Shown here one piece after another: positions 1-51,352 of a DNA stretch of 51,352 nt. Position 1 is the stretch's first letter. Every line of letters begins with the position of its first letter. Made by a program: the position numbers and the translations under genes. The notes beneath the pieces are model-generated. The model was not told where the DNA came from. It saw only the letters and a list, made by a program, of their open reading frames with translations, and made no database searches. Source of the stretch: an uncultured Granulosicoccaceae bacterium. GTDB taxonomy: Bacteria > Pseudomonadota > Gammaproteobacteria > Granulosicoccales > Granulosicoccaceae. Location: NCBI GenBank assembly GCA_937922945.1, contig CAKZUP010000140.1, positions 1 to 51,352 of the forward strand, written 5' to 3'.

Positions 1-1032
1 TTGGATAACATAAAAAGCAATATCAACCTGGAAGTGGGCGACATCGTTGACAACTTCGTATTCGACGATATCAGTGAAGACGATTTAATTCAACAGCTGG
101 CAAAAGCCGCTGATTTTGATTTTAATGTTACTGAGTTCGAAGCGTTTAAAGGTGCTATCAGTGGTGCTTATCAGGGTATGGAAAACATAGTGGATATCGC
201 TGCCCTTGAAGATCAGTTTGCCGATATGCTTGACGATGCGGCAGGTACTGTTGAAGATAAAATTCGTGATGCTTTAGAAGAAGAATTAAGAAGCGCGGTA
301 AGAAGAATCATGGCAGGTCTTATTGCTGGTGCCGTACAAGACTTTACAGGAATTGAACTTACGGATGCCGAAATTGAAAGCATGACTGCGGCAACCACCG
401 ATCAGATTCTGGATACGCGGATTAATCCAACCGATGAAACAGACATTGAAATTGTCGATCTGCGTAACGAATGTGAAGTGTATGGTTTAGTTCATGATGC
501 AGAAGTTCAGGTTGAAGATATGCAACGCCGCCTGGAAGCGGTTAACCAGGCAATAGCTGATGATTTTCATGTAAGGCTTGTAGAGGTAACCGCTGACATA
601 TCTGAACAGAAAGGCATATACGACGCTCGAATAATCGAATTACAGGGACTACTCCGAACACCTGATCCGTATCGCACCCATAACGGCATTCGATACGATG
701 AAATTGATGATTATCGACAAGCCGTAACTACAAGTATTACTGCCGTATCCACAGCCCGGTCAGAACTATACGGCGAGCGTGTAGATACGCTTACAGCAGA
801 CTTGCAGCGCATATCGGATGAACACACTGCCACGATTCCAGAGTTTGACGATTACAGGCTTGAGGAGCGATTTGCTCGACAAGCAGTAGAGGATACGCTC
901 GGCGATATATACGATTTAACGATCGACGAAAATGGCGAAACCGTTTCAGACAACATGTTTTTTGCTGAGGCTGAGAACGAGCTGGATTCTGATAGAGAGC
1001 AAAACTTTACGCCTCCACCCGAGAATTGCTGA
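1..1032 (+). CDS. Acidic Tad-locus protein of unknown function (5' end probably outside window)
   Basis: The reading frame is open from the first base. A TTG stands at base 1, but the true start may lie upstream, so the gene is treated as possibly partial. The 343 visible residues are strongly acidic. A basic, amphipathic helical segment around residues 95-120 (ELRSAVRRIMAGLIAGAV) is followed by predicted coiled-coil stretches (about 165-215) and an acidic C-terminus that ends in a single Cys. There is no visible signal peptide in this part. It ends 11 bp before a TadE/TadG-like pseudopilin start, so it belongs to the Tad operon by position. I do not recognise the family. A role in pilus assembly is inferred from context only. 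Confidence 0.6.
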   Translation: MDNIKSNINLEVGDIVDNFVFDDISEDDLIQQLAKAADFDFNVTEFEAFKGAISGAYQGMENIVDIAALEDQFADMLDDAAGTVEDKIRDALEEELRSAVRRIMAGLIAGAVQDFTGIELTDAEIESMTAATTDQILDTRINPTDETDIEIVDLRNECEVYGLVHDAEVQVEDMQRRLEAVNQAIADDFHVRLVEVTADISEQKGIYDARIIELQGLLRTPDPYRTHNGIRYDEIDDYRQAVTTSITAVSTARSELYGERVDTLTADLQRISDEHTATIPEFDDYRLEERFARQAVEDTLGDIYDLTIDENGETVSDNMFFAEAENELDSDREQNFTPPPENC

Positions 1033-1043
1033 GGATAACGCTA

Positions 1044-2018
1044 ATGAACAGAACGCATAAAAACAGGGCGCATTGCCAATATGGCGGAGCTTTGGTTGAA
1101 GGTTTACTTATCTGTGGCGTGCTTGTGTCGTTCATGGTGGGCATCCCTATGATGGGTTCGCTAGTGGATCTGAAGCAAAACACCATACAAGCCAGTCGTT
1201 ATGCCGCATGGGAGAAAACGGTTCAGTACAACTCAATGCCTGTAGAAGATCAAATTGATGCACGTTTTTTTGCAGATGAGTCAGCGCCCATTCGTACCAC
1301 CGAACCAGGTGCTGAGTATCTGGGTACAAATCTGTTATGGGGTGAGTTAAGAACTCAGCAAGCACCGGGTGCCGCACCGGGTTCGAATGGCGGTAACGGT
1401 GACGGACCGGTTTCCCGCGATAATTTACAGCTTTATCAACGGGCGCGTGTAACAGCGAACACAAGCAACGTACATGTGTATCTGGGTGAAGGCGGAGTAC
1501 CTGGAGGTGCCGGTAATCCAACAACCGATACGACTGGGCCTGCAGACGGCGCTATGTATGACAGCGTGAGTAAGGCGGTATCTGAAATCGGCCAGTTTAT
1601 AAGTAAAGACGGGTGGGATGAGTACAACCCGAACAACCCCAATGACAACGATATGTATATCAATGGATTACTGCGATCTCATGTAGAGGTGAAAGTTGAG
1701 AACAATCAGATCATGAATGTTGCCGGGGAAAATTGTTCGCAAGGTGGCGCAGGGTGTGTGTATGAGTCAACCAGTATCCTGGTTGATGGTTGGTCCGCCG
1801 CCGACCCAGACCAAGTTCGCGACCGCGTTCATGGATTTGTGCCGACCAACAGATTGGAGGCAGTGGGTCGATTGGTGTCCGCGGTCAAGGTTGTTCCGAT
1901 GCTAAAAGACCTTGGTAACCTGAAGGGTGCTTTTGGTTGCACCAAGTTGGGTGTAAGACCGTCAAAAGATCTGCATGCGTTACCTACGTATACGCCAGTT
2001 GAAGGAGACGACTGCTAA
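1044..2018 (+). CDS. TadE/TadG-like minor pseudopilin
   Basis: The product is a 324-residue inner-membrane protein. The basic N-terminus is followed by a prepilin-like junction (QYGGALVEG, with Glu at +5 if cleavage falls after the first Gly) and one hydrophobic helix (about residues 18-40). The rest is a long polar, Gly/Asn/Pro-rich extracytoplasmic domain with paired cysteines near residues 231-239 (CSQGGAGC) and near the C-terminus. TadE/TadG pseudopilins have this plan. The ATG at 1044 is chosen over an in-frame TTG at 1026 because GAGGA lies 8 bases upstream. The stop overlaps the next ATG (TAATG), which suggests translational coupling. The assignment to TadE rather than TadG is uncertain. 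Confidence 0.7.
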   Translation: MNRTHKNRAHCQYGGALVEGLLICGVLVSFMVGIPMMGSLVDLKQNTIQASRYAAWEKTVQYNSMPVEDQIDARFFADESAPIRTTEPGAEYLGTNLLWGELRTQQAPGAAPGSNGGNGDGPVSRDNLQLYQRARVTANTSNVHVYLGEGGVPGGAGNPTTDTTGPADGAMYDSVSKAVSEIGQFISKDGWDEYNPNNPNDNDMYINGLLRSHVEVKVENNQIMNVAGENCSQGGAGCVYESTSILVDGWSAADPDQVRDRVHGFVPTNRLEAVGRLVSAVKVVPMLKDLGNLKGAFGCTKLGVRPSKDLHALPTYTPVEGDDC

Positions 2019-2704
2019 TGAATAAATCATTTGTTGTAAGTCTTGGGCTTTACTTGGTTATTCTGTTTTCAGCAGGGTCAGCCAATGCGTCAGAGACACC
2101 CATCGAGCTACCGGAAAACGCCAATACCGCGTGGATTTCCAGCAATTTAAATCAAAACGGCTTGGTGATGAGTATTCGTACGTTTCATTCTCCCGATTCT
2201 GTGGAGGATGTTCTGGGTTTCTATCGTACCGCTTGGTTCAAAGAGGGTGAAATCCCGGGCTTTCTTGAAGACAACCTACTTGAGTGGAAACTCATTAGCC
2301 AAATGCGCGACACAGAGAATGTTGTACTGCAATTAAAACCAACTGATAACGGAGGATCGACGGGTTTTCTTTCTGTGGCTCAACTGCATGCGGGTAGCCA
2401 GCCTATTGACATAGATTTCCCATTACCGGAATCAACAGAAGAATACGCAACGACATTCATGCGAGAGAACAATGCCGATGTTCATACCATGACATTTATC
2501 ACCAAGCAATCTGTCGGCACAACAACCGCTTTCTATCTTGATCAGCTTTCACGTAAAGGTTGGTCTAAGGCAAGAGAAGATGATGTCAAAGGCAGCAGAA
2601 TCTTACTTTTCAACAGGAAAGATGATCGCTGTGAAATGGTGATACAAAAATTAAACGAAGAAGACACCGTTATTTTTGTGAATAGAGTAAAGCGAAGTGT
2701 TTAG
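2018..2704 (+). CDS. Secreted Tad-locus protein with an internal duplication
   Basis: The protein has 228 residues with a cleavable signal peptide (MNKSFVVSLGLYLVILFSAG, then ANA-S). The mature part contains two related segments. One (about 55-85) has the pattern S-V-x-D-V-L-x-F-Y with a following W. The other (about 165-185) has S-V-G-T-T-T-A-F-Y followed by GW. Each leads into a beta-rich stretch, so the mature domain looks like a tandem duplication. I do not recognise a named family. It sits between two pilin-like genes, its start overlaps the upstream stop, and its end overlaps the next start by 8 bp. A periplasmic or pilus-associated role is likely but inferred from position. Confidence 0.65.
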   Translation: MNKSFVVSLGLYLVILFSAGSANASETPIELPENANTAWISSNLNQNGLVMSIRTFHSPDSVEDVLGFYRTAWFKEGEIPGFLEDNLLEWKLISQMRDTENVVLQLKPTDNGGSTGFLSVAQLHAGSQPIDIDFPLPESTEEYATTFMRENNADVHTMTFITKQSVGTTTAFYLDQLSRKGWSKAREDDVKGSRILLFNRKDDRCEMVIQKLNEEDTVIFVNRVKRSV

Positions 2705-2882
2705 CAAGAATCGAAAATCTGAAAACGGGTATGTAACGATTGAGTATGCGATCGTTACCGCAGCGGTCACTATAGCGTTGTTAATGCCAATACCAGGATC
2801 TGAAGATTCCATCATTCAAATGACGTTGGATGGTATCAGACATTTCCAGGCGCATACCGTCACTATGTTGGCTTTGCCTTAA
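2697..2882 (+). CDS. Flp-family type IVb prepilin (pilin-like, 61 aa)
   Basis: This very small protein has a short basic leader ending in NG, then YVTIEYAIVTAAVTIALL. In Flp prepilins, cleavage occurs after Gly and leaves Glu at +5 followed by Tyr at +6. Here Gly is followed by Y-V-T-I-E-Y, which fits exactly. The hydrophobic segment and the short C-terminal tail also fit. The start is a GTG that overlaps the upstream gene by 8 bp. An ATG start is not available. The gene is a candidate structural subunit of the Tad pilus, although the true major Flp may lie outside the window. The peptidase that would process it is not in this window. Confidence 0.7.
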   Translation: MFSKNRKSENGYVTIEYAIVTAAVTIALLMPIPGSEDSIIQMTLDGIRHFQAHTVTMLALP

Positions 2883-2912
2883 AGCCGGTTAATTAAATAG
2901 TAGAGAATAAAA

Positions 2913-3767
2913 ATGGGTATTAGATCAGGTAAGCAGCCGATAAAAAAACCGTCGAAGAACGTGATGATGTTTGTCGTCTCACTGTTGGTAGGTGGCGTTG
3001 GCGTCTTTTACTCCAAGCAATACATAGAATCCGAAATTGCGGTCTATAAGAAATCGCTTGAAAAAACCGAAAAAATGGTTGAAGTGGTAGTGCCTGCCAG
3101 AAGCATGATGAGGGGTGAGTTAGTAACTCAGTCCGATCTGACACTGCGAAAAATTCCAGAACAATACGCCGACAGCAATTCGATCACCGGTAGCACATTC
3201 GAGGCGGCGGTTGGACAGCGGGTTGAGTTTGATCTTGATCGTGGTAAACCCATTTTATGGGCGCACCTTGAAGGCGGACAAACCCCGACATTTTCTGGCA
3301 AAGTGCCTACCGGCTTGCGGGCCATGACCATACGGGTGGATGAAATTAACTCGATATCCGGTTTTTTGCAGCCCAAGGACAAAATCGATCTGTTGCTTAC
3401 CTATGGTGCTAAGGAAGAAAAGCAGATTATTCCTCTCATCCAGAACCTTAATGTTATCGCTACGGGCGTTCAAACGTATGTGGATAAGCAAAGCTCAGCG
3501 AAGCGATCATTCACCACCATAACCATTCAGGTTACGCCTGAACAGGCAAAGAAAATTACGCTGTCTCAGCAAGTTGGAAAAATAACGGCAATGCTGCGTA
3601 ACCCCGATGATGAGTCACCATTGAGCAAATTGCCAATGTCTATGGCTCAGGTTTTGAACCTTCCCAAACCCGTTGTAAAGGCAGTTGCTCCAAAACCGAA
3701 GCCAAAGCCCAAGCCAAGGCCTAAGAAGAAAGTACCCCAGATCGAATACATCATTGGAGGGTCATGA
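2913..3767 (+). CDS. cpaB: CpaB/RcpC pilus assembly protein
   Basis: The protein has 284 residues: a cytoplasmic basic tail, one transmembrane helix (about 17-37), a short coiled segment, then a SAF-like domain (about 50-115, [19 protein letters not shown]). The RcpC/CpaB domain follows ([19 protein letters not shown], then [11 protein letters not shown]), as is typical of periplasmic CpaB. The C-terminus is an unusual Lys/Pro tract ([13 protein letters not shown], about 261-273), which could be a flexible or peptidoglycan-reaching tail. The family works with the secretin in the outer part of the Tad machine. The gene overlaps the secretin gene by 4 bp (ATGA). Confidence 0.9.
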
Positions 3768-5278
3768 AAATGGCTGCGCGTAACACTTTATTAATACTCA
3801 CGTTCATTCTGATTATATGTTCAGACACATACGCGGCAGATGATTGGCAAGCGGTTGGCTCTAAGCTACACACGGTAAACGCAACAGGTGCATCAAATGG
3901 TGGTAGCAGTGGAGACAGGGCCTACATGGCATCAGTGGGTGAAACTCTCAAAGATATTGCTCAGCGCCATACTGGCAATGAAAATAACTGGTCTGCAATA
4001 GCGTCTTACAATCAACTAGGGTCGTTGGCACGAATACAAAAAGACCGGATGATTCTTATCCCGTCTCAGTTGTTGCCGACTGCAACGCAGAGCTATGAAA
4101 TACGGGAGTTTGGTGACGAAGGAGAAATTATTTCATCCGATGGAAAAGCGAAACAGGCAAAAGGAACGAGTAAGAAATCTGCATCGCCATCTACTGACAA
4201 AAACGATATTCAGAAGACGATCGAAAAAGTCGTCACTCAAAATGTCAATCTTTTTGCAGGACAAGTCAAAGTGCTCGGTCAAGTCTCGGTAAGCCGGGTA
4301 GCTGTCGGTAATGGTGGCATAGTGCGAGCCGAAGTGCTCAAATCAGGTGAGCTGTTGGTTATAGGGCAGGAACCTGGCAGTACCAGTCTACGACTATGGC
4401 ACAAAGATGGTGATCAAACCGATTACAACATTCGGGTGACAGAAGAGGACCCTGAAACGCGCTTCCCCATGGAGCGTATGGTTCGAATGAAAGTCAAGAT
4501 GGTTGAGTTTCGTAAGAGCGCGCTGGGAAAACTCGGTATCGATTGGGGGGATAGCGTGAACGGCCCTACTTTTGCCACAGCGGGTGATGTAATCGGGAAC
4601 AATCTGTTCCGTCCCGTTACCGAGGGGTTCGACGGTTTGCCTAATACGGTGGCACCATTCTCTACCTATTTTGGTATTGCGTCTAACATTACTTCGCGCA
4701 TTAACTTTCTTTCCTCAAACGGTGATGCAGTCACTTTAGCCGAACCGGTACTCAGCTGTACCAATGGCGGTTCTGCAAGTTTTCTGGCAGGTGGTGAAGT
4801 TCCTTACCCAACAGTCGGCCCCAATGGTGAAACCAAGGTGGCGTTCAAAGACTACGGCATCAAGCTCAATATTTCTCCGGAAATCGACCCATCCGGGAAC
4901 GTCAGAACCATGATCGAAACGGAGATCAGTCAGATTGATCCGGCATTGTCCATACAAGGTACCCCCGGTCTACTTACCAGACGTGCGCAAACTCAAGTGA
5001 ACGTCAGATCAGGGCAAACCATTGTTATAAGTGGACTACTCAGCAAAGAGTCCAGCAACGATATCGATAAGATTCCTGGTCTCGGAAATTTGCCTATCCT
5101 GGGTAATTTATTCAAGTCTAAAAATATCCGTAACTCGGTAAGTGAGTTGGTCATATTCGTAACGCCTGAAGTCATTGAACCCAGTGGTGAATTATTAACA
5201 AGCAGGCAAACCAATATTAATAACTACACAGCTAAAGAACTAGAAAACGCTCGTAACGAGTTACCCTTACTGGACTAA
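3764..5278 (+). CDS. cpaC: Tad secretin CpaC/RcpA with N-terminal LysM-like region
   Basis: The product is a 504-residue outer-membrane secretin. The signal peptide ends near residue 24 (TYA-ADD). A LysM-like segment (about 55-108, [18 protein letters not shown]) may bind peptidoglycan. A pilus-secretin N-terminal domain follows (about 155-235), then the secretin core ([21 protein letters not shown] at about 243; [20 protein letters not shown] at about 405; [22 protein letters not shown] near 445). These are hallmark motifs of the Tad/type II secretin family. It is coupled to cpaB by an ATGA overlap and is followed after 4 bp by tadA. The LysM-like part is less common in CpaC and is the only unusual element. 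Confidence 0.92.
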
Positions 5279-5282
5279 GACT

Positions 5283-7406
5283 ATGTTTGATTTTTACTAC
5301 TCGCACGGTGGTTCTCGTCGTAAGTCTTTTAAATCTAAAGGCGAGGTTTGCTCCATTGGTAGCGCCCGTAGCAACGATTTGGTGTTAGACACAAAAGCCA
5401 TGGCTAAGCGACACGTCGAGCTACGGCTTCGCCCATCCGGCATTCACATTACCGATCTTGGCAGTCTCAGCGGCACGTGGGTTAATAAAGAACGAGTTAA
5501 GGAATACGGCCCACTGAGCGACCTTGATGAGGTTGTCGTGGGCGATGTATCGCTAGTCTTGGATGGTATGCCCGTGATATCCGACCATCTGGTTAATCAG
5601 GGCGATTCGGCTTCTTCTGGTGCGCGAAGTGACAATAATAATCGCTCAACGGAGCAAGCCAACAAAGAAATACGACAAAACCATTACGAGGAAGAGCCGG
5701 TTGTTGAGAAACCCAGGAAAGGTGGTCTGTTTTCATTGTTCTCCAGCAAAAAAGAGCCTGTTGGCTCACCAATAGATACAGACGACATCAGTGATAACAC
5801 CGGAACGCGTGAATCGTCGAATGGTGCAGCCGGTGCAGAGATGGTGGACGATCAATCAAACACAGCTGTACAATCGAGTCTTAGTAGTCAACAAGAAACC
5901 GTTCACGCTAGTTCAAATGTTCAAACAGATGCAGGTGCGGTAGCGTCAGCAGCCGGTTCAATGTCAGATGGTTCAATGGCCCGGCAATCAGGTGAATCTC
6001 ATACCATCACGGCTGCCAATCAATCTCAATCAATAGCACCACCACTCGCTGCAGACGTGTCCAGTGCGGAAGCTGCTGAGCCAGAACAAGAGCCTGAAAG
6101 TGCTTACACAGAAGAGGATGCTGAGCTGGCGTATTGGAGTCACATTGTTCACGATCAGCTACTAAATCAAATGGACTTACGTCGAAAAGACGTCAATCGT
6201 ATGACCGATGACGATCTGCGTGAAGAGGCTTCAAATCTTATCGGTCAAATTGTTCAAAGCATAGAATCACAATTTCCGGATCATCTCGATCTGGAACAGT
6301 TGAGAGTCAATGTGCTCAATGAGGCAGTTGGGCTGGGGCCACTGGAAAAGTTTCTCGAAGACGATGAAGTCACAGAAATAATGGTTAACAACCATGCGGA
6401 AATATTTCTGGAAAAAAATGGCAAGATCGTTAGATCAAAGAATCAGTTCAGTAGCGATGCTACCGTTTACGCAGTAATTGAAAGAATAATCACCCCGATT
6501 GGTCGAAGAATTGATGAGAGTAGTCCAATTGTCGATGCACGATTAAAAGACGGCTCGCGTGTTAATGCGGTTATACCGCCACTGGCTTTAAAAGGCCCCA
6601 GCATTACCATAAGAAAATTTCCAAAATACCGCATGCAATTTTCAGATTTGGTGAAGTTTGGTTCAACCAATCAGCAAATGGTGGATTTTTTCCAGGTTTG
6701 TGTTGAAAGCCATAAGAATATTATTGTAGCTGGCGGTACCGGTTCTGGAAAAACAACACTGCTGAATGTGTTGTCAAACTTCATACCGGATACGGATCGC
6801 ATCGTGACCATTGAAGATGCCGCAGAACTGTCTCTAGCACAGCCTAACCTTGTATCTCTTGAATCCAGGCCTCCCAACCTGGAAGGCAAAGGCGACATTC
6901 CGATACGCGATCTGGTAAAAAATTCACTTCGTATGCGACCCGATAGAATTGTTATCGGGGAGTGCCGTGGCGGTGAAGCCATCGATATGCTTCAGGCTAT
7001 GAATACTGGACACGATGGTTCGCTTACAACTATTCACGCCAACACCCCAAGAGACGTTATCTCCCGATTGGAAGTGTTGGTCCTAATGGCGGGGCTAGAT
7101 CTACCGGTTACAGCGATAAGGGAGCAGGTGGCGTCAGCGGTACACTTGATTGTTCAACAAACTCGTTATCCCTGCGGCTCCCGAAAAATCAGTAAGGTGA
7201 CTGAGGTTGTCGGTGTTGAAAGCGGTACCGTTCAATTACAGGATATCTTTGAGTACAAACAGCAAGGCTTCGGGCCCGACGGTAAGGTGCGTGGCGTGTT
7301 TCAGCCCACAGGTTTTATACCCACGTTTTATGATGAGCTTCGGCTTATGGGCAAAGAAATGGATATCAGTTGCTTCAATAACAGTCGTGCGAGTGAAGTC
7401 GCATGA
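5283..7406 (+). CDS. tadA: TadA/CpaF pilus ATPase with N-terminal FHA domain
   Basis: This cytoplasmic hexameric ATPase drives Flp pilus assembly. At 707 residues it is clearly longer than usual CpaF. Residues 1-100 form an FHA domain (SIGSARSNDLVL, KRHVEL, GSLSGTWVNKERV), the phosphothreonine-binding fold. Residues 110-275 are a Ser/Gln/Glu-rich linker. From about 280 onward comes the CpaF core: LGPLEKFLEDDEVTEIMVN, Walker A GGTGSGKTT with Lys490, the acidic Walker B-like box (RPDRIVIGECRGGEA) and the His-box TGHDGSLTTIHAN. The FHA part suggests control by Ser/Thr phosphorylation or phospho-dependent localisation, which is inferred. The gene overlaps tadB by 4 bp. Confidence 0.93.
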   Translation: MFDFYYSHGGSRRKSFKSKGEVCSIGSARSNDLVLDTKAMAKRHVELRLRPSGIHITDLGSLSGTWVNKERVKEYGPLSDLDEVVVGDVSLVLDGMPVISDHLVNQGDSASSGARSDNNNRSTEQANKEIRQNHYEEEPVVEKPRKGGLFSLFSSKKEPVGSPIDTDDISDNTGTRESSNGAAGAEMVDDQSNTAVQSSLSSQQETVHASSNVQTDAGAVASAAGSMSDGSMARQSGESHTITAANQSQSIAPPLAADVSSAEAAEPEQEPESAYTEEDAELAYWSHIVHDQLLNQMDLRRKDVNRMTDDDLREEASNLIGQIVQSIESQFPDHLDLEQLRVNVLNEAVGLGPLEKFLEDDEVTEIMVNNHAEIFLEKNGKIVRSKNQFSSDATVYAVIERIITPIGRRIDESSPIVDARLKDGSRVNAVIPPLALKGPSITIRKFPKYRMQFSDLVKFGSTNQQMVDFFQVCVESHKNIIVAGGTGSGKTTLLNVLSNFIPDTDRIVTIEDAAELSLAQPNLVSLESRPPNLEGKGDIPIRDLVKNSLRMRPDRIVIGECRGGEAIDMLQAMNTGHDGSLTTIHANTPRDVISRLEVLVLMAGLDLPVTAIREQVASAVHLIVQQTRYPCGSRKISKVTEVVGVESGTVQLQDIFEYKQQGFGPDGKVRGVFQPTGFIPTFYDELRLMGKEMDISCFNNSRASEVA

Positions 7407-8251
7407 TGCTGTTAACCATATTAGGGTTGCTGTTTATGAGTGGAGGGCTGATTGCCTACACCATGATGGACACTGGCTCCGATGCCTGGGTACGCCACTC
7501 TAACCAATTTACCGAAACAGCCGAAGAGAATCTGGAACGCATGTTCATGTTTACGGACACCCGTAAACTGTTAATTATCTATGTGGGCGCCATGTTCCTG
7601 GTCCCGCTTTTTTTGTACATAATGGATTTCTCGTGGGTGTTTATCATCCTGTCTTTTGCGGCCGTGTTTCAATTTCCCAAAATGTACTTCAAGCGGTTGG
7701 CGAAAAAGCGAGCCGACGCGATCAATTTTGCGCTTCCGGATTCCTTGGCTCAAATCAGTGGTGCGATGCGAGCGGGGTCGACGTTTATCTCAGCAGTACA
7801 AGCCATGGTAGAAGAACAAAAGGGCCCCATAAGTCAGGAGTTCTCACTCATGCTGCGAGAACAGAGAATGGGCGCACGACTAGAAGAAGCACTCGATAAC
7901 TTGGGCGAGCGTGTACAAACAGAAGAAATGGATTTGGTGATATCGGCTGCGCTTATCTCACAAGATGTGGGCGGTAACCTGGCAGAGATATTTGCGCGTT
8001 TGTCAGAAACACTGCGCAAAAAAATGGAGATGGAAGGAAAGATCAAAGCGCTTACGGCACAAGGTATTCTGCAAGGATACGTGGTAACCGCTTTGCCATT
8101 TCTCATTCTGGCTGCGCTGATGGTTATTGAACCGGAAGCAACCAGGCCAATGTTCACCAGTATTCTAGGCTGGGTGTTCTTGTTCATCATAATGGTAATG
8201 CAGGTTATTGGTGGAACCATGATCAAGAAAATAGTGGCGATCGACGTATGA
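7403..8251 (+). CDS. tadB: TadB inner-membrane platform protein
   Basis: The protein has 282 residues with N-terminal hydrophobic segments (about 1-20 and 55-90), a cytoplasmic T2SF (GspF-like) domain (PDSLAQISGAMRAGSTFISA at about 112, with the conserved SAALISQDVGGNLAE near 180) and two C-terminal membrane helices. This is the TadB layout: one of two paralogous platform proteins that anchor the ATPase to the pilus base. The ATGATG junction with tadA and the ATGA junction with tadC indicate strict translational coupling and balanced expression. Confidence 0.9.
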   Translation: MMLLTILGLLFMSGGLIAYTMMDTGSDAWVRHSNQFTETAEENLERMFMFTDTRKLLIIYVGAMFLVPLFLYIMDFSWVFIILSFAAVFQFPKMYFKRLAKKRADAINFALPDSLAQISGAMRAGSTFISAVQAMVEEQKGPISQEFSLMLREQRMGARLEEALDNLGERVQTEEMDLVISAALISQDVGGNLAEIFARLSETLRKKMEMEGKIKALTAQGILQGYVVTALPFLILAALMVIEPEATRPMFTSILGWVFLFIIMVMQVIGGTMIKKIVAIDV

Positions 8252-9159
8252 CCATATTCATCATCAGTATTTCAATCGGGCTTTTCGTCGGAATTTTTTT
8301 CTGGCAAGCGTACCGCGTTTTTCATGAAGTGCCAGATGAAGATCGCTCGTATCTGGACAGACCTGCAAAAGGCTTTCGCGTTGTATGGCCATTAATTACA
8401 GCCGTTGAGCACCACTGGGGACCCTACTTTTCAGATTCTCAAAAGAGTGCGGCGTATTACCGGCTCAGAATGGCGGGAAAAGAATACAGCATCATGCCCG
8501 AACAGTTTATTGCAGCAAAAATTGTTTCGGCCGGTGTATTCACTGTGTTCAGTTACTTCTTTCTCGCAATGCTCGGGAAATCGGCTGTTGTTTTGGCGCT
8601 TATCGGTGGCTTCGGCGGATTCTACTACCCCGAATTGTGGCTTAAGGAATCTGCGGTAAAACGAAAAGCCGATATCTTAAAGCGACTGCCTTTTTATCTC
8701 GACATTATTACGCTCTCTGTAGAGGCGGGTACTAACTTAACCGGTGGTCTAACACAAGCGGTTGCCAAGTCTGGAGACTCACCGCTACGAAGCGAGTTCA
8801 GTCGTGTATTAAGAGATATACGTGCCGGTAAAACAAGATCGGAATCGTTAAGGGCAATGTCAGATCGAACCGGCAGCCCGGCTTTGGTGGGTGTGGTATC
8901 GAGCATGATACAAGCGGAAAGAACCGGGTCGAGTCTGGGACCAATTTTGCGTGCTCAGGCAGATCAAATTCGCAGTGAGCGTTTTCAGAAGGCAGAAAAG
9001 CAGGCTATGGAAGCACCAGTAAAACTGCTTGGACCGTTAGTTATGTTTATTTTCCCTTGTACGTTTTTAGTTTTGGGATTTCTCATAATAAGTAAAGCGT
9101 TATTGCAAAACATTATCACGTGGGGCCCGCTGGTGTGGGCTTACAACTGGCCTGGCTAG
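8248..9159 (+). CDS. tadC: TadC inner-membrane platform protein
   Basis: The protein has 303 residues. An N-terminal helix (3-22) is followed by a segment typical of TadC (YYRLRMAGKEYSIMPEQFIA), two further helices (about 90-130), the T2SF domain (LKRLPFYLDIITLSVEAGTN at about 145, with GSPALVGVVSSMIQAERTGS near 210) and C-terminal helices. It pairs with TadB as the second platform subunit. It is the last gene of the tightly overlapping run. The next gene follows after 56 bp. Confidence 0.9.
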   Translation: MTIFIISISIGLFVGIFFWQAYRVFHEVPDEDRSYLDRPAKGFRVVWPLITAVEHHWGPYFSDSQKSAAYYRLRMAGKEYSIMPEQFIAAKIVSAGVFTVFSYFFLAMLGKSAVVLALIGGFGGFYYPELWLKESAVKRKADILKRLPFYLDIITLSVEAGTNLTGGLTQAVAKSGDSPLRSEFSRVLRDIRAGKTRSESLRAMSDRTGSPALVGVVSSMIQAERTGSSLGPILRAQADQIRSERFQKAEKQAMEAPVKLLGPLVMFIFPCTFLVLGFLIISKALLQNIITWGPLVWAYNWPG

Positions 9160-9215
9160 CGTGGCGAGGTTTAGCTGGTTGAACTGTCGGCTGGTGTATT
9201 GATGAGGATTAATCT

Positions 9216-9794
9216 GTGTATTTAAGAAAAAGAATAGAACAATTGGGTGTGAGTTGCTTACTCATTGGATTACTCGCTGCATGTAATACCGATCAGTTTC
9301 CTCCCGATGCTGTTTTGCAGGTTAGCCCGCAAACAAAAACGATTACGCTAACCGCTACTGATCCCAGCGCAGACATGGGTTGCTTCGTCAGCCCGGACAC
9401 GTTGTATCAGGATATACCTGTAAACGTATCCGTGACCAATGAAGAGGGGTCCCCCCTTGGCGATGTCGAGGTAGGTATGTACATGGAGTACTCCGGTAAT
9501 ACTTTTTCAGGCCCGCAAGTGTTACAGCTCTATGCGGATCGTAACGGCAATGGTGTTGTTGATGGTGAACCCGAGCTGGTTAGTGGTTCTGAGGATGGCG
9601 TGTATAAAACCAAAACAGATAAATACCACGGCACAACGATGGTGTTCGTCAGAATGAACCTTACTTGTCCCTATAAAGGGCAATTGTATGTGTTTGCCGG
9701 TACCAACTCTGCAACGGTTGATTTTGAAGTACAACATCAGGGCGCTGACTCGGATACGGAATTAGGTACTGTTAGAAATGGAGAATACGAGTGA
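9216..9794 (+). CDS. Tad-locus lipoprotein of unknown function
   Basis: The product has 192 residues. It starts with GTG, supported by GAGGA 8 bases upstream. A lipoprotein signal ends in LLAAC (Cys23), and Asn at +2 predicts outer-membrane sorting. The mature protein is small and beta-rich, with an Ig-like or carboxypeptidase-regulatory-like pattern (QDIPVNVSVTNEEGSPLGDV) and an acidic YADRNGNGVVDGEPEL stretch that resembles a calcium-binding loop. Its position, between tadC and a DUF192 gene, makes it a candidate for the CpaD/RcpB type accessory outer-membrane component. It does not show clear CpaD similarity, so I leave it unnamed. It overlaps the next gene by 4 bp. Confidence 0.65.
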   Translation: MYLRKRIEQLGVSCLLIGLLAACNTDQFPPDAVLQVSPQTKTITLTATDPSADMGCFVSPDTLYQDIPVNVSVTNEEGSPLGDVEVGMYMEYSGNTFSGPQVLQLYADRNGNGVVDGEPELVSGSEDGVYKTKTDKYHGTTMVFVRMNLTCPYKGQLYVFAGTNSATVDFEVQHQGADSDTELGTVRNGEYE

Positions 9795-10183
9795 GCACAA
9801 TGAGTGTTCAAGCGGTCGACAAATTCAGCGCCGGTGAATTCACCATGAACAGGCTTACCGTCTACAAAGCCAGTAGTTTCTGGCTGCGCTTACGCGGGCT
9901 GTTGGGTCGATCGCCACTGAAGGAAACTGAGGCGCTGCATATAGAACCGTGCGCAGATGTGCATTCGTTTGGGATGAAGTATGCGTTAGATATCGTGTTT
10001 CTCAACAGCGCAGGAACAGTGATTAAAACAGGGTTGCTCAAACCCAATAGCTGGATGAAGTGTAAGGGCGCTCGCGCTGTTATTGAATTAAAAGCCGGTT
10101 GTGCAGAGCGTTATGGCTTATTGGAAGGCATGTGCGCAAACGACTTAAACTACATATCCATTGGAGATCGGAATGAGCTTTAA
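9791..10183 (+). CDS. DUF192 family protein
   Basis: The protein has 130 residues with the DUF192 signature spread over residues 18-115: the WLRLRGLLGR entry, a LHIEPCADVHSFGMKYALDI core and a late AVIELKAGCAERYGL helix. The family forms a small beta-barrel-like fold of unknown biochemical role. Members are often found beside Tad pilus or secretion genes. It has no signal peptide, whereas many DUF192 proteins are exported, so this copy is probably cytoplasmic. The GTG start follows GGAGA at the right distance and overlaps the lipoprotein stop. It overlaps the following TPR gene by 11 bp. Confidence 0.8.
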   Translation: MSTMSVQAVDKFSAGEFTMNRLTVYKASSFWLRLRGLLGRSPLKETEALHIEPCADVHSFGMKYALDIVFLNSAGTVIKTGLLKPNSWMKCKGARAVIELKAGCAERYGLLEGMCANDLNYISIGDRNEL

Positions 10184-10697
10184 CATGATAAAACCAAAAA
10201 TGACAAAATCGATTGCGTATCTGATGCTCATTGGATGTTCGTTGTTATTGTCCTCCTGTGCAAGCACCGGCACCAATGGGTCGGGCAATTCAGAGCCTGA
10301 GCGCTACACGGATGATATTTTTCGTATTTCTCGCATGGCGGAAGAAGCCTATCAGGAATCGCGTTGGACAGAAGCTGCACGTTATTACCAGCAACTAACC
10401 GAAAGTGTTCCAAGTGATGCCTATATCTGGTTCCGATTAGCCAACACCTATGTACAAAAAGGCGAATTCAATCAGGCTATTCATGCATATGAAACATCAA
10501 TCCAAAGAGACTCACTGCAACCCAAGCCGTGGTTCAACCTGTCGACAACTTATTTATTAAACGCGAAGGCCGCCATGTTGCAGTCATGGGAAAACCTGCG
10601 TGCCGGTGATCCTGCCAGGGAGTTAATCATGCTGCGTGTCGACGCTATTGATGCATTAATGAATCAAGAAATGGGCAAAATTAAGGTGAGTCAGTAG
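10173..10697 (+). CDS. tadD: TadD-like TPR lipoprotein
   Basis: The product is a 174-residue lipoprotein (LLLSSC lipobox, Cys26 from the ATG at 10173) with two to three tetratricopeptide repeats (AEEAYQESRWTEAARYYQQL; IWFRLANTYVQKGEFNQAIH; PKPWFNLSTTYLL). TadD, the pilotin-like component of Tad systems, has this architecture. The ATG at 10173 is preferred to an upstream TTG because GGAG stands 8-9 bases before it. A second in-frame ATG at 10185 is possible. It overlaps the DUF192 gene, so the two are probably co-translated. Confidence 0.75.
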   Translation: MSFNMIKPKMTKSIAYLMLIGCSLLLSSCASTGTNGSGNSEPERYTDDIFRISRMAEEAYQESRWTEAARYYQQLTESVPSDAYIWFRLANTYVQKGEFNQAIHAYETSIQRDSLQPKPWFNLSTTYLLNAKAAMLQSWENLRAGDPARELIMLRVDAIDALMNQEMGKIKVSQ

Positions 10698-10758
10698 TAG
10701 CGCTACTTATAGGCGACTATCAGCGACGACTACTCAGCGACTATTCATGGAGTGTGCT

Positions 10759-11694
10759 ATGCAGTGCAGAGAACCGAAAATAAAACGGACAATAAGTCTT
10801 GTGCGTCAGAAAGGTGCATCGATGGCCGAGTTTCTTATTGTGACGCCTCTGCTGATGTTTGTCGGTCTGGGTATTCTGCAAATGGGTTTGGTTTACCATG
10901 CAAAGTCCATGTTAACGTACGCAACATTCGAAGCCGCTCGGACTGGTGCAGTCAATAACGGGCAGGTCGATCTTATGCGCAAAGAGCTGGGCTATCGTAT
11001 GGCCCCCATTTTTGGCGGTACAGGTAGTGTTCGAGACGGCACTTATTCCATTACCCGGTCTGTGGTAATCGCGAATGACCCAACAGCAACCAAGATCGAG
11101 ATTCTCAACCCAACATCCACTACGTTTGCTCAACATGGGAAGCAGAAAGATGTTGAAGACAGTCATGGCAATCAGCGCAATGTCGTGGCGATTCCCAATA
11201 GTCATCTAAGGCTCAGAGATCATGCTGAAGTTAAAACCGATGGTCTCAATGTGCAAGATGCAAACCTGCTGAAAATACGCGTCACCTATGGCTATCCCAT
11301 GCGCATACCCGTGTTGGATATGGAAATACCGGGCGTAAGAGAAACCATGCGTATGGTGATGATGCAAATGGATCCGGATAACTGGATGTACTACATCAGG
11401 GGTATGCTTCCCATTCAGGCCACTGCCACTGTTCGGATGCAGTCGGAAGCCTGGGATGGTCAGCTGGAGCCACCAGAGGTCAGAGTCTTTGATTCGATGT
11501 ACGCATGGACGCTTGACGAAATCGATACACAACAAAATATAACGGACCCAACGGATCCAGTGGAGCCCATTGAGTGTGACGTTAATGGTATTCCCATTGC
11601 CAGCCCAATTGAAGAACAGGACCCTAATGCGTGTGTTGCACCGATAAGTTTCACGAACCGGCCACACTCTAACTTGTTCAATTTTAGTTGTTAG
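10759..11694 (+). CDS. tadE: TadE-family pseudopilin
   Basis: The protein has 311 residues. A basic N-terminus is followed by KGASMAEFLIVTPLLMFVGL. This is the classic TadE/TadG motif, in which Gly is the cleavage site and Glu is at +5, followed by a hydrophobic helix and then a long periplasmic part. The C-terminal region carries three Cys. The ATG at 10759 is chosen over the ATG at 10747 because GGAG at 10748-10751 lies exactly 7 bases ahead of it. It is the last visible gene of the Tad locus. The 77 bp behind it, before the convergent EEP gene, show no clear intrinsic terminator. Confidence 0.85.
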   Translation: MQCREPKIKRTISLVRQKGASMAEFLIVTPLLMFVGLGILQMGLVYHAKSMLTYATFEAARTGAVNNGQVDLMRKELGYRMAPIFGGTGSVRDGTYSITRSVVIANDPTATKIEILNPTSTTFAQHGKQKDVEDSHGNQRNVVAIPNSHLRLRDHAEVKTDGLNVQDANLLKIRVTYGYPMRIPVLDMEIPGVRETMRMVMMQMDPDNWMYYIRGMLPIQATATVRMQSEAWDGQLEPPEVRVFDSMYAWTLDEIDTQQNITDPTDPVEPIECDVNGIPIASPIEEQDPNACVAPISFTNRPHSNLFNFSC

Positions 11695-11771
11695 ACAAGT
11701 GCGTTCAGTTCTAATCGCTATAGAAGCGAGGCTGTGTTGCTGTATAGGTTGAACTATGGCCCAAAAAACCA

Positions 11772-12716
11772 TTAGTACACTCTTACGGTACTCCATAATG
11801 CCCGATGATCAGACCCTTTAAGCCACTGCGAACCAAAGTCAACAGATCTGATGCTGTTACTCACTAATATATGGTCGATTGGAATTTGCAGCAGTACATT
11901 GTGAGATGGCCAAGTGGGGTGAAATCCGAAGCCGGCTCTTGCATTGTGTAGCTTGCCTGCCGACATCATCGTACTGTAGTGGCCCGACCATGGAGTTGCA
12001 TTGAAATCACCCATAACCACCACGGGTATGTCTGTCGCTGAGGCCTGTTCTCCAATGCTTTGCATGATGGAATTGCGTACCTCGTACATACCTTGAGATA
12101 CCGGCGGTGGCGGGTGCACTGAGGAAATTTGTATGGTTTTACCTTCCACTACTACATCGGCTATGGCCAGTTTAATAGCATCATGCTGTGTGTCCTGCAA
12201 ACGCTCGTTCGACAGTGGGTATTTGCTGTATAGCGCTACGCCAAATGCACCGTGTGCCGGATGGGCGGATACATAAGGGTAATCGTTAAGTGAGCCACTG
12301 AGTTCAGAATGCCAATCGTAGGTGTATTCCTGAAACGCAATAATATCCGGAGAAACCGATTGAATAAGCTCGAGCATTTCCTGATAACGGTTGTTCACCA
12401 ACAGTATATTGCTGGTGAAAACGGTGAGTTCAACATACTCAGATTGACTGCTAAGGCTGGAACGAGGCAATAACGACATGGTGACCGAGTAGCCGTGTAC
12501 TGCCAACGCAAAACAGATGATTAAGACGCTGGTTGTTTTCTTGCGCACTATAGCGAGCAAAAAAACGGGTATAAGCAGGATGATGTACTGAACGCGAAAA
12601 TGACTGAGTAAGTCGAACAAAACATGCTGCGTCGACAACAGCGCGCTCAGGCTTATCAGTGCACAGACAGAGGCTGCGACCACTAGGCCATTAGCGATTG
12701 AATGATAGGCGCGCAT
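11772..12716 (-). CDS. Membrane-anchored endonuclease/exonuclease/phosphatase (EEP) family protein
   Basis: The protein has 314 residues. Three hydrophobic helices fill residues 8-30, 42-58 and 64-80, then a C-terminal EEP domain follows. Motifs of the Mg-dependent fold are visible: FTSNILLVN (equivalent of the Asn metal site), DIIAFQEYT with the metal-binding Glu, the GVALYSKYPL strand, SSVHPPPP, GDFNATPW and a final SDHRALWS. The family includes nucleases, phosphatases and sphingomyelinase-like lipid phosphodiesterases, so the substrate cannot be read. This variant with an N-terminal membrane domain is often annotated as YafD-like. It is the last gene of a four-gene operon, 1 bp behind the DegT-type gene. 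Confidence 0.85.
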   Translation of the reverse strand: MRAYHSIANGLVVAASVCALISLSALLSTQHVLFDLLSHFRVQYIILLIPVFLLAIVRKKTTSVLIICFALAVHGYSVTMSLLPRSSLSSQSEYVELTVFTSNILLVNNRYQEMLELIQSVSPDIIAFQEYTYDWHSELSGSLNDYPYVSAHPAHGAFGVALYSKYPLSNERLQDTQHDAIKLAIADVVVEGKTIQISSVHPPPPVSQGMYEVRNSIMQSIGEQASATDIPVVVMGDFNATPWSGHYSTMMSAGKLHNARAGFGFHPTWPSHNVLLQIPIDHILVSNSIRSVDFGSQWLKGSDHRALWSTVRVY

Positions 12717-12717
12717 G

Positions 12718-13929
12718 TCAGCTGGCTACTTTGTTCGCTTCCTCAACAATAATAAGTGCTATCGCTTCGCAATCATTAACAGAGAAAGTTAACGGGATTC
12801 TGCAATCGTATAGTCTGTGCAGTACCTGATCGGTCTGTGCCAGTGGTTGCGACTCCACATATTGCCAACTTTCATAGTGGCTGGTGTAGGCCACCGGGTT
12901 TCTATCGCCAAACCATTTTAGCTCCACTCCACGTTTATAGCAGTCTGCCAGAAACTGAGCGTTTTGCGCATCGTTCAATGTAGGAATGGAAAACTGAAAA
13001 GAGCTGAAAACCTCGTGCGCATGAGCATGCGAATTGGACACCGCGATAACATTGTGTGGTTTCAGTATTTGCATAATGCGATTGTATCGTTCATTCCATC
13101 GCGCGCAATTCGCATCCAGCTTGGCCAGCTGTGGTCTGAGTATTGCCGCACGCAAATTATCCATGCGCCCACTGCAATTCGGTGTTTGCATGCGCACTTG
13201 ATCAAATGCCTCTTTAGGTGGTGCAGCAACGTGGCGCTCGAATAACATGTACGAACCTGAGAGCACGATTGCTCTGGCCATGTATTCGTCGTGATTGGTG
13301 GTTAGAAAGCCGCCTTCACCAGAGTTCATGTGTTTGTAGGTTTGCGTACTGAAACAGGCAATCTGACCATGGTTTCCGCTTTTTACGCCATTAAAACTTG
13401 CGCCCATGGTGTGTGCGCAATCTTCAATCATGAGGATATTGTGTCGCTTTATTAAATCTGCAATAGCATCCATATCTGCAATATGCCCACGCATATGAGA
13501 CAGCATTAAAACCCGTGCTTTGGTGCGCGTCGCGACAGCATCTAAATGATCTATATCAATGGTCAAGTCGCTTGTGGTCTCTATTAATACGGGTATGCCA
13601 CCAGCGGCAGTAATTGCGCCCGGTACGGGTGATAAGGTGAACGCGTTTGTTAGTACCGGCTCGCTTGGTTGTAAATCAATTGCGCGCAGCGCGGTTTGCA
13701 TGGCATAACCACCAGAGGCGAGGGCCAGCGCGTATTTCTGATCCTGATAGTTGGCAAACTCAACTTCAAGTCTGGCTGTTTCCGATGGTTCCCCGGGTTC
13801 TGCAACGTTATATCGATGTAAGCGACCTGAGCGCATGACTGCTATAGCGCTTTCAATGGCCTCTTCAGGAATGGCTTCCTGTTGCGTGAAGTTGCCGGCG
13901 AACTTCATCGGCGCTTTGGGGTTGGTCAT
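12718..13929 (-). CDS. DegT/DnrJ/EryC1/StrS-family PLP enzyme
   Basis: This 403-residue fold-type I PLP enzyme is related to sugar aminotransferases. Visible sites are ALASGGYAMQTAL (cofactor phosphate loop, about 68-80), IEDCAHTMGA with Asp170, and ACFSTQTYKHMNSGEGG with the Schiff-base Lys199. Family members aminate nucleotide-linked keto-sugars or act as dehydratases. The neighbours are not sugar-nucleotide or LPS genes but a rhomboid protease and an EEP protein, so the substrate is open. It is separated from the rhomboid gene by 7 bp and from the EEP gene by 1 bp. Confidence 0.88.
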   Translation of the reverse strand: MTNPKAPMKFAGNFTQQEAIPEEAIESAIAVMRSGRLHRYNVAEPGEPSETARLEVEFANYQDQKYALALASGGYAMQTALRAIDLQPSEPVLTNAFTLSPVPGAITAAGGIPVLIETTSDLTIDIDHLDAVATRTKARVLMLSHMRGHIADMDAIADLIKRHNILMIEDCAHTMGASFNGVKSGNHGQIACFSTQTYKHMNSGEGGFLTTNHDEYMARAIVLSGSYMLFERHVAAPPKEAFDQVRMQTPNCSGRMDNLRAAILRPQLAKLDANCARWNERYNRIMQILKPHNVIAVSNSHAHAHEVFSSFQFSIPTLNDAQNAQFLADCYKRGVELKWFGDRNPVAYTSHYESWQYVESQPLAQTDQVLHRLYDCRIPLTFSVNDCEAIALIIVEEANKVAS

Positions 13930-13936
13930 GAGTGGC

Positions 13937-14572
13937 TTACGTGTTGGTGAAGCGGCGGCGATGCTGTGTTTGCTCGACGTTCTCGGGTTGCAGCATCCAT
14001 TTAGCCGTTATAAGTGCAACCAGTGCACCCGCTATTGCGCCGATCAAGTGTCCATCCCATGAAACGCCTTTTTGAAAAGGCAGTACACCGTTAAAGAGCG
14101 TTCCTGCATAGAGCCCACCTACGACAAGTGCAATAATAATTGATTTGAATCGTCGTTCAAAAAATCCGGAACAGACATGAAACGCGATGAGGCCGAACAC
14201 CAAGCCGCTTGCGCCAATATGCAATGCTTCGCGTCCGAACAGCCACAGACCACTACCCGCCAAGACCGTGATAAGCACAACAATGGCCCCACTGTTTGCG
14301 CGAGAGCCTGCCAGCAATAACAGTGTGACGACCAGAGGCACCGTGTTGCCAATGATGTGTGAAAGGTCGCTGTGCAGGAAGGGCATAGCCACAATGCCGA
14401 CTAGTCCGCGTACGTTGCGTGGAATAAGTCCGTATTGTTCGAGCGCCATAAAACGATCGAGCGCGAAAACCACCCAGATGATGGCGACGAACGCGGCAAT
14501 GGAAATGAAATCGCGACGTATGGTGTGTACGTTACGTGAATCAACTAGCGATCGGAGTACTCTACGGGGCAT
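13937..14572 (-). CDS. Rhomboid-family intramembrane serine protease
   Basis: The protein has 211 residues and about six transmembrane helices. Catalytic features are present: HSDLSHIIGN (residues 67-76, with the oxyanion-supporting His and Asn), GASGLVFG with the nucleophile Ser122, and the second catalytic His in SWDGHLIGAIAG (His175). The length suits the minimal bacterial rhomboid core. It would cleave a membrane-spanning substrate near the periplasmic face. The gene 3 bp upstream encodes a protein with one membrane anchor and a helix-breaking region, which is a conceivable substrate (inferred from operon context only). Confidence 0.88.
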   Translation of the reverse strand: MPRRVLRSLVDSRNVHTIRRDFISIAAFVAIIWVVFALDRFMALEQYGLIPRNVRGLVGIVAMPFLHSDLSHIIGNTVPLVVTLLLLAGSRANSGAIVVLITVLAGSGLWLFGREALHIGASGLVFGLIAFHVCSGFFERRFKSIIIALVVGGLYAGTLFNGVLPFQKGVSWDGHLIGAIAGALVALITAKWMLQPENVEQTQHRRRFTNT

Positions 14573-14575
14573 GGA

Positions 14576-15706
14576 CTATTGCAGCATGTTGCGTAACTTT
14601 CCAGCCACATTTTCAATTTTTTCAGGTTTTACTTCACCGGGCTCTCCGGTTTTAAGTTGAGCGAATTCGTCTGGCTCGATTTCCAGGCGTGGCGAATCGG
14701 TTTCGCGCAAATTAAGCTCTTTCAACATCTCGCTAATGTCGGCGGTAAGATCGCCGAAGTCGAGCAGTTCATCGTGATCATCTGCAAGGTCGTCGGCGTC
14801 GGTATGGGTGGTATCGCCAAGCTCCAGGTCAATGTCGTTGTGTTCGGTCTGCAAATTCTGCGCACCGGCAGCCGAGGCGTCCGCACCAAGTGATTGGTTT
14901 GCGCTTAATTGCGCTGCACCTGAGTGACCAGCGCTCGCCTGCGCAGAAGCGCCGTGATGTGCAGAGGCTGATGCTGAGTCTGACGCGCCGGCGATCACTG
15001 CAGCGGCAACGGCGGTTGCACCTGCGCCTATGGCCACGTTTGCGTTGTTTGTCGATTGGCCACGGGTGTCGCTGACGTTGCCCTCGTTGTTCTGGATCGT
15101 GCTGGGTGCATGAGTAGTCGCCGCCACGTGATGGTCTGCGGGGGCTTGTTGTGCTGTTTGTTGTGTTGGCGTATCGATGCGGGTGTAGTCGCTGCTGTTG
15201 GCCGGGTCGCCGACTTCATCACTTCGAAGCGTTGCCGTTTCTGCGGTTAAATCCAGTGCGTTATCCGCCTCATTGTTTACCGTATTGGAAATCGTACTGG
15301 CATTTGCGGCAACGGATGTGTTTGCACCCTGGTGTGCCAGCTGGGGTTGCTCACTGGTGTGATGGCCGCGGTTGCCGACGTCCGATTGCTGCGATCTGGT
15401 TCGGTTGGTGCTCGTGTGTTCTGTGGATGCTGCTGTTTTATCCTCTGTGGAAGAAACTTTATTGCTTCGCTCAGCGTAAAGCAGTGACGGTCCTTCGTGC
15501 GGCGCGGGTAGAGGTGCTTTATTGAACGATGCCGAATTTGCCGTGTTGCTATGGAAGTCTGCCTGGCTGTTGTTGTTGGTTACAGTCTCTGGTACATGCT
15601 CTGCAGTGCGATCATCGTTTGCGCACCGAGCCAGATGCCGAGCGTGCAGTCCCTTGACAATGAAATACCCGACAACGGCAACTAATAATGTAATAAGCCA
15701 ACTCAT
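14576..15706 (-). CDS. Single-pass membrane protein with low-complexity domain, unknown function
   Basis: The start is set at the ATG at 15704-15706, which has a near-perfect ribosome-binding site (GGGAGG, 6 bases ahead). A longer frame to 15787 lacks one. The 376 residues begin with one N-terminal transmembrane helix (SWLITLLVAVVGYFIV) and a short basic stretch. About 270 residues of Ala/Ser/Thr/His/Asn-rich low-complexity sequence follow, including an Ala/Gly-rich hydrophobic patch (AIGAGATAVAAAVIAGA). The C-terminus is compact and acidic (DELLDFGDLTADISEMLKEL) with a Lys/Glu-rich end. The cytoplasmic orientation is not certain. The architecture resembles a membrane-tethered scaffold, faintly FimV-like, without recognised domains. 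It is the first gene of the four-gene operon. Confidence 0.65.
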   Translation of the reverse strand: MSWLITLLVAVVGYFIVKGLHARHLARCANDDRTAEHVPETVTNNNSQADFHSNTANSASFNKAPLPAPHEGPSLLYAERSNKVSSTEDKTAASTEHTSTNRTRSQQSDVGNRGHHTSEQPQLAHQGANTSVAANASTISNTVNNEADNALDLTAETATLRSDEVGDPANSSDYTRIDTPTQQTAQQAPADHHVAATTHAPSTIQNNEGNVSDTRGQSTNNANVAIGAGATAVAAAVIAGASDSASASAHHGASAQASAGHSGAAQLSANQSLGADASAAGAQNLQTEHNDIDLELGDTTHTDADDLADDHDELLDFGDLTADISEMLKELNLRETDSPRLEIEPDEFAQLKTGEPGEVKPEKIENVAGKLRNMLQ

Positions 15707-16084
15707 TAGAACCTCCCTCCATAATGTTTTGCTGCATTGAATGTGTTGCAATGTCGGTGTTTGGAAAACCGGGGAATCGCGTTCCACAAGACATTACAAC
15801 AACATAACCGCAAATTCTAAACTGCACCAAATGGGTTAACTGTGGATAACGCCGTGCAATAAAACTACTGCAAATCAAGTTACTGCAAATTAAGTTACTG
15901 CAAAGTACGACACTGAAGCTGAAAAACCAGACTAGCTCGCCGTATACGTTGCTAAACTAGTCCAACAGCCATTTGTTTTGCCATACCCGTCACCATACGG
16001 CAGTGGATAGGGTTGAGTAAATCGGTAGACATACTCTTCCGCACACAAATAATACTAACACCTTTAGCCGAGAATCCGACCATC
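15707..16084. other. Intergenic region with 15-bp direct repeats and one DnaA-box-like site
   Basis: This is the divergent promoter region between the four-gene minus-strand operon and the dynamin-like gene. It contains two full and one partial copy of a 15-bp tandem unit (core TACTGCAAAT) at 15866-15905. It also holds a single TGTGGATAA at 15841-15849, the reverse complement of the consensus DnaA box. A TTG-initiated extension of the dynamin-like frame could reach back to 16013. No other gene is visible. Confidence 0.5.
15866..15905 (+). repeat. 15-bp tandem repeat, about 2.6 copies
   Basis: Copies start at 15866, 15881 and 15896. The first two differ at one base (CAAATC versus CAAATT) and the third is complete only for its first nine bases. 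The repeat lies in non-coding DNA upstream of both flanking transcription units. Confidence 0.8.
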
Positions 16085-17497
16085 ATGGTCCGTGCTGACA
16101 ATTCGATTATAAAACGCCTGAATAGCCTGAAACAGCACCTGAAGCGCGAAAATCCGCTGCTGATAGAGGTGATCGACAGCTTCGAAAAACTGGATAAGAT
16201 TAGCTATTCAATGGGCCTTTTGCGGGCCGATCAGTCACATGCCACACAGGTCCCCTGGTGGCCACTGGTTTCTATCCTTGGGGTATTCTCGGCTGGTAAA
16301 TCTTCCTTTATAAACAGTTACCTGCAGCGCTCTTTACAGAAAACAGGTAATCAAGCGGTTGATGACAAATTTACCGTCATCTGTTTCGGCGAAGAAAACG
16401 CGGGCAGAGTGTTGCCTGGGCTTGCGCTAGACGCCGATATGCGTTTTCCGTTTTACCGGATCAGTGATGAAATTGAGAAAGTCTCCACGGGTGAGGGGCG
16501 GCGTATTGATGCTTATTTGCAACTAAAAGTTACAGATTCACCCATCATGCGTGGCAAAATTTTGATCGATTCGCCCGGTTTCGATGCGGACGACCAACGA
16601 ACATCAACGCTGCGTCTCACAGATCACATCATGGGCATATCCGATCTGGTGCTGGTTTTCTTTGACGCAAGACACCCGGAACCTGGGGCGATGCAGGATA
16701 CGCTCACGCATCTTGTGGGCAATACAGTTAACCGCTCTGACAGCAGTAAGTTTATGTTTGTACTTAACCAGATCGATACTGCGGCTCGCGAAGATAACTC
16801 CGAGGAGATTGTCGGTGCCTGGCAGCGGGCTCTGTCTCAGAAGGGTCTCACTGCCGGCCGCTTTTACACGATTTATAACAAAGAGGTCGCACCAAGCATT
16901 GAAAACGAATCGGCTCGTAAGCGTTTCGAGGCCAAGCGTGATGCAGATATGGCCGACATTGAAGCCCGTATCGAGCAGGTGGAAGCTGAACGAGCTTATC
17001 GCATCATTGGTTCACTTGAAAAAGAAGCGTATAAAATTCGCGATGAAGCCGTGCCGACCATTGAGCGACTAAAGAAGCGTTGGGCTGCCCGGGTATGGCG
17101 GTTTGATGCAATAGCGCTTGGGTTGATCGTTGCGCTTGTTTTTGGAGGCGCGTTTGCACTGGGTGGCCTGGGTGCTTTGTTCAGTTTTATTTTAAGTTTG
17201 TTCGCAAGCCCTATCACTATGATGGGAAGTATCGCCGGTATTTTGATCGCAGCGTTTGGCGTTCATTTGTTTATCCGATCAAGCGTTGCCAAATACATGA
17301 TACGCAAGCTGCGTGGAACAGCGGATGCTGAATATGCATCGGTTTTTGCACATAACACGCGTTTTTACCGGCCGATATTGATAACTAAAGCTGCGGGTTG
17401 GAACAATCGACGCGCTCGAGAGATAGACGCCGTTCTGGAAGGTGCCTCTGAATTTGTTCAGAAACTCAATGACAACTTTGCCAAGCCATCGGGCTAG
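16085..17497 (+). CDS. Dynamin-like GTPase with two C-terminal membrane helices
   Basis: The protein has 470 residues. GTPase motifs are in order: G1 GVFSAGKSSF (P-loop, about residue 68), G3 DSPGFD (about 170) and G4 NQID (about 230). The G domain is followed by a helical region, then two hydrophobic segments (about 345-365 and 375-400: LGLIVALVFGGAFALGGLG and SPITMMGSIAGILIAAFGVH) and a soluble tail. The layout fits bacterial membrane-remodelling GTPases of the dynamin/YdjA-like group. The ATG at 16085 is preferred. A TTG at 16013 would add 24 residues without clear support. It is monocistronic and converges on rne. Confidence 0.8.
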   Translation: MVRADNSIIKRLNSLKQHLKRENPLLIEVIDSFEKLDKISYSMGLLRADQSHATQVPWWPLVSILGVFSAGKSSFINSYLQRSLQKTGNQAVDDKFTVICFGEENAGRVLPGLALDADMRFPFYRISDEIEKVSTGEGRRIDAYLQLKVTDSPIMRGKILIDSPGFDADDQRTSTLRLTDHIMGISDLVLVFFDARHPEPGAMQDTLTHLVGNTVNRSDSSKFMFVLNQIDTAAREDNSEEIVGAWQRALSQKGLTAGRFYTIYNKEVAPSIENESARKRFEAKRDADMADIEARIEQVEAERAYRIIGSLEKEAYKIRDEAVPTIERLKKRWAARVWRFDAIALGLIVALVFGGAFALGGLGALFSFILSLFASPITMMGSIAGILIAAFGVHLFIRSSVAKYMIRKLRGTADAEYASVFAHNTRFYRPILITKAAGWNNRRAREIDAVLEGASEFVQKLNDNFAKPSG

Positions 17498-17581
17498 TGT
17501 TAAGAGGATTGAAAAAAAGCTGGGTTGATACTTATCAAGCTTTTGGATCATCGGCTTGTATGAACGGGGTTTTGTAGAACA

Positions 17582-17650
17582 AGCAAGCTCGCCCCTTGTG
17601 CATCATTGCACTTAAGGCGAACTTGCTGGTTTCTCAATGAAGCTTCATTG
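17582..17650. terminator. Paired hairpins between converging genes (possible bidirectional transcription stop)
   Basis: AGCAAG-C-TCGCC at 17582-17593 pairs with GGCGA-A-CTTGCT at 17616-17627. An inner hairpin GTGCA-TCAT-TGCAC is nested inside. Eight bases later comes a perfect 16-bp palindrome centred on AAGCTT at 17635-17650. Neither strand has a convincing T-run, so this is not a classical intrinsic terminator. The place, between the dynamin-like gene (+) and rne (-), suits a shared stop or RNA-stabilising structure. The rest of 17498-17714 shows no gene. Confidence 0.45.
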
Positions 17651-17714
17651 TCTGGCAAACATTATTGTGCGATCTGGCCAATATCTGCATTACTGATAGG
17701 CTCAGGCACACTCG

Positions 17715-20700
17715 CTATTCGTCTGAGCTTTCAGAATTTGCCGGCGTTCTACTCTTGCTTGCAACTGGAGACTTCACATCCGGCACCTTTCTGGATGCGA
17801 AAGACAAGCCACCACCTGAACTGGGACTACTGGTGCTTGTGTTACTGGGCGTTGGTGCCGATTCGTCTTTATTAGCCAATGAACGAACGGTGCTTTTCAG
17901 CTGACTTGGTTGGCGCTGAGAAACCGGTGAGCGATCTTTGTCTTCTCTATCGCTTCCGCTACTCTGGGTCGACTCAGCAGCAGCTGGTTTAGCTGATGCT
18001 GTTCGAGCGTTTTCAGTTGTGCTTTGTGCTTGAGTAGGCGCTGGTTGTGTATGGGGTTTGCCCGCATCTTTCGATTCGGTATTGCCCGTTACATCCGGTG
18101 TTTTTGCGGTTGTGTCATTCGCCGCTTGACTGAAGGTCGAAGCAGATGCACCAAGTGCTTTTCCTGATGACGCCGCTGTTATTGAAGGCGTTGGAGTTGC
18201 CGGTGTTGAAGCCATCGGTGGTGCTGGTGGGTTCGACGCTGTGCTAGCGATAGAGGGCTGCTCTGTCTTTTCTGCATTATTGGCTTGATGACGTTGATTG
18301 GTATCGTCAGCAGCAGATGGCTTGTGTTGATCGTTTGCAGGTTGGCTCACGCTGACAACACTGGCACTGGCAGTTTTCACGCTATCGCTGGCAGGGCGTT
18401 CGTTGCCGCTTTTCTCGTTGCCGTTATTCTCGTTCTGAGCGTTGTTTCCATCTGCTGATTCGCTCGCGCCTTTCTTTTCAGCTTTGTTGTTTGTGCGCTG
18501 ACGACGACGGCCTGGACCCCGTTTTCTGCGTGCATTGTTAGCAGTGGCGTTTTGATCATCCTGTTCGGTGGGAGCGACGTTACCGTTTACACTATCCAGC
18601 GAATCATCATCAATGGGTTCGGGTTGCAACACATTGCCGTTGGGCTCAGATGAGTTTCCATTGACTGCTTCGTTGGCAGCGGTTGCGCGCTTGCTCGGTC
18701 GACGAGTTTTACGTCCGCTGTCGGCGTCGTCAGTGCTAGTGGTGTCAGTTGAAGTTTCGTTGGTGCTATCTGCTACCACTTCTTCGTTGGTCTTCTCTGA
18801 CTTGTTGCGTGAGCGTGCAGGGCGACGACCGCGAGAGCGTTTAGGCTGATCCTGCTTGGTCTTTTGCGCCTCATTGCTGACATCGCTTTCACTGTTCTCT
18901 TCGATATTGTCAGTTGTCGGCGATTCGCTTGCCACTTTATCTTTATTCTGGTTTCGTGATCGACCACGTCCGCGACCACCACGCGATTTTCCTTCGCTTT
19001 GACTCTGATCGGTATCGCTATCCGCTTTCGCGCTGCGCTTCTTGCCGCGTGAGTTGGTTTTCTTGCCGCTATTGTTCCGACCTTTGCGTTCCTGGTTGCC
19101 GTCAGCGTTTCGGTGTCGACCTTGTCCTGAACGCGCTTTACGGTTGCCGTTTGAATCGGTTGAGTCTTTGGTTAATGCGTTGGCTTCAGTAGCTTGGTTG
19201 GCTTCAGACTCGCTTGAGGATGAGGCACCAAACAAAGACGTAACCGCACCCAGAAACCTGCCAATGCCAGCCTTTTCCGGTAGTGGTTTTGCTGGTTTTT
19301 CAACCGCTTTTCGGGTTGGAGCAGGTGCATCGGGTACCACCGTACCAACCGCTGCGGTTTCCACTGGCTTTTCATCTCGTGGGTCGGCCGGGGAGTAAGT
19401 GTCTTCACCGTCGGTCTGCAACTCATAGCTTTTGAGTTTGTTGGCGTTGTGATCGGCTTCGTTACCACGAATGCGTTCAAGCGTGTAATTCGGGGTTTGC
19501 AGATTCGGGTTGGCAACGATCATGAGAGTCACTTCATTGCGCGCTTCGATTTCGCCGATATTCGCACGCTTTTCGTTGAGCAGGTAAGTGGCCACTTCTA
19601 CCGGAACCTCGGCTAGCACGCGTCCGGTATTGTCTTTCATCGACTCTTCTTCCAGCAGTCGTAAAATAGACAATGCAGTAGACTCAATGCCGCGAACGGT
19701 GCCGTGACCCTGGCAGCGAGGGCAAACGTTTTCACTGGTTTCACCCAACGATGGCCGTAAGCGCTGACGCGACATTTCAAGTAAGCCGAATCGGGAAATA
19801 CGTCCAACTTGCACGCGTGCCCGGTCGTACTTAAGCGCATCGCGTAATCGATTCTCAACGGAGCGCTGATGTTTGTTCGACATCATGTCGATAAAGTCGA
19901 TAACGACCAGCCCACCCAAATCGCGAAGGCGGAGTTGCCGCGCGATTTCGTCTGCTGCTTCTAAATTGGTGTTCGTTGCTGTTTCTTCGATATCACTGCC
20001 TTTGGTCGCGCGGGCAGAGTTAATATCTATGGAGATTAACGCCTCGGTATGATCGATAACCAACGCACCGCCAGAGGGCAGTCGAACTTCACGGCGAAAC
20101 GCAGATTCAATTTGCGATTCAATCTGATAACGGTTGAACAGTGGTACATCGTCGGTGTGCAGTTTCAGTTTGCGTTGGTTCTGCGGCATGTACATGCGGA
20201 TGAACTCATTCGACTGATCGAACGTGGCTTGTTCATCGGCAATAATTTCACCGATATCGCTACGAAAGTAATCGCGCAAGGCGCGAACGATAATGTTGCT
20301 TTCCTGATAAACAAGAAAAGGGGCGGAGCGCTCGCCAGATGCGTCTTGAATGGCTTTCCAGATTTCTGCCTGGTAGTCTAAATCCCATTGCAGCTCTTCA
20401 GTTGTGCGGCCAACGCCTGCAGTGCGAACGATGGTTCCCATGCCTTCGGGCACAACCACATCGGTCATAGCGGCTTTGAGTTCATTTCTGTCGTCGCCCT
20501 CAATGCGGCGTGAAACGCCACCTGCACGAGGGTTGTTTGGCATCAGGACCAGAAATCGTCCCGCCAGAGAGATGAAGGTAGTGAGGGCTGCGCCTTTATT
20601 GCTGCGCTCTTCTTTTTCTATTTGAACAACAATTTCCTGGCCTTCCTTGATGCCATCGCGAACATTGGGGCGTCCGTTGTCGTTTTTCTTGCCTTTGTCT

Positions 20701-20936
20701 TTTATGTACTCGCGAGCAATTTCCTTAAAAGGTAGAAAGCCATGTCGCTCGGCTCCGTAGTCGACAAACGCCGCCTCTAAGCTGGGCTCAACCCGGGTTA
20801 TTTTCGCTTTGTATATATTGGATTTTTTCTGCTCTCGATTTTTTCGCTCTATATCAAGGTCTATTAGTCGTTGGCCATCGACGATGGCTACTCGCAACTC
20901 TTCTTCGTGAGTTGCGTTTATGAGCATTCTTTTCAT
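17715..20936 (-). CDS. rne: Ribonuclease E
   Basis: This endoribonuclease initiates mRNA decay and rRNA/tRNA processing and scaffolds the degradosome at the membrane. It has 1073 residues. The start [20 protein letters not shown] matches the family N-terminus. The S1 domain spans about 36-120 ([20 protein letters not shown]). Catalytic aspartates sit in [10 protein letters not shown] and [11 protein letters not shown], and the Zn-link is CPRCQGHG near residue 400. From about 510 the chain is disordered: Lys/Arg/Ser/Asn-rich arginine tracts ([12 protein letters not shown]), then a long Ala/Ser/Thr/Pro-rich tail. The tail is longer than or equal to E. coli's, with little visible similarity. It has no clear Shine-Dalgarno and a long leader, suited to autoregulation. 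Confidence 0.96.
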
Positions 20937-21534
20937 TTAGGTAGAAATCCACTTCAGATTCCCTTGTTACTCGTACGCGCACGCGATCAGGCTTGCGACA
21001 TGCGGTGTTCCGTGCGTGAAGCAGGAAGCATGTGCTGAGTAAAGCCAGTAGTAAGAAAGTCGCGAACGTCATGATTGAGTTAGTAGGGTGGTATCCGAAT
21101 TCTGTTAAGTTGTGGAAGCGATGCACCGGCTAATCGCATTGCGATGCCTTTTGTCGTGTCGCCGAAATGACTGCGAAACGCAGTGGCATTAAATGCGATA
21201 TCTAACTGTGCTGTTAGCTTCTCGATTAATTTCGTCGATCGGGCGGGTTGGCTATCGTGCCGTGCCAGCCGATTTTCAAACTGTTTTTGCCCTGTTTGCT
21301 GCTCTACTTGTGCCAAGCGGGAAATTCGCTTGTGACCAATTAATTCTAGTTCTCAGCTGCTCTATTTTTCAGCTGCTTGTGTCCAAGTGAGCCATTTGAC
21401 AGGCCGATGCGCCGAATGAGACAGCATCTGGCGGTTGCAATCCGTTTTGCAGCCGATTCGGTAATATAGCAGTGGTAGCGCCATTCGGCAATTGTCGGGC
21501 GTATCATCACCGCATTTAATGTGAAGCAACTTTC
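20937..21534. promoter_or_regulatory. Long divergent region between rne and rluC (rne leader)
   Basis: These 598 bp carry no supported gene. By analogy with other gammaproteobacteria, where rne is divergent from rluC and has a long autoregulatory 5' untranslated region, most of this probably belongs to the rne leader plus both promoters. Local structure includes a CTGCG-AAA-CGCAG hairpin near 21170-21182 and a repeated CAGCTGCT near 21354-21376. Exact promoters were not identified. Confidence 0.5.
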
Positions 21535-22479
21535 ATGCACGAGCGCGATAATGCTCCCACTGGTGTTCGCCTGATCGAGGTTGAAGCGACAGAGGAGGGT
21601 CAACGAATTGACAATTTCCTGCTTCGGCGCGCACCGGGTGTGCCCCGAAGCCACATTTACAGAGTGATTCGTAAAGGTGAGGTTCGTGTTAACAAGGGGC
21701 GAGTGAAGCCGACGCGAAAGTTAGTCGCAGGCGATGTGGTCAGAATACCGCCAATGCAAATAAAAACAGGGCCGGACGTACGCGTACCCGATAAGCTGGC
21801 GGCTACGGTTGCCGCGTCTGTGTTTGCCGAATCGGACGATTATCTTTTGCTGAATAAACCGCCCGGTCTGGCTGTGCACGGCGGCAGCGGGTTGGCGTTC
21901 GGCGCTATTGATGCATTGCGGCAAGCGCGTGCCGAGCCTGGGTTGGAACTTGTTCACCGTCTGGATAGAGGGACCAGTGGTTGCTTGTTGATTGCGCGTA
22001 ATGCGGGAGTCGGGCGAACCATGCAGGGATTGTTTCGCGAACGGGAAATAGAAAAATCCTATCTGGCGCTGGTTGATGGCAAGTGGGTGCATGGCAACAA
22101 AACGGTTGACGCACCGTTGGCCAAAAATAAAGAACATGCAGGAGAGCGTCGCGTGATAGTCAGCGAATCGGGACAATCAGCTGTTTCTCATTTTGACTGT
22201 ATTGAAGCTTATGAGCAGGGTTCTGCTGTGCGGGTCAATATTGAAACAGGGCGCACGCATCAGATAAGAGTGCACGCCAAACACTGTGCGCATCCAGTGA
22301 TCGGTGATACCCGATATGGCGATAACCAGAGAAATACGTATTTCAAGCGTCTGGGCTTGCAACGGCTGTACCTGCATTCCGAGCGTTTGGCCTTCTCATG
22401 GCAAGGCGAATACGTTGATCTGCGAGCGCCTGTCGACGAGCAGTGGCAGCAGGCGCAATCAAGGTTACGCGATGGTTAA
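21535..22479 (+). CDS. rluC: 23S rRNA pseudouridine synthase RluC
   Basis: The enzyme isomerises specific uridines of 23S rRNA (955, 2504 and 2580 in E. coli) to pseudouridine. It has 314 residues, with an S4 RNA-binding domain at about 15-75 (GQRIDNFLLRRAPGVPRSHI) and the RsuA/RluA catalytic domain with HRLDRGTSGCLL, where Asp144 is the nucleophile. GRTHQIRVHAKHCAHPVIGD is near the C-terminus. Position divergent to rne is typical and separates RluC from RluA/RluD paralogues. It overlaps tsaE by 8 bp. Confidence 0.93.
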   Translation: MHERDNAPTGVRLIEVEATEEGQRIDNFLLRRAPGVPRSHIYRVIRKGEVRVNKGRVKPTRKLVAGDVVRIPPMQIKTGPDVRVPDKLAATVAASVFAESDDYLLLNKPPGLAVHGGSGLAFGAIDALRQARAEPGLELVHRLDRGTSGCLLIARNAGVGRTMQGLFREREIEKSYLALVDGKWVHGNKTVDAPLAKNKEHAGERRVIVSESGQSAVSHFDCIEAYEQGSAVRVNIETGRTHQIRVHAKHCAHPVIGDTRYGDNQRNTYFKRLGLQRLYLHSERLAFSWQGEYVDLRAPVDEQWQQAQSRLRDG

Positions 22480-22906
22480 GGCGTTGAGGCAGGTTGTGAA
22501 AAAAACAATAGATACTGAAGACGATATGATCCGTTTCGGGCAAACCGTGGCCGCGTCTCTGGTTAAGCCTGCGGTCATGTTGCTTAACGGCGATTTGGGT
22601 GCAGGCAAGAGTGTGTTGGCGCGTGCGATCATCAGAGCACTGGGACACGAAGGCGCGGTAAAGAGCCCAACGTACACACTGGTCGAGACTTACTCGCTGC
22701 CAGATTGGCAAGTGGCGCATCTTGATTTGTATCGTTTGAACGACCCTGAAGAGCTGCATTATCTGGGCTTTGATGACATTGTTGCCAACAGTGATTTATT
22801 GATCATTGAATGGCCAGAGAAGGGCGTGGGGCTGTTGCCAAAAGCCACTCACGAGGTCACAATTGAGTACTTGGCTGAAGGTCGGCAAGTGAGCATTGTG
22901 TCGTAA
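22472..22906 (+). CDS. tsaE: tRNA threonylcarbamoyladenosine biosynthesis ATPase TsaE
   Basis: The ATPase partners TsaB and TsaD in forming t6A37 of ANN-decoding tRNAs. It has 144 residues, with P-loop LNGDLGAGKSVLARAIIRAL, the KSPTYTLVETY switch motif, HLDLYRL and LLIIEWPEKG. All are family hallmarks, and the length is normal. The ATG at 22472 inside the end of rluC is chosen. The longer frame back to 22304 lies wholly within rluC. It is followed by a 135-bp gap and amiC, the widely conserved tsaE-amidase-mutL-miaA order. Confidence 0.95.
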   Translation: MVKALRQVVKKTIDTEDDMIRFGQTVAASLVKPAVMLLNGDLGAGKSVLARAIIRALGHEGAVKSPTYTLVETYSLPDWQVAHLDLYRLNDPEELHYLGFDDIVANSDLLIIEWPEKGVGLLPKATHEVTIEYLAEGRQVSIVS

Positions 22907-23041
22907 GGTTTGGCTGCATGCCACGGCCAATTGGTCATTCCAGTTGTTAATTCCAAAAACTCTACTATGCTTTAATCGGCAGAGCTGCGCGCGTTGTGTG
23001 CCTGTTCTGCCTGTGGGTAACGATTTCAAAGGTAGATAGAA

Positions 23042-24229
23042 ATGCGGAACAATCCAGATTCGGCACGCAGGCGGCTGATCCAATTGCTTGGCAGCGCAGC
23101 GTTACTCAGCGGCCCGGCAGGTGTTGCACAGGCAGTAAACACTTTGTCTGGCTTTCGCATGGTGCAGCAGGATAACGTGATGCTGCACTTCGATTTGAGC
23201 GAAGCCACGGGTGACGCCAGTCTGTTTACACTAACCAACCCCGACCGATTAGTCATTGATTTGCCCGACACACGAATGGCGGAGTCAGTCACGCCGGAAT
23301 CGTTTTCACAGGGTGCGGTCAAAGGCTTTCGCTTTGGCACGCACGAGAGTGGCAAGTTGCGCGTTGTTATCGACTTACGTCGGCCGGTTAATGCATCGTT
23401 CCGGTTTGTCGCACGACAAGTTGGTCAGCGTCTGATTGTTGATCTGGGCGTGAAAGGCAATCCAGAGTTAGCTGAGTACAAAGCGCGAATTACTGAGCCA
23501 GCTGCGTTACGCGACGTGATTGTTGCCATCGATGCAGGCCATGGTGGAAAAGACCCTGGCGCCATAGGGCAGCGCAGCACTCGCGAAAAAGACATCACGT
23601 TAAAGGTTGCGCGCCGTTTGTACAATCGGCTTGAGAAACAACCCGGTGTAAAGCCCGTTATGATTCGCAATAAGGATACGTACGTGGCGTTGCGCGAACG
23701 CATTCGTATTGCGCGTGATAAACATGCCGATCTGTTTATTTCTGTCCACGCGGATGCGTTTAAACGCAAAGCCGCCAAGGGCAGCTCTGTTTACGCACTC
23801 TCGCTCAAAGGCGCAAGCTCAGAAGCTGCCGCCTGGCTTGCCGAAAAAGAGAATGAAGCTGATGCGTTGTTCGGCGATATCGCGCTTGATGGCTTGAGCC
23901 AGGACTTGAAACAAACACTGTTAGACCTTGCGCAGAACAGCACCTTGGAAGCCAGCCTGGAAGTTGGCGATGACGTGTTGTCGGAACTTAAAAAAATCGG
24001 TGCGGTACATAAGCCATCGGTAGAGCAAGCCAACTTTGCGGTGCTGAAATCGCCGGATATACCATCGGTACTGGTGGAAACTGCGTTTATTTCAAACTTA
24101 CAGGAAGAGCGAAAACTGAACAGTCCGCGCTTTCAAGAAACGCTGGCCGCAGCCATTCAGAAAGGGGTTATGGGTTATTTAAGCAAGCGCGCCCCGGAAG
24201 GTACGCGGCTGTACGCAAACAAGGGTTAA
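23042..24229 (+). CDS. amiC: N-acetylmuramoyl-L-alanine amidase, AmiC type, Tat-exported
   Basis: This periplasmic septal amidase cleaves the amide between MurNAc and L-Ala during daughter-cell separation. It has 395 residues. A twin-arginine type signal (SARRRLIQLLGSAALLSG) ends near residue 34 (AQA-VNT). The AMIN septum-targeting domain spans about 40-135, and the Amidase_3 domain about 155-385. Zn ligands are visible in AIDAGHGGKDPGA, the REKDITL Glu and SVHADAF, with the catalytic Glu in LVETAFIS. The insert between them (about 250-300) is the regulatory helix region controlled by EnvC/NlpD-type activators. AmiB is the alternative name, but the Tat signal favours AmiC. Confidence 0.92.
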   Translation: MRNNPDSARRRLIQLLGSAALLSGPAGVAQAVNTLSGFRMVQQDNVMLHFDLSEATGDASLFTLTNPDRLVIDLPDTRMAESVTPESFSQGAVKGFRFGTHESGKLRVVIDLRRPVNASFRFVARQVGQRLIVDLGVKGNPELAEYKARITEPAALRDVIVAIDAGHGGKDPGAIGQRSTREKDITLKVARRLYNRLEKQPGVKPVMIRNKDTYVALRERIRIARDKHADLFISVHADAFKRKAAKGSSVYALSLKGASSEAAAWLAEKENEADALFGDIALDGLSQDLKQTLLDLAQNSTLEASLEVGDDVLSELKKIGAVHKPSVEQANFAVLKSPDIPSVLVETAFISNLQEERKLNSPRFQETLAAAIQKGVMGYLSKRAPEGTRLYANKG

Positions 24230-24254
24230 GCGATCAAGGGTTAAGCTAGCAAGG
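24220..24254 (+). repeat. 15-bp direct repeat spanning the amiC stop codon
   Basis: Two copies of CAAGGGTTAAGC(G/T)A(T/G) start at 24220 and 24235, and a third, partial copy (CAAGG) starts at 24250. The first copy contains the amiC TAA stop. Loss or gain of a unit would not change the protein. Confidence 0.75.
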
Positions 24255-24354
24255 TTCCAGGAAACGAGCGGCACGCAATCTCGGCCGTTTTCGGGCCGAA
24301 AAAAGCGCATAATACGGGGCATTCTTAACGCGAGCCGTAGAACCGGTCATCACC

Positions 24355-26268
24355 ATGCCCATTCGACAACTTCCCGATCACTTAATAAACCAGATAGCGG
24401 CTGGTGAAGTCATTGAACGCCCGGCATCTATCGTTAAAGAATTGCTGGAAAACAGTCTCGATGCGGGCGCTACGCACTGCTGGATAGATATAGAGCAGGG
24501 CGGCTTAGAGCGTATTCGCGTGCGCGACAATGGTCACGGCATATCAGCCGATGACCTTGAGCTGGCGCTAAGCCGACACGCCACCAGCAAGATTGAATCG
24601 ATGTCCGATCTTGAATCGGTTGGGACCATGGGTTTTCGTGGTGAAGCGTTACCCAGTATCGCCTCGGTTTCCCGCTTGGTGCTTAGCTCCAAAACCGCTG
24701 ATGCAGAGGTTGCCTGGGCGTTACGCTATCGACACGATGGCACGCTTGAAAAAGAGCCATCAGCGCACCCCACAGGCACCACGGTTGATGTGAATAGCCT
24801 GTTTTACAACGTGCCGGCAAGGCGCAAATTTATGCGTACCGAGCGCACGGAATATGCACGGGCAGAGAGCGTGGTAAAAACGCTTGCCATGGCAAATTCG
24901 CACGCGGCTTTTTCATTAACTCATAACGGTAAAAGCACGTTTGACTGCAATGCTGCAGATTCTCAAGATCAGAAAAACGCGCGTATAACCAAAATACTCG
25001 GTAAGTCATTTGGTGCGGCGGCAAGGGTTGTCGAGATAGAGGGGCCGGTTGTGGGTAATAAAGCCATGCAGCTCAGTGGCTGGTTAGCCGACCCGAGCTT
25101 CTCCCGTAGTCAGGGAGATATGCAGTATTTCTATGTGAACAATCGCGTCGTAAAAGATAAGGTGATTGCTCATGCGGTAAAGCAAGCCTACAGCGATCTT
25201 ATCTACCATCAGCGGTTCCCGGCGTTTGTGTTGTTTCTGGAAATGGATGCGCGCGCCGTCGATGTGAACGTACACCCTGGCAAACAGGAAGTGCGATTTC
25301 GTGAATCGCAGTTAGTACATGGTTTTATCCGTCGTTCGTTAAAAGCGTTTCTGGCAACCGTCACACCTGCCGATTCACTCGACAATGCAGCCGCAGGCGG
25401 ATCGTCCTTTGTTGCTCCCGGTCAAAGGCAAGTTGAGTTGGAAGGCGCTGCGGCGATGGCGGCAAGTAGCGCAGTACAACCAGCGATAGCACCGCAGCCA
25501 TATCAGTCTTCAATACCGCTAGGCGTGCGCGAACAGTTCGATGGAATGTCACGTTTATCTGCAGGTAACCCAAACGCGGCACGGCCCATCGATCCCTATG
25601 CTCGAGCATCGCAGCCGCCATTGGTTGCCGACCAACAGCCTGACTCGAACGGCGAATTGGTAGCAGAACAAACAGACGAAAACATTCCACCGCTGGGTTT
25701 TGCGTTGGCTCACTTACACGGTGTGTATGTGCTGGCGCAAAACCAGCACGGCCTTATCATCGTTGATGCGCATGCCGCACACGAAAGAATTACCTATGAA
25801 AGACTTAAACAGGAATACGAACAAGGCGTAGTAAAAACGCAAGCCTTGCTAGTGCCGGTGGCCGTATCGGTGAGTGAATCGGAAGCAGATTGTTGTGAAG
25901 CACAGGCAGATTGTTTGCTCTCCATTGGATTAGAGGTTGAGCGATTGGGTTTAGAAGAAGTACGTGTTCGTTCGGTGCCAGCCATGCTTGGTCAAGCCGA
26001 TAGCGCCACACTGGTTAAAGATGTGTTGTCTGACTTTTTAGAGTTCGGTAGCAGTGAGCGCATTAAGCAGACTATCGATTCGGTGTTGTCTTCTATGGCC
26101 TGTCATGGTTCTGTTCGCGCCAACAGAAAACTCAGTGTGATTGAAATGAATGCGCTGTTACGTCAAATAGAGTCCACACCCAACAGTGGTCAGTGCAATC
26201 ATGGACGTCCCACCTGGACCCAGCTTGATATGCGAGCGCTCGATGCGCTTTTCATGAGAGGCAGATAA
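24355..26268 (+). CDS. mutL: DNA mismatch repair protein MutL
   Basis: MutL links MutS mismatch recognition to strand incision. It has 637 residues. The GHKL ATPase is N-terminal: LIAAGEVIERPASIVKE-type start, ELLENSLDAGA, VRDNGHGI and GFRGEALPSIASVS. A transducer domain runs to about 335, then a variable linker to about 440. The C-terminal dimerisation domain contains DAHAAHERITYE from Asp471, close to the DQHA-x2-E-x4-E endonuclease motif, and CNHGRPT near the end. These C-terminal elements are typical of MutL from bacteria without MutH and suggest a nicking activity, with Gln replaced by Ala. It is followed after 7 bp by miaA. Confidence 0.96.
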   Translation: MPIRQLPDHLINQIAAGEVIERPASIVKELLENSLDAGATHCWIDIEQGGLERIRVRDNGHGISADDLELALSRHATSKIESMSDLESVGTMGFRGEALPSIASVSRLVLSSKTADAEVAWALRYRHDGTLEKEPSAHPTGTTVDVNSLFYNVPARRKFMRTERTEYARAESVVKTLAMANSHAAFSLTHNGKSTFDCNAADSQDQKNARITKILGKSFGAAARVVEIEGPVVGNKAMQLSGWLADPSFSRSQGDMQYFYVNNRVVKDKVIAHAVKQAYSDLIYHQRFPAFVLFLEMDARAVDVNVHPGKQEVRFRESQLVHGFIRRSLKAFLATVTPADSLDNAAAGGSSFVAPGQRQVELEGAAAMAASSAVQPAIAPQPYQSSIPLGVREQFDGMSRLSAGNPNAARPIDPYARASQPPLVADQQPDSNGELVAEQTDENIPPLGFALAHLHGVYVLAQNQHGLIIVDAHAAHERITYERLKQEYEQGVVKTQALLVPVAVSVSESEADCCEAQADCLLSIGLEVERLGLEEVRVRSVPAMLGQADSATLVKDVLSDFLEFGSSERIKQTIDSVLSSMACHGSVRANRKLSVIEMNALLRQIESTPNSGQCNHGRPTWTQLDMRALDALFMRGR

Positions 26269-26275
26269 AACTGTT

Positions 26276-27220
26276 GTGCAAGTGAGTTCTGACGAACAAG
26301 CCGTACTGTTTTTACTTGGCCCGACTGCGTGCGGAAAAACCAGTTGTTCCATACAGCTTGCACAATCCATCAATGCTGAGATTATTAGCGTTGATTCTGC
26401 GCTGGTATATCGCGGTATGAACATCGGCACCGCTAAACCTTCGTTACAGGAACAAGATGGCGTGCCGCACCATCTTATCGATGTGTGCGATCCCGATGAG
26501 GCTTTCTCTGTTGCCCGATTTTGTGATGCAGCATTACTCTCGATAAAAGATGTGCATGCCCGTGGTAAGCGAGCGTTGTTAACCGGTGGCACCATGCTGT
26601 ACTTTAACGCGCTGGAAAAAGGCATTGCCCCATTACCCGATGCCGATGCAGCAACACGAACAGCCTTGAGTCAGCAGGCGGAAAAAATTGGCTGGCCTGC
26701 GATGCATGAAAAGCTGGCTCGAGTTGATCCTGCCGCAGCTGCACGTATACATCCTAACGATCCGCAACGATTACAACGCGCGTTGGAAGTCTATGAGCTC
26801 ACTGGCAGTGCGTTGTCGGAGCTTCAAAAGCAAACCAAACCCTTGCTGGACACGCCACCAATCAAATTCGCGTTGGTGCCAGACGATAGAGCGTGGCTGC
26901 ATAAGCGCATTGAGTATCGATTCAATCAAATGTTGGATAATGGGTTTCTCGATGAAGTGAGGCAACTTAGGGCGGAGTATCAGCTTCATCCGGCTATGCC
27001 GTCTATGCGTAGTGTTGGCTATCGTCAGGCATGGGAGCATCTTGCAGGCGAAACCGACCTTGCTACGATGACAAATCGTGCTTCAGCTGCGACAAGGCAG
27101 TTGGCAAAACGTCAGATCACGTGGATACGGAGCATGGATGCGTTGCAAAAAATCAGCTGCGACAAGGCAAGCGTCACACAGCAAGTTGACTATGTGTTGC
27201 ATCAGCTGGAAGAGCGCTAG
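26276..27220 (+). CDS. miaA: tRNA dimethylallyltransferase MiaA
   Basis: MiaA transfers the dimethylallyl group to A37 of tRNAs that read UNN codons, the first step of ms2i6A formation. It has 314 residues, with P-loop LLGPTACGKTSCSIQLA, SVDSALVYRGMNIGTAKPS, VPHHLID and GGTMLYFNALEKG, plus the tRNA-binding region RLQRALEVYELTG and ATRQLAKRQITWIR. The start is a GTG at 26276, and a TTG at 26273 is an alternative. mutL-miaA adjacency is standard, but the usual next gene hfq is absent here and cysM follows. Confidence 0.95.
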   Translation: MQVSSDEQAVLFLLGPTACGKTSCSIQLAQSINAEIISVDSALVYRGMNIGTAKPSLQEQDGVPHHLIDVCDPDEAFSVARFCDAALLSIKDVHARGKRALLTGGTMLYFNALEKGIAPLPDADAATRTALSQQAEKIGWPAMHEKLARVDPAAAARIHPNDPQRLQRALEVYELTGSALSELQKQTKPLLDTPPIKFALVPDDRAWLHKRIEYRFNQMLDNGFLDEVRQLRAEYQLHPAMPSMRSVGYRQAWEHLAGETDLATMTNRASAATRQLAKRQITWIRSMDALQKISCDKASVTQQVDYVLHQLEER

Positions 27221-27300
27221 GCGTTTTATCGCCTGGTGTGATGAGCACAAACACGGTATTGGTTGTAACCTGTCAATTAGAACGGGTTTGCATGATGATG

Positions 27301-27343
27301 CTGAGTTGGTTATAACTGAGTTGGTATAACTGAGTTGGTATAA
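27301..27343 (+). repeat. 14/15-bp tandem repeat, three copies
   Basis: Three successive copies of CTGAGTTGGT(T)ATAA occur at 27301-27315, 27316-27329 and 27330-27343. The first has one extra T, and the other two are identical. They lie between miaA and cysM, about 60 bp upstream of the cysM start, where they could affect its promoter. Confidence 0.9.
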
Positions 27344-27405
27344 CAAAGAGATCAAGTTATTGATGGCCGATCGACGCCATCGCGTATAAATGGAACACTA
27401 ATCCT

Positions 27406-28329
27406 ATGTCTACTCCCGCACAGCCCGGTCCCTCATTACCAATCCCAGCCCTGGTAGAGCAGATAGGCAAGACTCGTTTGGTGCCCATTCAGCGCTTGGC
27501 TGAAAATGCCAACAACAATCGGGTGTTCAGTAAGCTCGAAGGCGACAACCCGGCAGGCTCGGTGAAAGATCGCCCCGCATCGAATATGATCATGCAAGCG
27601 CAGGCCAGAGGAGCCATAAAGCCTGGGGATTTACTCATTGAAGCCACAAGTGGCAATACCGGCATTGCACTTGCCATGGTCGCGGCTGCCATGGGTTATC
27701 GATTACGTTTAATCATGCCGGATAATATGACCATAGAGCGACGCGCATCGATGCGCGCCTATGGAGCAGAATTAACCTTGGTAACGCAAGAACAAGGCAT
27801 GGAGTACGCGCGCGATCTTGCACTGGAAATGCAGGCCAAAGGTGAGGGCATCGTACTGGATCAGTTTGCCAATCCAGATAATCCGGCCGCGCACTACCGA
27901 ACTACCGGCCCTGAAATATGGGAGGCAACACAAGGTTCAATTACACACTTTGTCAGTTCCATGGGCACCACCGGAACTATCATGGGCACCTCGCGCTTTT
28001 TAAAAGAAAAAAATCCTGATATCCAGATTATTGGTGTCCAACCCGAAGAGGGCTCAAGCATCGCAGGCATTCGACGCTGGCCTGAAGCTTATTTACCGAA
28101 AATATATCAGCCAGAACGAGTAGACCGAATTATTGATGTCAGTCAGTCCGACGCTGAAGTCATGGCGCGTGAGCTGGCAGCGAAAGAAGGCATTATGTCG
28201 GGTGTTTCAACAGGCGGTGCTATGGTTGCAGCACTGTCTTTACTACAGGAACTTGAAAACGCCGTAGTGGTCACCATTGCCTGCGATCGTGGCGATCGGT
28301 ATCTGTCAACCGGATTATTTCCTTCCTGA
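27406..28329 (+). CDS. cysM: Cysteine synthase B (O-acetylserine sulfhydrylase)
   Basis: This PLP enzyme makes cysteine from O-acetylserine and sulfide or thiosulfate. It has 307 residues with LEGDNPAGSVKDRPA (PLP Lys54), the substrate loop EATSGNTGIAL, and SSMGTTGTIMGTSRFLKE binding the cofactor phosphate. The C-terminal part reads GVQPEEGSSIAGIRRWPEAY, a wording typical of CysM rather than CysK, as is GIMSGVSTGGAM. Length and motifs are complete. It is monocistronic. Confidence 0.93.
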   Translation: MSTPAQPGPSLPIPALVEQIGKTRLVPIQRLAENANNNRVFSKLEGDNPAGSVKDRPASNMIMQAQARGAIKPGDLLIEATSGNTGIALAMVAAAMGYRLRLIMPDNMTIERRASMRAYGAELTLVTQEQGMEYARDLALEMQAKGEGIVLDQFANPDNPAAHYRTTGPEIWEATQGSITHFVSSMGTTGTIMGTSRFLKEKNPDIQIIGVQPEEGSSIAGIRRWPEAYLPKIYQPERVDRIIDVSQSDAEVMARELAAKEGIMSGVSTGGAMVAALSLLQELENAVVVTIACDRGDRYLSTGLFPS

Positions 28330-28559
28330 GCAGTGGTCCGTTTTACCTGTCCAATTAGTGGAGTAGTCGTGCAAAACACATAAATGCGCGACTGTTCAGC
28401 AATTTGCTAGTGCATCAATTTTCAAACTGGTGAACACTATTTGAAATATGTCATCGCAGTTAACAAATTTGCGTGTGTTGCGAGCTGCTGTGGGAGTAAA
28501 ATAGCGGTACAAGCAGTGTCTGCTGCTACTCGTTATAGTGGTTCGTATTCAATCAACCT

Positions 28560-30197
28560 ATGTTCCAAAACCCTGAAATGTTACTGGTAGCGCTTGAGCG
28601 AGTGAATCAGCGAGTGAAGCCATGTGCGGCCAATTTGCACTCGTGCGTTCGCGCGTGTGTTGTGTGTTTAATCGTCTCTTATGCTGGGGTTTTACACGCC
28701 GACGTTTTTACACCTGCGAACGTAAATGAATTACGCGATGCTTTTGAGAAGGCAGGCTTTAACAGGCAGGGTGATGTGATCGATTTGCAGGGCCAAGAAT
28801 TTGAACTTCAACAAGGGTTCGAACTGGCGCCCGATGATGGGCATGGGTTGATTTTACGCAACGGGTCATTAACCCGGCAGACCGATGCGGTTCCTTTTCG
28901 TTTATTGAATTTGCAGAGCGTTCCTTACAATAACGTGAAGGAATCGTCTGTGTTAATCGAAAACATGGAGTTCAGAAACGGTCAGCTACGTGAGGAAGAA
29001 TATTCAGTTAACGAGGGCGGTGGTGGCGCTTTATTAACTGATCGCCTTACCATCATTAAAAACTCGCGTTTCATAAACAATCAAGTTGTCGGATTTACCA
29101 CAGGCGGTGCTATCCGACATAGCGCTGAACTTGAACTGACTAATGTCATGTTCATGAACAACAAAGCCCTGAGCACGGCCGACTTCCAAACCTCACAAGG
29201 TGGTGCAATTGGCATTGACGATGGTGGAAGTCTATTTGCAAGTCACGCCTACTTTTTGGGCAACAGCGCAGATGAAGGTGGCGCCATTCATGCGGCACAT
29301 GGTGCAAAGTATCTTAACATTACACGCAGTGCCTTCGATGGTAACAACGCCCGTAAGCTTGGTGGCGCAATCTGGTCGAGTGTGGGCGAGGGAGCTGTGC
29401 GGCTCAGTAACAGCAGTTTTATTGCCAATCGCGCACCGGAGGGTGGGGCGGCCATTTATACGCAGTCGTTGTTCGTCGATATCGCGTTAGTTCATCTTAC
29501 ACTGTGGGGTAATGTATCGGACGACGGCAACGGTGGAGGTATTCGTGCAATGCTACCGCGCAATGGCAGTAACATCACATTAAAAAATTCCATTGTTACC
29601 AATAACGTGGGTGGTAATTGCAGTAGCACCAAAGGAGAGCTCATTGAGTTTGAATCCAGCCAATATAATTTACTCGACGATGAAACCTGTGGAGCATCAA
29701 GTGGTGCCATTTCTGAAGCTATCGGGTCGGTGTTCTCTGGTAAGTTCGATTTGTATGGTGGTATAACGCCATCACTACCAATTGCCAGCGACGGCCCGGC
29801 GCACCACCTTGTGCCTAGAGCAAACTGCCTGGATTATGATGCGCGTGATATACCACGTTTAGACAATGGGCCGCAGCTCGATCAATTCTGCGATGCGGGT
29901 GCATTTGAAATTGTACCCATTGAATACATCGATGGTGATGGCGATAGTGTTCGCAATCGCGATGACAACTGCGCATCTGAATCGAATCCACTGCAGTCCG
30001 ATATCGATGAAGATGGAATAGGCGATGAATGTGATGCGCGCGATGATCGAGACTCAGATTCAGACACTGTACTCAACTTTATAGATAATTGCCCCAGCGT
30101 TCCAAATCTTCTGCAGCTCGACTTGAATGCTAACGGCATTGGTGATGCTTGCGATCAGCGTGCTGATAATGTTGTGCGTGCACCGTTGGCTCGATAA
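28560..30197 (+). CDS. Secreted parallel beta-helix protein with thrombospondin type 3-like repeats
   Basis: The protein has 545 residues. A long N-terminus contains a hydrophobic signal (CVRACVVCLIVSYAGVLHA, cleavage near residue 47). A right-handed beta-helix domain follows (about 50-430) with many short GGAI/GGGA turns (GGGGALLT, TTGGAIRH, QGGAIGIDDGG, EGGAIHAAHG, LGGAIWSS), as in polymorphic outer-membrane or CSLREA-type proteins. The C-terminal part (about 455-530) has two calcium-binding TSP3-like units (DGDGDSVRNRDDNC, DEDGIGDECDARDD, then a second set ending GIGDACDQ). It is probably exported and adhesive or surface-located. No sorting signal was recognised. An alternative start could exist downstream. 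Confidence 0.75.
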   Translation: MFQNPEMLLVALERVNQRVKPCAANLHSCVRACVVCLIVSYAGVLHADVFTPANVNELRDAFEKAGFNRQGDVIDLQGQEFELQQGFELAPDDGHGLILRNGSLTRQTDAVPFRLLNLQSVPYNNVKESSVLIENMEFRNGQLREEEYSVNEGGGGALLTDRLTIIKNSRFINNQVVGFTTGGAIRHSAELELTNVMFMNNKALSTADFQTSQGGAIGIDDGGSLFASHAYFLGNSADEGGAIHAAHGAKYLNITRSAFDGNNARKLGGAIWSSVGEGAVRLSNSSFIANRAPEGGAAIYTQSLFVDIALVHLTLWGNVSDDGNGGGIRAMLPRNGSNITLKNSIVTNNVGGNCSSTKGELIEFESSQYNLLDDETCGASSGAISEAIGSVFSGKFDLYGGITPSLPIASDGPAHHLVPRANCLDYDARDIPRLDNGPQLDQFCDAGAFEIVPIEYIDGDGDSVRNRDDNCASESNPLQSDIDEDGIGDECDARDDRDSDSDTVLNFIDNCPSVPNLLQLDLNANGIGDACDQRADNVVRAPLAR

Positions 30198-30625
30198 GGT
30201 TTTTGTTAGGTAGTTCATCTAGAAAACTGGTTGCGTAGATTGTTGCTAATGCCGTTTTACACCTCTTTCGTTTTAGGCGCAGGCAGCGTCCTCGCCCTCG
30301 CGCGCTCATAATTCATTTTTCATCACGAAGATTCTGCCGTTCTTCGGCTGCCTGAAACGCACGAATATCGCTAGATGATTCTTCAGGCGATCGATGCGTT
30401 TTGTCGTGTTCCAGCTTCTGCGAACCAGGAGGCTTGCGTTGGCACTGCACATCGCCAACTGATGATTGATACAGAACAGCGGATCACGCCAGTTTCCAGC
30501 ACTGAATTGCCGTGCGTGGTGGTAGAAGAAATGAATTGTTTTACGACTAAAAAAAAATACGACAAAGCCATAAGAAACATGTAGTATTTGGTTTAGTGGC
30601 ACGACAACGGCTCGCCAAGCTAACC
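30198..30625. other. Gene-poor stretch without a convincing gene
   Basis: Short frames exist on both strands (30375-30584 plus, 30306-30602 minus), but neither has a ribosome-binding site, a recognisable motif or support from neighbours. A run of nine A residues lies near 30545. The region could be decayed coding sequence; I see no functional element with confidence. Confidence 0.35.
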
Positions 30626-30853
30626 ATGTCGGCGCGGTTACAACACGCTTTCAGCGAGTGCCAACAGATTACAAGCAGCGATCATTATGCTTGCCAGGCG
30701 AGCACGCGATTAACAGCACTGTACGACTCGCTAAAAGATGCGCTAATCGAATTGGGCAAATTGCGCATCAAATTGCGCATCAAATTGCGCATCAAATTGC
30801 GCATCAAATTGCGCATCAAATTGCGCATTAAATTGCACAGGCGTAACCGCTAG
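30626..30853 (+). CDS. Possible small protein with C-terminal KLRI repeats
   Basis: This is a doubtful gene of 75 residues from the ATG at 30626 (a GTG at 30596 would add 10). The first 45 residues are helical and polar with two Cys (SECQQITSSDHYACQ). The rest is made by the 12-bp DNA repeat and reads (K-L-R-I) six times, followed by KLHRRNR. This gives a strongly basic amphipathic tail. The repeat unit is a multiple of 3, so the frame stays open whatever the copy number. Either this is a real small protein with an expanding tail or the repeat merely keeps a chance frame open. Confidence 0.3.
   Translation: MSARLQHAFSECQQITSSDHYACQASTRLTALYDSLKDALIELGKLRIKLRIKLRIKLRIKLRIKLRIKLHRRNR
30758..30838 (+). 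repeat. 12-bp tandem repeat, six copies plus a degenerate one
   Basis: The unit AAATTGCGCATC is repeated head to tail at 30758, 30770, 30782, 30794, 30806 and 30818 (the last copy ends in T). A degenerate copy follows at 30830 (AAATTGCACAGG) and a half-copy precedes. Near-identity of the copies indicates recent expansion. It lies about 190 bp upstream of the fucose-isomerase-like gene. Confidence 0.95.
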
Positions 30854-31027
30854 CTTTTAGAAAACTGAATTGTGTGATTCTGTATAAAACCGGATGTGTT
30901 CATCGATAACGTTATATGGACTCTTTGCTGCTACGTTACCTGAAAATCAAAAGAATACGGCAGTTATTTAGCACTCACTACTTTGGCGTGCAATCTTGAA
31001 TACGGCGAACTTGGAGAAAAAAGTACT

Positions 31028-32437
31028 GTGAAAACTATGACATTTGGAATCGTGGTTGGCAGCCGCGGTTTTTTTCCTGGTCATCTTGCGGCAACCGGTC
31101 GCGAACACATGATTCAGGCCATTGAGAAAGCTGGGCATAAATGTGTCGTACTCGATACTGAAGCAACAGAACATGGTGCTGTGCAGTCCTACGAAGACGC
31201 CAAGAAATGCGCTGATCTTTTCAAACGGCACGCTGATGAAATCGATGGCATAGTCGTTACGCTGCCAAACTTTGGTGAAGAGCGACCCATAGCCGACACA
31301 CTTCGTATGTCGAAATTAAATGTACCCACGTTAATACAGGCAACGCCAGATGAACCCGAGAAAATGTCCATTAAATGGCGGCGCGATAGCTTCTGCGGGA
31401 AGATGTCGGCCTGTAATAATCTACGACAATACGGTATTTCCTATTCGCTGACCGACTCGCACTGTGTGGATCCGCTAAGCGAGGAGTTTCAGAGCGACTT
31501 ACAAAGGTTTGCTGCAACTTGTCGTATCGTCGGCGGTTTACAAGGTTTGCGCATCGGTGCAATTGGCGCAAGACCTGAAGCTTTTAATACGGTTCGCTAT
31601 AGCGAGAAAATTCTCGAAGCGGCAGGCATTTCAGTTGTAACACTCGATCTCTCAGAAATTTTGGGTCGCGTGTCGCGGCTCGATGACAGTGCGCCGGTTG
31701 TCAAAGAGAAGATTGAGGCAATAAAAAACTATATATCGATTACTGACGTGCCTCATCCATCAATTATTAAGCAGGCCAAGCTTGCGGCTGTTACTGAAGA
31801 ATGGATGAAAGAGGTGGATGTTACTGTAAGCGCCATTCAATGCTGGACATCCATGGAAGAAAACTATGGCGTAGTGCCTTGCACAATGATGAGCATGATG
31901 AGTTCAAATTTAATGTCGAGCGCATGTGAAGTCGATGTGTGTGGGCTTATCAGTATGCACATGTTAGCGCTAGCATCTGAAACACCTAGCGCTTTGCTGG
32001 ACTGGAATAATAATTACGGAAAGAACGCTAATAAAGCAGTTTGTTTTCATTGCAGCAATCTTCCGAAAGAATTTTTCAGCGAATACAAAATGGATTTTCA
32101 GGAAATCATTGCGGGCACTGTTGGCAAGGAAAATACCTACGGCACAATCGACGGCAGTATTAAAGCCGGTGATATGACCTACATTCGCGTAAGCACCGAC
32201 GATACATCGGGCCGTGTTTGTGGATACATAGGAGAAGGCAAGTTTACTGAAGATCCATTAGATACATTCGGTGGTGCAGGCGTTGTAGAGATTCCTAACA
32301 TGCAACAGCTATTACGCTACATTTGTGAAAATGGCTTTGAACATCATGTTGCAGCTAATTTTTCCTCCGTGGGAGATTCTGTCATAGATGCATGTAAAAA
32401 CTACCTGGGTTGGGAGATGTACCAGCATAGCGACTAA
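31028..32437 (+). CDS. L-fucose/L-arabinose isomerase-like protein
   Basis: The protein has 469 residues. The N-terminal Rossmann-like domain begins TFGIVVGSRGFFPGHLA. The central domain carries GVVPCTMMSMMSS after SMEEN and then ACEVDVCGLISMHMLALAS. The Glu and Asp of these two segments correspond to the metal-binding Glu/Asp pair of fucose isomerases, and EHHVA near the C-terminus may supply the His. Members interconvert aldoses and ketoses, but many homologues in marine bacteria are uncharacterised. The GTG at 31028 is chosen for GGAG 11 bases ahead; the ATG at 31037 is an alternative. The next gene encodes an aldose 1-epimerase, which supports a role in sugar catabolism. Confidence 0.78.
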   Translation: MKTMTFGIVVGSRGFFPGHLAATGREHMIQAIEKAGHKCVVLDTEATEHGAVQSYEDAKKCADLFKRHADEIDGIVVTLPNFGEERPIADTLRMSKLNVPTLIQATPDEPEKMSIKWRRDSFCGKMSACNNLRQYGISYSLTDSHCVDPLSEEFQSDLQRFAATCRIVGGLQGLRIGAIGARPEAFNTVRYSEKILEAAGISVVTLDLSEILGRVSRLDDSAPVVKEKIEAIKNYISITDVPHPSIIKQAKLAAVTEEWMKEVDVTVSAIQCWTSMEENYGVVPCTMMSMMSSNLMSSACEVDVCGLISMHMLALASETPSALLDWNNNYGKNANKAVCFHCSNLPKEFFSEYKMDFQEIIAGTVGKENTYGTIDGSIKAGDMTYIRVSTDDTSGRVCGYIGEGKFTEDPLDTFGGAGVVEIPNMQQLLRYICENGFEHHVAANFSSVGDSVIDACKNYLGWEMYQHSD

Positions 32438-32656
32438 AATTAATAAGTCGTCTGTACGCGATTTTCTTTCGTTGCTATTTAGATGCAATTGCTGAATGGT
32501 TTAATGTGATAAGGAATAGCTGCCAGAACTTTTGAAGTCGTGTTCGTCGTTATTAATGCTCTTATGTTCTCGGAGTTGCGCGTGAAGCTGTGCGGTGGCA
32601 ACTTCAGTATCAAGGCAGCCCCGTATTAAGATTTAACCTGAATGAGGCCTTAGAAA

Positions 32657-33727
32657 ATGCAAACCAGTGTTTTTGGACAAGCGAATGATACGGACGTCCA
32701 CGAGGTCATACTGCGCTCCAATAGTGGCATGGAAGCAAAAATTCTGACATGGGGTGCGGCCATACGCGACTTGCTCATCCCAACTAAACAGGGTCAACAG
32801 CGTGTAGTGGTTGGGTTTAACTCATTGGATGATTACTTAAGCGATAACTCTCACGCGGGAACCATTGCAGGGCGCTTTGCCAACAGAATAAATAAGGGGT
32901 GTTTTGAAATTGATGGTAAAAGCTATCAATCACCACTTAATCAGGATGGCAAGCACACCTTGCATGGTGGTCACGATGGTCAGGCATTTAGTCGTCGACT
33001 CTGGAAACTCAAAGCACACGACGAAACTTCCGTTACCCTGACGCTTGATTCTCCGGATGGAGAAGCGGGTTATCCGGGGAACCTGCAGGTAGAGTGTATT
33101 TATCGTCTGCTTGAACCTGCAACTATACAAGTTGAACTCACAGCAACAACAGATGCCCCCACACTGTGCAACCTTGTTAGTCACAGTTATTTCAATCTCG
33201 AGATGCCCGCAGGATTCTCCAATGCCCCTGTTCCGAGTGCAACCGGTCATGCATTCCTTGCAGCTTCTGACTTTTATACGCCTGTTGATAGCGATTGCGT
33301 TCCCACTGGAGAAGTCAGGGCCACTGCAGGCACCCCTTTCGATTTTCGTAAAGTGCGCCTGCTGCGCAACCCGGAAAATGTTAAGTACGATTCTGGTTTT
33401 GTGCTTCGTGAACAACCGAAGACGCTCTCATCGATAATCCACGCGGGCTCACTTATCGGGCCAACCACCCAAATGGCAATGGATGTGTTTACGAATGAAC
33501 CACATCTTCAGCTGTATGACGGTGGAAGCTATGCCGGACCGGCAACCGGTCTGGACGGTGCGCAATACGGACAGCACTGCGGTGTTTGTCTGGAACCACA
33601 GCGTTACCCAGACAGTCCGAACCATCGCCATTTTTCTAATGCCATTCTGCGACCCGAAGAAACTTACAGGCAGGTAACCGAATACCGTTTTCGAACCGCA
33701 TCAGCTGATGAACTGAGCTTTTCCTAA
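32657..33727 (+). CDS. galM: Aldose 1-epimerase (mutarotase)
   Basis: The enzyme interconverts alpha and beta anomers of aldoses. It has 356 residues with a galactose-mutarotase beta-sandwich. Visible motifs are LTWGAAIRDL, GRFANRINKG, GGHDGQAFSRRLW (catalytic His region), NLVSHSYFNL (second catalytic His) and GVCLEPQRYPDSPNH (catalytic Glu). Length is normal. It follows the fucose-isomerase-like gene after 219 bp and starts after a GAGG element. The symbol reflects the family; the sugar handled may not be galactose. Confidence 0.9.
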   Translation: MQTSVFGQANDTDVHEVILRSNSGMEAKILTWGAAIRDLLIPTKQGQQRVVVGFNSLDDYLSDNSHAGTIAGRFANRINKGCFEIDGKSYQSPLNQDGKHTLHGGHDGQAFSRRLWKLKAHDETSVTLTLDSPDGEAGYPGNLQVECIYRLLEPATIQVELTATTDAPTLCNLVSHSYFNLEMPAGFSNAPVPSATGHAFLAASDFYTPVDSDCVPTGEVRATAGTPFDFRKVRLLRNPENVKYDSGFVLREQPKTLSSIIHAGSLIGPTTQMAMDVFTNEPHLQLYDGGSYAGPATGLDGAQYGQHCGVCLEPQRYPDSPNHRHFSNAILRPEETYRQVTEYRFRTASADELSFS

Positions 33728-34485
33728 AAAGCACAAGCAAGCATTTAATACGTTGTCCGTTGTCGAAACTGGATTGAATGAGCGGTATGACGATAAATTG
33801 GAAACGACATGTGGTATTCAGACAACGTTATTAGTAGAGCAACAGTTTAAGTATGAGTTGATGAGAGCAGGGCAGAGCCATTGATTATCTTAATTGCCTG
33901 AGTTATTAAGCTACAAGCAACGCGGCTGAGTCTTTCGAAGATCGCTTTAACCAATTACACGCTCTGTAACAAGCCTGCACATCAATTGCTTGAGGCTATT
34001 GCTTATCGAAAGATTATTCATTACAGCCAGATAAACACAGGCGTCGTTCTGAGCATACAGATCATGATCAACAATGTGTTTACTACCTCGTCGAAATTTG
34101 GTGAGCAAGAAACGTGATGATTGGTCGCGATAAGTACGTGCTCGAAACGTTTGACACACGGCTAGATGAATCTCACATGCTTTATCTTGTATGCTGGATT
34201 TTCTATAACAGAACAAGGCACACCTGCAGAATCAAGCCCTATAAGCTGGCATGGATATTGTTGGCACGATTTTATTTCTTGTGAGCAGCAACCAGAACGA
34301 TCACCTACGCTGGAATTCTTATTAGTCTGCTAATCATACATTCGATGTTTCGGCAAAACCGAAATCCGAGTCAGTGGTTCTATTTCGCCAACTGAATGCT
34401 TATTAGTATTAACCCATAAGTTGGCAAAGGCAGACAATCAGACCACTGACTTAGTGAGCGCTGGCAGTATCGAACTTTGTTCGTT
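33728..34485. other. Unexplained 758-bp intergenic region between converging genes
   Basis: galM (+) and pxpC (-) converge here. An 89-codon minus-strand frame (33947-34216) has no motif and no ribosome-binding site that I can support. No strong hairpin with a T-run was seen. The composition is somewhat AT-rich compared with the flanking genes. It may contain decayed genes or an RNA, but nothing can be asserted. Confidence 0.35.
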
Positions 34486-35532
34486 TTAATCACGTTCAGG
34501 TGCGTTGGGTTGAAACATCACATCGTTTTCTAAACCCGATGCAGCGCCGCTGATTAAATTGTTATTCCATAATCGTTCAGTCACACCTACAGAATTTAAC
34601 ATAATCTGGTCGCGCCATTGGTTAAGATTATCATGACGCTCCCTGGCTGCATGTATAGCATCTGCCGGACTAACGGCTTTAAAGGCAATGTCGTCACCAC
34701 AACGATGCTGCGCCAAGCCATCAAAATCGGCTGAGATCACAGTGGCTATTTTGGGATAACCACCGGCTGTATGATGCTCGGCCATAAGGCAAATGGGATC
34801 GCCGTGCCCGGGTACTTGAAGCGAGCCTCTTGATATGGGTTCAGAAGGCATATCCAGCGCTGCAGCAACCGGTAAGCTGCATCCTTCCAGGCGCATGCCC
34901 ATTCGGTCATAATCGGTTGATATTCGAAATGTGTTTTCAAGAAAGCTTGCAAGTGTTGGTTTATCAAAATATCGATCTTGTGGCCCGATAACCACGCGAA
35001 TAGCATTCGATGGTTTGAATTGCTCAGGGTTACCAAGGCTAACCGTTGCGGCAACGTTATCTGCGCACTCGGTTAAGTTCAGCACATCGTTGGTTTGTAT
35101 TGCGCTGCCACACACGCCGGATTTTAAATGTACAGATTGGCTACCCAGCCAACTGGTTGTGTTCAAACGCCCAGCAAAGCAGACATAACACCAACTACCC
35201 CACGCGCCGGGTTTTATCGTTACTGTATCGCCAACACCGAGTTTGAACATAGACCAACTTGGAATTGCGTTACCGTTAAGTGATAGTGAAAAGCATCCTC
35301 CAACGATGGCTGCTGCTACTGAACCTTCTATACAGGTAAGAGAAAGTCCGCCCAGTGACACTTCAATGGCCGGGTTGGATTCAGGATTACCCAGCGCCGC
35401 ATTGGCCAAGGTAAAGCTGCCACGATCCATTACGCCAGAGCGCGTGACGCCAAAGCGTAAATGGCCATGTCGACCAGTATCTTGCACACTGATTGACGGA
35501 CCGGCGTGTAGCACTTGTAGTTTTGTAATCAT
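34486..35532 (-). CDS. pxpC: 5-oxoprolinase subunit PxpC
   Basis: This subunit of the ATP-dependent prokaryotic 5-oxoprolinase (PxpABC) converts the damage product 5-oxoproline to glutamate. It has 348 residues of the biotin-dependent carboxyltransferase/allophanate hydrolase subunit 2 fold: HAGPSISVQDTGRHGHLRFG, GVMDRGSFTLANAALGNPE, MAEHHTAGGYPKIATVISAD and RMGMRLEG. It lies 6 bp behind pxpB and is the last gene of the operon. Older annotation as urea amidolyase-like is an alternative, but the PxpABC trio makes oxoprolinase much more likely. Confidence 0.92.
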   Translation of the reverse strand: MITKLQVLHAGPSISVQDTGRHGHLRFGVTRSGVMDRGSFTLANAALGNPESNPAIEVSLGGLSLTCIEGSVAAAIVGGCFSLSLNGNAIPSWSMFKLGVGDTVTIKPGAWGSWCYVCFAGRLNTTSWLGSQSVHLKSGVCGSAIQTNDVLNLTECADNVAATVSLGNPEQFKPSNAIRVVIGPQDRYFDKPTLASFLENTFRISTDYDRMGMRLEGCSLPVAAALDMPSEPISRGSLQVPGHGDPICLMAEHHTAGGYPKIATVISADFDGLAQHRCGDDIAFKAVSPADAIHAARERHDNLNQWRDQIMLNSVGVTERLWNNNLISGAASGLENDVMFQPNAPERD

Positions 35533-35538
35533 GATGGA

Positions 35539-36231
35539 TTAACGCATAGCCGAATGCGCGTTGAATTCTTTTTCGCTGACCGACACAAATTCGAGTGTAT
35601 CGCCAACATTGAAAACAAACGGCTGATCATTTTGCATATCCAACGGTTTGAAGCCTGTCATGCCAATACGCCACCAGCCAGTCGGCATGTTGAGTGTGGT
35701 AATCAAGCACTGCGTACCAGCGATCATGACAGTCTGGGCCGGGACATTGTTAACAGGTCCGGGCTTTCTGGGAAGTTGGATGGTTTTGGGAACGCCGTTC
35801 ATGTATGCGTATCCAGGAGCAAACCCATACATAGTAATTTTATATCGGCCGGCGCAATGCTGATCGATAACTTCCTGGGTGCTGATATTCAGCTTACGCG
35901 CAACATCGTCCAGATCAGGGGCCAAGCCAGCCGCGTAACAAGTCGGAATTTGCCAGTGTGCGGTTTTTGCAGCAGTGGTTTGTTCGCTATGCAGGTAGGG
36001 CTGGATTAGCGCACACATTTTGTCATAAGTAGTCTGCAGCGGATCGTAACCGACCAGCACGCACGTAGCTGAAGGCACGCACTCAGTCAGCCCGTTGATG
36101 TGGGCTTGCTGCATGGCGGCATCAAAGTTCAGTACCAGTTGTTGAACGGTTTCATTGATGGCATCGCCAAATTCAACCAGTACGCCGGTATCAGCGATAG
36201 GTCTAGTTAATGGAAATACGTGGTGAGTCAT
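35539..36231 (-). CDS. pxpB: 5-oxoprolinase subunit PxpB
   Basis: The protein has 230 residues of the allophanate hydrolase subunit 1/KipI fold: GVLVEFGDAIN near the start, the HCAGRYKITMYGFAPGYAYM segment, LPRKPGPVNNVPAQTVMIAG and TPTGWW-like MPTGWWRIGMT. PxpB and PxpC together catalyse the phosphorylation step on 5-oxoproline, and PxpA then opens the ring. The gene lies 40 bp behind pxpA. No good ribosome-binding site is visible before its ATG, so expression may depend on coupling. Confidence 0.92.
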   Translation of the reverse strand: MTHHVFPLTRPIADTGVLVEFGDAINETVQQLVLNFDAAMQQAHINGLTECVPSATCVLVGYDPLQTTYDKMCALIQPYLHSEQTTAAKTAHWQIPTCYAAGLAPDLDDVARKLNISTQEVIDQHCAGRYKITMYGFAPGYAYMNGVPKTIQLPRKPGPVNNVPAQTVMIAGTQCLITTLNMPTGWWRIGMTGFKPLDMQNDQPFVFNVGDTLEFVSVSEKEFNAHSAMR

Positions 36232-36271
36232 GGAAGAAGCTTGTGCAGTCTTGTTGAGAAGTGCGCGATAA

Positions 36272-37033
36272 TTAGCCTGTGAAAGGTGTTATGTTAAATC
36301 CTTCACTTTCCAGCTGCTCACGGATGGTTTTACCCATGGCAACGGCTGCCGGGTTATCGCCGTGAATGCAAATGGAGTCGGCATTGAGCTTCACCGTGCC
36401 ACCATCAAGCGTGGGCATAGCGCCACTGTGAAGAAAGGCAATGAGCCTGTCACTGGCTGCTTTCGCATCGTGGATAACTGAACCTTCAATTTGTCGGGGA
36501 ACCAATTGGCCGTTACTCTGGTAAGCGCGGTCTGCGAACACTTCGGAATACGTTTCTAATCCGGCTTGCCGCCCTGCGGTGTCGAGTTCAGTGCCGGATA
36601 TTGCCAGCAATGCGCACGATGGTGCCGCCAGTTTGACAGCTTTGGCCACAGCTTGCGCAATTTCCGGTGTGGCTGCGGCCCAATTGGCCAATGCGCCATG
36701 GGCTTTAACATAGGTAACAGACGCCCCAGCCAGCCTTGCAACGCCAATAAGTGCACCCACCTGATTTGCGATGAGCGTTTCAACGTCGGCGGCGCTCATT
36801 GGCAGCAATCGCCGCCCGAACGCTTCTTTATCTGGAAAGCCAGGATGAGCACCAATACTCACGTTGTTTTGTGCGGCCAATTGAACCGTTTTGAACATGG
36901 TATTCGGGTCGCTGGCATGGCCGCCACAGGCAACATTTGCGCTGCTGACAATACGCAACATACTCTCATCGTCGCCCATTTGCCACGGGCCAAAGCTCTC
37001 ACCAAGGTCAGAGTTCAGATCGATATTCGCCAT
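36272..37033 (-). CDS. pxpA: 5-oxoprolinase subunit PxpA (LamB/YcsF family)
   Basis: The protein has 253 residues. Family motifs are ANIDLNSDLGESFGPW, ISSANVACGGHASDP-like VSSANVACGGHASDP, GAHPGFPDKEAFGRR and YVKAHGALAN, ending with DSICIHGDNPAAVAM. These His/Asp-rich segments build the hydrolase active site. The ATG at 37031-37033 matches the family start M-x-x-I-D-L-N. AGGAG stands only one base ahead of it, so a GTG at 37045, four codons upstream, could be the actual start. It is the first gene of pxpABC on the minus strand. Confidence 0.93.
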   Translation of the reverse strand: MANIDLNSDLGESFGPWQMGDDESMLRIVSSANVACGGHASDPNTMFKTVQLAAQNNVSIGAHPGFPDKEAFGRRLLPMSAADVETLIANQVGALIGVARLAGASVTYVKAHGALANWAAATPEIAQAVAKAVKLAAPSCALLAISGTELDTAGRQAGLETYSEVFADRAYQSNGQLVPRQIEGSVIHDAKAASDRLIAFLHSGAMPTLDGGTVKLNADSICIHGDNPAAVAMGKTIREQLESEGFNITPFTG

Positions 37034-37084
37034 GCTCCTGTGCACCTGAATCTACGTTCGCTTCATAGTATGCGCTCGTGAGGA

Positions 37085-37337
37085 ATTTGTGAATCTTCAA
37101 ATTGCATGTAGAGAATTTAAATTAGGTTTAGAGGGCTTAAATTGGATGTAGAGAATAAGCATGGTCGATCTGTGTGGAATACGCAGGCAGAATAGATCTG
37201 CCGAAGGGTTTGTACAGATATGGCCAATTTGGGTGATGGTGTTTGGAGATGAAACTGAGGTAACTTGGCGTATTGGAAGTAGTTCTCCAATATGGTGCAA
37301 GGCAATTTAACCCGCTCATCCTTGAGCGGGTTTTTTT
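37085..37337 (+). ncRNA. Candidate small RNA ending in a strong intrinsic terminator
   Basis: There is no plus-strand gene here. Yet three stems follow in order: GGCAGA/TCTGCC (37186-37202, loop of five), TATTGGA/TCCAATA (37271-37292, loop of eight) and the terminator CCCGCTCA/TGAGCGGG with a seven-T run (37311-37337). The T-run exists only on the plus strand. Upstream are two imperfect copies of AAATTG(C/G)ATGTAGAGAAT about 41 bp apart (about 37099 and 37140), which may be a promoter or operator. The start point is not known, so the 5' boundary is a guess. Confidence 0.45.
37311..37337 (+). terminator. Rho-independent terminator, plus strand
   Basis: The stem is an 8-bp perfect, GC-rich pairing (CCCGCTCA with TGAGCGGG), with a four-base loop and TTTTTTT directly behind. 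Read from the minus strand the stem is followed by TTAAATT, a weak tail that could also help to end the FAS1 gene transcript. Confidence 0.9.
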
Positions 37338-37355
37338 ATTGCTACAAAAACTCTG

Positions 37356-38855
37356 TTACTGAGGCAGTATGACTTTATCAATCACGTGTATAACGCCGTT
37401 TACTGCTTGTATGTCAGTAGCGATAATCGTCGAGCCGTTTATTGACAAGTTGTCCCCGTCTTGCGAAATAATTAATATATCGCCGTTGCCTGCCTGAATA
37501 TCATAGCCCACCAATTCCAGGGCGTTTGCTGCGTCGACTACGCGTCCAGGTAGTACATGCAACAGTAAAATATCGCGAAGTGTATCCGGGTCGGCTAGTA
37601 AGGCATCAATGGTGTCCTGACCCAACGCTTCAAATGCTGCGTTAGTTGGTGCAAACACAGTGTAAATATCACCGGGGTGACCTAAGGCCCCATCAAGACC
37701 AGCAGCATTAACAGCGGCCGCCAATATAGAGAAATCCGGGTTGCCGGCGGCAATGTCCAGAATAGTGCCCGCAGGTGTTTCAGGTTGTGCGGGTGTCTCG
37801 GTTGGGGCATCTGTTGGTGGTAACAAAACGGTATCGATTACATGAATAACACCGTTGCTCGCGATAATGTCAGTTGCGGTGACTGTCGCATCGTTTATCC
37901 TTAAGCTGCCTTCATCGAGCGAGATAGCGACATCATCGCCATTGGCCATGGTCGCAGATTGTCCCGCTAATGATATTGCGGTTGTAGCATCAATCGCACT
38001 GCCACTAATCACGTGATAAAGCAGTATGTCGCTGAGCGTGTCGGGGTCTGCCAACAACGCATCGAGCGTTCCTTCTGGTAACTTTGCAAACGCATCATCG
38101 GTTGGCGCAAACACAGTGAACGTGTCATCGCTACTGCTGAGTGTGTCGATTAAACCTGTGGCGACTAAGGCTTGAGCCAGCGTGTTGAATGAACCTGCTG
38201 CAACCGCGGTTTCCACGATATTCATTGGCGCATCTTCGGTTGCTTGTTCCATATCCACAGGTACTGATAACACGGAATCTATAACGTGTATAACGCCATT
38301 GCTGGCTTTGACATCAGTAACGATAACTTCAGACTGATTGATAAACAATTTGCCGTTGTCCAAAGCAACGGCGACACTGTCACCATTTGCCATTTCCACC
38401 ATGGTACCTGCAAGAGCAATAGCCGCTTCGGCTTCCACAGCAGCACCGGAGACTACGTGGTACAGCAAAATGTCGCTTAAGGTTTCTGTGTCGCCAAGCA
38501 GTGCATTAATAGTGTCGCTGCCAAGTGCTTCGAATGCGGTATCGGTTGGTGCGAATACGGTGAACGTTGTTGACTCATCGGCAAGTACAGCGTCGAGTTC
38601 AGTGGCTTGGAGTGCTGCAACCAGAGTAGTGAAATTACCCGCCGCTACAGCGGTATCAACGATGTTGGATAATGCATCGGCATCGGTTGTTGCTTCGCTA
38701 TCACCATCGTTAGTCCCATTGTTTGTAATAACACTACCAACCGCTTCTTGTGTGGAAATGTCTGCGACACTATCGGTAGCGCCGTCATCTGAGCAGGCTG
38801 ATAGCAGTAATAGCGAAGCTGCGATAGCTGCACTGTGCTTAAGCTTAACGGTCAT
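37356..38855 (-). CDS. Lipoprotein with three fasciclin (FAS1) domains
   Basis: The protein has 499 residues. A lipoprotein signal ends in LLLLSACS (Cys21), and the mature protein is acidic with Asp at +3. Three FAS1 domains lie at about 65-195, 210-340 and 362-499. Each shows the H1 box (TVFAPTDTAFEAL, TVFAPTDDAFAKL, TVFAPTNAAFEAL) and the H2 box (NGVIHVIDSVL, NGVIHVIDTVL, NGVIHVIDKVI). FAS1 proteins mediate adhesion or matrix contacts. The start has AAGGAG 9 bases ahead. High repeat identity between domains, including LADPDTLSDILLYHV-type segments, suggests recent internal duplication. The gene is monocistronic. Confidence 0.92.
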   Translation of the reverse strand: MTVKLKHSAAIAASLLLLSACSDDGATDSVADISTQEAVGSVITNNGTNDGDSEATTDADALSNIVDTAVAAGNFTTLVAALQATELDAVLADESTTFTVFAPTDTAFEALGSDTINALLGDTETLSDILLYHVVSGAAVEAEAAIALAGTMVEMANGDSVAVALDNGKLFINQSEVIVTDVKASNGVIHVIDSVLSVPVDMEQATEDAPMNIVETAVAAGSFNTLAQALVATGLIDTLSSSDDTFTVFAPTDDAFAKLPEGTLDALLADPDTLSDILLYHVISGSAIDATTAISLAGQSATMANGDDVAISLDEGSLRINDATVTATDIIASNGVIHVIDTVLLPPTDAPTETPAQPETPAGTILDIAAGNPDFSILAAAVNAAGLDGALGHPGDIYTVFAPTNAAFEALGQDTIDALLADPDTLRDILLLHVLPGRVVDAANALELVGYDIQAGNGDILIISQDGDNLSINGSTIIATDIQAVNGVIHVIDKVILPQ

Positions 38856-39110
38856 TCCTGAGTTCTCCTTTATATGTTTTTTATTTATATCGTTGAATGT
38901 CGAACATCGTTCAATCGAGATGTGCTTTATCCAATTTCATTGTTTATTTATGCAATCGTATTGGCGTTTGCATGGGCTTGGATACGCGGCTTTTAAAAAT
39001 TCAGATCAAAGGAAAAACAGAATATGAGATGAAGGTATCAACATATTTTTATGGTGATCTAAGTGGTATTGACGAACGTAAGTCGGGGTTGGCTCAGCGC
39101 GACAACGAAT

Positions 39111-40055
39111 TTATTGGGCGGGTTGCTGGGTGCTCGTTACGCGACTCTGAACTAATTGCGCAACGATCGATACCGCTATTTCCGCTGAAGTTCGACTACC
39201 AATTGCCAGCCCGACTGGACTGTGCAGTCGATCAAGCTCCGACGGCTCAAGCAGCGCAGAAAGTCTTTTACATCGCCGTTCATAATTGCGTTTTGAACCA
39301 AGCGCACCAACATAAAAGCAGCTCATGGGTAAGGCTTCCAGAAGTGCCGCATCGTCAAGATTGGGGTCGTGGGTTAGGGCCAGCACGGCTGTGTTGAAGT
39401 CCTGTGCATGTTGCAGCACGGCGTCGTGTGGTTCAAGCTTTAGCAGGGTTGTATCGGGCACGGTCCAGGCATTTAAAAATTCTGGACGTGGGTCACAAAC
39501 CAGTACGTTGAAGTCCAATGCCTGAGCAAATTGGGCAACGTACATAGACAGTTGTCCCGCCCCAATGAGTAATACTTGCCATTCCGGTCCGAACACTTTT
39601 TGCAGTGTGTTGTTATCGAAGGCAAACGTATCGTGTGGCTTAGCCGGTGCGATGCTCGATTGCGCTGAACCAATTGAGACAGTACGCGTGATGCGTTGTC
39701 GTTTATTTAACGATGCGATAATGGATTGAAGTTCGGCAACATCATTCAGCGATTCGTACACCAGCTCCAGCTCGCCACCGCAGGCCAAACCAAAGCGGCG
39801 TGCCTGTTCGTCGTCTATTCGGTGTGAATGAACACGCGTAAGGTCTTTGGATTTAAACGACTCTGCCAATTGCTTTTCAACGCACCCACCGGAGACGGAG
39901 CCAACGAGTACGCCATCTTCGCGAACAGCAGCTAAAGACCCGGGTGGTTTTGGCGACGAGCCCCAGGTTCTGGCAACTGTAACCAATTGAACCTGGTGCC
40001 CATCGTTTAGCCATTCAACACAGTCTTTAAGAACGGCAAGATCGGCGTTTATCAC
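39111..40055 (-). CDS. XdhC/CoxI-family molybdenum cofactor maturation protein
   Basis: XdhC-family proteins bind molybdenum cofactor, promote its sulfuration and insert it into an enzyme. This one has 314 residues. The N-terminal XdhC domain contains ARTWGSSPKPPGSLAAVRED and VGSVSGGCVEKQLAE (conserved Cys). The C-terminal Rossmann domain begins VLLIGAGQLSMYVAQFAQAL and continues with VCDPRPEFLNAW. The start is a GTG whose last two bases overlap the TGA of the oxidoreductase gene (GTGA), so it is coupled to that enzyme. No xanthine dehydrogenase gene is present. The likely client is the adjacent aldehyde oxidoreductase, which is inferred. Confidence 0.85.
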   Translation of the reverse strand: MINADLAVLKDCVEWLNDGHQVQLVTVARTWGSSPKPPGSLAAVREDGVLVGSVSGGCVEKQLAESFKSKDLTRVHSHRIDDEQARRFGLACGGELELVYESLNDVAELQSIIASLNKRQRITRTVSIGSAQSSIAPAKPHDTFAFDNNTLQKVFGPEWQVLLIGAGQLSMYVAQFAQALDFNVLVCDPRPEFLNAWTVPDTTLLKLEPHDAVLQHAQDFNTAVLALTHDPNLDDAALLEALPMSCFYVGALGSKRNYERRCKRLSALLEPSELDRLHSPVGLAIGSRTSAEIAVSIVAQLVQSRVTSTQQPAQ

Positions 40056-41767
40056 GCTTGGTTTTGAAGAGCCCTGGCAGTTTCATTAACTTCATTACTG
40101 TGCCACCTTGCTGCTTTGTTGCTTGGCGGCAAAGCTTCATCGTAGAAAAAGCTTGGCAATTCGTCGTCTGCTTCAGTGAAACCGGCGGCTTTGTTAAATT
40201 GCAATTCCATTGCTAGCGTCTCTTTACCAAGCTGATAGAAAAATTCGGTTTCCAGCTCGATACCGTGCGCTTCGTTACACGCATTGATAATAAACTCTGG
40301 GTGTGTGTTTGTTACCGAGCGCCCGAATATGCATAAGCCCAGTGAGTCAGCCGTGGCGCAGCTTACTTGCGCATCGAGGCTAACGCCCACCAGCTCCGTG
40401 GCGTCTTTGTCTTTGCAGTCGTATTGCGGCATGTTGCCAGCAGTGTGATCAGCACCTTGCGCTGTCATCATCATGGTTATGCCCGTGACTTCTATAACGC
40501 GAGGATCGTATGCGCTTATGGCCTGACCTTTAATCACTGGTACGCGAGCAACATTAAAATGCTTTCCTACCACGGCAGTGCCTTGCGCATAAATTTTGCC
40601 CTCTTCGGAACCTTTGCGCATTTCTTCCAATACGCTTTCCATGAATTTCACATCACCAAACTCACCTTTACCAGCTTCCATCAATACGCCGATCATGCCA
40701 CCGAGTTCGATTGTGTCAACACCAAGATCGTTGGCGATGTAATTAAGGTGTGCTAATTCGTCAGGGTCGCTGAGACCACAGTTTGTGCCCAGCAAGCCAA
40801 TGGTTTCATATTCCACCGGTGAGACCACTTCGTTGCCATCTTTATCCGCGTAAACGTTACTGCATTGAATGGTGCAACCGGGCATGCATGCGTGGGTGGT
40901 TTCGCCACCGCGTTCAAGATTCTGTGCTCTTAATGCATCGCCACCGAGCTTAAAGATTTCTTTATCGGTATCAACCGCTCGGCCAATAGCAAAGTTCTTA
41001 ACGGGTAAGCCGCCAACGTGATTGGTGTAATCGGCAACCATCGCAGTACCGATGTCTTGAAACGCTTTTATGGCAGGTTCTGCATCGAGCATTTTTTTGT
41101 ATTCTTTTACCGCACCCATGACTTTTTTACGATCGTGCATGGCCGGCATTTTGTGTAGGTCGAGCACAATCGCTTTGACTTTCTTCGCGCCCATTACCGC
41201 GCCTACGCCTCCGCGCGCGGCTAGCCTTGAGGGGCGCAGATCGACATCGCTCATGGATATGCCAGAGGTAAGACCCTGATATTCGCCAACCGGGCCGCAC
41301 AAAGCCAAGCTGACTTTTTTACCGTACTTTTCGTGCAGCTTTTCAGCCGTTTCGAAGTTACCCATACCCATGTAGTCGGAGGCATCTTCAAAGCTGATAT
41401 CGCCCTCTTTGGTCATGCGGATAATTTGCCAGCTGTCGCAGGCGTTGTGCAGCGTAAAACCTGCGATTTGCAGCTGGCCCATCGCGAAACCAAAAGTGCC
41501 GCCCCCGTTGGCTTCTTTAATACCACCGGTTAACGGGCTTTTGCATCCGACGCTGACACGATTGGCATTGGAGAAATTGGTCCCAGCGAAGGGGCCTGCA
41601 GAGAATATCAGTGGGTTGGCGTCCGATAGTGGATCGACCGCGGCGACATTCTGTTCGAGTAGTGTTTTGGCGATGAGATACCTGCCGGAACGGACAATAT
41701 CTTCACCGTGCAGCTCATCGGTGGTGATGGTTTTGGCTGCAAGGTCGATTTGGTGGTACAGACGCAT
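40052..41767 (-). CDS. Aldehyde:ferredoxin oxidoreductase family tungsten/molybdenum enzyme
   Basis: The protein has 571 residues of the AOR family, which oxidises aldehydes to carboxylic acids using a bis-pterin tungsten (or molybdenum) centre and a [4Fe-4S] cluster. N-terminal pterin-binding motifs include SAGPFAGTNFSNANRVSVG and SPLTGGIKEANGGGTFG. The cluster ligands are probably C294-C298-C302 (CMPGCTIQC) and C479 (DSLGLCIF). The spacing CxxxCxxxC differs by one from the classical CxxCxxxC. The substrate is unknown. No ferredoxin or electron-transfer subunit is adjacent, unlike typical AorAB systems. It is coupled to XdhC. An inverted repeat covers its ribosome-binding site. Confidence 0.88.
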   Translation of the reverse strand: MRLYHQIDLAAKTITTDELHGEDIVRSGRYLIAKTLLEQNVAAVDPLSDANPLIFSAGPFAGTNFSNANRVSVGCKSPLTGGIKEANGGGTFGFAMGQLQIAGFTLHNACDSWQIIRMTKEGDISFEDASDYMGMGNFETAEKLHEKYGKKVSLALCGPVGEYQGLTSGISMSDVDLRPSRLAARGGVGAVMGAKKVKAIVLDLHKMPAMHDRKKVMGAVKEYKKMLDAEPAIKAFQDIGTAMVADYTNHVGGLPVKNFAIGRAVDTDKEIFKLGGDALRAQNLERGGETTHACMPGCTIQCSNVYADKDGNEVVSPVEYETIGLLGTNCGLSDPDELAHLNYIANDLGVDTIELGGMIGVLMEAGKGEFGDVKFMESVLEEMRKGSEEGKIYAQGTAVVGKHFNVARVPVIKGQAISAYDPRVIEVTGITMMMTAQGADHTAGNMPQYDCKDKDATELVGVSLDAQVSCATADSLGLCIFGRSVTNTHPEFIINACNEAHGIELETEFFYQLGKETLAMELQFNKAAGFTEADDELPSFFYDEALPPSNKAARWHSNEVNETARALQNQA

Positions 41768-41777
41768 GGCTATTTAA

Positions 41778-41830
41778 CCCTGTTGATCGCTTAAGTGCGC
41801 TGGTATTGCGCGTAGGTTCGCTCAACAGGG
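41778..41830 (-). promoter_or_regulatory. Inverted repeat that can sequester the AOR ribosome-binding site
   Basis: On the transcribed (minus) strand, CCCTGTTGA (41830-41822) can pair perfectly with TCAACAGGG (41786-41778). The second arm ends in AGGG, 10 bases ahead of the oxidoreductase ATG. Between them a second pairing GCGC/GCGC (41811-41808 with 41800-41797) gives a structured loop. This arrangement could switch translation. Alternatively the repeat is a regulator binding site or part of the transcription stop of the upstream FHA gene. Confidence 0.55.
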
Positions 41831-41862
41831 AATATAGCACGCTACAGCGGCCTGTTTGATTG

Positions 41863-43059
41863 TCAGGAGAGCATGAATTCCACATCGATACCCGCTACAT
41901 TGAGACGGTCGCCACTTTGCAGCATCACTGGGTCGTCGCCAATGGTGTCTCTGTTGAGTGTGGGCATATCAACGCTATCGTCGCTTTCGATGTGCATCAG
42001 GAAGTAGCCATCTGGCTTGCGCATGATAGCCGCGATTTGGATGCCGGGTCGGCCGAGGGTAGTTACTGGTTTATCAATAGGCAGTACTTGACCCGATTTT
42101 GCACCGTTTTGAATTTCGATAACGGCGCCCGCCGGTTTGGCAATTTGTGCATCTGAGCTGGCATCGGCACTGTGTTCGATTGGCTGTGGCGCGACATGAT
42201 CATTGCTTTGACCTTTGCTGCTTAGCCCTTTGCTGCTTTGCCCGTCTAGTATCTGATCGTCGAGTCCGTCAAGCGGGTGAGCTTCGCCGATTTCTGCGGC
42301 CCTCTGGCCCTGCGCTGTGCGAACTTCAGGTGCTTCTGCAACGGCAGTATCGCCATCACTGGCAAACGCACGACTTGCAGCAGCTGTTGCACTGGTGGCA
42401 GCAACCGCACCCACGGCGGCACCGTTAAAGCCTGATCGTTGTGGAGCAGCATCCCGACCATTTTCACGACCGAGGGCAAGTTTGGCTTTTTCCGACAAAC
42501 TCATGGGGCGATCATCGTATTGATCGTGATCATCAACTGGAAGCGCGTCATCGGGAAGCGCTTCACCGACAAAGCTATCGTCGTCGTCAAACATGTCTTG
42601 TGCTTTTTGACTGACTACCGAATTGTCGACAGCGTCGTCGTCGAATTCATGGTCGGACGCATTGTTCAGCACTGGCGGGCTAATAGGCGAATCGCTGTGA
42701 TGATTCAGATTGTCTGCCGCTGCGTGACGGTCGTCGTCGACATCAGGTGATGCAGCAACAGGTTGAGCACTGACCTGAACAGTGATGCGCGACTTTCCAA
42801 TTACAACTTCATCATCATTGTTTAATAGTTGTCGAGAGATAAGCCGACCGTTAACGTAAGTACCGTTGGTGCTACTGTTATCTTCGATAAGTGCACCATC
42901 GGCGTCGATGGTTAAACGTGCATGCATTCCGCTAACAGATAAGTTAGGAATACAAACATCATTAGTTGATCGGCGACCAATGGTAATGACGCGATCGCTA
43001 GCGTCGAAAGTGAATTGGTCTACTTCGTTGTCTTCGTGTGTGACGACTATTGTGGTCAT
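41863..43059 (-). CDS. Protein with two FHA-type domains and a low-complexity linker
   Basis: The protein has 398 residues. The N-terminal FHA domain (1-95) is complete: ITIGRRSTNDVCIPN, VSGMHARLTID and DNSSTNGTYVNGRLI, the phosphothreonine-binding loops. Residues 105-305 are acidic and then Ala/Ser-rich with an SSKG repeat (SSKGLSSKGQS). Residues 310-398 form a second, divergent FHA-like domain (PVTTLGRPGIQIAA; TIGDDPVMLQSGDRLNVAG). It has no membrane segment. It may act as a phospho-dependent scaffold. A Ser/Thr kinase is not encoded in the window. A second FHA module occurs in TadA at 5283-7406. Confidence 0.82.
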   Translation of the reverse strand: MTTIVVTHEDNEVDQFTFDASDRVITIGRRSTNDVCIPNLSVSGMHARLTIDADGALIEDNSSTNGTYVNGRLISRQLLNNDDEVVIGKSRITVQVSAQPVAASPDVDDDRHAAADNLNHHSDSPISPPVLNNASDHEFDDDAVDNSVVSQKAQDMFDDDDSFVGEALPDDALPVDDHDQYDDRPMSLSEKAKLALGRENGRDAAPQRSGFNGAAVGAVAATSATAAASRAFASDGDTAVAEAPEVRTAQGQRAAEIGEAHPLDGLDDQILDGQSSKGLSSKGQSNDHVAPQPIEHSADASSDAQIAKPAGAVIEIQNGAKSGQVLPIDKPVTTLGRPGIQIAAIMRKPDGYFLMHIESDDSVDMPTLNRDTIGDDPVMLQSGDRLNVAGIDVEFMLS

Positions 43060-43255
43060 TCCAATTGTTCCTGCAGTGCTTTGCTGACACGAACTAATAG
43101 TTTTTATCGGTTCGGTTCGTGTGGAGTGGCAATTATTGACATTTCAGACGCTTACGTCAACCGGCGTGATGCGGTGTAATCCACAACCGATAGTATAAGA
43201 CGCTGTTTTATGCGCAAAAACAACGTCATTCAAGTCATTTAAATGACGCTTGCGA

Positions 43256-44842
43256 TCAGCCAGATGATGCATTGCTCACAGTGATGTTCAGTGTATCACC
43301 CGGGTGAATCACATCACCTTCCAATGAGTCGCCATTCGTCTTACTGATGTCACGAATGTCTACTGAAAATTTGTACGCTATTTCAGATAAAGTATCGCCA
43401 ATTGAAACAACGTACTCAATGACCGAATCCGATAGGTTTCGACTATCCAGAACGGCTAGTTTTTGTCCAATACGAATTTTTGCATCGTCCAACCCGTTCA
43501 TTGACAATAACGCTCGCTGCGATATGCCGTATTTGAGTGCAATGCTGCTAATCGTGTCACCAGCAACCACATCATGTGTTTTTGGTTCTGCAAACAACGA
43601 ATTGCGATCCACGTCGACAAAAGCCATTTGAATTTGCTCTCCACTGCCAGCGGGAATAAGCAAATGGTGTGGTCCTTCGGGTGCAGTTACGCCATGGATA
43701 AGCCCGGCATTAAGCGAGCGCAACAGATCGACGTCAATATCGGCAAGCTTGGCCGCTTTGTCGACGCTGACGCGAAAACCGATGTCAATCGATTCAAACG
43801 CAGGCTCCATCAGCACATCAGGCATATCAAACCCGCTGAGTGCGGGTTGCTTTACCAAACGAACCAGTGCAATGAATTTCGGGACGTAGTTCAGAGTTTC
43901 TCGCGGCAGATCGAGCGACCAGTAATCTGTGGCTAAGCCAGCCGCTTTATTCTTTCTGATAGCGGCACGTACACGGCCTGGACCTGCGTTGTAGGCTGCC
44001 AGCGTGAGCTCCCAATCGCCATTAAATTCAGCGTTCAGGTAGCTTAGGTAGTCGATGGCTGCCGTGGTTGAAACCAGAATATCGCCGCGCCCATCGAACC
44101 ATTGATTGCGCACCACGCCGATTTCTTTTGCCGTTATAGGGACAATCTGCCACAAACCCGATGCATGGCCGGCGCTCTTGGCCGTCGGTAGGTAACCACT
44201 TTCAATGGCCGGCAATAAAGCAAGCTCCAACGGCATAAAACGCTGATCGAGCGTTGCAACAAGATGCGCAAGGAATGGTTTGCCGCGATGCAAAATTTTG
44301 CTAATCCATAACGACTCGCGCTGATACTGTTCTTCATAGAATCGCACGCGCTCGTTGTTGGCCAACGGCAATCGGTTGGTTTTCTCTAAGCGCTTCCAGA
44401 CTGATTTGTCGCGCTCAGCGGTGTCATCAAACACAGGAATCCACGATTCAGCCGAGTCTGGTCCGTAAGAGGTTTGCGCAAAGGTGCCATCAGGCACTCC
44501 GGAATCCTTTTGATTCGACTCAGTTGCCAGTGTGTCTATACGTGGCTCAGCGCTCGATGACGTCGCTATGGCTTGCTCAGCGTCGTTGCCGGTGGGTGCT
44601 GATGACTGGCCAAAAACGAAGCTGTCGGCCACTTCGCGACTCAAAAAGCGGTCCATATTGTCGGTGTTGCCCAGCGGTGGCAAACTGGACACCGAGGTAT
44701 TTACAGCACCGGCGGTTTGAGCGTCGGGTTGCTTGTCAGTGTCTTGCGCCCGAACGAGCAAGGGTGGAAGTAATGTCACAGCGACCAGTGCGATGGAGGC
44801 TATACTGACTCTTGGTACGTATTCGTGAGCGCGTGAAGGCAT
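43256..44842 (-). CDS. mltD: Membrane-bound lytic murein transglycosylase D-like (SLT + LysM)
   Basis: This periplasmic enzyme cleaves glycan strands of peptidoglycan with formation of 1,6-anhydroMurNAc. It has 528 residues from the ATG at 44840-44842. The signal segment ends near VRAQD. A low-complexity stretch follows (about 35-150). The SLT domain shows the catalytic Glu in LLPAIESGYLPTAKS, SGLWQIVPITAKEIG and AAYNAGPGRVR. Two LysM domains are C-terminal (VVAGDTISSIALKYGISQRA; VVSIGDTLSEIAYKFSVDI). There is no lipobox, unlike E. coli MltD. A TTG at 44878 would add 12 residues but overlaps the divergent gene. Confidence 0.9.
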   Translation of the reverse strand: MPSRAHEYVPRVSIASIALVAVTLLPPLLVRAQDTDKQPDAQTAGAVNTSVSSLPPLGNTDNMDRFLSREVADSFVFGQSSAPTGNDAEQAIATSSSAEPRIDTLATESNQKDSGVPDGTFAQTSYGPDSAESWIPVFDDTAERDKSVWKRLEKTNRLPLANNERVRFYEEQYQRESLWISKILHRGKPFLAHLVATLDQRFMPLELALLPAIESGYLPTAKSAGHASGLWQIVPITAKEIGVVRNQWFDGRGDILVSTTAAIDYLSYLNAEFNGDWELTLAAYNAGPGRVRAAIRKNKAAGLATDYWSLDLPRETLNYVPKFIALVRLVKQPALSGFDMPDVLMEPAFESIDIGFRVSVDKAAKLADIDVDLLRSLNAGLIHGVTAPEGPHHLLIPAGSGEQIQMAFVDVDRNSLFAEPKTHDVVAGDTISSIALKYGISQRALLSMNGLDDAKIRIGQKLAVLDSRNLSDSVIEYVVSIGDTLSEIAYKFSVDIRDISKTNGDSLEGDVIHPGDTLNITVSNASSG

Positions 44843-44872
44843 ACTTTTTTGTAGCTGACTCGAGGTTTTTCT

Positions 44873-45652
44873 ATGCAATTCAGGTTACGCCGTGCGCCGG
44901 TTTGGCTGCAGGCTCAACATTCTCTGGCGCAATGGTACGCAACCGGACTCGGTCAGTCCATCCTGATTGACGTCGAAACGCGAATTTCTGGTTGTTTGCG
45001 GGACGTTTTCGGTTATCAGGGCTTGCTGGTGGGCAACTATCACCCAGACCGATCGCTTTTGCTCAGCGCCGGGTTGCACCGGAAGCTCATCCTGGATGCG
45101 CCGGGTAAGAACGCGGATATCAACGCAGATGCATTACAGCTGCCGATAGCCAGCGATACGATGAAACTCGTTGTGCTGTGGCACACGCTCGACTTTTGTG
45201 ACAATCCGCACCAAGCGCTTCGGGAAGCCGATAGGGTGCTCATGGAAGATGGTCAACTCATTATCATTGGCTTTAACCCTGCCAGTGCTTTTGGCTTGCG
45301 TCATTGGATAATGGGGTGGCGCAGAAAGTCGCCGTGGTATGGTCGTTTTTATTCTCGCTGGCGCCTGAAAGACTGGCTCTCGGTGCTCGACTACCGCGTG
45401 ATGCGCAGCGAGGCATCGTTTATTCGGCCGCCGATAAACAGTGAGCGTTTATTGCGTCGGTTGAAAGGCCTGGAACGATTACAACCCTGGTTTGGTGGCC
45501 TGGGTGGGATTTATGTTTTACAAGCACGTAAGCAAACCATTCCAATGACTTTGTCAAAGCGCCAATGGCGTCGTCAGCGTTCTGGTATGACGGTTGGCAC
45601 CGTCACTAATGCCGCAGATCATGCACGCAGACGTGAGAAGTCGAAAGAATAG
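44873..45652 (+). CDS. SAM-dependent methyltransferase, YafS type
   Basis: The product has 259 residues and a class I methyltransferase fold of the Methyltransf_11 type. The glycine-rich SAM motif is degenerate (LILDAPGKNADINADAL), followed by ALQLPIASDTMKLVVLWHTL, READRVLMEDGQLIIIGFNP and a basic C-terminus. In many gammaproteobacteria the homologue (yafS) lies between mltD/gloB and rnhA, as here. The substrate is unknown. The ATG follows GAGG. It is divergent from mltD with 30 bp between start codons, so its promoter must lie inside the mltD coding region or be shared. Confidence 0.8.
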   Translation: MQFRLRRAPVWLQAQHSLAQWYATGLGQSILIDVETRISGCLRDVFGYQGLLVGNYHPDRSLLLSAGLHRKLILDAPGKNADINADALQLPIASDTMKLVVLWHTLDFCDNPHQALREADRVLMEDGQLIIIGFNPASAFGLRHWIMGWRRKSPWYGRFYSRWRLKDWLSVLDYRVMRSEASFIRPPINSERLLRRLKGLERLQPWFGGLGGIYVLQARKQTIPMTLSKRQWRRQRSGMTVGTVTNAADHARRREKSKE

Positions 45653-45726
45653 GAACGCTGCTGATGCGTATGCTGTACAAGCCCGAAGTTAACCATCGAA
45701 AATTTAACAATAAAATCGCATAGATC

Positions 45727-46173
45727 ATGGCAAAGGTAGAAATTTTTACGGACGGTGCTTGCCGCGGCAACCCGGGCCCGGGTGGTTGGGGTGTGTTAAT
45801 GCGTTCGGGAAAACACGAAAAAGAACTGTGTGGAGGCGAGCACCACACGACCAATAACCGCATGGAGATGATGGCGGTTATACAAGCGCTTTCCGCGTTA
45901 AAACAAACCAGCGATGTTATCCTCACCACCGATTCGCAGTATGTGCGAAAAGGTATCACCGAATGGCTGGAAGGCTGGAAGAAAAAGAACTGGATGACCA
46001 GTGCCAAGAAACCGGTTAAAAACGTTGATCTATGGCAACAGATAGACGAGTTATCATCGCAACACACCATCGATTGGCGATGGGTAAAAGGCCATAGCGG
46101 TCATGCGGAAAACGAAAGGGTAGATGAGCTTGCGAATCGCGGCATTGATGAACTACCACCGAAGACGGCTTGA
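45727..46173 (+). CDS. rnhA: Ribonuclease HI
   Basis: This endonuclease degrades RNA in RNA:DNA hybrids (R-loops, primers). It has 148 residues. Catalytic residues are visible: [17 protein letters not shown] (Asp), NNRMEMMAV (Glu), [12 protein letters not shown] (Asp) and [18 protein letters not shown] (His and final Asp). The basic protrusion ([17 protein letters not shown]) typical of E. coli-type RNase HI is present. It has no clear ribosome-binding site. It is followed by dnaQ on the same strand after 138 bp. Confidence 0.96.
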
Positions 46174-46311
46174 CACTTAACTCGATCTTTACACTGATTA
46201 ATCGTTAGGCTGGAATAACAAGCCGACGCCAGGTGCCTGTAAAAAAACCGAACGTATTTAGCCGATAACTTTTAACCGAAGCATCTAACTGACAGCTTTT
46301 AACTAATAAAA

Positions 46312-47004
46312 ATGAGCCGACAAATCGTTTTAGATACGGAAACCACAGGGCTTGATCCTAAAACCGGTCATCGGGTTATAGAAGTAGGGTGCGTGGAGCT
46401 GCAAGAGCGCAGGCTCACTGGCAACAACTTGCACCTGTACTTACAACCTGATCGTCAAATCGATCAGCAAGCGATTGAAGTGCACGGTATATCCAATGAA
46501 TTTCTCGCTGACAAACCCCGCTTTGCAGAAGTGGCGGCTGAATTAAAAGCGTATTTAACCGGTGCAGAATTATTAATTCATAACGCACCATTCGATGTTG
46601 CGTTTCTTGAATCTGAATTTGCCATTGTGGGTGATGAGTTTCCACTCGACAGCATTTGCACTGTAACAGACACCTTGGCACTGGCTAGAAAAATGTACCC
46701 CGGGCAACGTAATTCGCTGGATGCACTGTGCAAACGATTAGGTGTGAACAACGGACATCGAACGTTACACGGCGCGTTACTCGATTCAGAAATTTTGTCT
46801 GATGTTTACCTGATAATGACAGGTGGCCAAACGGCATTGGTGCTCGACAGTGAACAGTCCACAACCAACAAAACTGCGAAACCTGAAAAACTCAGTGGTG
46901 TTGAAAATTTATTGGTCGTTACAGCAAACGAGAGCGAAATGGTTGCGCACGAAGCCTGGTTGGCAAAACTTGAAGGCGAGGGTAAATGCGTTTGGAATGG
47001 GTAG
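46312..47004 (+). CDS. dnaQ: DNA polymerase III epsilon subunit (3'-5' exonuclease)
   Basis: This is the proofreading subunit. It has 230 residues. Exo I is VLDTETTGLDPKTGHRVIEVG (Asp, Glu), Exo II is HNAPFDVAFLESE and Exo III-epsilon is HRTLHGALLDSEILSDVYL with the catalytic His and Asp. A polymerase-binding tail follows (about 190-230), normal for the family. The rnhA-dnaQ arrangement here is co-directional, unlike the divergent E. coli pair. The 138-bp gap contains a repeated TAACTTTTAAC/CAGCTTTTAAC unit and an A-run, and a promoter cannot be assigned with certainty. Confidence 0.95.
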   Translation: MSRQIVLDTETTGLDPKTGHRVIEVGCVELQERRLTGNNLHLYLQPDRQIDQQAIEVHGISNEFLADKPRFAEVAAELKAYLTGAELLIHNAPFDVAFLESEFAIVGDEFPLDSICTVTDTLALARKMYPGQRNSLDALCKRLGVNNGHRTLHGALLDSEILSDVYLIMTGGQTALVLDSEQSTTNKTAKPEKLSGVENLLVVTANESEMVAHEAWLAKLEGEGKCVWNG

Positions 47005-47199
47005 TGGTAATGTGATTAAGCAGTGGCCGACTAAGTTCTCCGTTTGTAGTTGGCATTAGCGTGGTGTGCGATTTAAGGGGAGATACTTTTTCATAGTACC
47101 GAATCGCAGAGGCAGGGATATCAAGATGTTCTGAGACATCGCCGATTGTCTAACCGCGGCCCAATGCCGAACGCTTTCTGAACTAAAAATCATTTTTAG

Positions 47200-47865
47200 T
47201 CATGGCAGGTTGCGCAGATGATCGGTCTTAACCCACACACAAGCACCCTCCGGTCCGGATGTTGCCGCCAACTTGCTGCCAACGGGCATGCGCAACCAAG
47301 ATTGGGTTCTTAGTGTGTCTCCGCCTTGTTCAAATCCGCCTTCAAGGACAAACACCTCAGCGCCGCCAGACGAGTCGATATCGATGGTTGCACCGGGCTC
47401 CCATCGTTCAAAACGCACATTCTCCCGATCGTCTTTGTACAGAGGCGATACAGTTACTCCGGGGCGGCCCTGTTCAGCCACTGCGCCTAGCTTGTGCCTA
47501 TTCGCATGGATGTAGGTCCTGTCATCGGGATCAAACTGCCAAAGTTTGACAAAAATTGTACAGCCGAGCTTTGAACCGGGTGTGTGCCTCGATTGCGGCG
47601 GATTGCGTATATAAGAGCCAGCTGGCCAATCACCGTATTCATCTTCAAAAACGCCTTCTAAAACAATAAACTCCTCGCCACCGGTGTGAACATGAGGAGA
47701 AAACTGACTTTCTGGGGCATATCGCACGATTGTCGTCACTCGTTCGTTTTCAGTATCGACTCGATCAAGCCTGCGCCGGGTCACGCCCTTCATTGGCGAG
47801 TCTTCCCAGGCAATGGAATCGCCGTGCATGACAACGCGCTTCGTAAAATCAGCATTTACATCCAT
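47200..47865 (-). CDS. ChrR-like bicupin protein
   Basis: The protein has 221 residues. Two cupin units follow each other. The first has a metal-binding pattern (SPHVHTGGEEFIVLEG, with His, His, Glu, and a later His in PPQSRHTPGS). The second (GATIDIDSSGGAEVFVLEGG) lacks the His pair, so only the first is likely to bind metal. Such cupins occur as ChrR-type anti-sigma or dioxygenase-like proteins, but no sigma factor is adjacent and no zinc-binding N-terminal domain is visible. The start at 47865 has AGGAGG 8 bases ahead; a longer frame to 47907 lies over the promoter. It is controlled by an operator in its promoter (47910-47938). Confidence 0.8.
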   Translation of the reverse strand: MDVNADFTKRVVMHGDSIAWEDSPMKGVTRRRLDRVDTENERVTTIVRYAPESQFSPHVHTGGEEFIVLEGVFEDEYGDWPAGSYIRNPPQSRHTPGSKLGCTIFVKLWQFDPDDRTYIHANRHKLGAVAEQGRPGVTVSPLYKDDRENVRFERWEPGATIDIDSSGGAEVFVLEGGFEQGGDTLRTQSWLRMPVGSKLAATSGPEGACVWVKTDHLRNLP

Positions 47866-47909
47866 TGAGCACTCCTCCTGGTATTGTAGATTCATAATAC
47901 TATACAATG

Positions 47910-47938
47910 AATATATCTATCAATAGGTAGATTGTCAA
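47910..47938 (-). promoter_or_regulatory. Cupin-gene promoter with TetR-type operator A in the spacer
   Basis: Read on the minus strand, TTGACA (47938-47933) is followed by exactly 17 bases and TATATT (47915-47910). The spacer contains CTACC-TATT-GATAG (47930-47917), a one-mismatch copy of the CTATC-N4-GATAG palindrome. An operator between -35 and -10 is the usual way a TetR repressor blocks polymerase. Confidence 0.85.
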
Positions 47939-48136
47939 CAACCGATTATGTTTCGTGAGAATTCTATCAGCTTGCCGCTGCTCGTTCAGCGGCTGAGACC
48001 GTGCAATTTATGTTATCCGTATCGAAACATCATTTTATTTGCAATGCTGCTTGATCGCTCGGTGAAAGCAGTTTGAAAAAAGCCGCAAATGTTTGATTGC
48101 TTGGTCGAACAGTAGGCATGATGCACGGCTTAATAC

Positions 48137-48167
48137 CTATCTATTGATAGAGATTTCGTATTATAAT
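48137..48167 (+). promoter_or_regulatory. tetR promoter with operator B
   Basis: Operator CTATC-TATT-GATAG (48137-48150) is a perfect inverted repeat. TATAAT stands at 48162-48167. No good -35 is present at the standard distance, and the operator occupies that place. This suggests autoregulation of tetR. Confidence 0.75.
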
Positions 48168-48188
48168 GTACCGCCAGCCCCAGCTGCT

Positions 48189-48305
48189 ATGAGTAGAGCC
48201 GGCACGTTGGCTAGATCGGCAACATCAATCTCTTTGCAAAGGCAATTTGCAAAGGCAATTTGCAAAGGCAACTTGAAAAGGCAACTTGTAAAGGCAATAC
48301 AATGA
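48189..48305 (+). CDS. Possible 38-residue leader peptide overlapping tetR
   Basis: The frame starts at the ATG at 48189 about 20 bases after the predicted transcription start and ends in a TGA at 48303-48305, which overlaps the tetR ATG (ATGA). The second half of the peptide is encoded by the 13-bp repeats. A ribosome-binding site before 48189 is not evident. If translated, it could couple to tetR, and any change in copy number of the 13-bp unit would shift its frame. The coding status is uncertain. Confidence 0.3.
   Translation: MSRAGTLARSATSISLQRQFAKAICKGNLKRQLVKAIQ
48233..48297 (+). repeat. 13-bp tandem repeat, five copies, each with an AAAGG core
   Basis: The unit (T/C)TTG(C)AAAGGCAA occurs at 48233, 48246, 48259, 48272 and 48285. 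Copies 1-3 are identical; copies 4 and 5 begin CTTG and differ at one or two bases. The AAAGG of the last copy (48290-48294) stands 7 bases before the tetR ATG and is its likely ribosome-binding site, so the repeat multiplies the ribosome-binding element. Confidence 0.92.
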
Positions 48306-48856
48306 AAGGCAATCGGGAAAAACTAGAAGAAAACGCGTTGAATGCTGTTCAAGTTGGCGGGCTTAAATCGATCAGCTTCAGAACTATGGCAGAGGAAATT
48401 GGCATAAAGTCTTCCAGCGTACACTATCATTTTCCTGACAAATCGGACTTGGCTCGCACCCTCATAGAACGCTACAGCGAAGAATTTTTTCGTGCGCTCA
48501 AAGACATCAGTAACAAGCGCTGGAAGTTGCGTAGCAAAATCAAAGCGTTCATCGAAATATTCGAAAGTGTTGCTGAAGCAAACAAACTTTGTTTATGCGG
48601 CATGTTGGCCGCAGAAGTAGAGCAGCTTGATCAAAGTAACCGTGCTCTGCTGTCTGAATATTTTATAGACACCGAAAAATGGATTGTGCAGTTACTCAAT
48701 GAGCATCCAGACGAAATAATTTCTGATATCAGCCCCACTGCATTAGCCAGAAGCTTACTCTCGGGGCTGGAAGGTGCGCTGCTGCTCGATCGTGTTGTAG
48801 GTGACAGGCAACGGTTAAAAGCTCAAAAAGAGTTGTATATGAGCTACTTTTCTTAG
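48302..48856 (+). CDS. TetR/AcrR-family transcriptional repressor
   Basis: The protein has 184 residues. The N-terminal helix-turn-helix reads GGLKSISFRTMAEEIGIKSS followed by SVHYHFPDKSDLARTL, the typical TetR DNA-binding domain. The helical C-terminal domain contains several Cys (LCLCGMLAAEVEQL) and would bind a ligand or sense an oxidant. The ATG at 48302 has AAAGG 7 bases ahead. A longer frame beginning at 48260 falls in the repeats. Palindromic operators CTATC-N4-GATAG occur before this gene, the divergent cupin gene and the SDR gene downstream, so it is predicted to repress all three including itself. Confidence 0.9.
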   Translation: MKGNREKLEENALNAVQVGGLKSISFRTMAEEIGIKSSSVHYHFPDKSDLARTLIERYSEEFFRALKDISNKRWKLRSKIKAFIEIFESVAEANKLCLCGMLAAEVEQLDQSNRALLSEYFIDTEKWIVQLLNEHPDEIISDISPTALARSLLSGLEGALLLDRVVGDRQRLKAQKELYMSYFS

Positions 48857-48909
48857 CTTAGACAATTTCCAAGGGCGCAGCCTTGCTCAATATGCCCTCC
48901 TGATTAAAT

Positions 48910-48971
48910 CTATCTATCGATAGCTGTTGACAAGTCCGAAAGCGAACTATAATATACCTATCACTAGATAG
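48910..48971 (+). promoter_or_regulatory. SDR-transcript promoter flanked by operators C and D
   Basis: Operator C CTATC-TATC-GATAG (48910-48923), then TTGACA (48927-48932), a 15-base spacer and TATAAT (48948-48953), then operator D CTATC-ACTA-GATAG (48958-48971). Both hexamers are perfect, but the spacer is shorter than 17. The two operators are centred 48 bp apart and bracket the promoter, which would allow a repression complex. Confidence 0.85.
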
Positions 48972-49064
48972 ATAGTAAAGCTTGCTGAATTATTTAAGCT
49001 TAACTAACACGCGCGCATGTTGCCCGATAGCGCCAAAAAAGGGGGTTATGATTGCATGCACGAA

Positions 49065-49197
49065 TGGCGGTTCTCTTTATCGTTAAAGGTCTGCCGCCAC
49101 GGGTTCAGCTAGATATACACTTATTGTCCTTATCTTTTTAGTATAGCCGCCTGGTGTTCAGGCGGATTCGTTCAGGTGCTTGTGCACCTTTTTATTA
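49065..49197 (+). promoter_or_regulatory. Structured leader with intrinsic terminator upstream of the SDR gene
   Basis: Hairpin 1 pairs TGGCGG (49065-49070) with CCGCCA (49094-49099), with a nested CTTTA-TCGT-TAAAG stem. Hairpin 2 pairs CCGCCTG (49147-49153) with CAGGCGG (49159-49165). Hairpin 3 pairs AGGTGC (49174-49179) with GCACCT (49184-49189) and is followed by a T-run, which is an intrinsic terminator. GGCGG and CCGCC blocks of hairpins 1 and 2 are interchangeable, so alternative folds are possible. It lies between promoter C/D and the SDR start, about 48960 to 49196. Confidence 0.6.
49174..49197 (+). terminator. Intrinsic terminator within the SDR leader
   Basis: A six-base-pair stem (AGGTGC with GCACCT, loop TTGT) is followed by TTTTATTA. 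The terminator is short but fits. It ends transcription before the SDR gene unless bypassed. Confidence 0.7.
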
Positions 49198-49199
49198 CG

Positions 49200-49229
49200 T
49201 TGAATAAACTATCTACTGATAGGTATATA
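49200..49229 (+). promoter_or_regulatory. Operator E between possible -35 and -10 elements next to the SDR start
   Basis: TTGAAT (49200-49205) and TATATA (49224-49229) are 18 bases apart, and the perfect operator CTATC-TACT-GATAG (49209-49222) fills the spacer. A transcript starting here would begin only a few bases before the SDR start codon. The operator may therefore repress a proximal promoter or act as a roadblock to transcription from promoter C/D. Confidence 0.55.
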
Positions 49230-49243
49230 ACAGAGGCATGAAT

Positions 49244-50014
49244 ATGAACAACAATACACAAACAGCATTGCTACTTGGCGGCTCGAAAGGCATGGCACTG
49301 GATTCAGCCAAGAGGCTTGCCCGCCGCGGCGTTCATTTGATACTGGTGGCTCGCGATCAGGCGGACTTGGATGAGGCCAAGTCTTCGATTCAGGGCGAAT
49401 CCAATGTAGAGGTCGAAACACTTTCGATTGATCTGTACAACCGGAACGCGGTGGAGGGCCTGGTCGCCCGCATCGACGATGATCAGCGACGTATTAACTA
49501 CCTGATCAACGCGGCTGGGTACTTCAAACCCACGACGTTTCTTGACCACACTCGCGATGACTACAAGGCGCAAATGGATTTGAATGAGGCCACATTTTTT
49601 GTGACGCAGGCCGTAGCGAGAAACATGAAGGCCAATGGCGGAGGAGCGATTGTCAACATCGGTTCCATGTGGGCTAAGCAAGCGGTCAAGGCCACACCAT
49701 CATCGGCGTATTCTATGGCCAAAGCCGGGTTGCATGCACTAACACAACATCTAGCGATGGAATTGGCGGATGACAATATCCGCGTAAATGCAGTTTCTCC
49801 TGCGGTGGTGCTAACCACGATTTATAAATCCTTTATAGAAACCGACGAGATACCGAACACGTTGGCAGGATTTGACAGCTTTCATCCTATAGGTCGTATT
49901 GGTCAACCTCACGATGTATCAGCGGTAATCGATTTCTTGCTTTCTGATGAATCAAGTTGGGTAACCGGCGCTATTTGGGATGTGGACGGCGGAGTAATCG
50001 CCGGCCGTAACTAA
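49244..50014 (+). CDS. Short-chain dehydrogenase/reductase (SDR)
   Basis: This is an NAD(P)H-dependent oxidoreductase of 256 residues. Cofactor motif [18 protein letters not shown] is a variant of the TGxxxGxG loop. NAAGYF is the second motif, the catalytic Ser lies in [10 protein letters not shown], and Tyr and Lys in [13 protein letters not shown]. The C-terminus ends [12 protein letters not shown]. The ATG at 49244 has GAGG 7 bases ahead; the ATG at 49238 is too close to it. It is followed after 77 bp by the alpha/beta hydrolase. Regulation by the TetR operators and by the terminator in its leader is predicted. The substrate is unknown. Confidence 0.9.
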
Positions 50015-50091
50015 GTTTCTTCAACCCCTGATCGTGTGCTTTGGCATTCGATAGTCATTAATCATTACACACTTAATTTGGGAGAATTATC

Positions 50092-51030
50092 ATGAGGCGT
50101 TTTATTTCATCAATCGTTTTTACAGCGTTAATCGCGACAGGTTTGACAGCGCAGGCGGATTCAACCGCAGTGCGTTACGGAACTGAGGCCGTTGACAATA
50201 TTGAGGTATTCTATCGAGAGGCAGGCGACCCGCAAAAACAAGCAGTTGTTCTGTTACACGGATTTCCCAGCTCATCTCACATGTATCGAGATGTACTGTC
50301 CTCGCTCGGTGACGAGTACTACCTGATTGCGCCAGACTATCCTGGCTTTGGGGACAGTAGCTTTCCCAGCACGGATGAGTATGACTACACGTTTGATAAC
50401 CTGGCTGATACGATCGATCAGTTTCTTAGCCAGCGAGACGTCAACGATTATGTGTTGATGATTCACGACTACGGCGCCCCCGTTGGCTTTCGTATCGCAG
50501 TTAAGAACCCCGAAAAGGTAAAGGGTTTTGTTGTGATGAACGGCAACGCCTATGCTGAGGGCTTATCACCGGAAGCTTGGGCGCCAATCCAGAAATACTG
50601 GGAAAACAAAGACAATCCAAAGCTGGAGCAAACGATCATAGATAACGTTTTTTCAGACGGTGGATTCCAGTGGCAGTACACGCACGGCACGCGCAATCCT
50701 GCGGGGATATTGCCGGATAACTGGAATTTAGATATCCAGAAGTTTTCGCGTCCGGGCCAACACCGAATGCAGCTTGACCTGTTCTTCGATTATCAAAGTA
50801 ACGTAGAACAGTATCCTGCATGGCAGGAATTCCTGCGCGAATACCAGCCACCTATGTTGTTGGTTTGGGGCAAAAACGATGCGTTTTTTCCGGTCAATGG
50901 CGCTGAAGCCTACAAGCGTGATGTCAAAGAGATCGATTTCAACATTCTGGATACAGGACATTTTGCACTGGAGGAAGAAGGTGAGTTTATCGTCTCGAAA
51001 ATGCGCCAGTTTCTGGGTACGCTGCGATAA
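50092..51030 (+). CDS. Exported alpha/beta hydrolase, epoxide-hydrolase/haloalkane-dehalogenase-like
   Basis: The protein has 312 residues with a signal peptide (SIVFTALIATGLTAQA, cleavage near residue 22), so it is periplasmic. Motifs: LLHGFPSSSHMYRD (oxyanion region), PDYPGFGDS, the nucleophile elbow MIHDYGAPVGFR where Asp replaces the usual Ser, WGKNDAFFP (acid) and DTGHFALEE (His). An Asp nucleophile indicates cleavage of an epoxide or carbon-halogen bond through an ester intermediate, rather than esterase activity. The ATG follows GGGAGA. Co-directional with the SDR gene, it probably belongs to the same detoxification unit. Confidence 0.88.
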   Translation: MRRFISSIVFTALIATGLTAQADSTAVRYGTEAVDNIEVFYREAGDPQKQAVVLLHGFPSSSHMYRDVLSSLGDEYYLIAPDYPGFGDSSFPSTDEYDYTFDNLADTIDQFLSQRDVNDYVLMIHDYGAPVGFRIAVKNPEKVKGFVVMNGNAYAEGLSPEAWAPIQKYWENKDNPKLEQTIIDNVFSDGGFQWQYTHGTRNPAGILPDNWNLDIQKFSRPGQHRMQLDLFFDYQSNVEQYPAWQEFLREYQPPMLLVWGKNDAFFPVNGAEAYKRDVKEIDFNILDTGHFALEEEGEFIVSKMRQFLGTLR

Positions 51031-51215
51031 GTCAGCTCATCGAGCGCGGCACTCAGTTACGTCAGTACTGGGTGTCGCGATTGGCTTTTGCACGATGCCA
51101 GATTTCTGGGCGTGTGTGTGACGCTGCTCGGTTTTAAAATGCGGTAGGCCCATTAACAGATGCCGTTGAGCTTAAAATTGCAAGAGAGCTCTACGCGAAT
51201 GAGCGTTTTAGATAG

Positions 51216-51352
51216 CTATTGTTCAGCTAGTTCTTTCAAGGCTTCATTCATCATATTGAGCATTGGCGGCACACCTTTGTCCATTTGCCCTTTCATCATA
51301 GCCGCCATTAAACCTTTAAAGGTTTCTTTGTGTGTAAGCTTTGTGCCGGTAT
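51216..51352 (-). CDS. C-terminal part of an SRPBCC-like protein (partial, continues beyond window)
   Basis: The minus-strand frame from the window edge (first full codon at 51350) to the TAG at 51216-51218 encodes 44 residues. They include THKETFKGLMAAMMKGQM and PPMLNMMNEALKELAEQ. The helix with alternating Met/Leu and a short acidic-basic end looks like the C-terminal helix of SRPBCC (polyketide-cyclase-like) proteins, in which a phrase of the type LTHREHFxG precedes the final helix. The start lies outside the window. It converges on the hydrolase gene. Family assignment is tentative. Confidence 0.5.
   Translation of the reverse strand, partial: TGTKLTHKETFKGLMAAMMKGQMDKGVPPMLNMMNEALKELAEQ

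Follow-up and report, generated by a model that had tools for sequence, protein, structure and literature searches.

A predicted TetR-type repressor and five candidate operators of the form CTATCTA-N-Y-GATAG at a cupin and short-chain dehydrogenase locus of a Granulosicoccaceae bacterium

A stretch of 51,352 nucleotides from an uncultured marine Granulosicoccaceae bacterium (hereafter, the window) carries a tetR gene surrounded by copies of the palindrome CTATC-N4-GATAG, which raises the question of which protein recognizes these copies and which genes are controlled through them. The elements relevant to this question are the following:

47200..47865, minus strand: cupin gene (221 aa, two cupin domains, Cupin_7/ChrR-like)
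47910..47938, minus strand: cupin promoter TTGACA-17-TATATT with site A in its spacer (promoter scan)
47917-47930, strandless: candidate operator site A, one mismatch to CTATC-N4-GATAG (CTATCAATAGGTAG)
48137-48150, strandless: candidate operator site B, exact CTATC-N4-GATAG, over the weak -35 of the tetR promoter
48162..48167, plus strand: TATAAT, likely -10 of tetR
48302..48856, plus strand: tetR gene (184 aa; LmrA/YxaF/AcuR/NemR-like branch of the TetR family)
48910-48923, strandless: candidate operator site C, exact CTATC-N4-GATAG, just upstream of the -35
48927..48955, plus strand: promoter-like TTGACA-17-TAATAT between sites C and D
48958-48971, strandless: candidate operator site D, exact CTATC-N4-GATAG, just downstream of the -10
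49200..49229, plus strand: possible second SDR promoter TTGAAT-18-TATATA with site E in its spacer (weak match, read by eye)
49209-49222, strandless: candidate operator site E, exact CTATC-N4-GATAG
49238..50014, plus strand: short-chain dehydrogenase (SDR) gene (258 aa), probable local target
50092..51030, plus strand: alpha/beta-hydrolase gene (312 aa), possible operon member, 77 bp after the SDR gene

In the reading that we favor, with a probability of roughly 0.88, the TetR protein would be an autoregulated local repressor of the cupin, tetR and SDR genes, and perhaps of the hydrolase gene, acting via sites A–E and released by electrophiles. A pattern search of the window confirmed the four perfect sites and the single-mismatch one that an earlier sequence-only reading of this DNA had placed here. 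That reading had noticed no further copy, and indeed, in the bacterium's own assembly (5,036,416 bases, 225 contigs, 94% complete), exact CTATC-N4-GATAG was found at only four places, all within this 1.3 kb, vs three for a reversed-pattern control. In line with this, exact and one-mismatch searches of the assembly, a test set beforehand, indicated that the motif is not scattered over the genome. Only its tight form is informative, since allowing up to two mismatches gave no enrichment in the window (17 matches vs 12.8 expected). The intergenic DNA next to tetR (817 bases) holds four exact copies, whereas 5000 dinucleotide shuffles gave 0.0006 on average and never more than 1. A matrix trained solely on other genomes ranked sites A–E as the top five of the window. 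The refined word CTATCTANTGATAG, with at most one mismatch, was present at seven places in the genome, five of them being sites A–E; the other two (contigs C4 and C136) scored 3.3 and 11.4 with a 22-bp matrix, vs 22.2–28.6 for sites A–E. At two mismatches, this word was at background level in the genome (61 rows vs 79 for the control). A fortuitous grouping of the sites, or a repeated genome element, would agree with the absence of enrichment at two mismatches in the window or the genome, but this explanation has next to no probability given that the assembly has no exact copy outside this locus, that the shuffle mean is so low, and that sites are conserved beside orthologues in two families. 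Sites A and B are 220 bp apart, or 20.95 turns of 10.5 bp, and D and E 251 bp, or 23.9 turns; these distances provide no evidence of looping.

As for the operator itself, the core letters of CTATC-N4-GATAG held, but the word is best written as the asymmetric CTATCTA-N-Y-GATAG with RTA at its right; besides CTATC and GATAG, a TA after the left arm and an RTA after the right arm are conserved. The conserved TA and RTA create a second dyad, TAYCTA-N4-TAGRTA, overlapping CTATC-N4-GATAG with a shift of 2 bp, and hence two overlapping candidate centres fit the sites. In a literature search, no paper was found for literal forms of the motif, nor for the TetR family with cupin, glyoxalase, operator and GST together; for the combination of ChrR, cupin, TetR family and short-chain dehydrogenase, no paper was evidently on such a system, judged from the listing.

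The placement of the sites relative to promoter elements was also as previously proposed. Site A is located wholly inside the 17-bp spacer of the TTGACA/TATATT cupin promoter on the minus strand; site B, assigned to the -35 place of tetR, overlaps a weak -35 (TCTATT, 16-bp spacer) ahead of TATAAT; sites C and D, described as flanking the SDR promoter, bracket the promoter-like TTGACA-17-TAATAT; and site E, assigned to the SDR start, ends 15 bp upstream of the ATG. In number, promoter-like matches (four) were not above the shuffle mean of 3.1. The site-in-spacer layout was also observed before the cupin gene of another genome (G011; L172:19, TTGACA-17-TATATT), as well as at L171:3694, L166:4264 and L172:2042, where the spacers are 16–17. 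Because site A sits between the -35 and -10 of the cupin promoter, blocking of RNA polymerase would be the natural mechanism. Site C, immediately ahead of the -35 in the C/D promoter, would also suit a TetR that acts as an activator or dual regulator, with site C activating the SDR promoter; however, site A in a core-promoter spacer, site B over a -35 and site D over the likely start region are polymerase-blocking positions, and we regard activation as very unlikely.

Some further features of this intergenic DNA were noted. The tetR leader contains five 13-bp tandem repeats (TTTGCAAAGGCAA) at 48233-48298, ending 3 bp before the start codon, and each TTTGCAAAGGCAA unit has an AAAGG resembling a ribosome-binding site. 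Approximately 280 bp (48956-49237) separate the C/D promoter from the SDR start, and a short terminator-like hairpin, not above shuffle expectation, is present upstream of the SDR gene at 49174-49189. The C/D promoter might yield a short RNA, with site E then controlling a second promoter. The 231-bp leader between D and E was neither conserved nor repeated, as a search of 57 genomes gave only itself and one 27-bp match in G057, and the single sub-threshold Rfam match to a known RNA in the intergenic DNA (E 1.1) was taken as chance.

Conservation of the sites near orthologous tetR genes was the other test set beforehand. With the TetR protein as query, matches were obtained at E ≤ 1e-15 in 28 of 95 genomes, its own included, and at E ≤ 1e-30 in 4 of the 369 genomes of a class sample, again including its own, the others being G098, G236 and G340. 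Together with these three, the 15 best-matching genomes other than the own one gave 18 loci (TetR identity 46–63%), which were examined with a leave-one-genome-out 22-bp matrix over tetR ± 1.5 kb and compared with 200 shuffles. The motif of the sequence-only reading seeded the matrix, so it is the shuffles that carry the test. A site above all 200 shuffles was detected in 13 of the 18 orthologue genomes, with scores of 25.6–32.4 (G020, G015, G047, G044, G032, G029, G038, G023, G039, G340, G098 and G236) except for a weak one in G009 (16.2 vs 15.1 for the best shuffle). Five genomes had no site above shuffles within tetR ± 1.5 kb: G026, in which a site lies 4.7 kb away from tetR, and G007, G024, G012 and G018, which form one clade (89/86) in the TetR tree. 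A cupin gene adjoins tetR in 12 of the 18 genomes (G020, G015, G047, G009, G044, G032, G029, G038, G039, G340, G098 and G236), with cupin identities of only 47% in G047 and 44% in G009, and with the G044 cupin cut by a contig end. All 12 of these loci have a site (weak in G009), vs one (G023) of the six without a cupin. Sites are thus kept beside tetR-cupin pairs, whereas, of the tetR-cupin-SDR cluster initially envisaged, only the tetR-cupin core recurs with sites, the SDR being no regular neighbour elsewhere. At the sequence level, confinement to the locus and conservation beside tetR-cupin pairs support the view that A–E serve the neighbouring, uncharacterised TetR as operators and delimit a local regulon. 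The sequence itself shows where the sites lie, that the exact word is unique to this locus in the assembly, that sites are kept by orthologues and placed over promoter-like elements, and that the modelled protein has the TetR fold.

Searches with the motif alone extended this picture. ATCTATC-N4-GATAGAT occurred at eight places in seven of the 369 class genomes, two of them at tetR-cupin pairs, with no TetR-profile match near the remaining six. When CTATCTANYGATAG was searched in G040 and in 17 orthologue genomes (all but G236), 19 matches vs 3 for the control were obtained, in 10 of these 18 genomes, and 14 of the 19 precede genes for TetR, cupin, glyoxalase-like proteins, GST or amine oxidase (the 14 include one G044 locus counted twice on overlapping contig ends). 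Matches also fell inside other reading frames (G098:C69, G040:C171, G044:C71 and G044:C63:18222) and 118 bp ahead of a gene without assigned identity (G026:C203). Across 30 family genomes without an orthologue, CTATCTANYGATAG was near background (11 matches vs 8 for the control); six of the 11 were at regulon-type genes (two in G033, two in G011, one in G043 and one at G027:C86), a seventh (G027:C40) was about 490 bp before a GST-type gene, and four were elsewhere.

These distributions bear on whether the sites belong to another regulator, of which the adjacent TetR would merely be one target. Such an arrangement would account for sites before GST-cupin and amine-oxidase genes in G040 and G043, in which no TetR orthologue was detected, and for sites beside TetRs that are only 35% (G027) and 30% (G033) identical. 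It nevertheless appears improbable to us, since an autoregulated TetR protein usually has palindromic sites in its promoter, and the site accompanies this TetR in all three non-own genomes of the class sample that have it; moreover, the G027 and G033 TetRs still match the same profile, and the G040 and G043 assemblies are drafts, with a completeness of 94% and 87%. The G040 and G043 loci (L129:4700-7390 and L175:4395-5556), which combine regulon-type genes and sites in the absence of a TetR orthologue at E ≤ 1e-15, may reflect either an assembly gap or orphan targets.

The TetR protein itself has a TetR helix-turn-helix domain and a predicted model with the TetR fold, and palindromic candidate operators are present in its own and neighbouring promoters, as befits the TetR family. 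Its C97, invariant in 21 of 21 aligned relatives, is a candidate sensor. Kinship to the LmrA/YxaF (QdoR) type appears to be distant only, with the TetR_C_13_2 profile below cut-off (21.5 of 27 bits), and the locus differs from that of QdoR (YxaF)/LmrA of Bacillus subtilis in that the cupin here is Cupin_7/ChrR-like. An AcuR/acrylate regulon, suggested by the best NCBIfam match, was rejected, as the match reached 48.4 bits vs a cut-off of 247 and the operator differs; neither acuI nor dddL was identified at the window locus. According to the report on Rhodobacter sphaeroides AcuR (PMC3017554), its operator, TAATAGAC-n6-GTCTATTA, overlaps the promoter and an inducer lifts repression; the operator/promoter overlap is alike, whereas letters and spacing differ from CTATC-N4-GATAG.

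The half-sites CTATC/GATAG have the same letters as those of the Tn10 tet operator, whose spacer is 3 bp vs 4 bp at all five window sites. The published form of tetO2 is TCCCTATCAGTGATAGAGA (PMC11686294), and the other tet-operator core directly follows TTGACA in a tetR construct, as at site A (PMC7542709); inserting one base into the tetO1 and tetO2 cores yields sites B and D. Tn10-type tetracycline repressor chains show weak, N-terminal-only similarity to the window TetR (E ~6e-4), and, unlike a Tn10-type tet locus with its divergent efflux gene, the neighbours here are cupin, SDR and hydrolase genes, with no efflux gene; neither the 3-bp-spacer tetO nor the divergent efflux gene that mark a Tn10-type tetracycline repressor was thus found. 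The core right after TTGACA in that tetR construct is presumably tetO1. In contrast to NemR of E. coli (nemRA-gloA operon), no NemA-like reductase was seen among the scanned neighbours, and the glyoxalase-like genes marked by the sites are those of other species. NemR is described as responding to electrophiles, with a glyoxalase target (PMC5297802). In comparison with CifR-Cif and Cfl2R-Cfl2, the hydrolase here sits behind the SDR without a site of its own, and the likeness is one of layout, not kinship, because many TetR-fold proteins score alike. By analogy, the NemR (electrophiles) and CifR (epoxides, Cif) circuits may serve as the nearest working models.

Regarding the putative targets, the cupin protein matched Cupin_7 (E 1.2e-40) and one PDB entry, 3o14, labelled anti-ECF sigma factor ChrR (258 bits), so the designation 'ChrR-like cupin' stands with respect to the domain; however, this is a stand-alone two-cupin protein and no ChrR anti-sigma factor. 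The Cupin_7 domain is common to both, whereas the full-length TIGR02451 match is absent, and a ChrR anti-sigma system was rejected as the match covered the cupin part only (25 of 124.5 bits). H58, H60, E64, E65 and H94 of the N-terminal cupin motif (HxH, EE, H) are invariant in 13 of 13 aligned cupins and may bind a metal. The hydrolase resembles both haloalkane dehalogenases and 7jqz, a Cif-like epoxide hydrolase, and it was not found beside SDR orthologues in the loci of eight other genomes. From the initial target list, cupin and SDR carry sites but the hydrolase gene does not, and the SDR is probably a local target, not a regular neighbour of this TetR elsewhere.

In other species, the sites mark further genes. 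Glyoxalase-like genes were detected at L103, L106, L120, L134, L136, L137, L170, L171, L172 and L181 (47–83% identity, tblastn with the L104 query), and the Pfam Glyoxalase profile exceeded its cut-off for the L104 and L120 proteins, narrowly missed it for that of L181, and gave no match for those of L103, L134 and L171. This gene was absent from the window in a search that finds it in 11 of 34 other loci, and had no match in the own genome in a search without positive control. A GST gene adjoins the cupin in L101, L110, L112 and L129, and an FAD amine-oxidase gene is present in L110, L111, L129, L166, L171 and L175, and also in L108, there without a nearby site. L171 additionally has an SDR and an AhpD/CMD protein. 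The compact L171:1578-6922 cluster comprises amine oxidase, SDR, cupin, AhpD/CMD, glyoxalase-like and a 30% identical TetR, with two operator sites 432 bp apart. The recurrent core of the predicted regulon consists of tetR and the cupin gene; elsewhere, genes for glyoxalase-like proteins, GST and FAD amine oxidase join it as further targets, and the SDR is a local one only. SDR and hydrolase, together with these genes, suggest handling of reactive small molecules, and from this we infer a small regulon of detoxification type.

Steric repression with autoregulation is established practice among TetR proteins, and by analogy it would also operate at this locus. In the favored reading, a TetR dimer would bind CTATCTA-N-Y-GATAG at five places and silence three transcription units: site A inside the -35/-10 spacer would shut the divergent cupin gene, tetR would repress itself through site B, which covers its -35 region, and C and D around the promoter, with E just before the SDR gene, would keep off that gene and perhaps also the hydrolase gene that follows it. 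The inducer would be a small molecule, most likely a reactive electrophile (epoxide, aldehyde, quinone) modified by these enzymes, which would act on the C-terminal domain of TetR, release it and induce the enzymes, much as in the NemR/CifR circuits. Binding by TetR, repression, the inducer class and the detoxification role are thus predictions.

The SDR also pointed to a second regulator. SDR orthologues (49–62% identity) were found in 8 of 56 other genomes searched at E ≤ 1e-50, and a sister TetR, 27–28% identical to the window TetR, adjoins the SDR in five of the eight (G012, G015, G018, G023 and G024). These sister loci (L186-L190) have CCTAC-N6-GTAGG with at most one mismatch at four places in 4 loci, and two in G015. 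No such site accompanied the three closest SDRs (G034, G048 and G004), among which only G048 has a nearby TetR-like frame (E 3e-6). The single CCTAC-N6-GTAGG match of the window, at 32177, is far from the tetR and SDR genes, and the sister TetR was not found in the own genome at E ≤ 1e-10, with G023 as positive control; a natural hand-over of the SDR between the codes of paralogous repressors is therefore possible. A wider proposal, which we put forward tentatively and hold to be rather doubtful, is that the CTATCTA-N-Y-GATAG code is common to TetRs 30–35% identical (G033, G027) and ties together a cupin-glyoxalase-GST-amine-oxidase regulon, that a sister TetR clade uses CCTAC-N6-GTAGG, that the SDR was handed over, and that the code converges on the tetO half-site plus one spacer base.

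Because genes of detoxification type carry this word in related species as well, the likely targets of the repressor can be proposed from DNA alone. An unstudied TetR clade would thereby gain a precise predicted operator and a target list, and in marine gammaproteobacteria, about which little is known, searches with this word would place genes for cupins, glyoxalase-like proteins, GSTs and amine oxidases in a single regulon. For changes in TetR DNA specificity, a natural test set would be offered by these tetO-like half-sites, whose spacer is longer, together with the other word of the sister clade. A second, more distant TetR-like frame (E ~1e-9) was observed adjoining the tetR-cupin pair at L136:4530-5150 and L137:5592-6188.
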